A stretch of 64,000 nt of DNA, taken from positions 248,001 through 312,000 of the forward strand of contig NZ_JAJEWI010000010.1 of NCBI RefSeq assembly GCF_020687785.1. Direction: 5' to 3'. The position numbers and the translations under genes were made by a program. Shown here piece by piece: positions 1 through 64,000 of this stretch (position 1 is its first letter; every line of letters starts with the position of its first letter). The DNA is from Sphingopyxis yananensis (GTDB taxonomy: Bacteria; Pseudomonadota; Alphaproteobacteria; Sphingomonadales; Sphingomonadaceae). Below the pieces are notes generated by a model, which worked only from the letters and a program-made list of their open reading frames with translations, had not been told where the DNA came from and searched no databases.

Positions 1-950
1 TGGTGATGGTGTATCGCTTGGCGGATCAGCGCAGCATTTGGTCACGTCGTTTCTTGCTGAAAAGGGCAAATGCGCCGGACTTTCCCGCTCTGGACCCCGC
101 CATTTCGCAAATAGCAGGAAATTACGGTGTCATCGTTCGGGACCAGACGGGCCAGTTGGCTGATGATTATCGCAAGGGGTTCCCGTGTCTGGCCCAATTT
201 CAGCGAATGCGCGTTTCAAGACAGCAAGATGGTTTTGATAAAATTGCCGCATGTTTGGACCAAGGGTTGAAAAAAAGACCCCGTGATCCCATGATGTTAT
301 CAGCGCAATCTTATATGCTTTATAATCAAGCTATGCACAGCAATCACGCCGACAAGGTCAAGGAATATCTTGAGAAAGGCACGCGGCAAGCCGTCGCGGC
401 CTATGCTGCCGACCCCAGCAGTTCGGCCGCAGCATTTGCAAGGGCACGCGCATATTTCATCCTCGGGCAATGCAACGAGGGGATGGCGATGGCCCGCCGT
501 GCCGAAGAAGGAAATGGGCTGGACAGCGATATGCTGAGCCGTTTGGCAATCCTATATCAATTTTGTGGACGAAAGGATGAAGCGCAGCGTTTGTCGACGC
601 GGGCCTTGATGCTGGATCCAGCCTTTCCGGCCATTGCGATGGTCGCGCGGTCCCTAGTTTTGCTAGAGAAGAGCAAGCCGCAAGAGGCGCTGGAGCAGTT
701 GGATGGATTGACGAATGTCGAGGCGGTCGAAGCCCATTATTATGTCATTCAAGCGGTGGCTTATGGGCAATTGGGCCTGAAAACGAATGCGGAAACGGCA
801 TGGAATCGCCTGATTGCCCTTGCAGGAATGTCTGAAAATGCTAGGGCAGAAGACGTGCTTCGTCATTTTCGCGTTGCGGATATTATGGTCCGGCGGGAAG
901 CGATGATGCTACGAGATGCTGGTGTGGTTCCTCTCCGCACCGGAGATTGA
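1..950 (+). CDS. TPR-repeat protein, C-terminal part (5' end outside window)
   Basis: The reading frame is open at the left edge, so the true start lies upstream and only about 315 C-terminal residues are seen. The visible part is helical and alanine-rich, with several degenerate tetratricopeptide units (for example around the segments AAAFARARAYFILGQC and LAILYQFCGRKDEAQRLSTR), which usually form a protein-protein binding scaffold. It ends 'VVPLRTGD'. The missing N-terminus could carry a DNA-binding winged helix, as in CadC-like regulators with TPR tails, or a membrane anchor; the sequence here cannot decide. No operon partner is visible; the next gene is acpP, 217 bp downstream. The TPR call is fairly safe, the function unknown. 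Confidence 0.6.
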   Translation, partial: VMVYRLADQRSIWSRRFLLKRANAPDFPALDPAISQIAGNYGVIVRDQTGQLADDYRKGFPCLAQFQRMRVSRQQDGFDKIAACLDQGLKKRPRDPMMLSAQSYMLYNQAMHSNHADKVKEYLEKGTRQAVAAYAADPSSSAAAFARARAYFILGQCNEGMAMARRAEEGNGLDSDMLSRLAILYQFCGRKDEAQRLSTRALMLDPAFPAIAMVARSLVLLEKSKPQEALEQLDGLTNVEAVEAHYYVIQAVAYGQLGLKTNAETAWNRLIALAGMSENARAEDVLRHFRVADIMVRREAMMLRDAGVVPLRTGD

Positions 951-1167
951 ACGTCGAAGGACAGGTGCTGGCGTTGAAAAACGGCGTATCTGTTTTTTCG
1001 TATGATTTACGGAAAAGGCCTGCTGAGGTGCGAAATATTTCGTCACTTTGGTTGCCGCCGATATGGTGCGTGGCTGTTCGCACGTCGGCTCCCTCTTGCC
1101 AGCTACGTTGCTGGACACTAGGGCGATTCCACATATTCACGCGACAGTCAGGAAAAAGGAACTGTAC

Positions 1168-1404
1168 ATGAGCGATTCGGCCGAAAAGGTTAAAAAGATC
1201 GTCGTCGAACATCTGGGCGTTGAAGCCGAGAAGGTCACCGAAGAAGCAAGCTTCATCGACGATCTGGGCGCAGACAGCCTCGACATCGTTGAACTGGTGA
1301 TGGCGTTCGAAGAAGAATTCGGCGTAGAAATTCCTGACGATGCAGCAGAAAAGATCGCGACCGTTAAGGATGCGATCGATTATATCGAAGCGAATAAGGG
1401 CTAA
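1168..1404 (+). CDS. acpP: Acyl carrier protein
   Basis: A 78-residue acidic protein that carries growing acyl chains on a 4'-phosphopantetheine arm during type II fatty-acid synthesis. The attachment motif DSL is present (Asp36-Ser37-Leu38, within LGADSLD), and the length matches the family. The ATG at 1168 is chosen over longer in-frame starts because a purine-rich ribosome site (ggaaaaagga, 1151-1160) lies just upstream and the protein then begins [10 protein letters not shown] as usual for ACPs. It is followed by a strong hairpin terminator and then by fabF, the classical acpP-fabF pairing; read-through presumably gives fabF some expression while ACP is made in excess. Confidence 0.97.
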
Positions 1405-1460
1405 TTTGGCCCAGTCCGGCGATGCCGGATGGGACGGTGTTTCACCGTCTACGTGATTCC

Positions 1461-1509
1461 GGCTTTCCGGCCCCGAGCGTGTGCGCGTAAGGGTCGGGAA
1501 GCCTTTTTT
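1461..1509 (+). terminator. Rho-independent terminator after acpP
   Basis: A stem of about 13 bp (ggctttccggccc at 1461-1473 with gggtcgggaagcc at 1491-1503, two G-U pairs) is followed directly by six T residues (1504-1509). A smaller perfect 7-bp hairpin (gacggtg/caccgtc, 1433-1449) precedes it. The position between acpP and fabF suggests partial termination that sets a high ACP to FabF ratio. Confidence 0.85.
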
Positions 1510-1576
1510 ATGTGATCACGCCTCACAGTGAAGATGCCGGAACCCGCCAGGGCAGGGGACGACGAAAGGAATATTT

Positions 1577-2836
1577 ATGCGCCGCGTTGTGGTGACAGGA
1601 CTGGGTTTGGTAACCCCGCTTGGTTGCGATGTAGAAACCGCTTGGGCCAATCTGATCGCTGGGAAATCCGGTGCGGGTCAAATTACCCGTTTTGATACAT
1701 CTGGCCAAAAATGCACCATCGCGTGCGAAGTAAAGCCTGCTGACCATGAATATGGTTTCGACCCCATGAAGCGCGTGGACCATAAGGTTCAGCGTCAGGT
1801 CGATCCTTTTATCGTTTACGGCATTGATGCGGCGGGCCAAGCGTTGGAAGATGCGGGTTTGACCGAAATGACCGAAGCGCAAAAACTGCGTGCTGGTTGT
1901 TCCATCGGGTCGGGCATCGGCGGCTTGCCGGGCATTGAAAGCGAAAGCTTGGTATTGGCCGAAAAAGGCCCAGGCCGTGTCAGCCCGCACTTTGTCCATG
2001 GCCGTTTGATCAATCTGATTTCGGGTCAGGTGTCGATTAAATATGGCCTGATGGGCCCCAACCATGCGGTCGTTACGGCCTGTTCGACTGGCGCGCACTC
2101 TATTGGTGACGCAGCCCGTATGATCCGCGACGATGACGCCGACATCATGCTGGCGGGCGGCGCGGAATCGACCATTTGCCCCATTGGTATCGCTGGTTTC
2201 GCTCAGGCCCGTGCGCTGAATATGACCAGCAACGACGCCCCAGAAAAGGCCAGCCGTCCCTATGACAAGGACCGTGATGGCTTTGTGATGGGCGAAGGCG
2301 CTGGCGTGCTGGTGCTGGAAGAATATGAACACGCCAAGGCCCGCGGCGCGACAATTTACGCCGAAGTGGTAGGCTATGGCTTGTCGGGCGATGCATATCA
2401 TGTCACCGCGCCGCACCCCGAAGGCTATGGTGCCTATCGTTCGATGGAAATGGCGTTGAAGAAGGCGGGCATGACCCCGTCGGATATCGACTATATCAAC
2501 GCGCATGGCACGTCGACCATGGCGGACACCATCGAATTGGGCGCTGTGAAGCGTTTGTTCGGTGATGCCATTGGCAATGTTTCCATGAGCTCGACCAAGT
2601 CGGCGATTGGTCACTTGCTGGGCGGTGCAGGCGCTGTCGAAGCGATTTTCTGCATCCTCGCGCTGCGCGATCAAATCGTGCCGCCAACGCTGAACCTCGA
2701 CAATCCCGATGAAGGCACGGACGGTGTGGACTTGGTTCCGCATGTTGCGAAAAAGCGCGCCGTGCGTGCGGTGCTGAACAACAGCTTTGGCTTTGGTGGC
2801 ACGAACGCCAGCTTGGTCATGAAGGCTGTTGATTAA
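1577..2836 (+). CDS. fabF: Beta-ketoacyl-[acyl-carrier-protein] synthase II
   Basis: This 419-residue condensing enzyme adds two-carbon units from malonyl-ACP to acyl-ACP in fatty-acid elongation. The full Cys-His-His triad of the KAS I/II class is visible: Cys169 in VTACSTGAHS, His310 in NAHGTST and His346 in SAIGHLLGGAG. The C-terminal NSFGFGGTNA motif is also present. Length and start (MRRVVVTGLG) are typical. It sits behind acpP and is followed three bases later by mltG, so fabF and mltG are probably co-transcribed. The start follows a GAAAGGA ribosome site at 1563-1569. Confidence 0.97.
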   Translation: MRRVVVTGLGLVTPLGCDVETAWANLIAGKSGAGQITRFDTSGQKCTIACEVKPADHEYGFDPMKRVDHKVQRQVDPFIVYGIDAAGQALEDAGLTEMTEAQKLRAGCSIGSGIGGLPGIESESLVLAEKGPGRVSPHFVHGRLINLISGQVSIKYGLMGPNHAVVTACSTGAHSIGDAARMIRDDDADIMLAGGAESTICPIGIAGFAQARALNMTSNDAPEKASRPYDKDRDGFVMGEGAGVLVLEEYEHAKARGATIYAEVVGYGLSGDAYHVTAPHPEGYGAYRSMEMALKKAGMTPSDIDYINAHGTSTMADTIELGAVKRLFGDAIGNVSMSSTKSAIGHLLGGAGAVEAIFCILALRDQIVPPTLNLDNPDEGTDGVDLVPHVAKKRAVRAVLNNSFGFGGTNASLVMKAVD

Positions 2837-2839
2837 GCC

Positions 2840-3772
2840 ATGAAACGCTGGTTGCTGTCCGCTGCTGCGGCCTTGTTGTTGGCCGGTTGTGCGGAAACAG
2901 CGCCAGAAGATGCGACGATTGTCATTCCTGCAGGGGCCAGTGTGGCCCGTGCAGGAACCATCTTGGAAGAAGCGGGCGTGATTTCCTCATCCGCTTTTCG
3001 CACACAGTTGCGCCTGTTTGGCGGTGACGCGCCGATTAAGCCTGGCGAATATGCCATTAAGGCTGGAATGAGCGCGGGCGATATCGTCAAGATGATGCAG
3101 GACGGCGATGTCGTGCTGCGCATGGTGACGGTACCCGAAGGAATGCCGTCGATCATGGTCTATGAGCGATTGATGGCCAATGAGGAATTGTCTGGCAAAG
3201 TGGACATCCCCGCCGAGGGTAGCGTGCTGCCCGACAGCTATGCTTATACCAAGGGCGAAGCCCGCGAAGCCGTACTGAAGCGGATGCAGGCGGCGATGGA
3301 CCGCGAATTTGACAAATTATGGGCCACCCGCACGGCGCGTAGCGCGGTGAAGGACCGCAACGCCGCCCTGACGCTGGCCTCGATTGTCGAAAAAGAAACA
3401 TCGGTTCCCGCCGAGCGCCGCACCGTGGCGGGTGTTTATACCAACCGCTTGGCCATTGGGATGCGGCTGCAGGCCGACCCGACCATCATCTATCCCATTA
3501 CCAAGGGAAAGCCGCTGGGCCGCCGAATTTTGAAATCCGAAATTCAGGCGGTGAACGGCTATAATACCTATAGCATGGCGGGCCTGCCCAAGGGGCCAAT
3601 CGCCAATCCGGGCCGTGACAGTTTGGCAGCGGTGCTAGACCCCGAGGCGAATGATTACCTCTATTTTGTCGCACAAGGTGATGGCAGCCATATATTTGCT
3701 CGCACTTTGAGTGAACATAATCGCAACGTTCAGAAATGGTATGCGCTAAGGCGAGGACGCGGCGAAATGTGA
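2840..3772 (+). CDS. mltG: Endolytic transglycosylase MltG (YceG family)
   Basis: This 310-residue protein is predicted to cleave nascent peptidoglycan glycan strands inside the periplasm and so terminate chain elongation. The N-terminus (MKRWLLSAAAALLLAGC) has a lipobox LAGC, suggesting a lipoprotein here rather than the single-pass membrane form known from E. coli. The family signature LTLASIVEKET is present, with Glu184 in the position expected for the catalytic acid. C-terminal motifs GLPKGPIANPG and NDYLYFVAQGDG are typical. It starts three bases after the fabF stop; fabF-mltG linkage is common in proteobacteria. Confidence 0.93.
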   Translation: MKRWLLSAAAALLLAGCAETAPEDATIVIPAGASVARAGTILEEAGVISSSAFRTQLRLFGGDAPIKPGEYAIKAGMSAGDIVKMMQDGDVVLRMVTVPEGMPSIMVYERLMANEELSGKVDIPAEGSVLPDSYAYTKGEAREAVLKRMQAAMDREFDKLWATRTARSAVKDRNAALTLASIVEKETSVPAERRTVAGVYTNRLAIGMRLQADPTIIYPITKGKPLGRRILKSEIQAVNGYNTYSMAGLPKGPIANPGRDSLAAVLDPEANDYLYFVAQGDGSHIFARTLSEHNRNVQKWYALRRGRGEM

Positions 3773-3815
3773 GGGGCGGGATCATGCCCCCATTCCGTAA
3801 AAGGGGGAGAGGGCG

Positions 3816-4565
3816 ATGGTTCCCAAATTATTCTTGCATGGGGTGCCGGACAGTCCGGCGATTTGGCGGCCGTTAATACAAGCTTTGGAATTGCCATCGC
3901 GGCGTGTCTTTGCGCCTGCATTGCCCGGATTTGACGCTGCGCTGCCCGCCGGATTTACACCGCATAAAGACCGCTATGTTGAATGGCTGATTGGCGAGCT
4001 GGAATCGATATATCGTCAATTTGGTCCGGTGGACGTGGTGGGGCATGATTGGGGCGCGTTGATCGTTCAGCGTGCTGCCATGCTGCGGCCCGATTTATTC
4101 CGGTCTTGGATCGTCAGCAACGCCGTTATCGAGGCCCAATATCGTGGGCACCGTATCGCCCGCATTTGGAGCACGCCGCTATTGGGCGAATTGTTCATGA
4201 AGATGACGGCGCCCAAACGGATTGAAGCGATGTTGCGGGCGGAAGGGGTGCCCGCTGATGTCGCCGCCGAAGAAGCCCAGCAGTGGAGCCTTCCGGACAA
4301 GCGGTCCGCGATCTTAAAACTTTATCGTTCGGCGTCCGGCCTGAGCTTTGCACAGGATTGGGCGTTGGGAATGAATTTGGACCCGCCGCCTGGGATGTTG
4401 GTTTGGGGGGAGCATGACCCCTATGTGCCTTTGGCTGTAGCTGAGCGGTATAGCGAGCAAACAGGCACGCCTTTGGCGGTCGTGCCCAATGTGGGACATT
4501 GGGGCATTGCCGCGCGAGCCCGAGAATTTGCCCATGTAATTAAAGACTTCTGGGCGTTTTTGTAA
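3816..4565 (+). CDS. Alpha/beta-hydrolase, haloalkane dehalogenase/epoxide hydrolase-like
   Basis: A 249-residue alpha/beta-hydrolase fold protein. The oxyanion segment (LFLHGVPDSPAIW) is followed by the nucleophile elbow VVGHDWGA with Asp78 in place of serine, a feature of haloalkane dehalogenases, epoxide hydrolases and fluoroacetate dehalogenases. A late acid (WGEHDPYVP) and His228 in PNVGHWG complete a plausible triad. A cap domain lies between about residues 110 and 185. The ATG at 3816 follows a clear GGGGGAGAGGG site. The gene lies 43 bp after mltG but has no functional link to it. Substrate cannot be told from sequence; several family members are unspecific ester or epoxide hydrolases. 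Confidence 0.8.
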   Translation: MVPKLFLHGVPDSPAIWRPLIQALELPSRRVFAPALPGFDAALPAGFTPHKDRYVEWLIGELESIYRQFGPVDVVGHDWGALIVQRAAMLRPDLFRSWIVSNAVIEAQYRGHRIARIWSTPLLGELFMKMTAPKRIEAMLRAEGVPADVAAEEAQQWSLPDKRSAILKLYRSASGLSFAQDWALGMNLDPPPGMLVWGEHDPYVPLAVAERYSEQTGTPLAVVPNVGHWGIAARAREFAHVIKDFWAFL

Positions 4566-4674
4566 TATCTTAGAGGAAATCGTTCAAAATGATCTTACTA
4601 AGCGGGTAATTCGATTTGATGTTAACGTTCATTCCTTTAAACGCCGCGCAAGCAAGATCGAGCGGCGGCTCTGA

Positions 4675-5283
4675 ATGCAGAGTCGGGACGCCATGATCCG
4701 CCGTGTTTCGCTTTTTTCGCCTTCAGTAGGCCGGACACCCCCCCCTCCCGTCCGGGCTACTGGTGCCGCACCTATCATTCTTACGGGGATGCTAGGTGCG
4801 GCACAAAAGCGACGCTATGATGACATGCGGCGATTATATTATCCGCAGCATCGACAGCAGGTGGGGGCTCATATCACGCTGTTTCACCATTTGCCCCCGT
4901 CCATATTGGCAGAATTATTATCGCTGATTCGCCAAATGGTGGCCCAAATGGCACCGCCAAAGGCCTATGTTGAGCGTGTCATGGATTTGGGGACCGGCAC
5001 GGCATTTTTCATCCGCAGCCCCGAATTGCTAGATATTCGCGCACATATTGCGGAGCATTTTCACGGCATGGTGAGCGCGCAGGACCGGGGGGAACCGCGC
5101 TTGCATATCACCGTTCAAAATAAGGTGAGTCGTCATCAGGCGGCGGCGTTGCAGCGCGAATTACGGCGCGATTTTCAAGCGCATCAACTGGATATTGTGG
5201 GGTTGGAGGCCCATCACTATCGCGATGGGCCGTGGGAGCCGGCATTTCAAGCGGCGTTCCGAGGAGGCTTGCGGGGCGGCTGA
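4675..5283 (+). CDS. 2H phosphoesterase / 2'-5' RNA ligase family protein
   Basis: Two HxTx motifs lie 78 residues apart: HITLFHH (His66 from the first ATG) and HITVQNK (His144). This pair is the signature of the 2H phosphoesterase superfamily, which includes 2'-5' RNA ligases, ThpR and cyclic phosphodiesterases. The first strand (APIILTGML) and a substrate-cleft segment (GTGTAFFIRS) fit the bacterial two-motif family. Starts at 4675 and 4693 are both possible; the first 35 residues look non-conserved and proline-rich. It converges with the aminotransferase gene 28 bp downstream. Likely a cytoplasmic RNA-end or cyclic-nucleotide processing enzyme; the substrate is unknown. Confidence 0.8.
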   Translation: MQSRDAMIRRVSLFSPSVGRTPPPPVRATGAAPIILTGMLGAAQKRRYDDMRRLYYPQHRQQVGAHITLFHHLPPSILAELLSLIRQMVAQMAPPKAYVERVMDLGTGTAFFIRSPELLDIRAHIAEHFHGMVSAQDRGEPRLHITVQNKVSRHQAAALQRELRRDFQAHQLDIVGLEAHHYRDGPWEPAFQAAFRGGLRGG

Positions 5284-5311
5284 TGGGGTGGTGGGATTGG
5301 TGACTGGAGCC

Positions 5312-6451
5312 TTAAGCCATATGGGGTTGCTGCGCGAACCATGGCACCATGCGGGCGATGGCCTCGTTGATCAGGGGGGTGGATACCGCAAAGCTGAAAC
5401 GTATGAAGTGATGCCCGTCGACCGGATCGAAATCCAAACCCGGCGCAGTTGCCACGCCCGTTTCGCGCAATAGCGTTTCACAAAAGCTCAGGCTGTCCTG
5501 CGACAAGTGGCTGATATCGGCATAGATATAAAAAGCGCCATCCGGCGGGGCGATGGTTTTCAAGCCCAATTGCGGCATGGCGGCCAGCAACAAGCCGCGG
5601 TTGGTGTGATAATTATCAACATGGCCGTCCAGTTCGTCGCTGCATTCAAATGCAATCAGTCCGGCATGTTGACTGAGGACTGGCGGGGTTAGGAACAGGT
5701 TGCTCATTCGGGCGTGGGCGGCATCTATATGCTGAAGCGGAGCGATCAGCCACCCCAAGCGCCAGCCAGCCATGCTGAAATATTTGGAAAAGCTGTTGAT
5801 GACCAAGGCGTCGGGCGCAAATTCCAAAACGCTGTGCGTTGCGGCGCCATAGCTGAGGCCGTGGTAGATTTCGTCCGATATGATATGAATGCCGTGCTGG
5901 GTGCAATAGGCGACGATTTTGGCCAATTCCTCGCGCTCGATGATCGTCCCAGTGGGATTGGCGGGGCTCGCGATGATGATCGCATCGGGCGCAGGCTGAA
6001 TGGCGGCGACCGCATCGGCGGTTAATTGATAGCGAACCTCTGGCCCGCAACCGATTTCCACGGCTTCCATATGCAGCGCCTTCACCGTGTTGCGATAGGC
6101 GACATAGCCAGGCCGCGCAAAAGCCACGCGTGCGCCAACGGGCAAAATGCTGTTCAAGGCCAAGACAAGGGCTGGCGATGCTCCGCAGGTCAGGATCACT
6201 TGTTCCGCTGTGATGCTGACGCCATAGCGCTCTTGGTAATGGCGCGCGATGCGTGCTTTCAGCGGCGAACTCTCCCAATATCCCATGGGGTCATTGTCCA
6301 AAATTTGATGCGCGGCGGCGATGGCTGCTTGGGGTGCGCCAGTGGACGGTTGTCCAAATTCCATATGAATAATGCTTTGGCCCTGCGCTTTAAGCTCTTG
6401 GGCAAGGCGGCTGAGGCTGATGGCGTGGAAGGGGGCGACCTGTGCAACCAT
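5312..6451 (-). CDS. PLP-dependent aminotransferase, class I/II
   Basis: A 379-residue fold-type I aminotransferase. The PLP lysine is Lys223 in NSFSKYFSMAGWRLGW. Upstream are the Asn/Pro motif SPANPTGT and the Asp/Tyr pair ISDEIYHGL; the C-terminus contains the carboxylate-binding Arg in HFIRFSFA. These are the marks of aspartate/alanine-type aminotransferases of the AspC/AlaA/PatA group. The substrate cannot be assigned; annotation as a generic class I/II aminotransferase is safest. The gene is monocistronic in this view, convergent with the 2H phosphoesterase gene. Its start at 6451 (MVAQVAPFHAISLSRLA) gives the usual N-terminal helix. Confidence 0.92.
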   Translation of the reverse strand: MVAQVAPFHAISLSRLAQELKAQGQSIIHMEFGQPSTGAPQAAIAAAHQILDNDPMGYWESSPLKARIARHYQERYGVSITAEQVILTCGASPALVLALNSILPVGARVAFARPGYVAYRNTVKALHMEAVEIGCGPEVRYQLTADAVAAIQPAPDAIIIASPANPTGTIIEREELAKIVAYCTQHGIHIISDEIYHGLSYGAATHSVLEFAPDALVINSFSKYFSMAGWRLGWLIAPLQHIDAAHARMSNLFLTPPVLSQHAGLIAFECSDELDGHVDNYHTNRGLLLAAMPQLGLKTIAPPDGAFYIYADISHLSQDSLSFCETLLRETGVATAPGLDFDPVDGHHFIRFSFAVSTPLINEAIARMVPWFAQQPHMA

Positions 6452-6613
6452 GTGCGGAACTTTCGAATTTTTACGGGGCAGGGGCTGCCCATCACAAAAT
6501 ATAGGCGATGAACTTTGGCGCTTATGGCCATGGAAACAACGCGAGGGAAATAGCCTATTGGCAGAAAAGGGAAAAAATATCGATCCAGTTTCCGAAAAGC
6601 GTAAAAAAGCGTG

Positions 6614-6642
6614 TTGACACTTATCGCCGACAAACCTAAACG
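6614..6642 (+). promoter_or_regulatory. Probable sigma-70 promoter of the tRNA-Met gene
   Basis: A perfect -35 hexamer TTGACA (6614-6619) is followed after 17 bases by a weak -10 element taaacg (6637-6642). The expected start of transcription would lie a few bases ahead of the tRNA at 6664, as is usual for tRNA genes. The -10 match is poor, so the call is tentative. Confidence 0.5.
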
Positions 6643-6663
6643 CGCCTCACCACGACGAAGCGT

Positions 6664-6740
6664 GGCGGAGTAGCTCAGTTGGTTAGAGCAGCGGAATCAT
6701 AATCCGCGTGTCGGGGGTTCGAGTCCCTCCTCCGCTACCA
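6664..6740 (+). tRNA. tRNA-Met (anticodon CAT), elongator type
   Basis: The 77-nt sequence folds as a complete cloverleaf. The acceptor arm is ggcggag/ctccgct with a G-U at 1:72, the D arm gctc...gagc, and the anticodon stem gcgga/tccgc closes a loop with CAT. The T arm carries ggttcgagtcc and the CCA end is encoded. The absence of a 1:72 C-A mismatch and of three G-C pairs below the anticodon argues against initiator tRNA. A CAT anticodon could also be tRNA-Ile2 modified to lysidine, but the overall sequence resembles alphaproteobacterial elongator tRNA-Met. A decayed integrase lies 14 bp downstream, suggesting this tRNA end once served as an attachment site. Confidence 0.95.
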
Positions 6741-6754
6741 TGGTTTTCAATGGC

Positions 6755-7094
6755 TTAGCGTTGTTTTGCAAAGTGGTAATAATCCATTTTTACAGTTGTT
6801 TTTACACTTAGACGTTCCGACGGTGCCGAAATAACGGTCAACTCGTCGACATGCCTCCGCCGGATTTCACGAACCGTTTCGAGCGACTGGCCAACCCGGC
6901 AATTTTCTCATCGCACACTTCACGCCAAGATGCGTCACGCATGTTCCGCGAAGGACATGCAGATGGACACTGATGCGAGCTTTGTTCTTGGCTTTTTGAC
7001 ACGCGCTGCCAAGGCCGCTCGCCGTCCATGGCGAGCCTAAATTGTTCTTCAGCGCTGGCCCTGTTGGAGGCCCAAATTCGGAAAGCAGTTCCCG
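6755..7094 (-). pseudogene. Decayed tyrosine recombinase (phage/island integrase), C-terminal remnant
   Basis: No single frame is coding, but three minus-strand frames join into the C-terminal half of a tyrosine recombinase. Frame one (about 7094-6920) reads LLSEF...LKNNLGSPWTASGLGSACQKAKNKARI, then HVLRGTCVTHLG, matching the catalytic box usually written DLRGTAVT. Frame two continues with REVCDEKIAGL, like the EIA.ITG element. Frame three gives VGQSLETVREI-RRRHVDEL, like the tail GHSLKDVEAIL..HY, and stops at 6755-6757. The expected catalytic His/Tyr at the end appear lost. At least two frameshifts and a missing N-terminal half show it is dead. Its position and orientation beside a tRNA 3' end are typical for integrases of integrated elements. 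Confidence 0.7.
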
Positions 7095-7142
7095 TCATTT
7101 GTTGAAATGGAGATCGCGGCGCGGTGAGCGGAGTTGCGGTGA

Positions 7143-8912
7143 CTACAGTCGATTCATTTTCAGCCAGTTGGGGTTGCCGAGCCACGCTTGCGTAAAGGCC
7201 GTGGATGCGGTGGCTGCGCCCACCATATCGCCAGTTGCCGCTTTGCTCATCGTCAATCCATAGAGCGCCCAGCCATTATGCGGAGTACGCCGCAAGATGT
7301 CGTCGAATGTCGCGGCGGCTTCGGCATATCGCTGGTCAAGAAATTGGGCCGCGCCCAAGGATTGGCGCACCGGATAATACCAATAGGCGGGTTCTTGATA
7401 GGGCAGGCTGTCTTCGACCGCGATGGCGGCGCGATAAAAATGCTCGGCCTGTGCATAATCACCCGCAAGGGCAGCAAAGCGACCGCGGGCGGCCGCTTCG
7501 GCGAGCGTCAGCAGGTCTGTGGCTGGCATGTCTTGCGCGATCATGTCGGTGAAGGCGCCGGATTGCGCGAGCGCGTGCATGGCGGAAATCTCTTGGTTGA
7601 ATGCTGCGCGGTCTTGTTGCTGGGCATAGGCAATTGCGCGGGCATAGTGGCGAATGGCCGCCGCATAGGGCAGTCGCCGATCTGGTTCGGGCATCGCCAA
7701 AATGGCACTGGGTTCCGCAAATTGTGCCATGGCCATATAGGGTGCAGCATCAATCGCCTGTATCCACGCTATTTTCCCAGACGTTTCGACGTCGAGCAAC
7801 AGGCGGAGGCGGGCCGCTTCTTGGATTGCCCTGTCCATATCGCCAGCCAGTTGGGCCGACGTCACAATGAAATGAACATTGTGGGGGTAATAGCCATAAC
7901 GCACGAGGCCATGATCGCCGGCGCTGCGGATAAAGGCTTCGTCCGCCCGCGCGGCCGCGCTGTTGACGCGAATGGAATCGGCATAGCGGCCACGCGCCTG
8001 ATAAATATGCGTGGGCATATGGACCAGATGGGCCGCGCTGGAAGGTGCGCCGCGTGATAGCCGATCCGCCGCCGCTTCTGCGCGGGCGGGGTCGCTGGCT
8101 TCATAAAGGTGGATTGCAAGGTGCCCCGCCTGAACATGGCTGGGGTTACGCGCCATCACCATGTCCACCAAACGGATCGCATCGGCGCTTCGCCCGACGG
8201 GGGTCTTTTTATCACTTTGCCAATAATTCCACGGGCTGGTGTCCATGGCGGCTTCGGCGGCCAGAACGGCTATATCATCATCTTGTGGAAAGTGATGCGC
8301 GAGGGCGATCATGGCATCGGCATATTGGGCATCGAGCAAGGCGCGGTCTGTATTTGGCTGCCGCGAATAGCGGTGGGCGGCAGCCTCGATTAGCCCAATC
8401 TCCATCGGTGACGCATATTGGCGCAGCATCATGGCGCGGTCCATCGCGTGAAGCGCGGCAGCGCGGTCGCGGTCATCCATCGCCGCGTTGATATTGGGAC
8501 CCAAGGCCACGGCTTCGCCCCACCAACATGCGGCGCAATTGGGGTCTAGGCGTTGGGCTTGGCGAAAGGATCGGACAGCACCAGCGTGGTTAAAACCATA
8601 GCTGAGCATCAGCCCTTGGTGAAAATAACGCCGTGCTTGGTCATTGGATGTTGTGACCGGAAATGACGATTTTATAAGGTCGGGGTAAAGGGGGATGGGG
8701 CGCATATCGGCGGCCGGTTCGGCAAATGTTGCGGCAAACGCAAGGACAGCGGGCGGCCCCGCCGCACCGCGCCTTGCGCCGCATAAAGGAGCGGAGACGA
8801 GTTCGATGAGCGGGGGAGGGCGCGTCGGCATCGGCTGGCGAGGGATGGCTGAAAAGCTAGTTGACGTCAGTCCGATACTGATGACGATGATGCTTTTTAT
8901 AGCATTGATCAT
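7143..8912 (-). CDS. Large TPR-repeat protein, probably exported
   Basis: A 589-residue helical protein. After a hydrophobic N-terminus (MINAIKSIIVISIGLTSTSF) and a low-complexity Pro/Ala stretch, TPR units begin near residue 100 (YFHQGLMLSYGFNHAGAVRSF, then CAACWWGEAVALGPNINAAM). They continue to the C-terminus (SLGAAQFLDQRYAEAAATFD). The family with the CxxCWWGEA signature is widespread in proteobacteria but has no assigned role. The ATG at 8912 gives the signal-like N-terminus; later starts would remove it. The gene ends 48 bp before the readable part of the integrase relic, so it may have arrived with, or been exposed by loss of, an integrated element. No functional partner is adjacent. 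Confidence 0.75.
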   Translation of the reverse strand: MINAIKSIIVISIGLTSTSFSAIPRQPMPTRPPPLIELVSAPLCGARRGAAGPPAVLAFAATFAEPAADMRPIPLYPDLIKSSFPVTTSNDQARRYFHQGLMLSYGFNHAGAVRSFRQAQRLDPNCAACWWGEAVALGPNINAAMDDRDRAAALHAMDRAMMLRQYASPMEIGLIEAAAHRYSRQPNTDRALLDAQYADAMIALAHHFPQDDDIAVLAAEAAMDTSPWNYWQSDKKTPVGRSADAIRLVDMVMARNPSHVQAGHLAIHLYEASDPARAEAAADRLSRGAPSSAAHLVHMPTHIYQARGRYADSIRVNSAAARADEAFIRSAGDHGLVRYGYYPHNVHFIVTSAQLAGDMDRAIQEAARLRLLLDVETSGKIAWIQAIDAAPYMAMAQFAEPSAILAMPEPDRRLPYAAAIRHYARAIAYAQQQDRAAFNQEISAMHALAQSGAFTDMIAQDMPATDLLTLAEAAARGRFAALAGDYAQAEHFYRAAIAVEDSLPYQEPAYWYYPVRQSLGAAQFLDQRYAEAAATFDDILRRTPHNGWALYGLTMSKAATGDMVGAATASTAFTQAWLGNPNWLKMNRL

Positions 8913-9073
8913 ATATCACCCGCTTGTCCGCATTTACTAAAAAGCATCTTGGGATGTGGATAATATTATCATGAAGTAAATCATGTCGCAATGATGCGAG
9001 TATTGGATTTTCTTTTCGGATTTTTAGTGTTTTTTCCGATTTTTTGAATGCCGATCGGGCATCTGTCGGAATG

Positions 9074-9111
9074 AAAAAGGCCCGCCAGTGACCGTGTCGC
9101 TGGCGGGCCTT
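9074..9111 (-). terminator. Rho-independent terminator of the MFS gene
   Basis: A perfect 12-bp stem (aaggcccgccag 9077-9088 with ctggcgggcctt 9100-9111) and an 11-nt loop lie just beyond the stop of the minus-strand transporter gene. Read on the minus strand, the stem ends in five T residues (complement of 9074-9078). Confidence 0.88.
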
Positions 9112-9132
9112 GGTGATCCTAGGATCGGTTTA

Positions 9133-10458
9133 TCAATCGATGGTGCTAGCCAGATTGCGGTTCAGCCACAGGGCGACCAACGTACCGACCGCGCCGGACA
9201 GCAGGTAACCACCAGCGGCCAGCAAGCCATATTGGCTGGACAGCCACAGGGCGATGAACGGCGCGAAGCCTGCACCGAATAGCCATGCCAAATCGGACGT
9301 CAGGGCCGATGCGGTATAGCGGTGACGCAGCACGAAATTGTTCGACAAAGCGCCCGACGCCTGACCAAAGGCCAGACCCAAGATGATGAAGCCAGCGATC
9401 ATGAACATGGCTTCGCCAGACTCGCCCGCATCCAACATGGTGGGAGCGAAGGCGCTGAATACCGCGATGGCGGCGGCCGTGGCACCCAGCACGGTACGGC
9501 GACCGAAGCGGTCAGCCAGCACGCCCGATGCGATGATGGCCACGACACCGATGGCGGCAGCGATGGTTTCGATCATCAAGAAGCGAGCAGGGCTTTCATC
9601 GGTGTAGAGATACACCCACGACAGCGGATAAACGGTGACCATGTGGAACATCGCAAAGCTTGCCAAGGGCGCGAAGGCACCGAAGACAATGATTTTCCAG
9701 TTGGTGCGGATGGTTTCGCTGAGCGGGGCAACTTCCAATTCGCGGGCTTCGAAAAGCGCTGAATATTCGGGCGTTACCACGATGCGCAGACGGGCGAACA
9801 GGGCAACAACGTTGATGGCAAAGGCCACGAAGAAGGGATAGCGCCAGCCCCAATTCAGAAAATCTTGCGCTGGAAGGGCAGAGATTAGGAACAGGAACAG
9901 CAAGCTGGCCACGATCAGGCCCAGCGGTGCGCCAAGCTGTGGGATCATGGCGTACCAGCCGCGCTTATGGGCGGGCGCGTTGACCGCGAGCAAGGAAGCG
10001 AGGCCGTCCCACGAACCGCCGAGCGCAATGCCTTGCAGGATACGGAAGGTCGCCAGCAGAATGGCAGCCCAGCCGCCAATCGAGGCATGGCCTGGCAGGA
10101 ATGAAATCGCGGCGGTTGCGCCGCCCAGCATGAACAGCGCAATCGTAAGCTTGGCGCCGCGCCCATATGCGCGGTCAACATAAGTGAAGATCGCGGTGCC
10201 AAAGGGGCGGGCGATAAAGGCAAGCGAGAAAATGGCAAAAGATGCCAGCGTGCCTTGCAGCGGGTCCATATAAGGAAAAATGAGCTGAGGAAAGATCAGC
10301 ACAGATGCAATGGCATAAACGAAGAAATCGAAAAATTCCGACGTTCGCCCAATGATAACGCCAATGGCGATTTCGGACGGCGCAATAGCATGGCTGTGGC
10401 CATGCATCTTGTTAGCGTCCCGTTCGTCCTGGATAGTGGGCACAGTATCTGCGGCCAT
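9133..10458 (-). CDS. MFS transporter, metabolite:H+ symporter (MHS) type
   Basis: A 441-residue integral membrane protein with about 12 hydrophobic segments. The first transmembrane region contains RTSEFFDFFVYAIAS, a hallmark of the metabolite:H+ symporter branch (ShiA, ProP, KgtP relatives). Between helices 2 and 3 lies a long loop, and a second MFS loop motif GVLADRFGRRTVLG follows helix 8. The ATG at 10458 is preferred over an open frame extending 30 codons upstream, because AGGA lies 11 nt before it and the upstream residues are not hydrophobic or conserved-looking. Substrates in this branch are organic acids, betaine or osmolytes; the sequence does not decide. It is divergent from cyoA. 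Confidence 0.87.
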   Translation of the reverse strand: MAADTVPTIQDERDANKMHGHSHAIAPSEIAIGVIIGRTSEFFDFFVYAIASVLIFPQLIFPYMDPLQGTLASFAIFSLAFIARPFGTAIFTYVDRAYGRGAKLTIALFMLGGATAAISFLPGHASIGGWAAILLATFRILQGIALGGSWDGLASLLAVNAPAHKRGWYAMIPQLGAPLGLIVASLLFLFLISALPAQDFLNWGWRYPFFVAFAINVVALFARLRIVVTPEYSALFEARELEVAPLSETIRTNWKIIVFGAFAPLASFAMFHMVTVYPLSWVYLYTDESPARFLMIETIAAAIGVVAIIASGVLADRFGRRTVLGATAAAIAVFSAFAPTMLDAGESGEAMFMIAGFIILGLAFGQASGALSNNFVLRHRYTASALTSDLAWLFGAGFAPFIALWLSSQYGLLAAGGYLLSGAVGTLVALWLNRNLASTID

Positions 10459-10567
10459 GATATATGTGGTCCTGAATCTAGCGGCCAGAATATGGCGCGA
10501 GTCGTATTTTAGGCCAATGGCCCATGGATGCCAATGCCACTGCGGCATATAGCACGTTCAAGGGATT

Positions 10568-10580
10568 GGACAAAATGTCC
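10568..10580. promoter_or_regulatory. Short palindrome in the cyoA / MFS divergent region
   Basis: The 13-mer GGAC-aaaat-GTCC sits 37 bp before the cyoA start, in the 159-bp region between two divergent genes. It could be an operator, but it does not match the published RegA or FNR consensus well. The downstream operon encodes its own redox regulator, so a RegA site somewhere in this interval is expected. Confidence 0.3.
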
Positions 10581-10617
10581 TATGTGCGTTGTGAGCCCGC
10601 CGTCCTAGGCGCAATCT

Positions 10618-11811
10618 ATGCTTAGCCAGCTTTCCAAAACTCATGCCCGACTTCGGCTTTTGCCGCTCGTGGCTGCTTCGCTGCCGCTACTTTCCGGTTG
10701 CGGTTTGGTTGTCCTTGAACCTGCCGGTGACGTTGCTCAGCAGCAGGGCGATCTGATCGTCCTGTCGACCATGCTGATGCTGTTGGTCATCGTGCCAGTG
10801 ATGTTGCTTACCATTTATTTTGCTTGGCGTTATCGCCAGAAAAATAAGCAAGCGACCTATAAGCCCGATTGGGACCATTCAACACAGCTTGAATTGGTCA
10901 TTTGGGCTGCTCCTTTGCTGATTATCATTTGCTTGGGTGCCGTGACTTGGGTCTCGACGCACTTGCTTGATCCTTATCGTCCGCTTGCGCGCACAGCGCC
11001 CGGCCAGCCGGTTGCGGAAGATGTGAAGCCTTTGGAAGTGAATGTCGTCGCGCTCGATTGGAAATGGTTGTTCATTTACCCCGAGCAAGGCGTTGCGACG
11101 GTGAACGAATTTGCGGCCCCAGTGGATCGTCCGATCCGTTTCCGCATTTCGGCTTCGTCGGTCATGAATAGCTTTTATATTCCGGCCCTTGCGGGTCAGG
11201 TTTATGCCATGCCTGGCATGGAAACAAAGCTGCATGGCGTATTCAACAAGACGGGCGAATTTGAAGGTTTCTCTGCCAACTATTCCGGCGCAGGTTTTTC
11301 CAACATGCGTTTTGCTGCCAAGAGCCTGTCTGCCGCTGATTTTGATCAGTGGGTGGCCAAGGTAAAAGGCGGTCAGGAAGGCACGCTGGACCGTATGGCC
11401 TATTTGAAGCTGGAAACGCCCAGCGAAAAAGAGCCTGCGCGCCACTTTGCTTCGGTTGAACCGAATATCTTTGATGCGATTGTGAACATGTGTGTCGAAC
11501 CCGGCAAAATGTGTGCGCATGATATGATGTCCATCGACGCCAAGGGCGGCGCTGGCATTGCAGGCATCCAGAATGTTCGCGAAGTGACCTATGACAAGCT
11601 TGCCGCTCGCGGCACGGGCGATTTTGCCCGTTGGTCGGTTCGTTATGTTGCGGCGCTTTGCTCGTCGCCGCTGATGAGCACCAATGCTGGTCCAGATGCG
11701 ACCCCCGTTAACCCTGCGCCGCTGAGCGGTGCGGGACTTCCGCGCCCTGATGCAGCACCGCAAAAAACCGCCCTAGCGGTACCGGCTGCTGTCACTGGCA
11801 CGATCTCCTGA
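10618..11811 (+). CDS. cyoA: Cytochrome bo3 quinol oxidase subunit II
   Basis: A 397-residue subunit II of a heme-copper terminal oxidase. An N-terminal lipobox (LLSGC, Cys28) follows a signal sequence. Two transmembrane helices follow (about residues 46-66 and 90-115), then a periplasmic cupredoxin domain containing [16 protein letters not shown] and [24 protein letters not shown]. The CuA-binding Cys/His/Met set is missing, which separates quinol oxidases from cytochrome c oxidases. A Pro/Ala-rich tail of about 50 residues follows. First gene of the cyoABCD-SURF1-regB-regA operon; cyoB starts 16 bp later. Confidence 0.95.
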
Positions 11812-11827
11812 GACGATCGAGACTATC

Positions 11828-13840
11828 ATGGCTTCTACCTTACCAACTGAAACACACCCAATATTGGGTAAGCTCTCTATGAGCGCGTTTCCACTCCATG
11901 AACCGATCGTGGTCGCTACCTTTGTAGCGGTCGTGCTCGGTGGACTTGGCGTGGTGGCGTTACTGACCAAGTTTAAACTTTGGGGTTATTTGTGGAAAGA
12001 GTGGTTCACCACTGTTGACCATAAACGCATCGGTATCATGTATATGATATTGGGCCTGATCATGTTTTTGCGCGGCTTTGCCGACGCGATCATGATGCGC
12101 ATCCAACAAGCCATCGCCTTTAACGGGTCCGAAGGCTATTTGAACGCGCACCATTATGACCAGATTTTCACCGCCCATGGTGTGATCATGATCTTCTTTG
12201 TGGCGATGCCGTTCATCACAGGTTTGATGAACTATTTGGTGCCGCTTCAAATTGGCGCGCGTGACGTTAGCTTTCCTTTCCTGAATAACTTCAGCTTTTG
12301 GATGACCACGGCTGGTGCGGTTCTGGTGATGATTTCGCTGTTCGTCGGTGAATTTGCGCAGACCGGCTGGCTGGCTTATCCGCCGCTGTCGGGTTCAACC
12401 TATAGCCCCAATGTCGGCGTCGATTATTATATCTGGGCGCTGCAAATTGCCGGTGTTGGTACCACATTGTCGGGTATCAACCTGATCGTCACCATCCTGA
12501 AGCTGCGCGCTCCGGGTATGGGCTTGATGAAAATGCCAGTCTTCACCTGGACCAGCCTTTGCGCCAACGTCCTGATTGTCGCCTCTTTCCCCGTTCTGAC
12601 GGCTGTGTTGGCCTTGCTGACGCTGGACCGTTATGTCGGCACCAACTTCTTTACCAATGATCTCGGCGGTTCGCCGATGATGTATATCAACCTGATCTGG
12701 ATCTGGGGTCACCCAGAAGTTTACATCCTGATCTTGCCTTTGTTCGGCGTTTTCTCGGAAGTCGCTTCGACTTTCTCGGGCAAGCGTTTGTTCGGTTACA
12801 CGTCGATGGTTTATGCGACCATCTGCATCACCATCCTGTCCTATTTGGTGTGGTTGCACCACTTCTTCACCATGGGTTCGGGTGCCAGCGTCAACAGCTT
12901 CTTTGGCATTGCGACGATGGTGATTTCGATCCCGACGGGCGCCAAATTGTTCAACTGGTTGTTCACCATGTATCGGGGCCGTATTCGTTACGAACTGCCG
13001 ATGATGTGGACGATCGCGTTCATGCTGACCTTTGTTATCGGTGGTATGACCGGCGTGTTGCTGGCTGTTCCTCCGGCTGACTTTGTGCTGCATAACAGCC
13101 TGTTCCTGATTGCTCACTTCCATAATGTGATCATCGGCGGCGTGCTCTTTGGCTTGTTCGCGGCGATCAATTTCTGGTGGCCAAAAGCCTTTGGTTACAA
13201 GTTGGACGTGTTCTGGGGCAAAATCAGCTTCTGGTGCTGGGTTGTCGGTTTCTGGATGGCGTTCATGCCCTTGTATATCTTGGGTCTGATGGGCGTAACA
13301 CGTCGTATGCGCGTGTTCGATGATCCAAGCTTGCAAATCTGGTTCGTGGTCGCCGGTATTGGCGCGGCGATTTTGGCCGTGGGCGTTGCTGCGATGCTTG
13401 TTCAGTTCGCTGTCAGCATCTGGCGCCGCAAGGAATTGCGCGATGAAACGGGTGATCCGTGGAATGGCCGCACGCTGGAATGGGCGACCAGTTCGCCGCC
13501 GCCAGATTATAACTTCGCCTTCACGCCCAACATCCGCGATCTGGATGCATGGCATGATATGAAGCAATCGGGCGCGCAGCGTCACACCAGCGGGTTCAAG
13601 GATATTCACATGCCCAGCAACACGGGCACAGGTATCATCCTGTCGGGTCTGTGCTTGGTGATGGGTTTCGCCTTGATCTGGCACATTTGGTGGCTTGCTG
13701 CTGGCAGCTTTGCGGCTGTGATCGCAGGGGCAATCTATCACACCTTCAACTATAAGCGTGATTTCTACATTTCCGCGACCACGGTCACGGAAACAGAAGA
13801 TGCGCGGACCCGCCAATTGGCGGATGCTGCGGGAGCCTGA
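11828..13840 (+). CDS. cyoB: Cytochrome bo3 quinol oxidase subunit I
   Basis: A 670-residue catalytic subunit carrying heme and the binuclear heme-CuB centre, which reduces O2 and pumps protons. The [13 protein letters not shown] segment provides the CuB histidine-tyrosine pair, and WLHHFF supplies the two adjacent CuB histidines. The C-terminal region HFHNVIIGG holds heme ligands. About 15 hydrophobic helices are seen, more than the 12 of aa3-type subunit I, as is usual for CyoB. The stop codon overlaps the cyoC start (TGATG), indicating translational coupling. Confidence 0.97.
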
Positions 13841-14478
13841 TGATGACGACTGTTACTGCTGATCATAAGGCTGGGGACGGCACGTTCGACTTTTATCCAA
13901 CAGAAGAACACCACCATCCCGAAGGCCACAGCACCATGTTGGGGTTCTGGATTTATCTGATGAGCGACTGTCTCATCTTTGCGATCCTTTTTGCCTGCTA
14001 TGCGGTTCTCGGTGGCAATTATGCCGCCGGGCCCGCGCCCAAGGATTTGTTCGACCTGAATTTGATCGCGATCAACACCGCGATGCTGCTGTTCTCGTCG
14101 ATCACCTATGGCTTTGCTTTGCTGCAAATGCAGAAGGGCAGTGTGAAGGGCACCCAGTTGTGGTTGGCTATCACCGGCTTGTTCGGTCTGGCCTTCCTCG
14201 CCATTGAAATTTACGAATTTCAGCATTTGATCCATTTGGGTGCGACGCCGCAGCGCAGCGCATTCTTGTCGGCCTTCTTTACGTTGGTTGGCACGCACGG
14301 CTTGCACGTGACCTTTGGCCTGATTTGGCTGGTGACGTTGCTGGTGCAGTTGAACAAGCATGGCCTGGTTGCGGCAAATAAGCGCCGCGTGATGTGCCTG
14401 TCGATGTTCTGGCACTTCTTGGACGTGATCTGGATCGGTGTGTTCACCGTTGTTTATCTGATGGGAGTGTTGCAGTGA
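13840..14478 (+). CDS. cyoC: Cytochrome bo3 quinol oxidase subunit III
   Basis: A 212-residue membrane subunit with five hydrophobic segments, as in CyoC, which has fewer helices than long subunit III of aa3 oxidases. Typical stretches are LGFWIYLMSDCLIFAILFA near the start, GTHGLHVTFGLIWL in the fourth helix and FWHFLDVIWIGVF near the end. Two adjacent ATG codons (13840 and 13843) are available. The start overlaps the cyoB stop and the stop overlaps the GTG start of cyoD by four bases, so the order cyoBCD is tightly coupled. Confidence 0.95.
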   Translation: MMTTVTADHKAGDGTFDFYPTEEHHHPEGHSTMLGFWIYLMSDCLIFAILFACYAVLGGNYAAGPAPKDLFDLNLIAINTAMLLFSSITYGFALLQMQKGSVKGTQLWLAITGLFGLAFLAIEIYEFQHLIHLGATPQRSAFLSAFFTLVGTHGLHVTFGLIWLVTLLVQLNKHGLVAANKRRVMCLSMFWHFLDVIWIGVFTVVYLMGVLQ

Positions 14479-14867
14479 GCCACGACACGCACCATGACGG
14501 TCACGGGCATAATGAAATCGAAATGCCCCACGCAACCATGCGTGATTATGTGATCGGCTTTATCTTGGCCGTTATTTTGACGGTCATTCCGTTCTGGCTG
14601 GTGATGAACCGCCCGCTGGAAACCGGACCGACGGTTGCAATCATTGCGATTTTTGCCGTGGTGCAAGTTGTGGTCCATATGGTCTACTTCCTGCATATGT
14701 CACCCAAGTCCGAGGGCGGCTGGTCGTTCACGACGCTGATCTTTACCTTGATCGTCGTTGTGATCATGCTGGCTGGTTCTTTGTGGGTGATGAGCCATTT
14801 GCATAGCAATATGATGCCAATGGCCCATGATGCGGCAGAACCTGCCGCCATAGGCCAAGTTATATGA
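14475..14867 (+). CDS. cyoD: Cytochrome bo3 quinol oxidase subunit IV
   Basis: A 130-residue small subunit with three transmembrane helices, thought to help assemble the CuB centre. I place the start at the GTG at 14475, which overlaps the cyoC stop (GTGA). This gives a His-rich hydrophilic N-terminus (SHDTHHDGHGHNEIEMPH) followed by the family-typical YVIGFILAVILTVIPFWLVM and VHMVYFLHM. A longer open frame reaching back to 14394 would only translate cyoC sequence in the wrong frame. The stop overlaps the SURF1 start by four bases. Confidence 0.93.
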   Translation: MSHDTHHDGHGHNEIEMPHATMRDYVIGFILAVILTVIPFWLVMNRPLETGPTVAIIAIFAVVQVVVHMVYFLHMSPKSEGGWSFTTLIFTLIVVVIMLAGSLWVMSHLHSNMMPMAHDAAEPAAIGQVI

Positions 14868-15586
14868 CTCTGCTGCGCCGCTTGGGACTTCCCCTTGCGG
14901 CGCTGCTCCTTGCCTTTGGCCTGATTGGACTGGGGGTGTGGCAGGTTCAGCGGTTGGCGTGGAAACAACATCTCATCGCCGCCGTTGACAGCCGAAAAGA
15001 TGCAGCGCCCATAAGCGCCGCCGGCCCTGATCAATGGGCTACCCTTTCCCCCGAACAAGATGTTTATCGCCGTGTGACCGCCACCGGTGTCTTTCGGCAC
15101 GACCAAAGTGTGCTGGTTCAAGCCGTCACCGAAAGGGGCGGCGGATTTTGGGTGATGACCCCGCTGGATATTGGCCGCTATCGGATTTTCATCAATCGTG
15201 GCTTTGTGCCGCCGGAAAAAGCCAAGCCTGCGTCGCGGGCGGAAGGCGACGTGACAGATACTGTCACCGTGACAGGCCTGATGCGCTTTAGCGAACCCAA
15301 GGGTGGTTTCTTGCGCGACAATGACCCCGCAGCAGACCGTTGGTTTTCGCGGGACATTGCGGCCATGGCCAAGGCCAAGGCTGTGACCCATGCCGCGCCT
15401 TATTTTATCGACGCCGATGCTACGCCCAATGCTGGCGGCTATCCGATTGGCGGCATGACGGTGGTGACATTCACCAACAATCATTTGGTATATGCGCTGA
15501 CATGGTTTGGGCTGGCGGGCATCGCTTTCTTCTTTGCGTGGATGTTATGGCGCTCTCCGCGCCGACAGGATAATGTCCATAAATGA
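14864..15586 (+). CDS. SURF1 family oxidase assembly protein
   Basis: A 240-residue protein with the SURF1 layout: one transmembrane helix at each end (about residues 9-27 and 210-230) enclosing a periplasmic domain. Family motifs are visible: GLGVWQVQRLAWK after helix 1, FINRGFVP in the middle and NNHLVYALTWFGLA before the last helix. SURF1 proteins help insert heme into heme-copper oxidases, so its place straight after cyoD implies a role in bo3 maturation. Notably no cyoE (heme O synthase) follows in the operon. Both ends overlap neighbours in ATGA form. Confidence 0.92.
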   Translation: MTLLRRLGLPLAALLLAFGLIGLGVWQVQRLAWKQHLIAAVDSRKDAAPISAAGPDQWATLSPEQDVYRRVTATGVFRHDQSVLVQAVTERGGGFWVMTPLDIGRYRIFINRGFVPPEKAKPASRAEGDVTDTVTVTGLMRFSEPKGGFLRDNDPAADRWFSRDIAAMAKAKAVTHAAPYFIDADATPNAGGYPIGGMTVVTFTNNHLVYALTWFGLAGIAFFFAWMLWRSPRRQDNVHK

Positions 15587-16905
15587 CGCCGACTTTGCCC
15601 CTGACCCTCTCCTTACCCGAAGCCCATGCCGGACGGCGCAACATGCGCCTACTCATTCAGCTTCGTTGGTTGGCGGTTGGGGGGCAGTTGGTCACCATTG
15701 CTGTGGTGACAGGGGCGATGGGCGTGGGGCTGGTGTTGATGCCCTTGTTCATCGCCATTGCTTTGTTGATAACGGTCAATCTGGCCAGCCGCGTGTTGCT
15801 GCGGCGCGACCGTGTGGTGACGAATTTTGAATTAACCGGCGCCTTATTGTTCGATGTCGGGGCGCTGACGTGGCAATTGCAATATAGCGGCGGTTTGGCC
15901 AACCCCTTTGCCATGCTGTTTTTGATGCAGGTGGTGCTGGGGGCCATGCTGCTGACGCCGCGATCGGCGTGGATGATCTTTGCCTCGACCCTAGCGGCCT
16001 TGGCATTATTGACGTTGAACCCCGTCCCGTTGCAACTGCCGCCGCGCTATGTCCATGATCCCTTGTCGCTTTATTTGCTCGGCAGTTTGATCTGCTTTGT
16101 GGTCATCGCCTCTTTGCTGATTACCTTGGTGATGCAAATTAGCAAAAATTTGCGCGACCGTGACGAAGCTTTGGCGGGCGAACGTCAGCGCGCATCCGAA
16201 GAAGATCATATTGTGCGGCTGGGTCTGCTGGCATCGGGCGCGGCGCATGAATTGGGTACGCCCTTATCGACCCTGTCGGTGTTGATCCGTGATTGGAAAG
16301 ATTTGCCGATAATCGAAGGGGATAGCGAGCTTCAGCAAGATTTGGCGGATATGGACATTGCGGTCAAACGCTGTAAGACCATCGTTAGCAGCATTTTAAT
16401 GTCTGCTGGGGAAGCACGCGGAGAGGCAACCCAATTAACCACCATGCGGGCTTTTTTAGCCGAAGTGGTGGATGTGTCACGGGCAGGGCGACTGACGGGC
16501 ACGTTGGAATTCGACGATCAATTTGGCGACGATGTGCCGATCGTATCCGATCTGGCCCTGCGTCAGGTTATTGGGAATGTGATGGACAATGCGGCAGAGG
16601 TGTCGCCTGATTGGATCAGACTGACAGCCTATCGGGAAGGGGCGATTGCGGTGATTGAAATCGCGGACAAAGGCCCCGGATTTAGCGAACGGATTATGAA
16701 GAATTTTGGCAAGCCTTATCACAGCACCAAGGGGCGTGATGGCGGCGGTTTGGGGTTGTTTTTGTTGGTGAATGTTCTGCGCAAATTGGGCGGTGAAGCC
16801 AGCGTCAGCAACCGCCCCGAAGGCGGGGCGTTGGTGCGAATTTTCTTGCCGATCAAGGCTTTGGCGCAAAAAGCGCAAATGCCTAGCAACCGAGGGATGG
16901 TATGA
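15583..16905 (+). CDS. regB: Redox-sensing histidine kinase, RegB/PrrB/ActS type
   Basis: A 440-residue membrane kinase. The N-terminal half has about six transmembrane helices and contains GGLANPF, matching the quinone-binding GGxxNPF heptapeptide of RegB. The dimerisation domain has His222 in GAAHELGTPLSTL, the RegB-type H-box, and Cys264 in VKRCKTIV corresponds to the redox-active cysteine of Rhodobacter RegB. The ATPase domain shows N (NVMDNAAE), DKGPGFS and GGGLGLFL boxes. It overlaps SURF1 upstream and regA downstream by four bases each, so it is made together with the quinol oxidase. Assignment as a quinone/redox sensor is by motif homology. Confidence 0.93.
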   Translation: MTPTLPLTLSLPEAHAGRRNMRLLIQLRWLAVGGQLVTIAVVTGAMGVGLVLMPLFIAIALLITVNLASRVLLRRDRVVTNFELTGALLFDVGALTWQLQYSGGLANPFAMLFLMQVVLGAMLLTPRSAWMIFASTLAALALLTLNPVPLQLPPRYVHDPLSLYLLGSLICFVVIASLLITLVMQISKNLRDRDEALAGERQRASEEDHIVRLGLLASGAAHELGTPLSTLSVLIRDWKDLPIIEGDSELQQDLADMDIAVKRCKTIVSSILMSAGEARGEATQLTTMRAFLAEVVDVSRAGRLTGTLEFDDQFGDDVPIVSDLALRQVIGNVMDNAAEVSPDWIRLTAYREGAIAVIEIADKGPGFSERIMKNFGKPYHSTKGRDGGGLGLFLLVNVLRKLGGEASVSNRPEGGALVRIFLPIKALAQKAQMPSNRGMV

Positions 16906-17489
16906 CAGACAAGGAACAAAATGCCGTGTCTGATCAACAGCCATTGGGCGAGGATGTCGCGGACCAGCGTCATTTGCTGATTGTCGAGGATGATGTTGTT
17001 TTTTCCCGCACGCTGAAACGCTCCTTTGAACGGCGCGGCTATGTTGTGGCGGTGGCGCACAGCCCCGAAGAATTGACCGATGTGATGGCCCATTTTGTGC
17101 CCGATTATGCGGTGGTGGATTTGAAATTGGGCAGCGGGTCGGGCCTAGCCTGTGTGCAAACTTTGCGCGCCGCTGACGAAGATTTGAAAATCGTCGTGCT
17201 GACTGGATTTGCCAGCATCGCGACAGCGGTGGAGGCGATTAAGCTGGGCGCGTCCTATTATCTGGCCAAGCCGTCCAATACCGATGATATCGAAGCCGCC
17301 TTTGAACGATCAGAAGGCAACCCCGATGCGCCGCTGGATGGCCGCCAGTCGTCGATTAAAACGGTGGAGTGGGAACATATTCACCAGGTTTTGGTCGAAA
17401 GCGATTTCAATATTTCGGAGGCGGCGCGCCGTTTGGGTATGCACCGCCGGACCTTGGCCCGCAAATTGGAAAAGCGGCAGGTTCGCTGA
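16902..17489 (+). CDS. regA: Response regulator RegA/PrrA/ActR type
   Basis: A 195-residue two-domain regulator. The receiver domain begins LLIVEDDVVFSRTL and has the phosphoacceptor Asp73 in YAVVDLKLGSG, then Thr in VVLTGFAS and Lys in YLAKPSN. A short linker leads to a Fis-like helix-turn-helix (ISEAARRLGMHRRTLARKL) close to the C-terminus, the compact RegA architecture. It is the cognate partner of the upstream kinase (ATGA overlap) and probably controls respiration genes according to redox state, including perhaps its own operon. Confidence 0.93.
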   Translation: MTDKEQNAVSDQQPLGEDVADQRHLLIVEDDVVFSRTLKRSFERRGYVVAVAHSPEELTDVMAHFVPDYAVVDLKLGSGSGLACVQTLRAADEDLKIVVLTGFASIATAVEAIKLGASYYLAKPSNTDDIEAAFERSEGNPDAPLDGRQSSIKTVEWEHIHQVLVESDFNISEAARRLGMHRRTLARKLEKRQVR

Positions 17490-17659
17490 TTGTCCATCTG
17501 GAAATGGCGATGGTTCCATGGCGGCTTTAAATGGCTGCTATTGCCGTTTGCATAAATTCTAGTGAAAACATTGACAAGTTTCGGGATAGGAGAGGACGTC
17601 GGCGGCGCCCTAGGCTAAACCGACTTGGACCAATGGATAATATTAGGATTAGCAGTGAT

Positions 17660-18358
17660 ATGGCCAGACGTGCTTTGATCATACGTCATGTCCCGCACGA
17701 AGGGATTGCGGGCTATCGAGAGCCGATAGAGGCGGCGGGTTATCAGTTGGACCGCGTTGATGTGACGGACCCTGCCTTTGCGACCACCGATCTTAATCAG
17801 CCTGATCTGCTGATTATGATGGGTGGCCCCATGGGTGTATATGAGCAAGATCGTTATCCATGGATCGCCTGTCAGCTACGCCGTTTGGCGCGCCGACTGG
17901 ATGCCGGCGCACCGACCTTGGGTGTGTGTTTTGGCGCCCAGATGATGGCGGCCGCCATGGGCGCGCGCGTCTATGCAGGGCCGGTCAAAGAAGTGGGTTT
18001 CCATGCCCTTCGCCATGTTAAAAATGGAACACCGCTGGACCATTTGACCGATGTGCCGATTTTGCATTGGCACGGCGATACATTTGATTTGCCCGATCAG
18101 GTGGAATTGCTGGCATCATCCGACGCCTATGAAAATCAGGCATTTCGGCGTGGTTCCAATATTTTGGCCCTGCAATTTCATGCCGAGATGGGGTTGGACC
18201 CGCGCTTTGATGAATGGTTGCGCCAATGGCCCGAAGCCCCGATGGAGGCAGGCCGCACGACGGCGCAAATGCGCGATGATCATGCGAGGCTGGGATACCA
18301 AGCTGTGGCCGCAGGGCGGCGTGTGGTCACGGACTGGCTGAGCGGTTTGCAGCATTAA
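17660..18358 (+). CDS. Class I glutamine amidotransferase
   Basis: A 233-residue stand-alone class I amidotransferase. The nucleophile is Cys90 in LGVCFGAQMMA, and the His/Glu pair is His174-Ala-Glu176 in LQFHAEMG. The oxyanion region reads IMMGGPMGVYE. The protein resembles GMP-synthase-type GATase proteins annotated as gamma-glutamyl hydrolase-like or GuaA paralogues; acceptor unknown. I chose the ATG at 17660 because the preceding 43 codons of open frame are arginine-rich and unlike the family, while MARRALIIRHVPHEG starts the first strand. It lies 200 bp ahead of guaB, which may be coincidence. Confidence 0.85.
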   Translation: MARRALIIRHVPHEGIAGYREPIEAAGYQLDRVDVTDPAFATTDLNQPDLLIMMGGPMGVYEQDRYPWIACQLRRLARRLDAGAPTLGVCFGAQMMAAAMGARVYAGPVKEVGFHALRHVKNGTPLDHLTDVPILHWHGDTFDLPDQVELLASSDAYENQAFRRGSNILALQFHAEMGLDPRFDEWLRQWPEAPMEAGRTTAQMRDDHARLGYQAVAAGRRVVTDWLSGLQH

Positions 18359-18437
18359 GGATGGAAAAGTTGCGCGCCATAAGTCGTGCAACCCGTCCGT
18401 GTTTCGCGCCCTTTGTATAATTTTGTAACTTTGCAAT

Positions 18438-18463
18438 TAAACGCCATAACCCTCTGGCGTTTA
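18438..18463 (+). promoter_or_regulatory. Hairpin in the guaB leader region
   Basis: A perfect 9-bp inverted repeat (taaacgcca / tggcgttta, 8-nt loop) lies about 100 bp upstream of guaB. A tataat hexamer (18416-18421) precedes it, without a clear -35. There is no T-run, so it is more likely a leader structure or operator for guaB than a terminator of the preceding gene. Confidence 0.4.
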
Positions 18464-18522
18464 GGGGGCGGACTGATTACATGGGCCGCCACCAATCGAA
18501 TCGCGCGCGTGGCCCCAAATAG

Positions 18523-20016
<1,494 letters not shown>

Positions 20017-20090
20017 ACCCGCCTGTGGTCAAAAATTGGCGGCGGGGACCATGACTATTTCGCGGCCCAAAACAGAAGCGAGATAAGAAT

Positions 20091-21278
20091 ATGACCCCCG
20101 CCGCACGTGTGCAGGCCGCGATTGAAATTTTGGATGCCATTGCATCCGCTGCCCGTGATGGCGGCGCACCGGCTGATGCCATTTTTGCCGAGGCGATGCG
20201 GGCCCGCCGCTATGCGGGGTCCAAGGATCGCCGCGCCATTCGTGCGCTGGTCTATGACGCGATACGTGCAGCGGCGGTGGCCCCCGTTTCTGGCCGTGCG
20301 GCGATGGTGTCGCTGGCCGATCAGGACGCCGATCTGGCGGCTTTGTTTGATGGCAGCCAATATGGCCCCGCTGCGATAGAGGCAGATGAACCCCGTGCAG
20401 CGGCGGGTGTTGCGGCCCCTTCGTTAATGGCCTTGTTCGATCCATTGATTGGCGCGGACGAATATGACGCGATGTTACAGCGCGCACCGGTCGATTTACG
20501 GCGCAATTTGCTGAGGGCTGATGCCCCAAATTTGGCGGATATTTTTGCTGATGGACAGCCGATAAAGGCGCTGGCGCAGGCATGGCGCTTGCCCCCCGAA
20601 AGCCCCGCCGTTCAGCACCCCGCCTATGCCAGCGGAGGCTTTGAGGTTCAGGACGCCGCTAGCCAATATAGCGCGGTGGCTTTGGATGCTGGGCCCGATA
20701 TGCGCATTGTCGACCTGTGCGCAGGCGGCGGCGGAAAAACATTGGCCATTGCCGCCTTGACCCATGATCGCGCCCAAATTTTGGCGACCGATACGCACCG
20801 TGCGCGTTTGCAACAATTGCCGCCGCGCGCCGAACGGGCAGGGGCGACCAGCATCGAAACCCGCCTGCTGAACCCGCAATCGGAATTGGCGATGATGCCC
20901 GATTGGGTGGGCCAAGCGGACCGAGTATTTGTCGATGCCCCTTGTTCGGGCAGTGGGACATGGCGGCGCAGCCCCGAACTGCGTTGGCGTTTGACGCCAG
21001 CGCGTTTGCAGCGTCATTTGGACGATCAAGCGCGCTTGATGGACATTGGCGCAAAGCTGCTAGGCGCTGGCGGAAAAATGATTTACGCTGTTTGCTCTGT
21101 TATGGCTTGCGAGGGGCGGGATCAGGTGAGGAAGTTTTTGGCGCGCCACCCAAATTGGGTCGCCGAGCAAGAGTTTTTGCCTGATGGCATTGGCCGCAAG
21201 GCGGGCGATGGTTATGTTTTCACGCCCAAATATGACGAATGCGATGGCTTTTTCCTCGCTCGTCTATCTGCCCCGTGA
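20091..21278 (+). CDS. rsmB: RsmB-type 16S rRNA cytosine-C5 methyltransferase
   Basis: A 395-residue protein with the RsmB layout. The N-terminal NusB-like helical domain (about residues 1-130) has the expected YAGSKDRRAIRALVYDAI segment. The SAM-binding domain contains VQDAASQ, VDLCAGGGGKTLAIA, the catalytic DAPCSGSGTWRR, and the second cysteine motif YAVCSV. It methylates cytosine in 16S rRNA by analogy. RsmB in E. coli acts at C967; other RsmB/NOP members act elsewhere. It starts 74 bp after guaB, likely in one transcript. Confidence 0.9.
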   Translation: MTPAARVQAAIEILDAIASAARDGGAPADAIFAEAMRARRYAGSKDRRAIRALVYDAIRAAAVAPVSGRAAMVSLADQDADLAALFDGSQYGPAAIEADEPRAAAGVAAPSLMALFDPLIGADEYDAMLQRAPVDLRRNLLRADAPNLADIFADGQPIKALAQAWRLPPESPAVQHPAYASGGFEVQDAASQYSAVALDAGPDMRIVDLCAGGGGKTLAIAALTHDRAQILATDTHRARLQQLPPRAERAGATSIETRLLNPQSELAMMPDWVGQADRVFVDAPCSGSGTWRRSPELRWRLTPARLQRHLDDQARLMDIGAKLLGAGGKMIYAVCSVMACEGRDQVRKFLARHPNWVAEQEFLPDGIGRKAGDGYVFTPKYDECDGFFLARLSAP

Positions 21279-21314
21279 TAGGTTGAGCCTCTGATGAACC
21301 GACGGGAGAATGTG

Positions 21315-21842
21315 ATGCGTGTCAGCTTTCTGGCTTTGAGTGCCGGTTTGATTTTGGCGAGTTTGCCGACCGTATCCACTGCCCGCGCCGATTCCGACAT
21401 TTTGCCGCACAGCCTGACCTTGATGAAGCAAGGCCAGCAGGCCCAAAGTGCCGCCAATTTGAACGGTGCCATTGATTATTATGAAGCCGCTTTGGTGGCG
21501 GATCCGCGCAATCGTTCGGCCCTGATTGCGCTGGCACAAATTGCCCGCTCTCAGGGTCTGCCAGGCAAAGCCATTGGCTTGTACCGCGAAGCCTTGACGC
21601 TGGAGCCCAATGATGTGGTCGCTTTGGCTGGTCAGGGGCAGGCATTGGCCGATAAGGGCGCGCTGGAACGGGCGCGAGAACGTCTGGCCGATGTGCAGCG
21701 CCTATGTGCGTCACCATGCGCCGAGGTGGCGGGTCTGGAGCGGTCCATTGCTGCGGGTGCAAGCCGGCAAATGGCGACGGCCGAAGGGACACCGGCTGCG
21801 TCCGCCGTCACCGCGCCAATCCCCCCGATTAGCCGCAATTAA
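21315..21842 (+). CDS. Small exported TPR protein
   Basis: A 175-residue protein with a signal peptide (MRVSFLALSAGLILASLPTV, cleavage probably after STARA) and about three TPR units (for example QSAANLNGAIDYYEAALVADP and GLPGKAIGLYREALTLEPND). It is predicted to be periplasmic. The ATG at 21315 is chosen because GGGAGA lies five bases ahead; an in-frame ATG at 21294 would put seven charged residues in front of the signal. It follows rsmB by 36 bp. Function unknown; such proteins often help assemble envelope complexes. Confidence 0.75.
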   Translation: MRVSFLALSAGLILASLPTVSTARADSDILPHSLTLMKQGQQAQSAANLNGAIDYYEAALVADPRNRSALIALAQIARSQGLPGKAIGLYREALTLEPNDVVALAGQGQALADKGALERARERLADVQRLCASPCAEVAGLERSIAAGASRQMATAEGTPAASAVTAPIPPISRN

Positions 21843-21984
21843 TATAGCGCCTTATCCGCGACAATGATGGATCATGCGTTGGCCGCCTGATGGCGCGCCA
21901 AGGCTGTGCCATGCGGCGCGTCGGGGATGTTGGGGGAGAGGTTGGGCGCAGTTTGTGCGCGGCAATATCTGTCTGTTCCGCTGA

Positions 21985-22830
21985 TTACGCCGAGGCGCTG
22001 AGAGCGCGGGCGAGGGCCACCCATTCGGCAACACTGACCGTTTCTGCGCGGCGTGTGGGGTCAATGCCCAAAGCCTCGCACGCGTCGATTGCGCCATCCA
22101 TACCCTTCAGGCTTTGGCGCAGCATTTTGCGGCGTTGACCAAAGCCCTTTTCCGTCAATCGTGACAAAATACGGGGGTTGACGCCAGCGGGTTCGTCGGC
22201 GGGGGTCAGATGGACAATCGCCGACATGACCTTGGGCGGCGGGGTGAAGGCCGAACGATGGACCTTCATGGCGATTTTGACGTTGCAGCGCCATTGGGCC
22301 AGCACGGCCAAACGGCCATAAGCGTTGCTACCGACAGGGGCGACAATACGCTCCGCCACTTCTTGTTGGAACATCAGGGTTAGCGATTTCCACTGCGGCG
22401 GCCATGCGGCGGGTTCCAGCCAGCGGGTGAACAGCAAGGTGCCGACATTATAGGGCAGGTTGGCGATGATATGATAAGGACGCCCACCTGTGACGGCATT
22501 GACGTCAATATTCAGTGCGTCGTCGGCAAGGACCTGTAATTTATTCGGAAAAGCGTCAGATAGTTCGGCCAACAAGGGCATGGCGCGGTCGTCGCGTTCC
22601 ACGGCGATCACCTGTGCCCCTGCGCGCAAGCAAGCGCGGGTCAGGCCGCCGGGGCCGGGGCCCACCTCAAACACCAGCTCCTCATCCAAATTGCCGGGGA
22701 TCGCCGCGATGCGGTCCAGCAATTGTTCGTCGAACAGGAAGTTTTGCCCCAGCGCCTTGCTGGCCGACAGGCCATGGGCTTTGACGGCTTCGCGCAAGGG
22801 GGGCAGCGGGTGGAGGGGCTGGGTCGGCAC
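21985..22830 (-). CDS. rsmA: 16S rRNA dimethyladenosine transferase
   Basis: A 281-residue KsgA-type enzyme that dimethylates two adjacent adenines near the 3' end of 16S rRNA in late 30S assembly. Motifs: KALGQNFLFD near the start, the SAM motif FEVGPGPGGLT, AVERDDRAMP, and the catalytic NLPYNVGT (N-L-P-Y). The start codon is GTG at 22830. It is the last gene of the minus-strand group lptD-surA-pdxA-rsmA, the same order as in E. coli, and begins 49 bp after pdxA. Confidence 0.95.
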   Translation of the reverse strand: MPTQPLHPLPPLREAVKAHGLSASKALGQNFLFDEQLLDRIAAIPGNLDEELVFEVGPGPGGLTRACLRAGAQVIAVERDDRAMPLLAELSDAFPNKLQVLADDALNIDVNAVTGGRPYHIIANLPYNVGTLLFTRWLEPAAWPPQWKSLTLMFQQEVAERIVAPVGSNAYGRLAVLAQWRCNVKIAMKVHRSAFTPPPKVMSAIVHLTPADEPAGVNPRILSRLTEKGFGQRRKMLRQSLKGMDGAIDACEALGIDPTRRAETVSVAEWVALARALSASA

Positions 22831-22879
22831 AAACAGACTTTATATGATAGAGGATAAGGGGGCAGCGAACAGCATTGGC

Positions 22880-23896
22880 TTAGCGTGAGTTCGCAAGGCT
22901 TTGTTCGCGCGCATCGGCCAGTTTGGCCGCCATGCGAATGGCGGAAATGGTGGGCAGCGGGTCTGCAATGCCTTGACCCGCGATGTTAAAGGCCGTGCCA
23001 TGGTCGGGGGATGTGCGGATGATCGGCAGGCCCAAGGTCAAATTCACCCCATCATGGAAATGCAGCGCCTTGAACGGTGCCAAGGCTTGATCATGATAGG
23101 CACAGAGCAAAGCGTCATATTGCGTGCGAATAGCGGGGGAGAACATGGCGTCCGCCGCCAATGGCCCATCAATGGACAATCCCTCGTCCCGCAATTGGTC
23201 AATGGCGGGCTGAATAACCCGCATTTCCTCGTCGCCCAAACGGCCGCTTTCGCCCGCGTGTGGGTTGAGGCCTGCCACCGCCAGACGCGGATGTTCGATA
23301 CCGAAATCTCGCACCAATCCGCGCGCCACCACGCGGGCACGGGCGATGATCAGTTCCGTCGTCAAACGTTCTGGCACTTCGGACAAGGCTATGTGGATGG
23401 TCAGTGGCACGACGCGCAAGCTGGGGCCAGCCAGCATCATCACGGCATTATGTGCCGATACGCCGCAACGCTCTGCGATAAATTCGGTTTGGCCGGGGTG
23501 CGTATAGCCAATGCCTTGTAAGGCATGTTTGGATACGGGGCCCGTCACCAAGGCCGAACTGGCCCCTGTGCGGGTCAAGCCAATGGCGGTTTCCAGCGCC
23601 AACAGCGCGCTGCCCGCGCCCGCTGGCGAGGGGATGCCCGACGTGATTGGACCAGCGTCGCCCAAATGCCAAACGGGCAGGGCGGATTGGAAGGCCACGC
23701 AGGCGGCGTCCATGTCGGTAATGCGCGCCGTCGGGCCATCCCAAACTTGTTCAATGGCGGCGGCATCGCCAATGGCGACAAACAATGGCATATTATGCGC
23801 CGCGCGCTGTTCCCATGCGCGGGCGATGACCTCTGGTCCGACGCCCGCCGGGTCCCCCAAGGAAACCGCAATCGGGCGTTTCAGGCAATCACTCAT
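22880..23896 (-). CDS. pdxA: 4-hydroxythreonine-4-phosphate dehydrogenase
   Basis: A 338-residue enzyme of the DXP-dependent pyridoxal phosphate pathway that oxidises 4-phosphohydroxy-L-threonine. Visible motifs are SLGDPAGVGPEVIARAW, VTGPVSKHALQG, the metal ligands in GLNPHAGE and YHDQALAPFK, and RTSPDHGTAFNIAG. Length is typical. The start codon overlaps the surA stop (ATGA), so pdxA is translationally coupled to surA. The PLP cofactor product links only loosely to its operon neighbours, but this order is conserved in many proteobacteria. Confidence 0.96.
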   Translation of the reverse strand: MSDCLKRPIAVSLGDPAGVGPEVIARAWEQRAAHNMPLFVAIGDAAAIEQVWDGPTARITDMDAACVAFQSALPVWHLGDAGPITSGIPSPAGAGSALLALETAIGLTRTGASSALVTGPVSKHALQGIGYTHPGQTEFIAERCGVSAHNAVMMLAGPSLRVVPLTIHIALSEVPERLTTELIIARARVVARGLVRDFGIEHPRLAVAGLNPHAGESGRLGDEEMRVIQPAIDQLRDEGLSIDGPLAADAMFSPAIRTQYDALLCAYHDQALAPFKALHFHDGVNLTLGLPIIRTSPDHGTAFNIAGQGIADPLPTISAIRMAAKLADAREQSLANSR

Positions 23897-25230
23897 TCGC
23901 TATATTCGATCACAGCATCGCGGCGAAGGTCGCGCAAATAACGCTGAGCGCGCTTGTTGACTTTCCCCTCGAGCAGGCGGTTTTCAATTTCCTGAAGGTC
24001 GGGCGCTGTTGCGGAATTGGGTAGGTCGCGGCCACATAGCACCAAGACGCTAATGCCTTCGCTGACCGAGCCAAAGGGCTGGGTCGTCTGGCCGATTTGC
24101 AATTCCTGCAAGGTCGCCTGCAATGGCGGTGGCAGGGCGCGCATGGCGATATTGTCGCGCGACACAATGGACGCACCTAGTTTGGCGGCGACATCATCGG
24201 CGGCGCCGCAACCGGCAATCGCACGGGTGGCTTCGGCAAATTGCGATGCCAAGGTGGTGGCGCGGGATTCGGTGGTTCCGGCTGGGAATTCCAACGAAAT
24301 TTGCTTCAGGCTAAGCACCGCATCGCGAATATCGGCGGTCAACACCTGACGGCGGTCGATCATCAACATGATAGAAATGCCGCCCGGCACCTCGACAGGG
24401 CCGACCAACTGGCCGGGCTGCATTTGATTGGCAGCGTCAGCCATGCTGGCAGGCAATTGGCCGGATTTCACCCAGCCCAAGTCACCGCCAACAACCGCCG
24501 TCGATGCTTGTGAATATTGACGGGCATAGGCAGCAAAGCTGCCACCCTTTTGCAGGGATTCCATGATTTGGCGGGCGGTTTGCAGAACGGTCTGCGCATT
24601 TTCAGGGGTTGCCGCCAAATAGATTTCACCCAAGTGAAATTCATTCTGACCCTTGGCGTCATTCATCCGATTGGCTTCGGAGGTGACTTCTTCGGTCGAC
24701 ACGTTGGTGGTCGATTGAATGTTGCGCGACAATAAACGGTCCCATGCCACTTCGCCGCGAATTTGCTGTTTCACGGACTCAGCCGATGAACCGCGGGATT
24801 GCAAATATTCGCTAAATTTGTCGGGGGCCATGCGAAAACGGGTCGCCAGACGGGCAAATTGCTCGTTGACCAGATTTTCGTCGATACTGATGTCCGAAGC
24901 GCGGGCTTCTTGAATTTGCAGCTTTTCGTCGATCAGGTTGCTGAACACCTGTTGACGCAGGCGCTGCACTTCGTCGGCGGGCAATTCCATATCGCTGTTG
25001 GCGATACGGATCAGGGCCATACGATGTTCAATATCAGTCGCAGTGATGATTTCGCCATTCACGGTCGCGGACGGGCGATAGACATTTGGGTTCGCGGCGC
25101 CGAACACTTTCCCATCCTTGGGAATAGCCAGCCCGCTCGACGGCATATCGTTATCGCTGACCGTCTGGGCAATGGCCGGAACGGCGATTGCAACAGCGAG
25201 CAGGCTGATCATGGTCGAAAATTTGTTCAT
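23893..25230 (-). CDS. surA: Periplasmic chaperone / peptidyl-prolyl isomerase SurA
   Basis: A 445-residue exported protein. A signal peptide (MNKFSTMISLLAVAIAVPAIAQ) is followed by a SurA N-domain (about residues 50-175, starting NGEIITATDIEHRMALI). A parvulin domain follows (about residues 195-295, with FHLGEIYLAA, YARQYSQAST and GGDLGWVKSGQLP); the second parvulin domain appears reduced or absent, as is common in alphaproteobacteria. I set the start at ATG 25230 with AGGG upstream; a GTG one codon earlier is possible. It escorts outer-membrane proteins and lies directly downstream of lptD, one of its main clients in E. coli. Confidence 0.9.
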   Translation of the reverse strand: MNKFSTMISLLAVAIAVPAIAQTVSDNDMPSSGLAIPKDGKVFGAANPNVYRPSATVNGEIITATDIEHRMALIRIANSDMELPADEVQRLRQQVFSNLIDEKLQIQEARASDISIDENLVNEQFARLATRFRMAPDKFSEYLQSRGSSAESVKQQIRGEVAWDRLLSRNIQSTTNVSTEEVTSEANRMNDAKGQNEFHLGEIYLAATPENAQTVLQTARQIMESLQKGGSFAAYARQYSQASTAVVGGDLGWVKSGQLPASMADAANQMQPGQLVGPVEVPGGISIMLMIDRRQVLTADIRDAVLSLKQISLEFPAGTTESRATTLASQFAEATRAIAGCGAADDVAAKLGASIVSRDNIAMRALPPPLQATLQELQIGQTTQPFGSVSEGISVLVLCGRDLPNSATAPDLQEIENRLLEGKVNKRAQRYLRDLRRDAVIEYSE

Positions 25231-25422
25231 CACTACCCTATTCGTGAAAATCCGGTTTGCTTCGTATCAGCGGATTGGCCCAATGGTCCAGCGCAAACCG
25301 CTGCATATTGGAAATGCGGGGCGGTATATTGCGCCTCATGGCCTATTTTCGCTGAACAGAGGCTGAGCGATCATGGCGATGCGTGGACGGCGAGATTGGT
25401 TGGCGCGAGCAAAGGACGGCCG

Positions 25423-27828
25423 TTAGAAACCCAGATTGCGTAGCGCGACACGGAAAGAAAAGCCATTCCCGCGCTTGGCGTCACCGGAGTTAATATATTC
25501 GCGCCGCCATGTGACAGCAATCGACAAGCAATCGTCATCATAAGCCAGCCCAAGCCGATGGCGAATCGGTTCAAACCCATCGAATGTACTGGTGGGATCT
25601 TCGCGCGTGCTGGTTAAGTCGATAATGGCGGACCCAAAGATCGACCAATTATTCGCAAAGGCCACACGTCCACCAGCCCGCAATTCTTCGCGATTCTGCA
25701 AATCTTCGCCCAGCAAAGTGATGTCGCGATTAAGACGGGCATAGCCAATGGTGGCATAGGTATCGCGCGTGCCGACGGTGGCGTCCAATTCATTGCGGCG
25801 CATGGACAGATTGTCTTTGTCCAGCCGGAAACGGTGGGTCAGGCGAAGGAAATCCCGATAGGCAACGGTGGTGCGGCCAATAATATCCGATGTACGGTCC
25901 GTGAGGCCAGTGCCCTCTGGAAATAGACCATCTTTGTTGCTCAGGCGATAGCTTTGGCCAAGGGACGAGCTGATCGCAAAACCGGGCCGTGTGAAATTCC
26001 ATTCCACACCATAGGTCACGCGTGCGCCGTCTTCGATCCGATCATATCCGTTGAATCGATTGATCGCGAACAGATTATTATCCTCGAGGTCAAAGGCGCG
26101 GGCATCTTCGTTCGGGATGTCTACATTCTTAATGTCGGGCGTGGCGACGACCTGAATACGCGGGGTCAGCGTTTGGGTGCCGCCAAAAATTTGGCCCACA
26201 AACGGCCAGCGCACATCGGCGGCCACAGCCGCAATTCCGCGTCCTTGGAAGCCCGACTTGCCGCGATAGGGCAGGACGGGCGTTAGTTCATTTTGGCTGG
26301 TGTGGTAAATGTCGCCGCGCACCAAACCGGTCAGCGTGATTTCTTGGCCCATGCCAGACAGGCCGCGCCAGTCCCAACGGGCACCGGCAAAGGCGCGCTG
26401 GGTATCTTGGCCGCTGGTGCGAAGGAGGGACAGGGTATTTAACTGTAATTCGACCTGTCCGCCCATGACCGGCGTGTCGAGACGGTGGCGGTAATCGATG
26501 AGCGGCAGGGCGATAGGTTGCTGGCCTTGGCTGTCATTGCGCCGCAGGGTTTGGGTGGCCCAGCCCGCAATGGACAAATAGCTGTTATCGCCAATGCGTT
26601 CCAAATTGAAGGTTGACCGCATACGGTCATCGCGGCTGATATCATAGCGGCGCATGAAGGTACGGTCGGTGGCGATGCGACCGGAATAAGACAGGCTCCA
26701 GCGTGGGCTGAATTGAAAACGGCCCGCGCTTTCCAAATAGCCACGAAAGCGCTTTTTCGACACCGCCGTATTGGGGTCGTTGTTCAAGGGGACCAGCGAC
26801 CCATAAGTGGCATAGCCTTGGATGCGGAACGAACCAATGTCCGTTAGGGCGCGCCCTTCGGCCGCCAGCATGGGCGCGGCGTTGGTATAAATATGGGGCG
26901 TCAGCGTGACGTCGCGGTCGGACGACAGGCGCAGATAATAAGGGACCGCAATTTCCAAACCATTGGTGCGGTCGATGCGGATTTCGGGAACCAAAATACC
27001 GCTGCCCGCATCATTGGTTCCCAAATGGCTGAGGCCCGGTAATGGGATGAGCGGCAGGCCGAATAATTCTAGTCGCGCACCATGATAGCGGACTTTGTTG
27101 GTCTGTTTGTCATAGGTCACGCGCACCGCGCGAATTTGCCAACTGGGGTTTTTGGGGCACCCGTCGGGGTTGGTCACGGAACATGGGCTGTAGGCCGCAT
27201 TTTCCAATTCCATATTGCCATTATCAAAGCGGCGGCCCTTGTTGGCCGCCATGCGAGCGCCATTTTCCAGCACAACCAGCATATTGTCGACCACGCCTTC
27301 GCGCAGCGTGTCCGTCAGTTCGAAGCGTTCGCCATAGGCCATGTCCCCTTCGGGATTGCGCAGCGCAACATTGCCTTCGGCGACGACCAATCCAGTTTTG
27401 CGGTTCCATGTCACACGGTCGGCGCGCATCCGAGTCGCCTCGCGGTTCATTTCTACGCGGCCTTCGGCGGTCACAATTTCGGTGTCGGTGTCGTAGAATA
27501 AATTATCAGCCGCAAAGCCGATTTGCTCATCGCCTTCGGGGGCGGTGTCGGCATTGGCATTCGCAGCGGAATTTGGCGTCGGGGCATCACCCAAAATCGG
27601 CGGAGAAAAGGTCAGCGGTCGGGCAATGGGGTCCAGATCAGGGCGCGGCGATGGCGGTGTGCTGGGCGAATCATCCGATGTGGTGGCAGGGGGGGGAGCC
27701 GAATTTTGGGCGGCCGCCGATGTGGCCGTCAGCGCCATGATGCTGGCGCTGACCCACCAAAAACTGCCGTTGATGACAGTCTTGCGGTTCAAGCTGTTGG
27801 CCATAGGAAATCGGTGCCCGTTCGTCAT
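25423..27828 (-). CDS. lptD: LPS-assembly outer-membrane protein LptD
   Basis: An 801-residue protein that places lipopolysaccharide in the outer leaflet of the outer membrane. A signal peptide (ending TATSAAAQ) is followed by a Pro-rich linker. Next is an OstA-like periplasmic domain (AADNLFYDTDTEIVTAEGRVEM, VVAEGNVALRNPEGD), then a long beta-barrel domain with alternating hydrophobic residues, ending in GFSFRVALRNLGF with a terminal aromatic. The ATG at 27828 has GGAAAG seven bases ahead and is preferred to an upstream extension that lacks one. First gene of lptD-surA-pdxA-rsmA; divergent from pepA, 107 bp apart. Confidence 0.93.
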   Translation of the reverse strand: MTNGHRFPMANSLNRKTVINGSFWWVSASIMALTATSAAAQNSAPPPATTSDDSPSTPPSPRPDLDPIARPLTFSPPILGDAPTPNSAANANADTAPEGDEQIGFAADNLFYDTDTEIVTAEGRVEMNREATRMRADRVTWNRKTGLVVAEGNVALRNPEGDMAYGERFELTDTLREGVVDNMLVVLENGARMAANKGRRFDNGNMELENAAYSPCSVTNPDGCPKNPSWQIRAVRVTYDKQTNKVRYHGARLELFGLPLIPLPGLSHLGTNDAGSGILVPEIRIDRTNGLEIAVPYYLRLSSDRDVTLTPHIYTNAAPMLAAEGRALTDIGSFRIQGYATYGSLVPLNNDPNTAVSKKRFRGYLESAGRFQFSPRWSLSYSGRIATDRTFMRRYDISRDDRMRSTFNLERIGDNSYLSIAGWATQTLRRNDSQGQQPIALPLIDYRHRLDTPVMGGQVELQLNTLSLLRTSGQDTQRAFAGARWDWRGLSGMGQEITLTGLVRGDIYHTSQNELTPVLPYRGKSGFQGRGIAAVAADVRWPFVGQIFGGTQTLTPRIQVVATPDIKNVDIPNEDARAFDLEDNNLFAINRFNGYDRIEDGARVTYGVEWNFTRPGFAISSSLGQSYRLSNKDGLFPEGTGLTDRTSDIIGRTTVAYRDFLRLTHRFRLDKDNLSMRRNELDATVGTRDTYATIGYARLNRDITLLGEDLQNREELRAGGRVAFANNWSIFGSAIIDLTSTREDPTSTFDGFEPIRHRLGLAYDDDCLSIAVTWRREYINSGDAKRGNGFSFRVALRNLGF

Positions 27829-27935
27829 ATATGCTTTCCGATCATCATGATCGATTGCTTTGTTTTGCAACTCAATGCCGAAACCCCTATCTGTCCAGCA
27901 CGTTGCAATCAATCTTCGCATAAGAAAGTAGTGTT

Positions 27936-29393
27936 ATGGACATCCAATTTGTCACCCAAATCGACGTGTCCGCCGATGTGGTCATTTATCCCATACGCAA
28001 GGCTGGCATTGGTGTTGCTGGCGCAGCGCAGGCCCAATTGCTGGCGGCAACCGCGCAGCAAGCGCGATTTGACGCGGCGGCTGGGGCTGTTGCCGAAACC
28101 ACTGTGCTAAACGCCGGCAAAGCCCAGCGTTTGGTCTTGTTGGGGCTTGGCGAGGGCAGTGAGCATGATTTTGAACGGGCTGGCGCAGCGGTCACCGCGC
28201 GTTTTCAGACCAGCGGTGTGACCCGCGTTGACGTGGACTTTTCGGATCCGGGCACGATTTCGTCCGCTGATGTCATATCCTTTGCCATTGGGGCCAAGCT
28301 GCGCAACTGGCGCTTGGACGATTATCGCACCCGCTTGACCGACAAGCAAAAGCCCAGCTTGAACCAGATTGTGATCGGGGCGTCGGTTGGCGACGTCGCG
28401 GGCGCATGGGCCGAAGCCGAAGCGATTGCAGAGGGTGTGGCGCTGACCCAGCGTTTGGTCGCCGAACCACCAAATATCCTATATCCCGAAAGCTTTGTGG
28501 ACCAGTGCCGCCATCTGGAATCGCTGGGCGTGACTTTGACCGTGCTGGACGAAGCCGACATGACCAAGCTGGGCATGGGCGCCTTGTTGGGCGTCGCCCA
28601 AGGTTCGGTCCGCAAGCCGCGCTTGTTGGCGCTGCATTGGAACGGCGGGCAAGCTGGTGAAGCGCCCGTGGCCTTTGTTGGCAAGGGCGTGACCTTTGAT
28701 ACTGGCGGTATCAGCCTGAAACCTGGACCAGGCATGGACATGATGAAATGGGACATGGGCGGCGCAGGCGCGGTCGTGGGTGCCATGAAGGCGCTGGCTG
28801 GCCGCAAAGCCAAGGCGAATGTCATCGGCGTCGTTGGTCTGGTAGAAAATATGCCAGACGGCAATGCCCAGCGCCCCGGCGATATTGTGACCACCATGTC
28901 GGGTCAAACCGTCGAAGTACTGAACACCGATGCCGAGGGCCGCTTGGTCTTGTGCGATGTGCTGACTTGGGTGCAAGAAACCCACAAGCCCAAGGCCATT
29001 GTTGATCTGGCCACCCTGACCGGTGCGATGGTGATCTCGCTGGGTCATGAATTTGGCGGTATGTTCGCCAATGACGACAAGCTGGCTGCTGATTTGTTGG
29101 CCGCAGGCGACAATAGCGGCGACAAGCTGTGGCGTTTCCCCTTGTCGCCAGCCTATGACAAGCTGATCGACAGCACGATCGCCGATATGAAAAATATCGG
29201 CCCGCGCGAAGCTGGTTCGATCACGGCGGCACAATTTCTGAAGCGTTATATTCAAGACGGCGTGGCATGGGCGCATTTGGATATTGCGGGCATGGCGTGG
29301 ATCGACAAGGATGGCCGCACCTATGCCAAGGGTGCGACCGGATATGGCGTGCGCTTGCTGGACCGTTATATCGCCGCCAACCACGAAGCTTGA
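27936..29393 (+). CDS. pepA: Leucyl aminopeptidase (M17 family)
   Basis: A 485-residue cytosolic dizinc aminopeptidase that removes N-terminal residues from peptides. The C-terminal catalytic domain shows the metal and catalytic motifs GKGVTFDTGGISLKPGPGMD, DMGGAGAV, and NTDAEGRL (residues 330-337), followed by DLATLTGAM. The less conserved N-terminal domain covers about residues 1-165. It is divergent from lptD and is followed 74 bp later by holC, a linkage also seen in E. coli (pepA-holC). Confidence 0.96.
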   Translation: MDIQFVTQIDVSADVVIYPIRKAGIGVAGAAQAQLLAATAQQARFDAAAGAVAETTVLNAGKAQRLVLLGLGEGSEHDFERAGAAVTARFQTSGVTRVDVDFSDPGTISSADVISFAIGAKLRNWRLDDYRTRLTDKQKPSLNQIVIGASVGDVAGAWAEAEAIAEGVALTQRLVAEPPNILYPESFVDQCRHLESLGVTLTVLDEADMTKLGMGALLGVAQGSVRKPRLLALHWNGGQAGEAPVAFVGKGVTFDTGGISLKPGPGMDMMKWDMGGAGAVVGAMKALAGRKAKANVIGVVGLVENMPDGNAQRPGDIVTTMSGQTVEVLNTDAEGRLVLCDVLTWVQETHKPKAIVDLATLTGAMVISLGHEFGGMFANDDKLAADLLAAGDNSGDKLWRFPLSPAYDKLIDSTIADMKNIGPREAGSITAAQFLKRYIQDGVAWAHLDIAGMAWIDKDGRTYAKGATGYGVRLLDRYIAANHEA

Positions 29394-29403
29394 TCCTGAC
29401 GAA

Positions 29404-29429
29404 GCGGCCTTGCGCAACAGCAAGGCCGC
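29404..29429 (+). other. Perfect 10-bp hairpin between pepA and holC
   Basis: gcggccttgc (29404-29413) pairs without mismatch with gcaaggccgc (29420-29429) around a 6-nt loop. No T-run follows, so it may be a processing or attenuation structure that lowers holC expression relative to pepA rather than a standard terminator. Confidence 0.5.
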
Positions 29430-29467
29430 CCAGACAGAATAAGCGAGGCTGAACAAGAAAGGCGACC

Positions 29468-29917
29468 ATGGGCCGCGTTGATTTTTACCGCGTGGGCCGT
29501 GATCCGGTGCAAAAATTGCTGTCTGCTGTGGCCGCGAAATTGCTGGATCAGGGCGAGCGATTGTTGATTGTGGCGGCGTCCGCCATGCAGAGACAGGAAA
29601 TTGACGCAGGGCTATGGTCGCACCAGCCCAGCAGCTTTTTGCCCCATGGGCCAGTGGGCAGCGACTATGCCGCCCATGAACCCATTTTAATCTCAGGCGA
29701 ATTTTTGAATATCGCCCCCAATTCAGCCCGCAACATTGCCTTGGCCGATGGGGTGTGGCACGATGGCGCCCTTGATTTTCAGCGCATATTCCTGTTGTTT
29801 GATGACAGCCGTATCCAAGAAGCGCGCCAGACGTGGAAAATATTAAAAAACGTCGACGGGGTGGAGCGGCATTTTTGGCAACAAGACGACCAAGGTCGCT
29901 GGTCGGAAGCTGGCTAG
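29468..29917 (+). CDS. holC: DNA polymerase III subunit chi
   Basis: A 149-residue protein resembling HolC, the clamp-loader accessory subunit that binds single-strand-binding protein. Family features are the N-terminal VDFYRV, the middle segment LLIVAASAMQRQEIDAGLW followed by SSFLPHG, and the late LFDDSRIQEARQTWKILK. The length fits alphaproteobacterial chi. It follows pepA with a hairpin between them. Confidence 0.9.
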   Translation: MGRVDFYRVGRDPVQKLLSAVAAKLLDQGERLLIVAASAMQRQEIDAGLWSHQPSSFLPHGPVGSDYAAHEPILISGEFLNIAPNSARNIALADGVWHDGALDFQRIFLLFDDSRIQEARQTWKILKNVDGVERHFWQQDDQGRWSEAG

Positions 29918-29980
29918 TCGAACAGGCTAGGGTCGGACCATGTTCGTTCACCCATGCCATGGCTAGACAAGGGGGACGAT

Positions 29981-30514
29981 ATGCGATTGACGGCGATATG
30001 GGCACCAGTGGGTGCAGCATTGGCTTTATTTACCCTGACGGCTTGCGGGTCCTCGTCGGAAAAGGAGGTTGCGAGCGGGACCGTTACCGACAGTGAAACG
30101 GGTGAGAAAACGCAATATCAAGTCACTCGGAAAGATGATGGGTCCGGTGGCACTCTGCGCATTGAAGGCAAAAATGGGGACATCCTGTTCGGCGCGGGCG
30201 CGGATGCGGCCCAAATGCCCAAAGGCTTTACCCTCTATCCCGGGTCGAAAATTACGGGCGGCATGAACACACGCGGCGGTGACGGGCAGCATGTTGTGGC
30301 CCAATTTGAAGTTTCAGCCCCGCTTTCCAAGGTGGTGGAACATTTGGAAGGGCAAATGCAAGCCCATGGCATGACCATTACGACCAAGGCCAATCAAGGC
30401 GGTACCCAGATGGTGATTGCGGAAAGTGAAGAGGGGCCCATTAACAATATTTTGGTGACCGCAACCGAGGATGGCGGCAAGACCAGCGGGTCCTTTACCT
30501 ATACGCAAAAATAG
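29981..30514 (+). CDS. Putative lipoprotein of unknown function
   Basis: A 177-residue protein starting MRLTAIWAPVGAALALFTLTAC, with a lipobox LTAC, then a Ser/Glu/Lys linker. The body is predicted soluble and beta-rich. The middle (PKGFTLYPGSKITGGMNT) and the end (VVEHLEGQMQAHGMTITTKANQ) resemble envelope proteins of unknown role found in sphingomonads, but I do not recognise a named family. ATG 29981 is chosen for the AGGGGG site five bases upstream and for the signal; a longer frame from 29954 lacks both. It stands between holC and ndk with no clear partner. Confidence 0.7.
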   Translation: MRLTAIWAPVGAALALFTLTACGSSSEKEVASGTVTDSETGEKTQYQVTRKDDGSGGTLRIEGKNGDILFGAGADAAQMPKGFTLYPGSKITGGMNTRGGDGQHVVAQFEVSAPLSKVVEHLEGQMQAHGMTITTKANQGGTQMVIAESEEGPINNILVTATEDGGKTSGSFTYTQK

Positions 30515-30639
30515 CGCGGCCTCGATCAGAATGGAAAATCTGACAGTGAGAGCAGGTGATTGCGCGTCTTTTCTTGCGGAAAAGCCAAAGCCTCGTTAGA
30601 GGCGCGCCCAACGCAATCCCGATTTCAGGAGTCATTTCC

Positions 30640-31062
30640 ATGGCGGCTACCCGCACTTTTTCGATCATTAAGCCTGATGCAACCCGTCGCAACCTGACCG
30701 GTGCTGTCACCGCCAAGCTGGAAGGCGCTGGTCTGCGCGTTGTGGCGTCGAAGCGCATCCAAATGACCCGCGAACAAGCCGAAGGCTTTTATGCTGTTCA
30801 CAAAGAACGCCCTTTCTTCGGTGAACTGGTGGAATTCATGATCTCCGGCCCTGTGGTTGTGCAGGTTTTGGAAGGCGAAAACGCCGTAAAGGCCAACCGC
30901 GACATCATGGGCGCCACCAACCCTGCTGATGCAGCCGAAGGCACCATCCGCAAGGAATTCGCCGAAAGCATCGAAGCAAATTCGGTTCATGGCAGCGACA
31001 GCGAAGAAAATGCAGCGATCGAAATCGCCTATTTCTTCAAGCCAGAAGAAATTGTTGGCTAA
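30640..31062 (+). CDS. ndk: Nucleoside diphosphate kinase
   Basis: A 140-residue enzyme that transfers the gamma-phosphate from ATP to nucleoside diphosphates through a phosphohistidine. The active-site histidine is in NSVHGSDS. The start ([15 protein letters not shown]), the Kpn-loop region and the [10 protein letters not shown] tail match the family. ATG 30640 follows CAGGAG; an open frame reaching back to 30556 has no support. A strong terminator follows the stop. Confidence 0.97.
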
Positions 31063-31085
31063 TCTTTCGGCAACGAAAGACCAAC

Positions 31086-31120
31086 AAAAAGGGCCGTCGG
31101 AGCAATCCGGCGGCCTTTTT
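31086..31120 (+). terminator. Rho-independent terminator after ndk
   Basis: A GC-rich stem (gggccgtcgga / tccggcggcc with a T-G pair, 4-nt loop) is flanked by five A residues on the left and five T on the right, so it can end transcripts from both sides. It lies just beyond the ndk stop and between the convergent ndk and purN genes. Confidence 0.88.
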
Positions 31121-31140
31121 CTTGTCCGTTCAATTTGGGG

Positions 31141-31205
31141 AATTCATCCGCGTTGGTCGTGGATGAATTTTGCGCTTCAGCCGCGTTGGTCGCGGATGAA
31201 CTTTG
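31141..31205. repeat. Partial duplication of the purN 3' end, with hairpin
   Basis: Positions 31148-31172 and 31181-31205 are 25-bp direct repeats with 23 identities, offset by 33 bp. The right copy is the last codons of purN (encoding FIRDQRG and stop on the minus strand); the left copy lies just beyond the stop and would encode the nearly identical FIHDQRG. The left copy also forms an inverted repeat, aattcatcc (31141-31149) with ggatgaatt (31161-31169), a possible RNA hairpin at the end of the purMN transcript. Confidence 0.8.
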
Positions 31206-31779
31206 ATAAAGTCGCGGGATAAAGTTGATGTTCAGCGAACAACACGCGGCCCGCAAGGCTGGCGGCATTGTCGTCTGGCAAAATCGCAACCGGCGTTTGG
31301 GCCAGCACAGGGCCGTCGTCCAATTCCGCTGTCACCATATGGATGCTACAACCGCCATGGCTGTCGCCCGCATCAATGGCGCGTTGGTGGGTGTCCAGCC
31401 CCTTATATTTCGGCAACAGGCTGGGATGGATGTTCAGCATCCGTCCTTCCCAGCCGCGCACAAAGGCTTCGGACAAGATGCGCATATAGCCTGCCAGCGC
31501 GACATATTCTGCGCCGCTTGCCCGCAATTGGGCATCCACCAAGGCGTCAAATTCGTCGCGGCTCATGCCCTTGTGGCTGTGCGACCATGTTGGGATGCCC
31601 TCGGCGGCGGCTAATTTCAGGCCAGCTGCGTCGGGCTTGTTCGACCCCACCAATATAATATCATAGGGACAATCGGCGGCTTTGGCGGCGTAAAGCAACG
31701 CCGCCATATTGGTGCCGCTGCCCGATATCAGCACAGCGACTTTGGCCCGATTTTCCCCTTCCACTGGCTGATCAGCCAT
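31177..31779 (-). CDS. purN: Phosphoribosylglycinamide formyltransferase
   Basis: A 200-residue enzyme that formylates GAR with 10-formyl-THF in purine synthesis. Signature elements: [13 protein letters not shown] near the start, [22 protein letters not shown] with the catalytic Asn-His, and the segment [22 protein letters not shown] with the catalytic Asp. It overlaps the end of purM by eight bases on the same strand, the usual purMN operon. The last codons are partly duplicated downstream of the stop. Confidence 0.95.
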
Positions 31780-32878
31780 TGTGGGTTGCGGACCAATCGC
31801 TGCGGGCGCTCCATGTTTCGCTGCTGCCGGTCACGGTGCAGCCCTTGGTACCGGCTGCGATATGACCAATGCGGTGCACGGTTTCGCCAGCGGTTTCGAG
31901 GGCGGCGGTGATGTCCGCTACATCGGCCGCGGCCACGACAACGGCCATGCCAACGCCGCAGTTAAAGGTGCGGGCCATTTCTTCCGGTTCAATATTGCCC
32001 TGTGCTTGCAAGAACGCCATCAGACGCGGCTGTTGCCACGCATCAGCATTCACATGGGCATGCAAATTGTCCGGCAAAATGCGCGGGATATTTTCCAGCA
32101 AGCCGCCGCCCGTGATATGCGCGAGGGCATGGATTTTACCGCTCTTTACCAGCGGCAGCAGGCTCTTCACATAAATGCGGGTCGGTGCCATCAGCGCGTC
32201 GATCAAGATGGTTTCTTGGTCGAACAGGGCAGGGCGGTTGAGCTTCCAGCCTTTGTCGGCAGCCAAGCGGCGCACTAGTGAAAAACCGTTGGAATGAACG
32301 CCCGACGAGGCCAGACCCAAAATCACGTCGCCTTCGGCCAGCTTGTCAGCGGTCAGCACTTCATTTCGTTCGACTGCGCCAACGCAGAAGCCCGCCAAGT
32401 CATAATCATCATCGCTATACATGCCAGGCATTTCAGCGGTTTCGCCGCCGATCAAGGCGCAGCCCGCTTGTTTGCAGCCTTCTGCAATGCCCGCCACAAC
32501 GGCAGTGGCGGTGTCGATGTCCAATTTGCCAGTGGCGTAATAATCCAAGAAGAACAGGGGTTCTGCGCCCTGCACAATCAAATCATTCACGCACATCGCG
32601 ACCAAGTCGATGCCAACGCCGTCATGTTTGCCCGAATCAATGGCCAATTTCAATTTGGTGCCAACGCCGTCATTGGCGGCCACCAACAAAGGATCGTTAA
32701 AGCCAGCGGCTTTCAGATCGAAAAAGCCCCCAAATCCGCCAAGGTCGGCATTCGCACCCGCGCGCCGTGTCGAACGGGCGAGGGGTGCGATGGCACGAAC
32801 CAGCGCATTTCCGGCGTCAATCGACACACCGGCTTGGGCATAAGTATAAGAGGCGGGCTGATCTTGCTTTGGTTCCAT
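31772..32878 (-). CDS. purM: Phosphoribosylformylglycinamidine cyclo-ligase
   Basis: A 368-residue AIR synthetase that closes the imidazole ring in purine synthesis. Motifs: [15 protein letters not shown] near the start, [47 protein letters not shown], and [13 protein letters not shown]. It is divergent from the exported DUF2066-like gene (84 bp apart) and overlaps purN, so both purine steps are made together. Confidence 0.96.
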
Positions 32879-32962
32879 GCAGGCGCGCCTAACCCCTCTG
32901 TTCGAAAAATGCCACGATTTCCTTGTCCACGGCCACGCTTTTGGGCACAGGATAGGGACGTT

Positions 32963-34252
32963 ATGATTTTATCTGCATCTTCGCCCGCGCGCCATAGCCC
33001 TTCTTCGCTGCCGATCCGCCGCCTGTTGTCGCGGCAGAAATGGCGGATAAGCGCGCTTTGCGCCGTGGCGGGGGCTTTGTTTCTGGCCAATGTGGTGGAT
33101 GGGCAAATTGCACGGGGCAATCGTGGAATCACGCCGATCAATAGCAGCGCCGATTTCATGGCAGGTGGAATTAGCGTCAATGTGACGGGCAAAGACCCCG
33201 ATGATGCGCGCTCCAATGGCTGGAGAGAGGCGCAGCGCAAGGGGTGGGAACAGCTTTATCAACGGTTGAACGGCACCGCCGCGCCCAAATTGGCCGATTC
33301 GGTGCTGGACGGCATTGTGACCGCCATTGTCGTGGAACAGGAACAAATTGGTGCCCGCCGCTATGTGGCCAAGCTGGGCGTGCAGTTTGACCGTGTGCGC
33401 GCCGGCCAGATTTTGGGCGTCAGCGGCCGGATGCTGCGGTCGCCGCCGATGCTGGTGATCCCTGTTTATTCCATCGACGGCATGCAACAGGTGTTTGAAC
33501 AGCGCAGCCCATGGCAAAAAGCATGGGCGGAATATCATACCGGCCAAAGTGCGATTGATTATGTGCGCACGGCGGGCACTGGCAGCGATACTTTGCTGCT
33601 GAACGCGGGGCAGACCGGCCGCCGCAGCCGCACATGGTGGCGGGTGATTTTGGACCAATATGGCGCGGCGGACGTGCTGATGCCGATGGCGCGGGTGGAA
33701 TATAGCTATCCCGGCGGGCCGATTAAGGGATATTTTGCAGCGCGCTTTGGCCCCGATAACCGCTTGTTGGAAAGCTTTACCATGACAGGCAGCAGCCCCG
33801 CTGCGTTGCCCGAGATGATGGAAAAGGCTGCTACGCGGATTGACGGCATTTTTACCAAGGCTTTAGCCGCGGGCCAGCTTCGCACTGATGCCTATTTGGT
33901 CTTGGAAAAGCCGGTTGAGGTTGCCGAACTGCCCGATATTGCGGATGGCGCCGAGGATAGCGTCCTGTCCACCGATACCGCTGCCACACCGCCGCCCACC
34001 ACCAGCGCGCCGGTGCAAAGCTTTAGCGTGCAATATGTTTCGCCGGACGTGGATTCGGTGACCGCCACCGAACGAGCCGTGGCGGGCGTGGCGGGCGTAC
34101 AGTCGGCGACGACCAGCAGCTTGGCGCTGGGCGGAACATCGGTGATGCGCGTTTCTTATCGCGGGGATATGGCGGGACTGAAAGTGGCTTTGTCGGCGCG
34201 TGGTTTCACGGTGCAAGAGGGTGGCGGGCAACTGCGGATCAGCCGCCGATGA
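32963..34252 (+). CDS. Exported DUF2066-like protein of unknown function
   Basis: A 429-residue protein. An Arg-rich start is followed by one hydrophobic segment ([17 protein letters not shown]), probably an uncleaved anchor or signal. The next region ([20 protein letters not shown], then [14 protein letters not shown]) resembles the start of DUF2066 proteins. A Thr/Pro-rich linker (about residues 330-350) separates a C-terminal ferredoxin-like fold with [14 protein letters not shown] and [13 protein letters not shown], similar to heavy-metal-associated-like domains but without a CxxC metal site. ATG 32963 is the first start outside the purM mirror frame. Its stop overlaps the hda start (ATGA). 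Function unknown. Confidence 0.7.
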
Positions 34253-34908
34253 GCCAATCCATCGCCGGCCAAATCGCGCTGCCATTGGACTGGAGCGCGG
34301 GCGGCCAGAATGATGGGCCCTTCCTTGTCGGGCCTAGCAACGAAGATGCTGTGCGCTATTTGCATCATGTGTCGAGTTGGATTGTGCCAGCGGCCATATT
34401 GGTGGGGCCTGCGGGGTCGGGGCGCACGGCGATGGGCCGTATGTTTTCCCGCGAAACCGGTGGCCGCGTCATTGATGGCCCGCACAGCGTGTCTGAAGAA
34501 GATTTATTTCATGCGTGGAACCACGCACAATCCAGCAAAACGCCTTTGCTGATTATCGCCGCCACCCCGCCGTCCCAATGGGGCGTGCGCTTGCCAGATT
34601 TGGAATCGCGCCTGAACGCGGTGCCCGTGCTGCGGATTGGGGAGCCAGATGAAATGTTGGCCCGCGATTTGATCGAGGCTTTGTTTGCTCAGCGTGGTAT
34701 GGTTCTCTCGCCCGAGATATCATCCTATATCGTTCCGCGCATGGAACGGACATATGAGATGGTGCACAAAATTGTTCAGGCGTTGGACGCGGCCAGTTTG
34801 GAACAAAGCCGCCGATTGGGTATTCGTCTTACGCGTGAAACATTAGTGTCACAGGGGTTAATCGTTCCCGACCTTTTGGAGCGACAGGAAGCCGCTTTAT
34901 GCCGATAA
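34249..34908 (+). CDS. hda: DnaA-homologous regulatory inactivator Hda (HdaA)
   Basis: A 219-residue AAA+ protein related to the DnaA ATPase domain but lacking its DNA-binding domain. It carries a clamp-binding motif QIALPL at residues 8-13, then a P-loop GPAGSGRTAM and the sensor region around LPDLESRLNAVPV. Hda-type proteins dock on the sliding clamp and stimulate ATP hydrolysis by DnaA to stop re-initiation. The acidic Walker B (LLIIAAT) is degenerate, as in several alphaproteobacterial HdaA-like proteins. It overlaps its upstream neighbour by four and ppk1 by ten bases. Confidence 0.85.
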   Translation: MSQSIAGQIALPLDWSAGGQNDGPFLVGPSNEDAVRYLHHVSSWIVPAAILVGPAGSGRTAMGRMFSRETGGRVIDGPHSVSEEDLFHAWNHAQSSKTPLLIIAATPPSQWGVRLPDLESRLNAVPVLRIGEPDEMLARDLIEALFAQRGMVLSPEISSYIVPRMERTYEMVHKIVQALDAASLEQSRRLGIRLTRETLVSQGLIVPDLLERQEAALCR

Positions 34909-37103
34909 GTGATAACCCGCTGATCCCCAAACCCAAGATGGATTTGGCCAACAGCTATACGCCCGACATGGGGCCAGAGCGTTTTTTTAACCGTGAACTA
35001 AGTTGGCTGGCGTTTAACCGCCGCGTGATGGAAGAAGCGCGCAACGAAGCGCATCCTTTGTTGGAACGGCTGCGCTTTTTATCGATCAGCGGCAGCAATT
35101 TGGACGAATTTTTCATGGTCCGCGTTGCGGGGCTGAAGGCCCAGCAATTGGAAGGGATTGAAACCTGCTCGGCTGATGGGCGCTCGCCAAGCCAGCAATT
35201 GGCCGAGATTGAAAGCGAAGTGAACCGCCTGCTGCAAGAGCAACAGGCCGAATGGCAAAAGCTGCGGGTTTTGCTGACGGAACAAGATATATTGGTCTAT
35301 GATCAAGCGTCGGCCAAAGAAAAGCTGCACGCCAGCATGTGGCAATATTTTCAGGACCAAATTTTCCCGATTTTGACGCCGCAAGTCTTGGACCCCGCCC
35401 ATCCATTTCCCTTCATCCCCAATGGCGGGCTGGGGGTTGTGTTCGATCTGAAACGCCTGAGCAGCGGTGAGACGGTCCGCCAGTTGGTGCTGCTGCCGCC
35501 AGCCTTACCGCGCTTTGTGAAGGTTCCGGGGGCTGGGAACGGCAGCGGAAGCGCAAGCGTGCTTGTGTCGATGGAGCATTTCATTGAGGCTTTTGCGGAT
35601 CGGCTTTTCCCTGGTTTTGAAATTCGCTCCCATGGGGTGTTTCGCATCATTCGTGACAGCGACATCGAATTGGAAGAAGAAGCGGAAGACTTGGTCCGTT
35701 TCTTTAAAACCGCCTTGCGCCGCCGCCGCCGTGGGCGGGTGATTTTGCTAGAGGTCGAGGCCGATATCGCGCCGGAGCTGGAAGAATTGCTTCATCAAGA
35801 TATACAAGGCCATGAAGCGATGATCGCCAAGGTGGACGGTTTCATCGGCCTTAGCGACTTGTCAGTATTGGTGGATGTAGACCGGCCGGATTTGAAATTT
35901 CCGGCCTATACGGCGCGATTTCCCGAACGCATTCGAGAACATGGCGGGGATTGTTTTGCCGCGATCAGCAGCAAAGACATTGTGGTTCACCACCCCTATG
36001 AAAGCTTTGACGTCGTTATTTCCTTTTTGCGCCAAGCGGCGGCGGATCCGGACGTGGTGGCGATTAAGCAAACGCTTTATCGTGCGGGCAATCAGTCGCC
36101 AGTCATTCGGGCGTTGATCGAAGCGGCAGAGGCTGGAAAGTCCGTCACGGCTGTGGTGGAATTAAAAGCTCGCTTTGACGAAGAACAAAATCTGTTGTGG
36201 GCCAACCAGTTGGAACGCGCAGGTGTACAGGTCGTCTATGGGTTTATCGAATGGAAAACCCATGCGAAAATTTCGATGGTCGTCCGCAAAGAAGGAGCGC
36301 GTTACCGCACCTATTGCCACTTTGGCACGGGCAATTACCACCCGATCACCGCCCGCGTTTATACCGACTTGAGCTTCTTTACCGCGGATCCGCGCGCAGG
36401 CCGCGATGCGGCGCAATTGTTCAACTATATCACCGGATATATTGAGCCAGAGCGGATGGAGATGATCAAAATGTCGCCGCTGAACATGCGCGGCAGTTTG
36501 TTCGAATTGATCGATGCCGAAATTTTGGCCGCCAAAGAAGGGCGTGTTTCGGGCATTTGGGCCAAGATGAACAGCTTGGTCGACCCCGCGATCATCGACA
36601 AATTATATGAAGCCAGTGGCGCCGGCGTGCAGGTGGAGTTGGTGGTGCGCGGCATTTGCTGTCTGCGGCCCGGTGTGGAGGGATTGTCCGAAAATATCCG
36701 CGTGAAATCAGTGGTCGGGCGTTTCTTGGAGCATAGCCGGATTTGGGCCTTTGCCAATGGGGCGGCCATGCCGCATTCCAACACCAAATTGTTCATTTCC
36801 AGTGCCGATTGGATGCCGCGCAATTTCGACCGCCGCGTGGAATATATGATCCCGATCGAAAATCCGACGGTGCATGATCAGATTTTGGATCAAGTGTTGC
36901 TGGCCAATTTGATCGACAATCAGCAAAGCTGGATATTGCAGCCCGATGGCCGCTATGAGCGCATGAAATCGACGGATAAGCCATTTAATTTGCATCATTA
37001 TTTTATGAATAATGCGTCTTTGTCGGGACGTGGGAACGCGCTGCATAAACGACATGACGTGCCGACATTGGCCTTTGTGCAAAGAAAGGCTGGGGAGGCC
37101 TGA
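34899..37103 (+). CDS. ppk1: Polyphosphate kinase 1
   Basis: A 734-residue enzyme that builds polyphosphate from ATP reversibly. N-domain start FFNRELSWLAFNRRVMEEA, the head-domain FHxxN-like SNLDEFFMVRVAGLK, and the catalytic pair of histidines: one in the YCHFGTGNYHP region (phosphohistidine loop), the other in AAMPHSNTKLFISSADWM. Length is normal. It overlaps hda and is followed four bases later by ppx, so synthesis and breakdown of polyphosphate are encoded in one unit. Translation likely begins at ATG 34899. Confidence 0.96.
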   Translation: MPISDNPLIPKPKMDLANSYTPDMGPERFFNRELSWLAFNRRVMEEARNEAHPLLERLRFLSISGSNLDEFFMVRVAGLKAQQLEGIETCSADGRSPSQQLAEIESEVNRLLQEQQAEWQKLRVLLTEQDILVYDQASAKEKLHASMWQYFQDQIFPILTPQVLDPAHPFPFIPNGGLGVVFDLKRLSSGETVRQLVLLPPALPRFVKVPGAGNGSGSASVLVSMEHFIEAFADRLFPGFEIRSHGVFRIIRDSDIELEEEAEDLVRFFKTALRRRRRGRVILLEVEADIAPELEELLHQDIQGHEAMIAKVDGFIGLSDLSVLVDVDRPDLKFPAYTARFPERIREHGGDCFAAISSKDIVVHHPYESFDVVISFLRQAAADPDVVAIKQTLYRAGNQSPVIRALIEAAEAGKSVTAVVELKARFDEEQNLLWANQLERAGVQVVYGFIEWKTHAKISMVVRKEGARYRTYCHFGTGNYHPITARVYTDLSFFTADPRAGRDAAQLFNYITGYIEPERMEMIKMSPLNMRGSLFELIDAEILAAKEGRVSGIWAKMNSLVDPAIIDKLYEASGAGVQVELVVRGICCLRPGVEGLSENIRVKSVVGRFLEHSRIWAFANGAAMPHSNTKLFISSADWMPRNFDRRVEYMIPIENPTVHDQILDQVLLANLIDNQQSWILQPDGRYERMKSTDKPFNLHHYFMNNASLSGRGNALHKRHDVPTLAFVQRKAGEA

Positions 37104-37107
37104 GCCG

Positions 37108-38610
37108 ATGGCTGGGCTAGCGCCAGAAAGTTACGTTTTGAAACAGAAACTTCACCGATCTGCGGTTATTGATATCGGGTCGAACTCGGTTCGTTTGGTG
37201 GTCTATGAGGGGCCGCCGCGCGCACCCGCCACCATTTTTAACGAGAAAATCCCTGCGGGATTGGGGCGCGGATTGGCCAGTGATGGTCTGATTGCCCCAG
37301 ACGATGCCCAGCGCGGTTTGCGCGCCTTGCGGCGCTATGCTTTGTTGGCGCGCCAGATGGGCGTCAAAGATTTGCAATGCGTGGCCACGGCGGCGGTGCG
37401 GGATGCCAGCAACGGTCCAGAATTTATGCAGCGCGCTGCTGATGCTGGGTTGGACCTGCGATTATTGTCGGGTCAAGAAGAAGCCGAAGCATCGGCCTAT
37501 GGCGTAATTGCCGCCATTCCCGATGCCTGCGGTATCGCGGTCGACCTTGGTGGGGGCAGCTTAGAACTGGCAGAGATTAACAATGGCCGCGTGGGCCGCC
37601 GTGCCAGTTTTCCGTTGGGTGTTTTGCGCCTGCCGCAAATGCGCGACAAGGGGCCGCCGCATTTTGAACGGTCTGTTCGCCGAATGTTACGGGCAGAAGG
37701 GTGGCCCGGTGATCTGAAGGGGGCGCATCTTTATTTGGTGGGGGGATCTTGGCGTGCTTTGTCCCGTCTGGATTTGGAACTGACCAAAAAACCGCTGGCC
37801 GTGCTGGACCAGCATCATTTGCATCGCAGCGCCTTGGGTCGGTTGCTACGGGCGGCCAAGCGCATGTCGGTCGAAGAATTGCAGGCCATTCCAGGCATGG
37901 CGAGCAACCGCGCCGCATCCATTGGGGATGCCGCTGCTTTATTGTCCGCTTTGGTGCATATTATTGACACGCAAGATATGACGGTGTCGTCATCGGGTCT
38001 GCGTGAAGGCCTCTTATATCTGGCACTGGATGAAAGAACCCGCGCGCAAGACCCGCTCATTGAAGCCGCGCAATTTGAAGGACGACGGCTGTCGCGATTT
38101 TCCATGCATGGCCGGACCTTGGCCAACTGGATTGCACCGCTATTTCTAGAAGATGACCCTGCCGACGCGCGCATCCGATTGGCGGCTTGTTTGCTGAGTG
38201 ATGTGGCATGGTCGGCCAACCCTGATTTTCGGTCCGAACGTGGGGCAGAAATTGGCCTGCATGGCAATTGGCGCGGCATTGATAGCCGTGGCCGCGTGAT
38301 GTTGGCGCGGGCGCTTCATGCGGGCTTTGGCGGCGCGGACGCCGAATTTCCTGCAATGGGCGATTTGGTCACGAACGATGAATTGACACAGGCCAAACGC
38401 TGGGGCTTGGCGATCCGCTTGGGTCAGCGCCTGTCTGGCGGTCTGGAACAACCTTTGCTGGCATCGGCGCTGCGGCTGGCCGACGGGCAGATCGTATTGG
38501 AACTGTCACATGGTTGGCATGATCTGGCGGGGGAAGCCGTGGACCGCCGATTAAAGACGGTTGCTCAAGCCTTTGGTGTAAAATGGAAAGTTCAGGACAT
38601 GCCAGCCTGA
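37108..38610 (+). CDS. ppx: Exopolyphosphatase (Ppx/GppA family)
   Basis: A 500-residue ASKHA-fold phosphatase that removes terminal phosphate from polyphosphate, or the pentaphosphate from pppGpp. The phosphate-binding motifs are AVIDIGSNSVRLVVY near the start, SGQEEAEASAYGV, and VDLGGGSLELAEI. A C-terminal HD-like domain follows from about residue 310. ATG 37108 has GGAGG 11 bases upstream and begins within four bases of the ppk1 stop; a frame opening inside ppk1 is not used. Whether polyP or pppGpp is the main substrate is not decidable here, but the ppk1 neighbour favours polyP. Confidence 0.93.
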   Translation: MAGLAPESYVLKQKLHRSAVIDIGSNSVRLVVYEGPPRAPATIFNEKIPAGLGRGLASDGLIAPDDAQRGLRALRRYALLARQMGVKDLQCVATAAVRDASNGPEFMQRAADAGLDLRLLSGQEEAEASAYGVIAAIPDACGIAVDLGGGSLELAEINNGRVGRRASFPLGVLRLPQMRDKGPPHFERSVRRMLRAEGWPGDLKGAHLYLVGGSWRALSRLDLELTKKPLAVLDQHHLHRSALGRLLRAAKRMSVEELQAIPGMASNRAASIGDAAALLSALVHIIDTQDMTVSSSGLREGLLYLALDERTRAQDPLIEAAQFEGRRLSRFSMHGRTLANWIAPLFLEDDPADARIRLAACLLSDVAWSANPDFRSERGAEIGLHGNWRGIDSRGRVMLARALHAGFGGADAEFPAMGDLVTNDELTQAKRWGLAIRLGQRLSGGLEQPLLASALRLADGQIVLELSHGWHDLAGEAVDRRLKTVAQAFGVKWKVQDMPA

Positions 38611-38619
38611 CAGAGTATC

Positions 38620-38665
38620 GGCGGAAAAATGGGATGTTTGTTCATCCACAATTTTCCGCCATTTT
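38620..38665 (+). terminator. Terminator after ppx
   Basis: A two-part stem (ggcggaaaa 38620-38628 with ttttccgcc 38652-38660, and ggatg/catcc inside it) is followed by atttt. It lies ten bases after the ppx stop in the convergent ppx/rnd gap and may act in both directions. Confidence 0.7.
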
Positions 38666-38739
38666 AATGGGGTGCCGGTTTCAATGGCCGGACCGGCTCC
38701 ATTCTTGTTGCTTAGGGTATTGGGCTTAGGATGAGGAGT

Positions 38740-39918
38740 TTAGGCGGAGGGGGCCTCAATTTCGCTCATCACCAATTTGCCATCACGCACCGCAAAGCCG
38801 ACACGGCCTTCGACCAGATCGAGCGCCGAGCGGCCAAAAACTTCGAAGCGCCAGCCTTTCATCAGGCTGATATCCTCGTCACGGCCAGCGGCCAGCGCTT
38901 CCAGATCATCGCTGCGGGCGATCAGGCGGGCTGCCGCATTTAATTCACGTGAGCGAATTTTTAACAGCAATTTCAGAAGGTCAGCAACCAAAGCGCCTTC
39001 TTTTCCAAGGCCCGGTCCGCGCGGTGAGCGGTCGGGCATCTCGTCTTTGGGCAGCAGCTTGGCGTTGGCAATGGCCGCCATCAACCGGCCGCCAATGTCA
39101 TTGCCCTTCCATGTCGCGGACAGGCCGCGCACATTGCCCAGCGCATCTTGGCTTTTGGGTGGGTTGGCCGCCAGATCGGCCAAGGTTTCGTCCTTGACGA
39201 TGCGGCCGCGTGGCAAATTCTTGCTGCGCGCTTCGTTTTCGCGCCAAGCCGCCAAGGCTTTTAAACGGCCCAAGGCGTCGGGTTTGCGTGATGGCGATTT
39301 GATGCGCAGCCATGCCCGATCGGGATCGGCGCGATAATGGTCAGGGTCGGCCAAACGCTCCATTTCCTCATCCAACCAATGCCCACGACCGGTTTTGACC
39401 AATTTGTCGAGCATCATCGGAAAGATTTTGGCCAAATGCGTCACGTCGCCAATGGCATAGTCAATCTGCCGCTTGTCGAGCGGACGGCGCGACCAGTCCG
39501 TGAAACGGGCGCCTTTGTCCAAGGTAATGCCCAGCCAAGCGTCGACCAAATTGGAATAGCCCACTTGCTCTGCCTGACCCAAGGCCATTTGACCGACCTG
39601 TGTGTCGAAAATGGGATGGGGGGTTTTCCCGGTCATATTGAAAATAATTTCAACATCTTGTCCGCCAGCGTGGAAAACTTTTAAAATATCTTCATTATTG
39701 ACCAACAGGTCCAGCAGCGGAGAAAGGTCAATGCCCTTGGCCATCGGGTCTATGGCGGCGGCATGATTTTGATCGGCGATCTGGATCAGGCACAGTTCCG
39801 GCCAAAATGTATTTTCGCGCATGAATTCGGTGTCCACAGCGATAAAATCGCTGCCCGAAATAAGGGCGCAAAAGTCGGCCAGCGCCGCGCTGGAGTCGAT
39901 TAACGGATGGATCTTCAT
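38740..39918 (-). CDS. rnd: Ribonuclease D
   Basis: A 392-residue 3'-5' exoribonuclease for tRNA and other RNA 3'-end trimming. The DEDD exonuclease motifs are clear: FIAVDTEFMRENTFWP (Exo I), VFHAGGQDVEII (Exo II), and YAIGDVTHLAKIFPMMLDKL (Exo III). An HRDC domain covers about residues 205-290 (LGRLKALAAWRENEARSKN). I use ATG 39918 (MKIHPLIDS) because 51 upstream codons are not conserved-like. It is convergent with ppx. Confidence 0.95.
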   Translation of the reverse strand: MKIHPLIDSSAALADFCALISGSDFIAVDTEFMRENTFWPELCLIQIADQNHAAAIDPMAKGIDLSPLLDLLVNNEDILKVFHAGGQDVEIIFNMTGKTPHPIFDTQVGQMALGQAEQVGYSNLVDAWLGITLDKGARFTDWSRRPLDKRQIDYAIGDVTHLAKIFPMMLDKLVKTGRGHWLDEEMERLADPDHYRADPDRAWLRIKSPSRKPDALGRLKALAAWRENEARSKNLPRGRIVKDETLADLAANPPKSQDALGNVRGLSATWKGNDIGGRLMAAIANAKLLPKDEMPDRSPRGPGLGKEGALVADLLKLLLKIRSRELNAAARLIARSDDLEALAAGRDEDISLMKGWRFEVFGRSALDLVEGRVGFAVRDGKLVMSEIEAPSA

Positions 39919-40041
39919 GTCGCGCCTATACAGAAACAACATATAAAACGGGAAATAAATATTGAGGGGATGCCGCTTTTGGTTACTAAATATGCCGCGT
40001 GATTGGAACGATGCAGCCGTTTTGACAAGGAGGAGGCCGGC

Positions 40042-40191
40042 GTGGCTGATGTGCGTTCGCCCGATATCCACAGCGGCCTGATCATTTCAAAATGTGAAAC
40101 GCCGCCGCGGATTTTTACACGGAAATATGGCCCAATGGGACTGGGCGGTGGGCACTCAGGCCTTGACAAATGGGGGTCAGGCCTGCCTTAG
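40042..40191 (+). CDS. Candidate 49-codon small ORF upstream of aspS
   Basis: A GTG at 40042 lies five bases after a perfect AGGAGG Shine-Dalgarno (40031-40036) and opens a 49-codon frame with one Cys and Gly/Arg/Pro-rich composition, ending SGLDKWGSGLP. It stops 60 bp before the aspS start, and its 3' end overlaps a bulged 10-bp hairpin (40157-40185). It may be a real small protein or a translated leader of aspS. The family is unknown, and the frame is short enough to occur by chance, so the only real support is the ribosome site. Confidence 0.3.
   Translation: MADVRSPDIHSGLIISKCETPPRIFTRKYGPMGLGGGHSGLDKWGSGLP
40157..40185 (+). promoter_or_regulatory. Hairpin in the aspS upstream region
   Basis: caggcc(t)tgac pairs with gtcaggcctg around an 8-nt loop, one T bulged. 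A TTGACA hexamer (40163-40168) is embedded in the left arm, but no good -10 follows at the right distance. It could be an attenuator, an operator or part of the aspS promoter. Confidence 0.35.
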
Positions 40192-40251
40192 GCAGAGACT
40201 ATATTTCGGTGCGCTTTTTCTGCGCCCATCCTGACATTGAAAGACGATCCC

Positions 40252-42033
40252 ATGCACGCCTATCGCACCCACAATTGCGGCCAGCTTCGCGCAGCAGATG
40301 TTGGTCAGACCGTTCGCGTTTCCGGCTGGATTCACCGCAAGCGTGACCATGGCGGCCTGTTGTTTGTGGACCTTCGCGACCATTATGGCCTGACCCAAAT
40401 CGTTGCTGACAGCAGCGATCCCGCTTTTGCGGTTCTGGACGGCTTGCGCAGCGAAAGCGTTGTCACCGTGGATGGCGATGTGGTTGCCCGTTCGGCGGAA
40501 ACGGTCAACGCCAACCTGCCGACCGGCGAAATCGAAGTGCGCGCCCGCACTGTGACGGTTCAATCGGCGGCGTCCGAATTGCCGCTGCCCGTGGCTGGTG
40601 AACAAGAATATCCCGAAGATATTCGCTTGAAATACCGCTTCCTCGATCTGCGCCGCGAACGGCTGCACAAGAATATCTTGCTGCGTTCGAATGTGATCGC
40701 CAGCTTGCGTAACCGCATGGTCGGCCAAGGCTTTACCGAATATCAAACACCGATTTTGACCGCTTCGTCGCCAGAAGGCGCGCGCGATTATCTGGTGCCC
40801 AGCCGTGTTCACCCCGGCAAATTTTATGCGCTGCCACAGGCTCCGCAAATGTTTAAGCAATTGCTGATGGTGGCCGGTTTCGACCGTTATTTCCAAATCG
40901 CGCCTTGCTTCCGCGACGAAGACGCCCGCGCTGACCGTTCGCCCGGCGAATTTTACCAGCTCGATTTCGAAATGAGCTTTGTAACACAAGAAGATGTGTT
41001 CCAAGCCATTGAGCCTGTGCTGGCCGGTGTGTTCGAAGAATTTTCAAACGGCAAGTCGGTGACGCCAGCAGGCCAGTTTAAGCGCATTCCGTACCGCGAA
41101 TCGATGCTGAAATATGGCAATGACAAGCCGGATTTGCGCAACCCCATCATCATTTCCGACGTGTCTTCGCACTTTGTCGGTTCGGGCTTTGGCCGTTTTG
41201 CCGACATTGTTGCTGCGGGCGATGTGGTGCGTGCTATCCCCGCGCCGAACACCAATGACAAGAGCCGCAAATTCTTTGATGATATGAATGTTTGGGCACA
41301 GGGCGAAGGCTTTGCTGGTCTGGGTTATGCGACACGCAAGGGCGGCGAATGGGGCGGCCCGATTGCCAAAAACCATGGTCCTGACAAGATGGACGCATTG
41401 GCCAATGAATTGGGCCTTGGCCCAGATGATGGCATTTTCTTTGCCGCCGCCAAGGAAGCTGTCGCCACCAAGCTGGCAGGTTTGGCCCGCACCCGCGTGG
41501 GCGAGCAATTGGAACTGATCGACGCCAACAAGTTTGAACTGTGCTGGATTGTCGACTTCCCGATGTTTGAAGCCGACGAAGACACGGGCAAGATTGATTT
41601 CAGCCACAACCCATTTTCGATGCCGCAAGGCGAGTTGGAAGCGCTGGAAACCAAGGATCCCTTGGATATTTTGGCTTGGCAATATGACATCGTCTGCAAC
41701 GGCGTTGAACTGTCGTCGGGTGCCATTCGTAACCATCGTCCGGACATCATGTACAAGGCGTTTGAAATCGCTGGTTACAGCCAAGCCGACGTGGATGCCA
41801 ACTTCAGCGGCATGATCAATGCGTTCAAATTTGGCGCGCCGCCGCATGGTGGTTCGGCCCCCGGTGTGGACCGCATCGTGATGTTGCTGGCAGATGAGCC
41901 GAATATTCGCGAAGTTGTGGTGTTCCCAATGAACCAAAAGGCGGAAGATTTGATGATGGGTGCTCCCGCCCCCGTATCGGATAAGCAACTGAAAGAGCTG
42001 AGCATCCGCATTGTTGACGGCCCCAAGGGATAA
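40252..42033 (+). CDS. aspS: Aspartyl-tRNA synthetase
   Basis: A 593-residue class IIb synthetase. The N-terminal OB-fold anticodon-binding domain (about residues 1-110) contains [21 protein letters not shown]. Catalytic motifs follow: motif 2 as [20 protein letters not shown] and motif 3 as [14 protein letters not shown]. The bacterial GAD insertion domain occupies about residues 285-415. ATG 40252 ([12 protein letters not shown]) is the first methionine codon; an in-frame TTG 15 bases upstream is less likely. Whether it is discriminating or non-discriminating for tRNA-Asn cannot be told here. Confidence 0.97.
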
Positions 42034-42043
42034 GAGGGACGAT

Positions 42044-42952
42044 ATGAACCAAGACCCCACGTCGCATCGGTTACAGTCGCCATCAGGCGAAATATGCTGG
42101 TTTGAATGGGGTCAAAGGGGGGAGGGGCCGACGCTCCTCCTGCTTCATGCGACGGGATTTCATGCGCGTGTGTGGGATCAGGTGGTCGCATATTTGCCCG
42201 ACAATTTTCATGTGGTGGCTGTCGATCAGTTGGGCCATGGGCGCAGCCACAAACCCGCCACGATGGCCGATTGGACCGCCAATTGCCGTGCTTTATTGCC
42301 TTTGGTTGATCATTTAACTAGCGAAGCTGGCGGTGCGCCGTTGGTGGGATGTGGGCATAGCATGGGCGGATATGTGCTGGCTTTGCTGGCCGCCGAACGA
42401 CAGCAAGCCTTTCGGCATATTTTGGTGATTGATCCTGTGATTTTGGATCCGGCCCATTATACGGGTGCTGATCATATTGTGCCGGACCCAGCTGATCATC
42501 CGGTGTCCAAGCGCCGCAACCGTTGGGAAAGTGCCGAGCAAATGCGGGCGCATTTCAGCCAGCGCAAACCCTATGCGACATGGCAAAACGAAGTGCTGGC
42601 GGATTATTGCCAATATGGATTATTACCCGCCGAAGATGGGGATGGCTATGTGTTGGCATGTCCGCCGCTGCTTGAGGCATCCATGTACCAAAATGCGCCG
42701 CGCAACAGCCCCTATGCGGCGGCGGATCAGATTAGGTCGGACGTAACCGTCATTCGCGCGAAAATGGGGCAAAGGAATGGGGAGATGGACTTTTCATCCA
42801 GCCCAACATGGCCGCAGGCCGCCGCGCATTTAAACCATGGCCGTGATGTATATTGGCCAGAATATAGCCATTTTATCCCGATGGAAGCGCCCAAGAAAGT
42901 TGCGGACATGCTCCAAGCCATTGCCGCATCGGCGGTCTCCGCCGCGTCATAG
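42044..42952 (+). CDS. Alpha/beta-hydrolase, serine type
   Basis: A 302-residue alpha/beta-hydrolase. The oxyanion-hole segment is LLLHATGFHARVWDQV and the nucleophile Ser106 sits in VGCGHSMGGYVLALL. The acid residue and the late histidine (PEYSHFIPME) fit a serine hydrolase such as an esterase or lipase-like enzyme. It begins ten bases after the aspS stop with a GAGGGA ribosome site, so it is probably co-transcribed with aspS, though no functional tie is evident. Substrate unknown. Confidence 0.8.
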   Translation: MNQDPTSHRLQSPSGEICWFEWGQRGEGPTLLLLHATGFHARVWDQVVAYLPDNFHVVAVDQLGHGRSHKPATMADWTANCRALLPLVDHLTSEAGGAPLVGCGHSMGGYVLALLAAERQQAFRHILVIDPVILDPAHYTGADHIVPDPADHPVSKRRNRWESAEQMRAHFSQRKPYATWQNEVLADYCQYGLLPAEDGDGYVLACPPLLEASMYQNAPRNSPYAAADQIRSDVTVIRAKMGQRNGEMDFSSSPTWPQAAAHLNHGRDVYWPEYSHFIPMEAPKKVADMLQAIAASAVSAAS

Positions 42953-43026
42953 CGTCTTGCTCAGGACCGACTGTTGATCGCTGGGCAATCTGTGCCATAG
43001 TCGGTTGCCATGGCGGGAGATTGAGC

Positions 43027-43812
43027 ATGAAATGGAAACCCGATGAATATGAAATCGGGGCAAAATATGCTGGCGATTATAACGCAGATTTGGCAGCGTT
43101 GCAGGACCGCTTAAAGCGTGTGCAGGCCGCGCATATCACGCACAATCAACGCAGTATGATCGTCTTTGAGGGATGGGATGCCGCAGGAAAGGGCGGCATT
43201 ATCAGTCGCATGGCATCACCGCTTGATCCGCGCTATTTTCAGGTGTGGCCTATATCCGCGCCGACGGATTTGGAAAAAGCGCATCATTTCTTGTGGCGCT
43301 TTTGGACGCGATTGCCCGCGCGGCGCGAAATCGCGATTTTTGACCGCAGTTGGTACGGCCGTGTGTTGGTGGAACGGGTGGAAGGCTTTGCCACCAAAGC
43401 CCAATGGACCAAAGCCTATGATGAAATTAACGACTTTGAAGCGCAATTGATTGCCGATGGCGCGCATATGGTCAAAATCTTTGTCCATGTAACGCAGGAT
43501 GAACAAGATCGTCGCTATGCCGACCGGTTGAGCGACCCGTGGAAGCGGTGGAAAACCGGGGTGGAGGATTATCGCAATCGGTCCCAGCGGGACGCTTATT
43601 TGGCCGCCTATCAGACGATGTTTGACAAAAATGATACGCCCGCTGCCCCTTGGAAGGTGGTGGATGGGAATAATAAAAAAGCCGCACGTATCGCCGCCCT
43701 GACCCATGTGGTGGAACGATTGGAACAAGCGGTGCCAATGACCCCGCCAGCATTGGACCCCGATGTGGCCGATTTGGCGCATAAAGCATTTGGTTACTCG
43801 CCCCCACGCTAG
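43027..43812 (+). CDS. ppk2: Polyphosphate kinase 2 family protein
   Basis: A 261-residue P-loop kinase. The Walker A-like motif is FEGWDAAGKGGII, the lid module is DRSWYGRVLVERVEG, and the C-terminal half carries the KRWKTGVEDYRNRSQRD segment. All match PPK2-type kinases, which use polyphosphate to phosphorylate nucleotides (GDP, ADP or AMP). The single-domain length suggests class I or III; the acceptor is not decidable by eye. ATG 43027 has GGGAGA six bases ahead. Together with ppk1 and ppx at 35-38.6 kb this makes three polyphosphate genes close together. Confidence 0.88.
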   Translation: MKWKPDEYEIGAKYAGDYNADLAALQDRLKRVQAAHITHNQRSMIVFEGWDAAGKGGIISRMASPLDPRYFQVWPISAPTDLEKAHHFLWRFWTRLPARREIAIFDRSWYGRVLVERVEGFATKAQWTKAYDEINDFEAQLIADGAHMVKIFVHVTQDEQDRRYADRLSDPWKRWKTGVEDYRNRSQRDAYLAAYQTMFDKNDTPAAPWKVVDGNNKKAARIAALTHVVERLEQAVPMTPPALDPDVADLAHKAFGYSPPR

Positions 43813-43834
43813 TATTTTTTCGCAGCCTTGCTAC

Positions 43835-44380
43835 ATGTTGCGCATGACCCGTGCCCGCAGAAAAGATGATTGGGGATTTCCCCGTTGGCGTTCCTATGGC
43901 AGTTCGCGTGAAGCGCAGCAGGTGAAGCTGTGCGACCGTTATGGCTGTGCAGAGGTGGGCCATTGTCCGGCACCAAAATCCCCCAACAGTCCGGAACGCT
44001 GGTATTTTTGCGAAGGCCATGCCGCCGAATATAATCGCGGCTGGGATTATTTTGCTGGGTTGGACAAGGAAGACGCAGCGCGCCGCGCAGCGGAGGAAGA
44101 GCTAGGCACACGGGCCTATGCCAAAGCCCAGCATTATAGCTGGGGCGGTTCGGGGGACGGCAGCCGCAGCGCCGATGAAATGCGGGCCCTAGAGGTGCTG
44201 GATCTGGACCCTGATGCCGATATAGAGGCCGCGAAAAAGGCTTGGCGCAACTTGGCCAAAGAATGCCACCCTGATGTGAAGCCCAATGACGCGGAGGCCG
44301 CGAAACGCTTTGCGGCGGGTCAAGCGGCGTTTGAGATTTTGAAACAAGCCGAAAATCGTCGGACTTGGAAGCCCGCTTAA
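43835..44380 (+). CDS. J-domain (DnaJ-like) co-chaperone
   Basis: About 181 residues. The C-terminal 65 residues form a J domain (ALEVLDLDPDADIEAAKKAW) with the essential HPD tripeptide at residues 145-147 (ECHPDVKPN). The N-terminal part carries cysteines (LCDRYGCAEVGHCPAP and WYFCEGHAAEYNRGW) that could bind zinc. The C-terminal J placement differs from DnaJ and fits alphaproteobacterial J-domain proteins. The start could also be ATG 43844. It follows ppk2 by 22 bp. It presumably stimulates a DnaK; the client is unknown. Confidence 0.8.
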   Translation: MLRMTRARRKDDWGFPRWRSYGSSREAQQVKLCDRYGCAEVGHCPAPKSPNSPERWYFCEGHAAEYNRGWDYFAGLDKEDAARRAAEEELGTRAYAKAQHYSWGGSGDGSRSADEMRALEVLDLDPDADIEAAKKAWRNLAKECHPDVKPNDAEAAKRFAAGQAAFEILKQAENRRTWKPA

Positions 44381-44495
44381 TTTCTGGTTGCGCCCCTCTG
44401 CGCTGAGGGCCGTGCTAGGGAGGACGGCACTATTTGCAGGAATAATTCCATCGCTGCTGCCCATGGAAGGGCAGCGACTATTTCCACGAACAGCC

Positions 44496-45236
44496 TTAGC
44501 GATAGACGCAGGCGTCATATCCGCCGCGCGCCACGGTGCCAATGCGGGCGCGGATGGTGTTGCCATAGCGGCGGGTAAAGCCCGATGGTGACACAGCTTC
44601 GCGCTTTTTGGGCAGTGGCAAAATGGCGGCGATGCGGGCGGCTTCGGCGGGGGATAATTGCGCGGCGCTTTTGTTGAAATAACGCTGTGCGCCCGCTTCG
44701 ACGCCATAGGTGCCAAGGCCGGTTTCCGCGACGTTCAAATATACCTCCATAATCCGGCGCTTGCCCCAGATTTTTTCAATCAGGAAGGTGAAGTAAAATT
44801 CGGGGACTTTTCGCAAATAGCGAGTCCAGCCACTGCCTTGCCATAAAAAGACATTTTTGGCGGTTTGCTGGCTGATTGTTGACCCGCCGCGCAATTTTCC
44901 GCCATCCAAATTCCGGCGTAGTGCGACGCTGATGGCATCACCGTCAAAGCCATTGTGCGAGCAAAATTTGCCATCTTCGGCGGCGATGGCTGCGCGGACC
45001 ATATTGCGGTCAATATTCCCCAACCGTGTCCAGTCTTTGGTAAATCCATTGCGGTCCATCAACATGGTCGCGGTGACTGGTGGGGGCACGAATTTCAGCG
45101 CCGCGACCCACAACAAGGACAGCAAAAAGGCATAGATGATCCAACGAATGGGCCGCCAAAGCCAATGGCCGGACGATTTGCTCCGTGGCTTTTTTGTTTT
45201 TTGGGGGCGAGCAGCGGATTTTGCAGATTTTGCCAT
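44496..45236 (-). CDS. mtgA: Monofunctional peptidoglycan glycosyltransferase
   Basis: A 246-residue membrane-anchored GT51 enzyme that polymerises lipid II into glycan strands. A basic N-terminus leads to one transmembrane helix (about residues 33-52, IIYAFLLSLLWVAALKFV). The catalytic Glu lies in AAIAAEDGKFCSHNGFD, followed by LRGGSTISQQTAKNVFLW, the second catalytic Glu in RRIMEVYLNVAETG, and the RYFNKSAAQLSPAEAA motif. There is no transpeptidase domain. ATG 45236 is used because the upstream open frame is low-complexity Arg/Pro. Confidence 0.93.
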   Translation of the reverse strand: MAKSAKSAARPQKTKKPRSKSSGHWLWRPIRWIIYAFLLSLLWVAALKFVPPPVTATMLMDRNGFTKDWTRLGNIDRNMVRAAIAAEDGKFCSHNGFDGDAISVALRRNLDGGKLRGGSTISQQTAKNVFLWQGSGWTRYLRKVPEFYFTFLIEKIWGKRRIMEVYLNVAETGLGTYGVEAGAQRYFNKSAAQLSPAEAARIAAILPLPKKREAVSPSGFTRRYGNTIRARIGTVARGGYDACVYR

Positions 45237-45308
45237 GAATAGCCAAGCGATGGAACGACGGTGGGGAGAACGAAAACGGCGCAGAGAAACAACTGAGGCT
45301 AGGAGGAT

Positions 45309-45332
45309 ATTGGGCCTTGTGACAGGCCCAAT
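45309..45332. other. Perfect 9-bp hairpin between the 45.3-kb membrane gene and mtgA
   Basis: attgggcct (45309-45317) pairs exactly with aggcccaat (45324-45332), 6-nt loop. It sits four bases beyond the stop of the minus-strand membrane protein and 73 bp before the mtgA start. There is no T-run, so a transcript-stabilising or weak termination role is possible. Confidence 0.45.
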
Positions 45333-45336
45333 GACC

Positions 45337-45918
45337 TTAGTTTTCGTCGGAAGGCGGCGGGGTCGACGTAGGCGGTGCCATGGTGGGCGGCGCTGTGGGG
45401 GTCGCTGGGCTGGCATCCGCTGTACGGCCGGCCTCCGCGTCTTGGCGGGCGACCACAAAGCCCATGGCGGCAGAGATGATGAGCGCCAATATGCAGGCCC
45501 AAAAGCCGATTTCATATTGCACATGCAGCATGGTGGACCCTGCGCGGGCCAAGGGGTCGATATGATCGGGGTCGATGGCGGTGTGCATATTGCCGACGCT
45601 ATAGCGTGTCATGCCCAGTCCCGTGAACGCCAAGGCCAGCACCGATGTGGCCACCACCAACAGACCGGATTTGGCGGGTTTGCGGAACAGAACGACCAAG
45701 CCAGCGATAATCAGCAGCATGGCGACCATCAGCAGGGGGTTGATGGGCGGCGATTTTTCCATCTGGCCAGCGATTTGGGTGGCAATATCCAATTTGCCGA
45801 AGGCCAGCCCAATGCCGCTGGCCTTGGCCAAAGGTTGGCCAGAGCAACTGACGGTCAGCCATGGCATGAAAAAGGCCAATAGAGCGATGCCCTTGGGAAT
45901 GCGTATCCATGCTAACAT
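45337..45918 (-). CDS. Membrane protein of unknown function with Thr/Pro-rich tail
   Basis: A 193-residue protein with four hydrophobic helices: IALLAFFMPWLTVSC near the start, LLMVAMLLIIAGLVVLF, LLVVATSVLALAFTGLGM, and FWACILALIISAAMGFVVA. A tail rich in Thr, Pro and Ala (about 30 residues) follows. I do not recognise the family; similar four-helix proteins occur unannotated in many sphingomonads. It starts directly after the rpoH terminator hairpin and is upstream of mtgA on the same strand. Confidence 0.65.
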   Translation of the reverse strand: MLAWIRIPKGIALLAFFMPWLTVSCSGQPLAKASGIGLAFGKLDIATQIAGQMEKSPPINPLLMVAMLLIIAGLVVLFRKPAKSGLLVVATSVLALAFTGLGMTRYSVGNMHTAIDPDHIDPLARAGSTMLHVQYEIGFWACILALIISAAMGFVVARQDAEAGRTADASPATPTAPPTMAPPTSTPPPSDEN

Positions 45919-45922
45919 AATA

Positions 45923-45950
45923 AACCCCGCAGCTATGTCGTTGCGGGGTT
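45923..45950 (-). terminator. Terminator-like hairpin upstream of the 45.9-kb gene
   Basis: aaccccgca (45923-45931) pairs with tgcggggtt (45942-45950). On the minus strand the stem is followed by tttattat, which suits a terminator for transcripts coming from rpoH, although it lies about 150 bp after the rpoH stop and only five bases before the next gene start. Confidence 0.6.
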
Positions 45951-46030
45951 AGGGATAGTCTATTTTATCGTATGATTAAACCATCTTGTGCAGTCTTATG
46001 ACGCCGCGCGCGCCCCGCCTTGATACCGCG

Positions 46031-46055
46031 GTGACGCCCAGGGATGGGGCGTCAC
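46031..46055. other. Hairpin pair downstream of rpoH
   Basis: gtgacgccc/gggcgtcac forms a perfect 9-bp stem with a 7-nt loop. A second small stem, gaccagc/gctggtc (46078-46095), lies just after the rpoH stop. With the hairpin at 45923-45950, three structured elements fill the 186-bp gap after rpoH. Confidence 0.5.
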
Positions 46056-46104
46056 ATGCGCTGCCTATCCGCGCCGTGACCAGCCCATGCTGGTCCGATG
46101 CGGT

Positions 46105-47007
46105 TTAATTGCTGATCAGGCGCCGCTCGCTGGCGATATCCAGCATCGCTTTTTGCAATTTTTCAAAAGCGCGCACTTCGATTTGGCGGACGCGTTCACG
46201 GCTGACATCATAGACTTGGCTCAGGTCTTCGAGGGTCATCGGGTTGTCAGTCAGGCGGCGTTCCGTCAAAATATGGCGTTCGCGCTCGTTCAGCGTGTCC
46301 AGCGCCTCGTTCAACAAGGCATGGCGCATGTCGCGTTCCTCGGCCTCGGCGACGCGTTCGTCCTGTAACGGGCCTTCGTCGCCCAACAGGTCTTGCCATT
46401 GGCTGTCGCCGTCTTCGCCCATGGGGACGTTCAACGATGTGTCGCCGCCCATCGCCATACGGCGGTTCATACTGACCACTTCATCCTCGGTCACGCCAAG
46501 GTCCGTGGCGATTTTGGCCACATGTTCGGGCGTCAGGTCGCCGTCTTCAAAGGCTTCCAGATTATTTTTCATCCGGCGCAGGTTGAAGAATAATTTTTTC
46601 TGGGCGGCGGTGGTGCCCATTTTCACGAGGCTCCACGAACGCAGGATAAATTCTTGGATCGAGGCCCTGATCCACCACATGGCATAGGTGGCGAGTCGAA
46701 AGCCCCGTTCTGGATCAAATTTCTTGACGCCTTGCATCAGGCCGATGTTGCCTTCGCTGATCAATTCGCTGACCGGCAAGCCATATCCGCGATAACCCAT
46801 GGCGATTTTGGCCACCAAGCGCAGGTGCGACGTCACCAATTGCGCGGCGGCTTCATTGTCGCCATGTTCTTGAAAACGCTTGGCCAACATATATTCCTGC
46901 TCGGGCGTGAGCAGGGGGAACTTACGGATTTCAGCCAGATAGCGGTTCAGGCTGGCTTCACCGCCCAATGCAGGAACCGTTGCCGGAACATTGCTAACAT
47001 TTGCCAT
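46105..47007 (-). CDS. rpoH: RNA polymerase heat-shock sigma factor sigma-32
   Basis: A 300-residue sigma factor. Region 2 contains LVAKIAMGYRGYGLPVSELISEG and the -10 recognition helix RLATYAMWWIRASIQEFI. The RpoH box QKKLFFNLRRMK at residues 136-147 separates it from housekeeping sigma factors. The region 4 helix-turn-helix (LEDLSQVYDVSRERVRQIE) is complete. ATG 47007 (MANVSNVPA) is chosen over a frame opening eight codons upstream. It lies 94 bp after rluD on the same strand, a frequent alphaproteobacterial arrangement. Confidence 0.96.
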   Translation of the reverse strand: MANVSNVPATVPALGGEASLNRYLAEIRKFPLLTPEQEYMLAKRFQEHGDNEAAAQLVTSHLRLVAKIAMGYRGYGLPVSELISEGNIGLMQGVKKFDPERGFRLATYAMWWIRASIQEFILRSWSLVKMGTTAAQKKLFFNLRRMKNNLEAFEDGDLTPEHVAKIATDLGVTEDEVVSMNRRMAMGGDTSLNVPMGEDGDSQWQDLLGDEGPLQDERVAEAEERDMRHALLNEALDTLNERERHILTERRLTDNPMTLEDLSQVYDVSRERVRQIEVRAFEKLQKAMLDIASERRLISN

Positions 47008-47101
47008 CGAACTTCGTCTTCCCTCTGTCATAAAAACATCATAATTTCTGGCCTGTCGGGCGGTGGGATTAGGGCCCCAATATGCCCATTTTCAGCCAGA
47101 T

Positions 47102-48058
47102 TTATACGCGTAATGCCGCTATCAGTTCCCGCATGTCCTGTGGTGTTTCACTGTCTAGCGAAATATGGATACCCGTTACAGGATGAACAAAACCCAAATG
47201 GGCGGCATGAAGCGCCTGTCGTTCAAAATTTAACCGTTTCAAAATGTCGGACATGGGCTTGCGCGTGCGACCATAAAAAGGGTCGCCCAGCAGGCTGTGG
47301 CCAATATGCGCCATATGCACGCGTACCTGATGGGTGCGGCCCGTTTCCAATTTGCATTGAATGACGGTCGCCCCCTTCAACGGTTCAATGGTAGTATAAT
47401 GGGTGATGGCATGCTTCCCGCGTCCTTCCTCGACCACCGCCATTTTCTTGCGGTTGGTGGTCGAACGGGCTAGCGCGGCATTCACGCTGCCATTGGCGGG
47501 CATGGGGCGACCACTGGCCACCGCCAGATAGCGGCGATCAATGCTGTGCAGGGCGAATTGCTTGGCCAGACCTTCGTGCGCGCGGTCATGTTTTGCGGCG
47601 ACGATCAATCCGCTGGTGTCTTTGTCGATGCGGTGAACAATGCCGGGGCGCGCCACGCCGCCAATGCCCGACAATTGCCCCGCGCAATGATGCAGCAACG
47701 CGTTGACCATTGTGCCGTCCAAATTGCCCGCAGCGGGGTGGACCACCATGCCGGCTGGTTTGTCGACGACGATCAGATGCTCATCTTCATAGGCGATGAC
47801 GAGCCCCAAATCTTGCGCTTCATTATGCGCCGCAGCGGGCAGGGGGACACGCAAGGTTAAATAGGCAGAGGCGTCGGCTTTGCTGGCTGGATCCCATAGA
47901 ACCCGCCCTGATTTGGCCGTCACACGTCCGGCTTTGATGAAATTCTTAACCCGTTCGCGCGAGAATTGGGGCAATGCCTCGGTCAAAGCACGGTCCAGCC
48001 GCAGACCAGCGGCCGCAGCGTCCAAGGTGATGGAAATGGTTTCTTCGGCCCCCGTCAT
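47102..48058 (-). CDS. rluD: RluD-type 23S rRNA pseudouridine synthase
   Basis: A 318-residue RluA-family enzyme. The N-terminal S4 domain (about residues 15-75) contains LDRALTEALPQFSRERVKNFIKAG. The catalytic Asp is in RPGIVHRIDKDTSGLIVAAK, and the later motifs TGRTHQVRVHMAHIGHSLLGD and LHAAHLGFVHP are present. RluD modifies positions in helix 69 of 23S rRNA in E. coli; RluC-like targets cannot be excluded. It precedes rpoH. Confidence 0.9.
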   Translation of the reverse strand: MTGAEETISITLDAAAAGLRLDRALTEALPQFSRERVKNFIKAGRVTAKSGRVLWDPASKADASAYLTLRVPLPAAAHNEAQDLGLVIAYEDEHLIVVDKPAGMVVHPAAGNLDGTMVNALLHHCAGQLSGIGGVARPGIVHRIDKDTSGLIVAAKHDRAHEGLAKQFALHSIDRRYLAVASGRPMPANGSVNAALARSTTNRKKMAVVEEGRGKHAITHYTTIEPLKGATVIQCKLETGRTHQVRVHMAHIGHSLLGDPFYGRTRKPMSDILKRLNFERQALHAAHLGFVHPVTGIHISLDSETPQDMRELIAALRV

Positions 48059-48230
48059 ATCTTTCCATTTGGAGCCATATGCTGAAATTTCAAGGTGAAA
48101 GGCTGATTTTATGCGCTTTAATTCATGGGGGGTGCTTGCTCTGCCCCGTGGTGATGGCGTAACGATGGCCTAGTTTACGACATCGCTTTTCTTTTCATCT
48201 TTTTGTGAACCTGCGGGAGCCCCAATTTCC

Positions 48231-48872
48231 ATGAGCGACAATCGCGTCGAATTTGCATCTGTCTTGGCGTCCCGTCTGTGTCACGACTTGCTGAGCCCCG
48301 TTGGCGCCTTTGCCAATGGACTGGAATTGTTGGGTGATGAGCAAGACGCGGACATGCGCGCGCGTTGTGTGGAATTGCTGGAACAAAGTGCCAAGGCGTC
48401 TGCATCGAAATTGAAATTCTTTCGCTTGGCCTTTGGCTCGGCGGGCGGCTTTCGCGACAAAGTGCCAGCGCCCGAGATTTTGTCGGCCATCAACGGCATT
48501 ATTGGCGACCGTCCCACCACGGTGAATTGGCTGGTGGCCAGCGATGATGTGCCGAAACCGGCCGCAAAGCTGTTGCTGAATTTGGCGCTGATCTTGACCG
48601 ACGCCTTGGTACGCGGCGGCGAATTGGCGATTGGTTATGAACAGCAAGCCGACGGCATGGTGGAAATTGTGCTGCATGCACAGGCTGACCGCATCTTGTT
48701 GGACAAGGATGTCGAGGCGATTTTGGTTGGCGGCGAGGGGGCAGCAGATACCACGTCGCGCACCATCACGGCGGTGTTGGTGCAGGCCATAGCCGCCCAG
48801 CATGACGGCCAAGTGATGTTGGCCCGCGAAGCCAGCAATAGCTTGATTGTCGGGGCCGTTTTGCGCCCCTGA
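48231..48872 (+). CDS. chpT: Histidine phosphotransferase ChpT
   Basis: A 213-residue protein with the ChpT signature: a histidine-kinase-like dimerisation helix containing His18 in ASRLCHDLLSPVGAFANGLELL, and a degenerate ATPase-like domain without nucleotide-binding boxes. ChpT receives phosphate from CckA and passes it to CtrA and CpdR in the alphaproteobacterial cell-cycle relay. Its kinase partner cckA is present at 57.3 kb in this window. It is divergent from rluD. Confidence 0.9.
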   Translation: MSDNRVEFASVLASRLCHDLLSPVGAFANGLELLGDEQDADMRARCVELLEQSAKASASKLKFFRLAFGSAGGFRDKVPAPEILSAINGIIGDRPTTVNWLVASDDVPKPAAKLLLNLALILTDALVRGGELAIGYEQQADGMVEIVLHAQADRILLDKDVEAILVGGEGAADTTSRTITAVLVQAIAAQHDGQVMLAREASNSLIVGAVLRP

Positions 48873-48904
48873 TCGGGTGTTGTTGAAATTTGGGGGCTAG
48901 CGTT

Positions 48905-49597
48905 ATGGGTCAGATTACCGAGCATTGGTCCCCCAATTTTAATGAACGCAAATTGCCGATTTCCATGATCGTGCTCCATTATACGGGCATGGAAAGCGGA
49001 GCGGCGGCTTTGGCCCGCTTGATGGACCCCAATGCCGAAGTCTCTGCCCATTATTTGGTGGAGGAAGATGGCGCGATCATCGCCATGGTCCGCGAGGACA
49101 GGCGGGCTTGGCACGCAGGCCGCTCGCATTGGCGCGGCATTAGCGATGTTAACAGCGCCAGCGTGGGCATCGAAATTGTCAATCCGGGCCATGAATTTGG
49201 ATATCGCCCTTTTCCGGACGAACAGATCGCGTCGGTCATGCGCTTGGTGCAGGATATTAAGGATCGCCACGCCGTTACGCGCGGGAATATTGTGGGGCAC
49301 AGCGATATCGCGCCCGCCCGCAAGCAAGACCCCGGTGAATTATTTCCATGGGATGCCTTGGCAAAGCGGCGTTTGGCTTTGCCCCGCCCGACCAAGAATA
49401 TGACCGACCCCTTGTGGAGCGATGCGGCCTTTTTGCTGGCGTTGGAACGCTTTGGCTATGATGTGACCGATGCGGCGGCGGCGGTTACCGCTTTTCAACG
49501 GCGCTTTCGGCCCCAAAATTTGGACGGCGTGATTGATGGCGAATGCCGTGCTTTGCTGCTGGGCTTGTTGCTGCCCAAACCCGAGGGTGAATTTTAA
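48905..49597 (+). CDS. N-acetylmuramoyl-L-alanine amidase (AmiD/AmpD-like)
   Basis: A 230-residue Amidase_2 (PGRP fold) enzyme. Zinc ligands fit His in IVLHYTGM and His/Asp in VGHSDIAPARKQDPG; AHYLVEEDG and VGIEIVNPG are also typical. A C-terminal peptidoglycan-binding domain (about residues 165-225, AAAVTAFQRRF and DGVIDGECRALL) makes it AmiD-like rather than AmpD-like. No clear signal peptide is visible, so whether it acts in the periplasm or in the cytosol on anhydro-muropeptides is unsettled. ATG 48905 begins MGQITEHWSPNF. Confidence 0.88.
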   Translation: MGQITEHWSPNFNERKLPISMIVLHYTGMESGAAALARLMDPNAEVSAHYLVEEDGAIIAMVREDRRAWHAGRSHWRGISDVNSASVGIEIVNPGHEFGYRPFPDEQIASVMRLVQDIKDRHAVTRGNIVGHSDIAPARKQDPGELFPWDALAKRRLALPRPTKNMTDPLWSDAAFLLALERFGYDVTDAAAAVTAFQRRFRPQNLDGVIDGECRALLLGLLLPKPEGEF

Positions 49598-49651
49598 TTC
49601 CGAGCTGTATCTTTGCTGGTATTTTCCGCAAAGCCCCCCTAGACGCAGCCG

Positions 49652-50037
49652 TGCCAGAGGGTCGGGCGATCGCCGCCTTGCACTTGCAAGGGGGAGGAAA
49701 GTCCGGGCTCCACGGAAATCACGATGCCGGATAACGTCCGGCGGCTCTGTTTCGGCAGGGTTAGGGAAAGTGCCACAGAGAGTAGGTCGCTAAGGCTTTG
49801 GCCCAGCGAAAAGTGAAAGGGTGCGGTAAGAGCGCACCGCGCGCACGGTAACGGACGCGGCACGGCAAACCCCATCGGGAGCAAGGTCGAATAGGGACGG
49901 CGCGGAGCAATCCAGGGTTGATTCCGACCCAGTCGTCCGGGTTGACTGCTTGAGCCTGTGGGCAACCACAGGCCTAGATGAATGATCGCCTATCCCCGCA
50001 AGGGGTGGACAGAACCCGGCTTATAGACCCTCTGGCA
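49652..50037 (+). ncRNA. rnpB: RNase P RNA
   Basis: The type A bacterial RNase P RNA is recognised from its universal core: gaggaaagtccgggctc near 49692 and acagaacccggcttat near 50010. The ends pair (gccagagggt 49653-49662 with accctctggc 50027-50036) to form helix P1, which fixes the boundaries within a few bases. Internal conserved stretches (agggtgcggtaagagcgcacc and gcaaaccccat) are also present. It is the catalytic RNA that trims tRNA 5' ends. Confidence 0.96.
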
Positions 50038-50148
50038 ATTTCCTTGTTGACCATCGCTGCGCCTTGATGGGCAGCCGCGAGGGGAACGGTACGTCCCGCG
50101 CGGCGTTTATAGCCTATCCGACACGCAATATCTGCACAGGAGGCTGAT

Positions 50149-50307
50149 ATGCTAGACGAGCATGGCACAACCCGCTTGAATGAAGAAGAAGCCAGCGCTG
50201 GTCAAAAGGGCACAGGCATGCGTTATGTGCTGCTGATTTCCCTGTTTCTGGCGGTGGTGATTTTGTCGTTGGTTTGGTTGATTCCGGCGCTGACGCACAG
50301 CGCATAA
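50149..50307 (+). CDS. Small single-pass membrane protein (52 aa)
   Basis: An ATG at 50149 lies five bases after a perfect AGGAGG (50138-50143). It opens a 52-codon frame: about 23 polar residues (MLDEHGTTRLNEEEASAGQK), then one strongly hydrophobic helix (YVLLISLFLAVVILSLVWLI), then a short polar end. The layout is that of a single-pass inner-membrane protein with a cytoplasmic or periplasmic acidic head. It lies 112 bp after rnpB and ends 65 bp from the convergent greB stop. I do not recognise a family; the strong Shine-Dalgarno and coherent topology make it likely real. Confidence 0.65.
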   Translation: MLDEHGTTRLNEEEASAGQKGTGMRYVLLISLFLAVVILSLVWLIPALTHSA

Positions 50308-50371
50308 TAACGGACTGGATTTACGCGTAGGTCTGCCCGCTGATGTGATACCGACGATGACGCCGTTCCTA

Positions 50372-50953
50372 TCAGGCTGGCGCGCTTTCAACAGTGTCGT
50401 CCAAATCGTCGCTATCCTCCCTATGATCGCCCATTTCCGAGCTATCATCGCGGATGATCGCCGCCGTAAAGGGACGATAGGCGATGCTGCGGATTTCCCA
50501 TTCCTTGGCGCCTGCTGGCAAGATCACGGTGCGTAAATCGCCAATGGCGGCCCCGCGCAGGGCGCGGGCCAGGGGGCTGTTCCAGCCAATCAAGCCGTTG
50601 CCAGCATCGGCTTCGTCATCGCCCACCAAGGTGATGTGGCGGCGGTTGTCGTCATCGTCGGCCAGTTCCACGGAAGCACCAAACCAGATGCGGCTTTGGT
50701 CCGGTTGGGCGAGCGGGTCGACCACGCGCGCGGCCTTCATGCGGCGCGCCAAAAAGGAAATGCGGCGATCAATTTCGCGCAAGCGTTTGCGGCCATAAAT
50801 ATAGTCGCCATTTTCGCTGCGGTCGCCATTGCCCGCCGCCCAGCTGATGACATCGACCACTTTCGGACGTTCGATGCTGAACAATTGGTCATATTCCGCC
50901 CGCAAGGCAGCAAAGCCTGCGGGCGAGATGATGTTATTTTTGACTGGTTGCAT
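50372..50953 (-). CDS. greB: Transcription elongation factor GreB
   Basis: A 193-residue GreA/GreB-family protein that rescues backtracked RNA polymerase by stimulating transcript cleavage. The N-terminal coiled-coil has the acidic tip residues in DRSENGDYIYGRKRLREIDRR, and the C-terminal FKBP-like domain contains LIGWNSPLARALRGAAIGD. The WAAGNGDRSENGDY sequence is GreB-like rather than GreA-like. A C-terminal acidic tail (about 20 residues) is unusual. It starts at ATG 50953, immediately after the transglycosylase stop at 50957, which supports one transcript. Confidence 0.92.
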   Translation of the reverse strand: MQPVKNNIISPAGFAALRAEYDQLFSIERPKVVDVISWAAGNGDRSENGDYIYGRKRLREIDRRISFLARRMKAARVVDPLAQPDQSRIWFGASVELADDDDNRRHITLVGDDEADAGNGLIGWNSPLARALRGAAIGDLRTVILPAGAKEWEIRSIAYRPFTAAIIRDDSSEMGDHREDSDDLDDTVESAPA

Positions 50954-50956
50954 CAC

Positions 50957-52990
50957 TTAACCGGGGGTTGGCTTTCCAAGATAGCGGCTGAGCGGTGCTT
51001 GCGCATTGCTGTTGCCACCGGAACGCAGCGAATCATAGACTACCGCATTTTCCATCACCCGCTGCACATAGTTGCGGGTTTCGGAAAAGGGTATGGCTTC
51101 AATCCATTTCAGCACATCGGCGCCGCCCATGCGGGGGTCGCCATTGCTGCGCAGCCATTTGTTCACATTGCCCGGGCCCGCATTATAAGCGGCGACGGCC
51201 AAGGGATAGCTGCCGCCAAAATAGTTCAGCATTTGTTGGAAATAGGTGCTGCCCAGCGTCAGATTATAATTGGTGTCGTTGGTCAGGGCGTTCGCATCAT
51301 ATCCCATGCCAATTTTGGTCGCCACTTCGCGGGCCGTACCCGGCATTAACTGCATCAGGCCGCGTGCATTGGCGTGACTGACGGCGGCTTTGTCAAATTG
51401 GCTTTCTTGCCGCGTGATGGCGTGAATGAAAGTCCAGTTGTTTTCATGACCAACGGGCACGCGAACGGTCGGAAAGCCCGACACTTCGACCGAGTCGATG
51501 TCATTGGCTTGCGCGCTGCGACCAATCATCACACCCAAGTCGGGGCGGCCAATTGCCCCCGCCAACTGGCCCGCCAGCACATGTTCCGCCGGCGATTTGG
51601 CTTTGTTGGATATGGCGCGCAGGAACAAAGTTTGCTCGCGCCACGACCCCAGTTCGCCCAAAGCGCGGGCGGCGCGGACCAAGCGATCATTTTCAAAGGC
51701 TTGTTTGTCGGCGTGGCTGACTGGCGTCGTCACTTCGGTTTTGGGTTTGGGTTGCGGGCGGTTCAACCGTTCCAGCGCCAATTGCCCATAAAAGCTTTCG
51801 TAAAATTGCGATGCGCTGGTGAAATGTTGCTGGGCGCTGGCGCGGTTACCCGCCGCCAAGGCTGCACGGCCAGCCCAATAATAGCCTTTGGTGCGGGTTT
51901 GGGCGCTGCGCGCCGCATCGCCATATTTATGGTAATGTTGCGCGGCCTCGGCAGGACGGCCCAGATCATTCATCGCCAATTGCCCCGCCAGCCATGCCAG
52001 CGAGGTATAATCATCGCGCACGCCCAAATCGGCATCGCGAACCACCGTGCCCGCGGGCAGGGCGTCGTCCATTTGCTTGGCGATATTATAGGCTGTCAGC
52101 TTGTCGCCGCCGCTATCCGCCTGACGGGCGTTGGTCAGCAGGGTTTCCAGCCATTCTTCGGCATCCAGTGGCGGGGCGCGCAATTGGCGCGGAGCAGACA
52201 AAAGCGCGCGCGCTTCGCCGACTCGGCCCGTGGTGCGCAGCCATGTCGCTTTGTCGGTGATATAACCGGCATCTTCGCGGACAAGGGAGGGGTAGCGGCT
52301 TTCGATATCGCTGGCTTGGAATGCAGCATCAACAGCCTTGCTGCGCATTGCCAGACGCGCTGCAAAAATCGGGTAAAGTTGCGGGGATGTCATCGGCAGT
52401 TGGCGCTGGGCCGCCGCCGTGGCACCGGACCAAAGCAAGCGGTCCATGCGGGCATCATGGTCATTTTGGGTCAGCACGGACCCAAAAAGCGACAAAGCGC
52501 GCGACGTTTCATAATCATCCAGCGGGCCAGATGTCCACGCGCGTCGGACGGCATCCGCCGCGTCTTGGCGCTGGCCGCTGGCGTTTAGGGCAATAGCAAG
52601 GCGCAGCTCTCCGCTGGGCGTTTTGGGCGGATAAGAGCGGAAAAATGCCACGGTGCGGGCAGGGTCAAAGCTGTCGAGCGAAATGGCTTTTTCAGCGCGG
52701 GCGCGCATTTTGTCGGCGTCGGGCCAATTGGGGTTGCTGATCAAGAAGCGAGAAATTTGATCGAAAGATGCATTATTATTTTGGGTCAGGCGTCGCCATT
52801 CCAACACAGAATCGGCGACGGAATTAGGCACGCCTGGCGGCGATGCGCTGAGCGTGGAAAGGCCCATTTGTGCCCGATACCATGCGGCTTGTTCAGGAGT
52901 TAATTCCTGAGCCATGGCCGAAAATGGCAATAATAAACCTGTCGCTAAGGCGATGCGAGAAATGCTGTGCAGCGTAAACATACCAGCCAT
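50957..52990 (-). CDS. Soluble lytic murein transglycosylase (Slt70-like)
   Basis: About 677 residues with a signal peptide (LHSISRIALATGLLLPFSAMA, cleaved before QELT). A long alpha-superhelical domain of repeats covers residues 30-490. The C-terminal SLT domain has the catalytic Glu in TRQESQFDKAAVS, then ARGLMQLMPGTA and AYNAGPGNVNKW. It cleaves glycan strands in the periplasm to give anhydro-muropeptides. The start is placed at ATG 52990 because the frame further upstream encodes charged residues before the signal; ATG 52981 is also possible. It is divergent from dapA and abuts greB. Confidence 0.92.
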   Translation of the reverse strand: MAGMFTLHSISRIALATGLLLPFSAMAQELTPEQAAWYRAQMGLSTLSASPPGVPNSVADSVLEWRRLTQNNNASFDQISRFLISNPNWPDADKMRARAEKAISLDSFDPARTVAFFRSYPPKTPSGELRLAIALNASGQRQDAADAVRRAWTSGPLDDYETSRALSLFGSVLTQNDHDARMDRLLWSGATAAAQRQLPMTSPQLYPIFAARLAMRSKAVDAAFQASDIESRYPSLVREDAGYITDKATWLRTTGRVGEARALLSAPRQLRAPPLDAEEWLETLLTNARQADSGGDKLTAYNIAKQMDDALPAGTVVRDADLGVRDDYTSLAWLAGQLAMNDLGRPAEAAQHYHKYGDAARSAQTRTKGYYWAGRAALAAGNRASAQQHFTSASQFYESFYGQLALERLNRPQPKPKTEVTTPVSHADKQAFENDRLVRAARALGELGSWREQTLFLRAISNKAKSPAEHVLAGQLAGAIGRPDLGVMIGRSAQANDIDSVEVSGFPTVRVPVGHENNWTFIHAITRQESQFDKAAVSHANARGLMQLMPGTAREVATKIGMGYDANALTNDTNYNLTLGSTYFQQMLNYFGGSYPLAVAAYNAGPGNVNKWLRSNGDPRMGGADVLKWIEAIPFSETRNYVQRVMENAVVYDSLRSGGNSNAQAPLSRYLGKPTPG

Positions 52991-53090
52991 GCTATTGGCA
53001 AACTCCTTGCGGGGCGCTGAATAGGCGTCCATGAGCGGGCGCGCCGGACAATCCTATCGGTTGCGGCCTGATATTGTAAAGGAGCGGAGC

Positions 53091-53966
53091 ATGTTTTCGG
53101 GTTCGATTCCCGCCTTGGTGACGCCATTTCGCGATGGCGCGTTCGACGCGCCAGCATTTGCGCGCCTTGTTGACTGGCAAATTACCGAAGGAAGCAGCGC
53201 CTTGGTGCCTTGCGGCACCACGGGCGAAAGCGCCACTTTGGGCTTTGATGAACATTATCAGGTCATTGATGCGTGCATCAGCGCGGCAGATGGCCGTGTG
53301 CCCGTGATCGCGGGTTGCGGGTCGAACGATACGGCGACCGCCATTCGGCATATGAAATTTGCGCAAAAAGCCGGTGCAGCGGCTGGTCTGGTGGTGGCAC
53401 CTTATTATAACCGCCCGACGCAAGCCGGTATTATCGCGCATTTCAAGGCTCTGGCCGATGCGTGCGACCTGCCCATCGTTGTATATAATGTGCCGGGCCG
53501 AACCGTGACAGATATTCAGGCGGACACCATGTGCCGATTGGCGCAAATCCCTACCGTTGTGGCGATCAAGGACGCCAGCGGTGATTTGGCCCGTGTCACC
53601 CGCCACCGCGCCGGTATAGACGGCGATTTTTGCCAGTTGAGCGGCAATGATGACCTGTGGCTGCCCCATGCGATTTTGGGCGGTGCGGGTGTGATTTCGG
53701 TGACCGCCAATGTCGCGCCGCGCTTGTGCGCAGAATTTGCCTCAGCCGCCGCAAAGGGCGAGTGGGATGCAGCCCGCGCTTTGCACGAGCGTTTGTTTGA
53801 CCTGCACAATGCGATGTTCAGCGATGCTTCACCTGCACCCGTCAAATATGCGTTGTCGCGTGTTCATGATTGGTTTTCGGATGAAGTGCGCCTACCTATT
53901 GTCGCGGCATCTGAGGCATCCCGCCAGACCGTTGATGCCGCACTGACAAGTGCAGGAGTGATTTAA
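53091..53966 (+). CDS. dapA: 4-hydroxy-tetrahydrodipicolinate synthase
   Basis: A 291-residue TIM-barrel aldolase that condenses pyruvate with aspartate semialdehyde, first step to diaminopimelate and lysine. The Schiff-base Lys160 is in VVAIKDASGD, and the Tyr of the proton relay is in VVYNVPGRT. GTTGE lies near residues 43-47. ATG 53091 follows AAGGAG. It is the first of dapA-smpB-DUF2062 genes, with smpB six bases beyond the stop. Confidence 0.96.
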   Translation: MFSGSIPALVTPFRDGAFDAPAFARLVDWQITEGSSALVPCGTTGESATLGFDEHYQVIDACISAADGRVPVIAGCGSNDTATAIRHMKFAQKAGAAAGLVVAPYYNRPTQAGIIAHFKALADACDLPIVVYNVPGRTVTDIQADTMCRLAQIPTVVAIKDASGDLARVTRHRAGIDGDFCQLSGNDDLWLPHAILGGAGVISVTANVAPRLCAEFASAAAKGEWDAARALHERLFDLHNAMFSDASPAPVKYALSRVHDWFSDEVRLPIVAASEASRQTVDAALTSAGVI

Positions 53967-53972
53967 AGTCCT

Positions 53973-54458
53973 ATGGCGCGTCCCCAGAATGTCGCAGAGT
54001 TTGACAAGAAAAAAGTGGTCGCGGAAAATCGCCGCGCCCGCTTTGACTATGCCATTGAACAAGTGTTTGAGGCTGGCATTGCCTTGCAGGGCACAGAGGT
54101 GAAATCTCTGCGTTTTGGTCAAGGCACGATTGCGGAAAGCTATGCCGAGGTTGTGGACGGAGAGGTGTGGCTGGTCAACAGCAATATCCCCGAATTCAGC
54201 CATGGAAATCGGTTCAACCATGAACCCAAGCGGCTGCGCAAATTGCTGTTAAACTGGCGTGAAATTAACAAATTACACGCCGGTGTCATGCGGCAAGGCA
54301 TGACCATCGTACCGCTGTCCGTCTATTTTAACGGACGGGGCCGGGCCAAGGTCGAATTGGCGTTGGCCAAGGGTAAAAAGGCCCATGATAAGCGGGATTC
54401 GATCAAAGAACGGGATTGGAAGCGGGATAAGGAACGCTTGATGAAGGACCGTGGATGA
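53973..54458 (+). CDS. smpB: SsrA-binding protein SmpB
   Basis: A 161-residue tmRNA partner in ribosome rescue. The beta-barrel starts [18 protein letters not shown], and [10 protein letters not shown] and [13 protein letters not shown] are typical RNA-binding elements. The C-terminal basic tail ([17 protein letters not shown], then [12 protein letters not shown]) is the part that enters the mRNA channel. It begins six bases after dapA and overlaps the next gene by four bases. The tmRNA gene itself is not seen in this window. Confidence 0.96.
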
Positions 54459-55069
54459 GCGGTCGGCGGCCTCGTAGCAAAACGGCTTTGATGGACTGGA
54501 TACGGCGCAATTCTCCCTCTCGCGAAGAATTGATGGAAAATCGATTCGTGCGGCCTTTTGCGCACCGTGTGTCCCACAGCCATTTGTGGCGCTTTACGCG
54601 AACATCCGTTCCGCGCGGTACGGCTTTGGGTTTGTTTGTTGGTATATTTTTCCTGTTGCCGGGTGTGCAAATTTTGGGTGTTGCGCTGCTGGCATTGCCG
54701 TTTCGGGCCAATATTCCGATTGGTGCGGCGATGACTTTTTTATCCAACCCATTGACCACGCCGTTCATCATTGCGGCGTCGGTGTGGCTGGGGGATAATA
54801 TATTTGGCTTTCGGGCCAATGTCGGCGCGTTTAACGCGATGTTGGAACAAGGCGCGACGCTGGGGCAATGGTCGCGCTGGTTGTTGTCGGACGCCGCGCC
54901 TGCATTGATCAGTGGATTGTTCATCATTTCGCTGGTCACGGCGGTAGTCGGATATTTTCTGGCCATGCTATTTTGGGACAATCGCATTCGCATGAAATGG
55001 CGCCGGAAATTACGCCAAGCTGCCGACCAACGACTTGGCCTTTCGACCAGCGACAGGACGGACGGTTGA
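54455..55069 (+). CDS. DUF2062 membrane protein
   Basis: A 204-residue protein with a basic N-terminal region and about three hydrophobic helices ([38 protein letters not shown], and [23 protein letters not shown]). The motif [14 protein letters not shown] followed by [11 protein letters not shown] is characteristic of DUF2062 proteins, which often lie beside smpB and dapA in alphaproteobacteria. No biochemical role is known. It starts within the smpB stop (ATGA). Confidence 0.85.
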
Positions 55070-55158
55070 TCAGACGGGACGATTGGGTCTAGATTATTTC
55101 CAGAAAAGCTGAATTTTTCGATATATTTGGCTGTTGCTTTTGAAATCTGGGGATAAAT

Positions 55159-57234
55159 ATGACATTTATCAAATCGTCTCGTTCTATATTGCTGGCCGGC
55201 GTTGCTTTGGGGTTGGTTGCTCCGGCCATGGCGAAGGATGTTCGCACCGCTCCGGCTCCGGCTGCTGCGCCGACCACGACTGCCGCTGCGCCGCAAGAAA
55301 GGGCGCAAATTGGCAGCTATGGCTTTGATACCACGGGAATGGACAAGAGCGTTGCCCCCGGCGATGATTTCTATGGCTATGCGAACGGAACATGGGCGAA
55401 AAACACGCCCATCCCAGCGGATAAAAGCAATTATGGCATGTTCACGGCGCTGGACGATTTGTCCCAAGAGCGCACACGCGGCATCCTAGAAGCCGCCAAG
55501 TCCGACCCCAATAGCAAAATTGGCCGCGCTTATGCCAGTTTCTTGGACAGCGCGACGGTCGAAGCGCGTGGCCTTGCGCCCATTCAGCCGATGCTGACCA
55601 GCATCAACCAAGCCACCAAAGCCAATCTTCCAGCCTTGTTGGCGACATTGGACCGCGATGGCGTGTCGCACTTTTTTGGTGGCTATGTCGGACAGGATGA
55701 CAAAAATCCTGACGTTTATATTTACTCCATGGGCCAAGGCGGCTTGGGGATGCCGGATCGTGATTTCTATCTGAAGGATGGCGAGCGCAACGTCAGCTTA
55801 CGTGCGGCTTATTTGAAGCATGTCGAAAATATCCTGACCCGCGTCGGTGTGAAAAATGCGGCTGCGCGGGCCAAGGCGGTTTATGACTTTGAAGTCAAAA
55901 TTGCTCAGGCCCATTGGGACAAGAATGACAGTAGCGATGCCACCAAAACCTATAATAAGTTAAGCTTGGCGGAGCTGGTCAAAGCGGCGCCTGGTTTTGA
56001 CTGGACAGCCTTTGTGCGCGGTGTTGGCGTCAAGGAAGATCAGCTATTGGTCGCCCAGCCTAGCGCCTTTGCGGGTGAAGCTAAGCTGTTGGCGGATGCC
56101 CCCATACAGGTGATCCGTGATTTGCTGTCGGTTCGTGCGGTCGATTCCTATGCCAATGTGCTGCCAGAAGCCGTAGCGACCGAGAGCTTTGCATTTTATG
56201 GCACCGCATTGGATGGCACGCCGCAAATGCAGGAACGTTGGAAGCGGGCCGTAGATTTTACCACATCGCATCTGGGCGATGAGGTTGGCCAAGTATATGT
56301 CAGCAAATATTTCCCCGCTCAAACCAAAGCAGAAATGGACGAGCTGGTCCAAAATGTGATCGCGGCCATGGGCCGCCGCATCGATGCGCTGGATTGGATG
56401 CAGCCGGAAACCAAAGTGAAGGCGCGCCAGAAATTGGCCAATTTCACTACCAAGATCGGCTATCCTGATCAGTGGCAAGATCTTAGCGCGTTGGACATGA
56501 CCAGCGATGATTTGTTCGGCAATTTGCTGCGCGCGCGTCAATGGTCGCATGATGATAATATCAGCCAACTCGGCGGACCGATCCGCAAATGGCAATGGTT
56601 CATGACCCCCATGACCGTCAATGCTTATGCCAATTTCGGAATGAACGAAATTGTCTTCCCAGCCGCCATTTTGCAGCCACCATTTTTTGACCCCAACGCC
56701 GATCCTGCGATCAACTATGGCGGCATTGGCGCGGTGATTGGTCATGAAATCAGCCATCATTTTGACGACCAAGGCGCGAAATATGACGAAAAGGGTCGCC
56801 TGTCTGATTGGTGGACCGCCAAGGATGTCGCGGCCTTTGAAGCGGCCAGCAAAGCTCTTGTTGCGCAATATGATGCCTATGAAATTCTGCCCGGTGAAAA
56901 GCTGGACGGCACCTTCACCTTGGGTGAAAATATTGGCGACTTGGCGGGTCTGACGGTTGCATATGATGCCTATCGTGCGTCCTTGGGCGGCAAGGAAGCG
57001 CCTGTGATTGACGGCATGACCGGCGATCAGCGATTCTTCTTGGGCTGGGCGCAGGTCTGGCGTCGTAACTATCGCGACCAGAATTTGTCGGCACGGATCA
57101 CAACCGACAGCCATTCTCCATCTATTCAGCGGACTTGGGTGTCGCGGAACCTTGACCCTTGGTACAAAGCCTATCAAGTGCAAAAGGATCAAAAGCTGTA
57201 TCTGGATCCAAAGGATCGCGTGCGTATTTGGTAA
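55159..57234 (+). CDS. M13 family zinc metallopeptidase (PepO/neprilysin-like)
   Basis: A 691-residue exported peptidase. The signal peptide ends near VAPAMAKDV. The large N-domain is M13_N-like (PGDDFYGYANGTWAKNTPIPADK). The zinc site is HExxH as His529-Glu530-xx-His533 in VIGHEISHHFDDQG. The third ligand region is GENIGDLAGLTVAY, where the first Glu is the zinc ligand and the Asp assists. A C-terminal Asp/Trp pair and the ending YLDPKDRVRIW match the family. It probably degrades peptides in the periplasm. It precedes cckA by 23 bp on the same strand; coupling is unproven. Confidence 0.93.
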   Translation: MTFIKSSRSILLAGVALGLVAPAMAKDVRTAPAPAAAPTTTAAAPQERAQIGSYGFDTTGMDKSVAPGDDFYGYANGTWAKNTPIPADKSNYGMFTALDDLSQERTRGILEAAKSDPNSKIGRAYASFLDSATVEARGLAPIQPMLTSINQATKANLPALLATLDRDGVSHFFGGYVGQDDKNPDVYIYSMGQGGLGMPDRDFYLKDGERNVSLRAAYLKHVENILTRVGVKNAAARAKAVYDFEVKIAQAHWDKNDSSDATKTYNKLSLAELVKAAPGFDWTAFVRGVGVKEDQLLVAQPSAFAGEAKLLADAPIQVIRDLLSVRAVDSYANVLPEAVATESFAFYGTALDGTPQMQERWKRAVDFTTSHLGDEVGQVYVSKYFPAQTKAEMDELVQNVIAAMGRRIDALDWMQPETKVKARQKLANFTTKIGYPDQWQDLSALDMTSDDLFGNLLRARQWSHDDNISQLGGPIRKWQWFMTPMTVNAYANFGMNEIVFPAAILQPPFFDPNADPAINYGGIGAVIGHEISHHFDDQGAKYDEKGRLSDWWTAKDVAAFEAASKALVAQYDAYEILPGEKLDGTFTLGENIGDLAGLTVAYDAYRASLGGKEAPVIDGMTGDQRFFLGWAQVWRRNYRDQNLSARITTDSHSPSIQRTWVSRNLDPWYKAYQVQKDQKLYLDPKDRVRIW

Positions 57235-57257
57235 CGCACAATAAGGGATGAAGGTCA

Positions 57258-59705
57258 TTGACTGCGCAAAAGCTGCCGACTGCTGAACATCAACGCGGCA
57301 GGCGGGGGGAAGCTCCGGCACTTTTGCGCTTTCTGGCGCCCTTGACCCCAAAAGATGGCGCGATCGTCGGCGCCGCTCTATTGCTGTCGGTCGCGTTATT
57401 ATTTTTCGCGACTGGCAGTTTGGCACTTGCTGCCGGATTTTTGGCGGCCTTACTGTTAATCGGGGCGGGCTTGTTGGTCTGGCGGCGCGCCGTTACGGAC
57501 CAAGGGGCGGCGGCCAGCGATTTACCCGATTGGACAATGCTGCGCGCGGCGCTCGACCATGATGATATCGCTATTGCGGTGACGGATCGGGGCGGGCAAT
57601 TGGTTTGCGCCAATGATTTGTTCGCCACATGGATGGGCGGTTTTGTCGTACCGCCGGAATTGCCAGTGGAAGGCCGCGGTGCAGAATTGCTCAACAATGC
57701 TGGGCGTATGGCGTGGCGTGATGGCGAAGGGCGCGTCGATGCGTTGGCCATTGGGGCGCTGCGCATCAGGGCGCATATCACCCGCACGGGCGCGGCCGAT
57801 GAATATTTGGTTTGGCGCTTTTCGGCGCTGGAACGATTTGATGTTGCATCAGAATTAAGCCGTCATTTGGATGGCGCAGGCGGCGCGGCGCTGGCCGAAG
57901 CGGGGGTGATGACCGCGCTGGTTAACGCCGAGGGGCGTTTGCGCGTGGCCAACCAAGCCTTTCTGACGCGTGCGCTGGGTGAAAATGATGCGCGGCACTA
58001 TGTTGGCCGCGACATTGCGCAAATGCTGCGTTTAGACCAACATGGATTGGTCTATTTCGCGCGGGAGGGGGAACGGGCAACCCCGCTTCGCTTGATCCAA
58101 ATCCCGCTGAATGCACGCGATACGGATGGGCCTTTGTTGTTGGCGTTTGTTGACGAAAGCATTGGTCCGCGTGACCGCAGCACTGCCCAAACCTATATTG
58201 AAACCTTGCTGTCCTTGCTGCCGTTCGGTTTGGCGTTGGTCGATCGCGATGGACGATTTTTGTTTATGAACCGGTCCTTTTTGCGGGGCGCAGGGGTGGA
58301 TGAACAGCAAAAACCACGCTTCCCCGGCGACATTGTGGTTAGCGAGGATAAAGGCCCGCTTGCGGATATGATCCGCCGTCACAGTAGCGGGCAGCAAGTG
58401 GGCGGCGATTTGCCGGTTCGTTTAATGTCCCAGCCGGAGGAGCCAGTGCCGCTGCGTGTGGTTGGCGTGCGCGGATTGGGCGAGGCGGCGGTGCTGCTGA
58501 GCTTGAAGGATAGCAGCGAGGAGTCGCGCCTGAAGCGGCAAGTCGCGCAGGCGACAAAAATGCAAGCGGTCGGCCAGTTGGCGGGCGGCGTGGCGCATGA
58601 CTTTAACAATATTTTGACAGCTATTTTGGGTAGCTGTGACTTGATGTTGATGCGTCACACGCCGGGCGACAGCGATTATGATGATATTCAGCAGATCCGC
58701 AGCAACGCCAATCGGGCTGCCAGCTTGACGCGGCAGTTGCTTGCTTTTTCGCGCCAGCAAACTCTGCGTCCGCAAATCTTGCAATTGCCCGATGTGATTT
58801 CCGAAGTGTCCCACCTTTTGAAACGGTTGATCGGCGATTCCATTCAGCTATCGGTGCATCATGGACGCGGGCTGGGCGCTGTGCGGGCTGATCCTGGTCA
58901 GTTGGAACAAGTGATTGTCAATCTGGCCGTGAATGCGCGTGACGCCATGGGCGGACGTGGGACGCTGACCATCGAAACCTATCCGATGACGCCCGACGAT
59001 GTGCGCAAATTGGGCCATGACTTCATGCCGCCCGCGGACTATAGCGCCATGCGCGTGACCGACACGGGGGCTGGCATCCCGACCGAGATTTTGTCGAAAA
59101 TCTTTGAACCCTTTTTCACCACCAAAGATGTGGGGAAGGGCACTGGACTGGGGCTGTCGACCGTTTACGGCATAATCAAACAGTCCGCAGGGTTTATCTT
59201 TGCCGATAGCCAAGAAGGGGTGGGAACATCCTTCACCGTCTATCTTCCGGTTTACCACGTCGAAAGTGGCACCGCGCCGCTGGCTGCCCAGCCTGCCAAG
59301 GTCCGCAAATCGCAGTGGGGAACGGGCCATGTATTGTTGGTAGAGGATGAGGACATGGTCCGCGCCGTGGCCGAGCGTGCCTTGACGCGCGCTGGATATA
59401 GCGTGACCACCGCGACGCAGGGCGAAGAGGGGTTGGAGCGTTTCCACCAAATGGACCATGTCGACCTGATCATCAGCGATGTGGTGATGCCGACCTTGGA
59501 CGGGCCATCCATGGTGCGGGAGATGCGAAAGAAACGCCCCGATTTGCCAGTTTTGTTTATGTCCGGCTATGCAGAAGAACAATTGCGTCAATCGATCGAT
59601 ATTGATCAAGTGACCTTTTTGCCGAAACCTTTCTCTGTCGCCCAATTGGCAGAGGCAACATCGGCCGCATTGGACGAAGCGAATTTGAGAAAAGATCATG
59701 AGTGA
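57258..59705 (+). CDS. cckA: Hybrid sensor histidine kinase CckA
   Basis: An 815-residue kinase in the CckA architecture. Two transmembrane helices (about residues 31-75) are followed by PAS-like sensor regions (about 90-190 and 300-430). His447 sits in [15 protein letters not shown] with the ATPase boxes after it ([29 protein letters not shown]). A C-terminal receiver domain has Asp741 in [11 protein letters not shown]. The start is a TTG at 57258 with AAGG five bases upstream; no methionine codon occurs before the transmembrane region. CckA drives CtrA phosphorylation via ChpT, which is encoded at 48.2 kb. Confidence 0.93.
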
Positions 59706-60051
59706 TAAAGGCCGTATCTTGGTTGTCGAAGACGATGTGCTGATTGGCATGTTGTTGGGTGATATGTTTGAAGCGTTGGAGTATGATCCTCCGGCACAGG
59801 CTTCGAATAATTTTGCAGCGCTCGAAATCTTGAACAGCGAATCCATTGTCGGTGCGTTGGTTGATATCAATTTGGGCGGCGAAAAAGGTTGGCCTGTGGC
59901 CGCTGAATTGACGCGGCGCGGCATTCAATTTGCCTTTACCACTGGCGGCGGAACAGAGGTTCCAGAGGCCTATCGCCACATTGATGTGGTCACAAAACCC
60001 TTCCGCTTAAAAGATATTGAGGCGGTGGTTGAAAGCTTTCGCCAAGGCTGA
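59698..60051 (+). CDS. Receiver-only response regulator overlapping cckA
   Basis: A 117-residue single receiver domain without output domain. The acidic pocket VVEDDVLIGMLL, the phosphoacceptor Asp56 in GALVDINLGG, a Thr in FTTGG, and a Lys in TKPFRLKDIE are all present. It overlaps the 3' end of cckA by eight bases, so the pair is translationally coupled. Its short length recalls CpdR and DivK, but the sequence resembles neither enough by eye; it could modulate or drain phosphate from CckA or ChpT. This coupled gene is the least understood part of the cell-cycle locus here. Confidence 0.85.
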   Translation: MSDKGRILVVEDDVLIGMLLGDMFEALEYDPPAQASNNFAALEILNSESIVGALVDINLGGEKGWPVAAELTRRGIQFAFTTGGGTEVPEAYRHIDVVTKPFRLKDIEAVVESFRQG

Positions 60052-60064
60052 TTAAAATTTATTT

Positions 60065-60079
60065 GTTCCCCTCTTGTTC
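60065..60079 (+). promoter_or_regulatory. Alphaproteobacterial LexA (SOS) box before recA
   Basis: GTTC (60065-60068), seven bases, GTTC (60076-60079) exactly matches the alphaproteobacterial SOS operator GTTC-N7-GTTC, located 76 bp before the recA start. The second GTTC is also half of a short palindrome with GAAC (60076-60088). LexA repression of recA is therefore expected. Confidence 0.88.
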
Positions 60080-60155
60080 TGTGTGAACAAAAGCGATACA
60101 TCGGTCAGGCGTTGCGGTGCGTCTGCCTTCGCTCTAGAGCAGGAAAGGAACGGTC

Positions 60156-61229
60156 ATGGCCGGACAATTGTCACTCGTCGAATCGGGGAAATCAGTGAAC
60201 GGAACGGACAGGCAGAAGGCGCTCGACGCCGCTCTTGCACAAATTGATCGGGCTTTTGGTAAAGGCTCGGTGATGAAATTGGGGTCCAAGGAAGCTATGC
60301 AGGTTGAGGCTATCTCAACCGGTTCTTTGGGACTGGACATCGCATTGGGCGTGGGCGGTTTGCCGCGCGGGCGTGTGATTGAAATTTATGGACCGGAAAG
60401 CTCCGGTAAAACCACCTTGGCGCTGCATACTATTGCAGAGGCGCAGAAAATGGGTGGAACAGCGGCCTTTGTTGACGCGGAACATGCTCTGGACCCAGTC
60501 TATGCCCGCAAATTGGGCGTGAATATTGACGATCTGTTGGTGTCTCAGCCCGATACGGGTGAACAGGCGCTGGAGATTGTCGATACATTGGTGCGTTCCA
60601 ATGCAATTGACGTTTTGGTGGTCGACTCGGTTGCCGCCTTGGTGCCGCGTGCGGAAATCGAAGGCGAAATGGGCGACAGCCATGTCGGCTTGCAAGCCCG
60701 CTTGATGTCGCAATCGCTACGTAAATTGACGGGTTCGATTAGCCGTTCGCGTTGCATGGTGATTTTCATCAACCAATTGCGCATGAAAATTGGCGTGATG
60801 TATGGAAACCCTGAAACCACCACTGGCGGAAATGCGCTAAAATTCTATGCTTCTGTCCGCTTGGATATTCGCCGTATCGGTGCGGTGAAGGATCGCGATG
60901 AAGTGGTCGGTAACGCTACACGCGTCAAGGTTGTGAAGAACAAGGTCGCTCCTCCCTTTAAGCAGGTGGAGTTTGACATCATGTACGGTGAGGGCATTTC
61001 GAAAATTGGCGAAATGCTGGATCTGGGCGTGAAGGCCGGTGTGGTGGAAAAGGCTGGCGCTTGGTTCAGCTATGACTCCGTTCGCATTGGTCAAGGCCGT
61101 GAAAACTCCAAAAAATTCTTGTTGGATAACCCAGAGTTGGCCCAGCGTTTGGAAACTGCCATTCGCGGCCGCCGTGACGCGGTGGCCGAAGAATTAATGG
61201 TTGGTCCGGGCGAAAATAGCGAGGATTGA
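60156..61229 (+). CDS. recA: Recombinase RecA
   Basis: A 357-residue recombinase that pairs DNA strands and activates LexA self-cleavage. The Walker A is GPESSGKTT (residues 79-87). The loops [17 protein letters not shown] and [22 protein letters not shown] are complete. A short acidic C-terminal tail ends ENSED. It is preceded by a SOS box and followed by a strong terminator, so it is transcribed alone. Confidence 0.98.
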
Positions 61230-61267
61230 GGAGAGGGTATAAACCCGCCTTGTCGCGATAATGGACG

Positions 61268-61309
61268 AACAGGGTCTGCCTAAAATGTTAGGCGGACCCT
61301 GTTTTGTTT
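61268..61309 (+). terminator. Rho-independent terminator after recA
   Basis: A 16-bp stem (aacagggtctgcctaa 61268-61283 with ttaggcggaccctgtt 61288-61303, one T-G pair, 4-nt loop) is followed by a T-rich run (61302-61309). It is the strongest hairpin seen in the window. Confidence 0.93.
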
Positions 61310-61935
61310 GGGAAGCGATTTTGCAGTCTGCGCGGACCAAGGCTTTGGTCAACTGTTGGTCGTGCCGCTAGGAGCATGACCCATGCTGCGAGGCGTGTTG
61401 CATGATGACGGCCCGACGATGCGAATATCAAGGGCCGACCATGACGCCGCCCCGCGCCAGCAACCCATATGATGGTGCTTTGATAGCTAGTGCTGCGGAG
61501 TGTTCACCCAATATCGTTTTATATTACCGGCTGGCATCATCCGCTGGGCTTTTTGAAGTTTTTCCCTGCGCATGCCCGTATAAATATTGTTCCAGCTTCA
61601 ACTCGGTTGCGTGGTTGGTTTGAGGTGGGCTTACCCAGTCGCTCCATCGCACCATTTTGCCGACGGGGTATTTGGAGCGGCATAATCAAAGGGCTTGGAT
61701 GTTTGGAGGCGCTGACCTTGTGGTCTGCCATAAGGAAGGAATGGGCGGATGATCAAATCATATAATTTAAGGTGCGGTGACATGGATAGGGGGGGCAACG
61801 GCGCATGGCGTGCGGCAGGACGGGGGCGGCACGCGGCGGATATCGCTTGCTGTGCTGGGGAAATTGGGTCAGCTTAATCCATGGGGGTTAATGGCGACAT
61901 GGCTGCGGGTGTCATGACCAATCAGGCTAGGAATT
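61310..61935. other. Gene-poor interval between recA and the GST gene
   Basis: About 620 bp without a supportable gene. Two overlapping short frames (61402-61623 and 61490-61765) lack a convincing ribosome site and show no family-like composition. A small stem (gaccaa/ttggtc, 61335-61350) lies near the left side. An unannotated small RNA or a decayed gene is possible, but nothing is recognised. In many relatives alaS is close to recA; here this gap and two genes separate them. Confidence 0.5.
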
Positions 61936-62562
61936 ATGATGCCGTTGATCGTTCACCATCTGAACAATAGCCGTAGCCAGCGCATTTTATGGCTGCTGGA
62001 AGAATTGGCCTTGGATTATGAAATCCGCCGCTATGAACGGGATGCCGTCAGCAATTTGGCACCGGAGGAACTGCGAGCGATCCATCCCCTTGGGAAATCA
62101 CCAGTGCTAGAGGATGATGGCCGCATCATCAGCGAATCTGGGGCGATTGTGGAATATATTTGCCGCTGCCATGGCGGGCAGCATCTTGTTCCGGCCGTGG
62201 AGGACGCGTCCTATATTCGCTATTTGGAGTTTCTGCATTTCGCGGAGGGTTCGGCGATGACGCCCATTTTGCTGAACCTTTATACTTCGCGTTTGGGGGA
62301 TGCGGGCTTGCCGCTGCGGGCGCGTATTGATCAGCAATTGGAATTGCATTTCCAATATATGGAAGACGCGTTGGCACAGCACCCATTTTTTGCTGGCGAT
62401 GATTTTTCGGCTTCCGATATCATGATGAGCTTTCCTGCCGAGGTGGCAGTGATGAACGGCGGTCCAGCCTATCCGCGACTGGCGGCCTTTGTGGATGCTT
62501 GTCACGCGCGGCCTGCATGGCAGCGCGCGCGGGAGCGGGGCGGAAGCTATTTTATATTTTGA
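61936..62562 (+). CDS. Glutathione S-transferase family protein
   Basis: A 208-residue two-domain GST. The thioredoxin-like domain (residues 1-80) has the Ser/Arg pair in LNNSRSQRILWLLEELALDYE and the glutathione-binding cis-Pro in GKSPVLEDDGRIISESGAIVEYI. The helical C-domain follows (HPFFAGDDFSASDIMMSFP, then MNGGPAYPRLAAFVDACHAR). It is a common alphaproteobacterial GST type; conjugation or other thiol chemistry is likely, the substrate unknown. Two adjacent ATG codons (61936, 61939) are available. Confidence 0.9.
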   Translation: MMPLIVHHLNNSRSQRILWLLEELALDYEIRRYERDAVSNLAPEELRAIHPLGKSPVLEDDGRIISESGAIVEYICRCHGGQHLVPAVEDASYIRYLEFLHFAEGSAMTPILLNLYTSRLGDAGLPLRARIDQQLELHFQYMEDALAQHPFFAGDDFSASDIMMSFPAEVAVMNGGPAYPRLAAFVDACHARPAWQRARERGGSYFIF

Positions 62563-62578
62563 TCAAATATTTGGATAA

Positions 62579-63238
62579 GTGATGATGATAATCCGAAACG
62601 CTATGTTCATCGGTGTTGCTGGCCTATGGGCCGCAGCCACTAGCGCGGCAACTATCAGCGAGGGTCGGGCCACTGAACTGGCCAAGCCAGCCGGGAAGGC
62701 TGCTGTTGGTGCCTTATCGCCATCCTTGACGATGAGCGACGGGGCGGTGTTGGATCTGCAAGCGGGATTTTCGGCCGCTACGCCGCCAAGTGAGGCGAGC
62801 AAGGCGCAAGCGTTCGCAAAGGTGGCAGCTTATGCCAAGGCTTTGAGTGACCGCGATTTTACGGCGGCTTATGCTATGCTGCGCTTATCCTATCAGGCGG
62901 CGAATCCCAAAATTCATTGGGAGATGAATTTGCGCGATCGTGGTGATTTATGGGCCAATGGAGCTGTGAAAATTTTGCGGAGCAGTTGGACCCGTGATCC
63001 GGCTGGTCAGCCCACCGGAAATTACGCTGCCTTTGATTTTTTGGGATATCGGTCCAATGGGGATTTCGATTGCGGCACTATTGTTGTTCATCAACCATTT
63101 GAAAATTCAGAGTTTTCAATAGTCAGAACCGAAGCGAATTACGTGGCCGCTGAATTTCTGGACAACGGCGTTCCCAATGCAAATATCTTGCCGCAACTGC
63201 CATGTTTTGTCGGCAATGCTTTTGCCGGAAAGTCGTGA
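62579..63238 (+). CDS. Exported protein of unknown function (DUF4019-like)
   Basis: A 219-residue protein with a signal peptide (AMFIGVAGLWAAATSAATI). The C-terminal two thirds (YAMLRLSYQAANPKIHWEMN, then LRSSWTRDPAGQPTGNYAAF) loosely resemble DUF4019-like periplasmic proteins, judged only by eye. Two cysteines occur, in FDCGTIVVH and LPCFVG. It begins 16 bp after the GST stop, so the two may be one transcript, and ends 70 bp before alaS. Three consecutive ATG codons lie at the start. Confidence 0.65.
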   Translation: MMMIIRNAMFIGVAGLWAAATSAATISEGRATELAKPAGKAAVGALSPSLTMSDGAVLDLQAGFSAATPPSEASKAQAFAKVAAYAKALSDRDFTAAYAMLRLSYQAANPKIHWEMNLRDRGDLWANGAVKILRSSWTRDPAGQPTGNYAAFDFLGYRSNGDFDCGTIVVHQPFENSEFSIVRTEANYVAAEFLDNGVPNANILPQLPCFVGNAFAGKS

Positions 63239-63299
63239 TGCATTTTTCTATCAGCTTGAACGGCTTTCACGGCTTGTCGAACAGGGAGAAAGTCCCTAA

Positions 63300-64000
<701 letters not shown>

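Follow-up and report, generated by a model that had tools for sequence, protein, structure and literature searches.

A dead integrase gene lies directly downstream of a tRNA-Met gene in the 64,000-nucleotide stretch of DNA analysed here (the window), and this relic is very likely a scar left by an integrated element, most probably a temperate prophage, that has since been lost. The gene, at 6806-7138, is a pseudogene derived from the tyrosine recombinase/phage integrase (PF00589) family and not a working member of it, because its N-terminal part is missing, its reading frame changes three times and a His stands at the position of the catalytic Tyr. The tRNA-Met gene was very probably the attachment site, since the closest intact relatives of the integrase lie at the same tRNA and the relic joins their lineage in a phylogenetic tree. 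Integrase scars beside tRNA genes are common; the relic is an ordinary, well-supported case and documents one more lost element.

Structure of the integrase relic

An earlier, sequence-only reading of this locus had reported the C-terminal half of a tyrosine recombinase, broken over minus-strand frames by at least two frameshifts and ending 14 bp from the tRNA. A position check found all four peptides that it named on the minus strand downstream of tRNA-Met, and alignment confirmed the homology. A further stretch at 7138-7094 lies in the third frame, so that the relic consists of four segments with three frame changes. The features of the locus are as follows.

6664-6740, plus strand: tRNA-Met (CAT), very probably the attachment site; intact, CCA encoded (ARAGORN; Rfam tRNA model, 66.7 bits)
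6741-6805, no strand assigned: stretch from the tRNA to where the integrase homology ends; probably derived from the element (likeness to genome G291, and motif); holds CAATGGCTTAG at 6748-6758
6806-6892, minus strand: relic segment 4, GQSLETVREIRRRHVDELTVISAPSERLS; His at the catalytic Tyr position
6892-6918, minus strand: relic segment 3, VCDEKIAGL; different frame; frameshift-aware alignment
6918-7094, minus strand: relic segment 2, RELLSEFG...LGVK, with the HxxR motif (HVLRGT); different frame; frameshift-aware alignment and tblastn
7094-7138, minus strand: relic segment 1, RNSAHRAAISISTND; third frame; frameshift-aware alignment only; upstream limit of the homology, at the stop codon (7143) of a TPR gene
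7034-6975, minus strand: SPWTASGLGSACQKAKNKAR, peptide named earlier, same frame as LRGTCVTHLG
6953-6924, minus strand: LRGTCVTHLG, peptide named earlier, same frame as SPWTASGLGSACQKAKNKAR
6912-6892, minus strand: DEKIAGL, peptide named earlier, second frame
6892-6863, minus strand: GQSLETVREI, peptide named earlier, third frame

The homology runs on the minus strand from 7138 to 6806 and covers about 113 of about 348 residues. The N-terminal loss therefore stands, but what is left is the C-terminal third of an integrase and not its C-terminal half. The distance of 14 bp is likewise correct for the stop codon of the open frame, whereas the homology itself ends at 6806, 65 bp from tRNA-Met. 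By plain tblastn, the homology starts at residue 250 of the integrase of G433, a genome of another genus of the same family, which corresponds to position 7094 of the window. The relic retains HxxR, while the N-terminal part with the first catalytic Arg is absent at the locus.

A genome-wide search with the full-length G433 integrase did not find the missing N-terminal part elsewhere; besides the relic, it turned up only an intact paralogue on contig C3 and a weak match on contig C11. A split of the integrase gene by an inversion was rejected on this ground. The paralogue (L079, 10003-11254) lies tail to tail with a tRNA-Thr (TGT) gene and is 35% identical to the G433 form.

Homology and controls against chance

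Frameshift-aware alignment to a tyrosine recombinase had been proposed as a check. The minus strand of 6741-7142 aligned with the intact G433 integrase at a score of 181, compared with 40 for the plus strand. Extending the alignment past 7143 into the TPR gene gained only 2 score units (183), and this extension was judged spurious. At 51 of 107 aligned positions (48%) the relic is identical to the G433 integrase, its nearest intact form. The joined read-through of the relic also matched the intact integrase of genome G075, a member of the same genus as the window, with 45% identity over residues 2-79 (E = 1.2e-12). Matches to this read-through were present in 7 of 80 genomes of the genus (E threshold 0.001) and in 12 of 396 genomes of the order (E threshold 1e-6), the window's own genome being included in both counts.

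Two other explanations were weighed against this homology. Short peptides chosen by eye across three frames can mislead, and the profile searches would seem to favour a chance resemblance: four forms of the relic (pieces alone and joined) matched no Pfam family, and PHROGs returned no integrase match for the pieces or the joined form, only one weak match of unknown function (E = 0.063). However, none of 500 dinucleotide shuffles came near the relic (maximum 58, mean 36.3, standard deviation 5.4), nor did any of 312 other 402-base stretches of the window on both strands (maximum 60). Plain tblastn, which does not join frames, recovered two pieces in collinear order, one covering residues 250-317 and the other residues 318-348 of the 348-residue query, and listed each with E = 6e-15. 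Chance resemblance is refuted by these controls, and its probability is practically nil. Nor is the relic an intact integrase that sequencing or assembly errors make look broken, a reading that we regard as exceedingly improbable. Frameshifts alone can arise from such errors, but the N-terminal two thirds are absent with an intact TPR gene in their place, the catalytic Tyr position holds a His, and the relic sits on a long branch at just 48% identity to its nearest intact form.

Intact relatives at the same tRNA and links to phages

Comparison of the same tRNA locus in related genomes, also proposed earlier, revealed intact integrases tail to tail with tRNA-Met in three genomes. Those of G433 (L091) and G391 (L093), both of the other genus, are long-frame genes that lie 68 bp from the tRNA end; in Novosphingobium lindaniclasticum LE124 (L240), the integrase match ends 93 bp from tRNA-Met. 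The relic, tail to tail at 65 bp, thus has the usual place and direction that had been claimed for it. In G075 (L069), a stretch of 43.7 kb extends from tRNA-Met (C1:928649) to a 48-bp copy of the tRNA 3' part (C1:972368); a related integrase occupies the far end, indicating that the geometry varies within the lineage. Pfam matched 4 of 10 scanned proteins of the stretch (terminase, tail collar, endosialidase chaperone and integrase), which identifies it as a prophage; its integrase passes the PF00589 cut-off with 36.3 bits against 27.1.

Copies of the tRNA-Met 3' part, 46-48 bp long, mark element ends in relatives. Second copies occur in G433, G391, G280 and G075, and the use of the same tRNA as an attachment site by relatives supports the earlier proposal that tRNA-Met had this role in the window. 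The 11 bases CAATGGCTTAG at 6748-6758 are an att-flanking motif of part of the relic's integrase lineage, and G291 has the tRNA plus about 17 bp beyond it in common with the window. A motif picked after seeing the data, CAANNNCTTAG, was present within 60 bp of tRNA-Met in the window, in 3 of 5 tail-to-tail loci, in none of 32 plus-strand loci and in 5 of 43 loci with neither arrangement, in a locus set that contains some genomes twice.

The G433 integrase matched 20 phage records at 23-37% identity, all 20 of which name an integrase, as well as two IMG/VR contigs at 64% and 53%. On the closer viral contig (L249), the exact last 40 bases of tRNA-Met lie 0.5 kb beyond the integrase. No tRNA-Met copy was found on the other (L250), which ends right after the integrase gene, or in the stretches of three phage records.

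In a phylogenetic tree of 24 sequences, the relic joined, with moderate support (92/88), the lineage that comprises the tRNA-Met forms and both viral contigs. This lineage stood beside forms at tRNA-Pro and separate from forms at tRNA-Gly. The relic's branch is long (1.16) and belongs to no starred branch, so its exact position is unsure. The row labelled G397_noMet had been placed in the Met group by its name although its tRNA-Met is another one about 0.9 kb away; the count of group changes for Met was therefore set aside, and the tree was used for topology only. At six loci (L071, L072, L078, L098, L100 and L101), integrases of the wider family run directly into a complete tRNA-Gly gene at its 5' end, in place of the usual 3' side, and the fetched stretches contained no other copy of that tRNA-Gly. 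Such elements may bring a whole tRNA with them or make use of its 5' edge.

Recurrent use of the tRNA-Met site

A scan by alignment to mltG gave at least 80 loci. Among the 80 listed, tRNA-Met lay downstream in the same direction in 44 and on the other strand in three more; 43 of the 44 were kept, one with 2 bp beyond the tRNA being left out. A plus-strand integrase match lay directly downstream of tRNA-Met in 22 of these 43 listed loci, at least four of the matches being weak (about 25% identical) and one coming from 62 bp only. We take these plus-strand integrases to be P4-like. Two loci had a tail-to-tail integrase (L240, and L205, which is closer to the C3 paralogue), and the remaining 19 had no integrase in either direction by the tblastn test. 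In a frameshift-aware scan of the 41 listed loci with at least 400 bp, two intact integrases reached 1573 and 992, and none of the remaining 39 loci exceeded 73 on the minus strand; the window scored 183. A minus-strand ORF beside tRNA-Met in L026 and L027 was considered as a relative and rejected, as it had no match to the integrase family.

Second copies of only the tRNA-Met 3' part were also seen, among the matches listed, in G010, G024 and G035. In G010 (L073, 13951-15713), just 1.76 kb lie between tRNA-Met and the second copy; a frameshift-aware scan of this stretch gave no integrase signal, and it is another small scar at the same site. In G024 (C1, 3252033-3531158; L076 and L077), a 46-bp copy and the full tRNA-Met are 279 kb apart on the same strand, a spacing that would fit one island of very large size, a stack of elements or a rearrangement.

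Our results show that tRNA-Met has repeatedly served for integration in Sphingopyxis and its relatives, and that at least two lineages of integrases use it, in opposite orientations. This should be useful for island annotation in sphingomonads and leaves the general picture unchanged. The part of PMC4741004 consulted does not name the tRNA-Met site, which is too thin a base for calling the site unpublished.

Genes neighbouring the relic

The order acpP, fabF, mltG, alpha/beta hydrolase, 2'-5' RNA ligase-like gene, tRNA-Met on the left flank is retained in the 20 loci fetched from relatives: mltG and the ligase-like gene lie by tRNA-Met in 20 of 20, and fabF, acpP and the hydrolase each in 19 of 20. 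The window differs by one gene.

5312-6451: aminotransferase, between the 2'-5' RNA ligase-like gene and tRNA-Met

In the 20 relatives' loci, 60-96 bp separate the end of the ligase-like match from tRNA-Met, compared with 1380 bp in the window, and among the 21 loci compared only the window has an aminotransferase in between. Relatives of this gene are present in 36 of 80 genomes of the genus. It is a lineage-specific insertion 5' of tRNA-Met, out of place in the window; nothing ties it to the element.

On the right flank, no gene cluster common to the window and 29 stretches from relatives (26 tRNA flanks and three stretches beyond second copies, about 2-17 kb each) was found. Of the 80 genomes of the genus, the window's own included, 44 have relatives of the TPR gene and 50 have relatives of a sensor kinase (at 15583), in both cases at other places. 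Among the cases seen on a contig that also carries tRNA-Met, the nearest to it were a TPR relative at about 104 kb in G034 and a kinase relative at about 48 kb in G006. The C-terminal end of the TPR gene is conserved, with matches that reach residue 589 of 589 in most relatives. The best matches of the neighbouring genes in the genus are 66-72% identical. PHROGs matched 5 of 10 neighbouring proteins, in the categories "unknown function" or "other", and placed none of the ten in a phage structural category. A search of the window's genome with the G075 terminase, run without a positive control, gave no match. On contig C423 of G009 (L134), relatives of the TPR and aminotransferase genes directly adjoin each other in the order opposite to that of the window; because the G009 aminotransferase represents a more distant type (59%), the adjacency is perhaps a coincidence.

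The sequence-only reading had also suggested that neighbouring genes may be island leftovers, in which case part of an island would persist with the TPR gene, the aminotransferase and others as its cargo. Both the aminotransferase found next to tRNA-Met only in the window and the lack of a common cluster on the right flank could be read in this way. However, the left gene order is conserved, and the TPR and kinase genes are widespread in the genus at other places. The aminotransferase, itself present in many genomes of the genus, and the relic stand on opposite sides of the tRNA. Moreover, no att copy encloses the flanking genes, and there is no structural phage family among the ten neighbours. 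The suggestion is thus unsupported, and persisting cargo is very unlikely.

Origin of the scar

A search of the 64 kb with the last 25 bases of tRNA-Met, allowing up to three mismatches, recovered only the tRNA itself, and a genome-wide search for a near-identical copy of the tRNA-Met 3' part found none. Without a second copy at a far end, the locus is a scar and not a present element. Because this copy is absent and no other element gene was recognised nearby, we infer integration in this lineage from the relic alone.

The scar may have arisen as follows. An element with a tRNA-Met-specific tyrosine recombinase would have recombined its attP with the last ~46-48 bp of tRNA-Met, which would have left the tRNA gene restored and the integrase gene directly after it in tail-to-tail position. 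A later deletion or rearrangement would then have taken out the element and the distal att copy; the same event would have removed the N-terminal two thirds of the integrase and joined the remainder to the TPR stop codon. The 0.4 kb left over would subsequently have decayed through frameshifts and substitutions.

The relic could be real and the lost element a genomic island or an integrative conjugative element, which we consider unlikely. Tyrosine recombinases are used by islands and phages alike, and many integrases at tRNA-Met (22 of the 43 loci listed) belong to the other, plus-strand lineage, both of which leave room for an island. The relic itself, however, groups with the lineage of the G075 prophage integrase and the two IMG/VR contigs, and the wider integrase family is present in the 20 phage records. 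In addition, a plasmid collection gave no match to the protein read-through of the relic, the sole protein query, and its DNA gave one 44-base match (E = 0.4) that was disregarded. A temperate prophage is therefore the element that the relic most probably records.

Comparison with known integrases

The integrases of G433, G391, N. lindaniclasticum and G075 have collinear C-terminal homology to the relic and the same tRNA. All but that of G075 also lie like the relic, tail to tail with tRNA-Met at a distance of about 65-93 bp. In contrast to the long open frames of these intact genes, the relic has kept neither the N-terminal two thirds nor the catalytic Tyr, and its frame changes three times. 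The plus-strand integrases at the same tRNA-Met in Sphingopyxis have the attachment tRNA in common with it but belong to another lineage and read away from the tRNA.

In G291 (L094) and G280 (L095), shortened integrases, likewise without the N-terminal part, lie beside tRNA-Met sequence. The G280 gene adjoins a partial tRNA-Met copy (45 bp, 96%), 50 kb from the full tRNA-Met. The break point is 391 bp from tRNA-Met in G291 and about 398 bp in the window; that of G280 lies further upstream. G291 and G391 share 93.6% DNA identity up to the G291 break, past which tblastn extends the G291 match. The sequence after this break looks, by its motif, like the start of an IS transposase, and no such sequence was seen at the break in the window, where the TPR gene begins. 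We take the similar break points of G291 and the window as chance. That the similar N-terminal losses are no coincidence, and reflect a preferred break point or selection for a C-terminal stub with att-proximal DNA, is highly improbable; if true, a retained stub might, for example, block re-integration beside tRNA-Met. Unlike the relic, both shortened integrases keep their remaining C-terminal part in one open frame.
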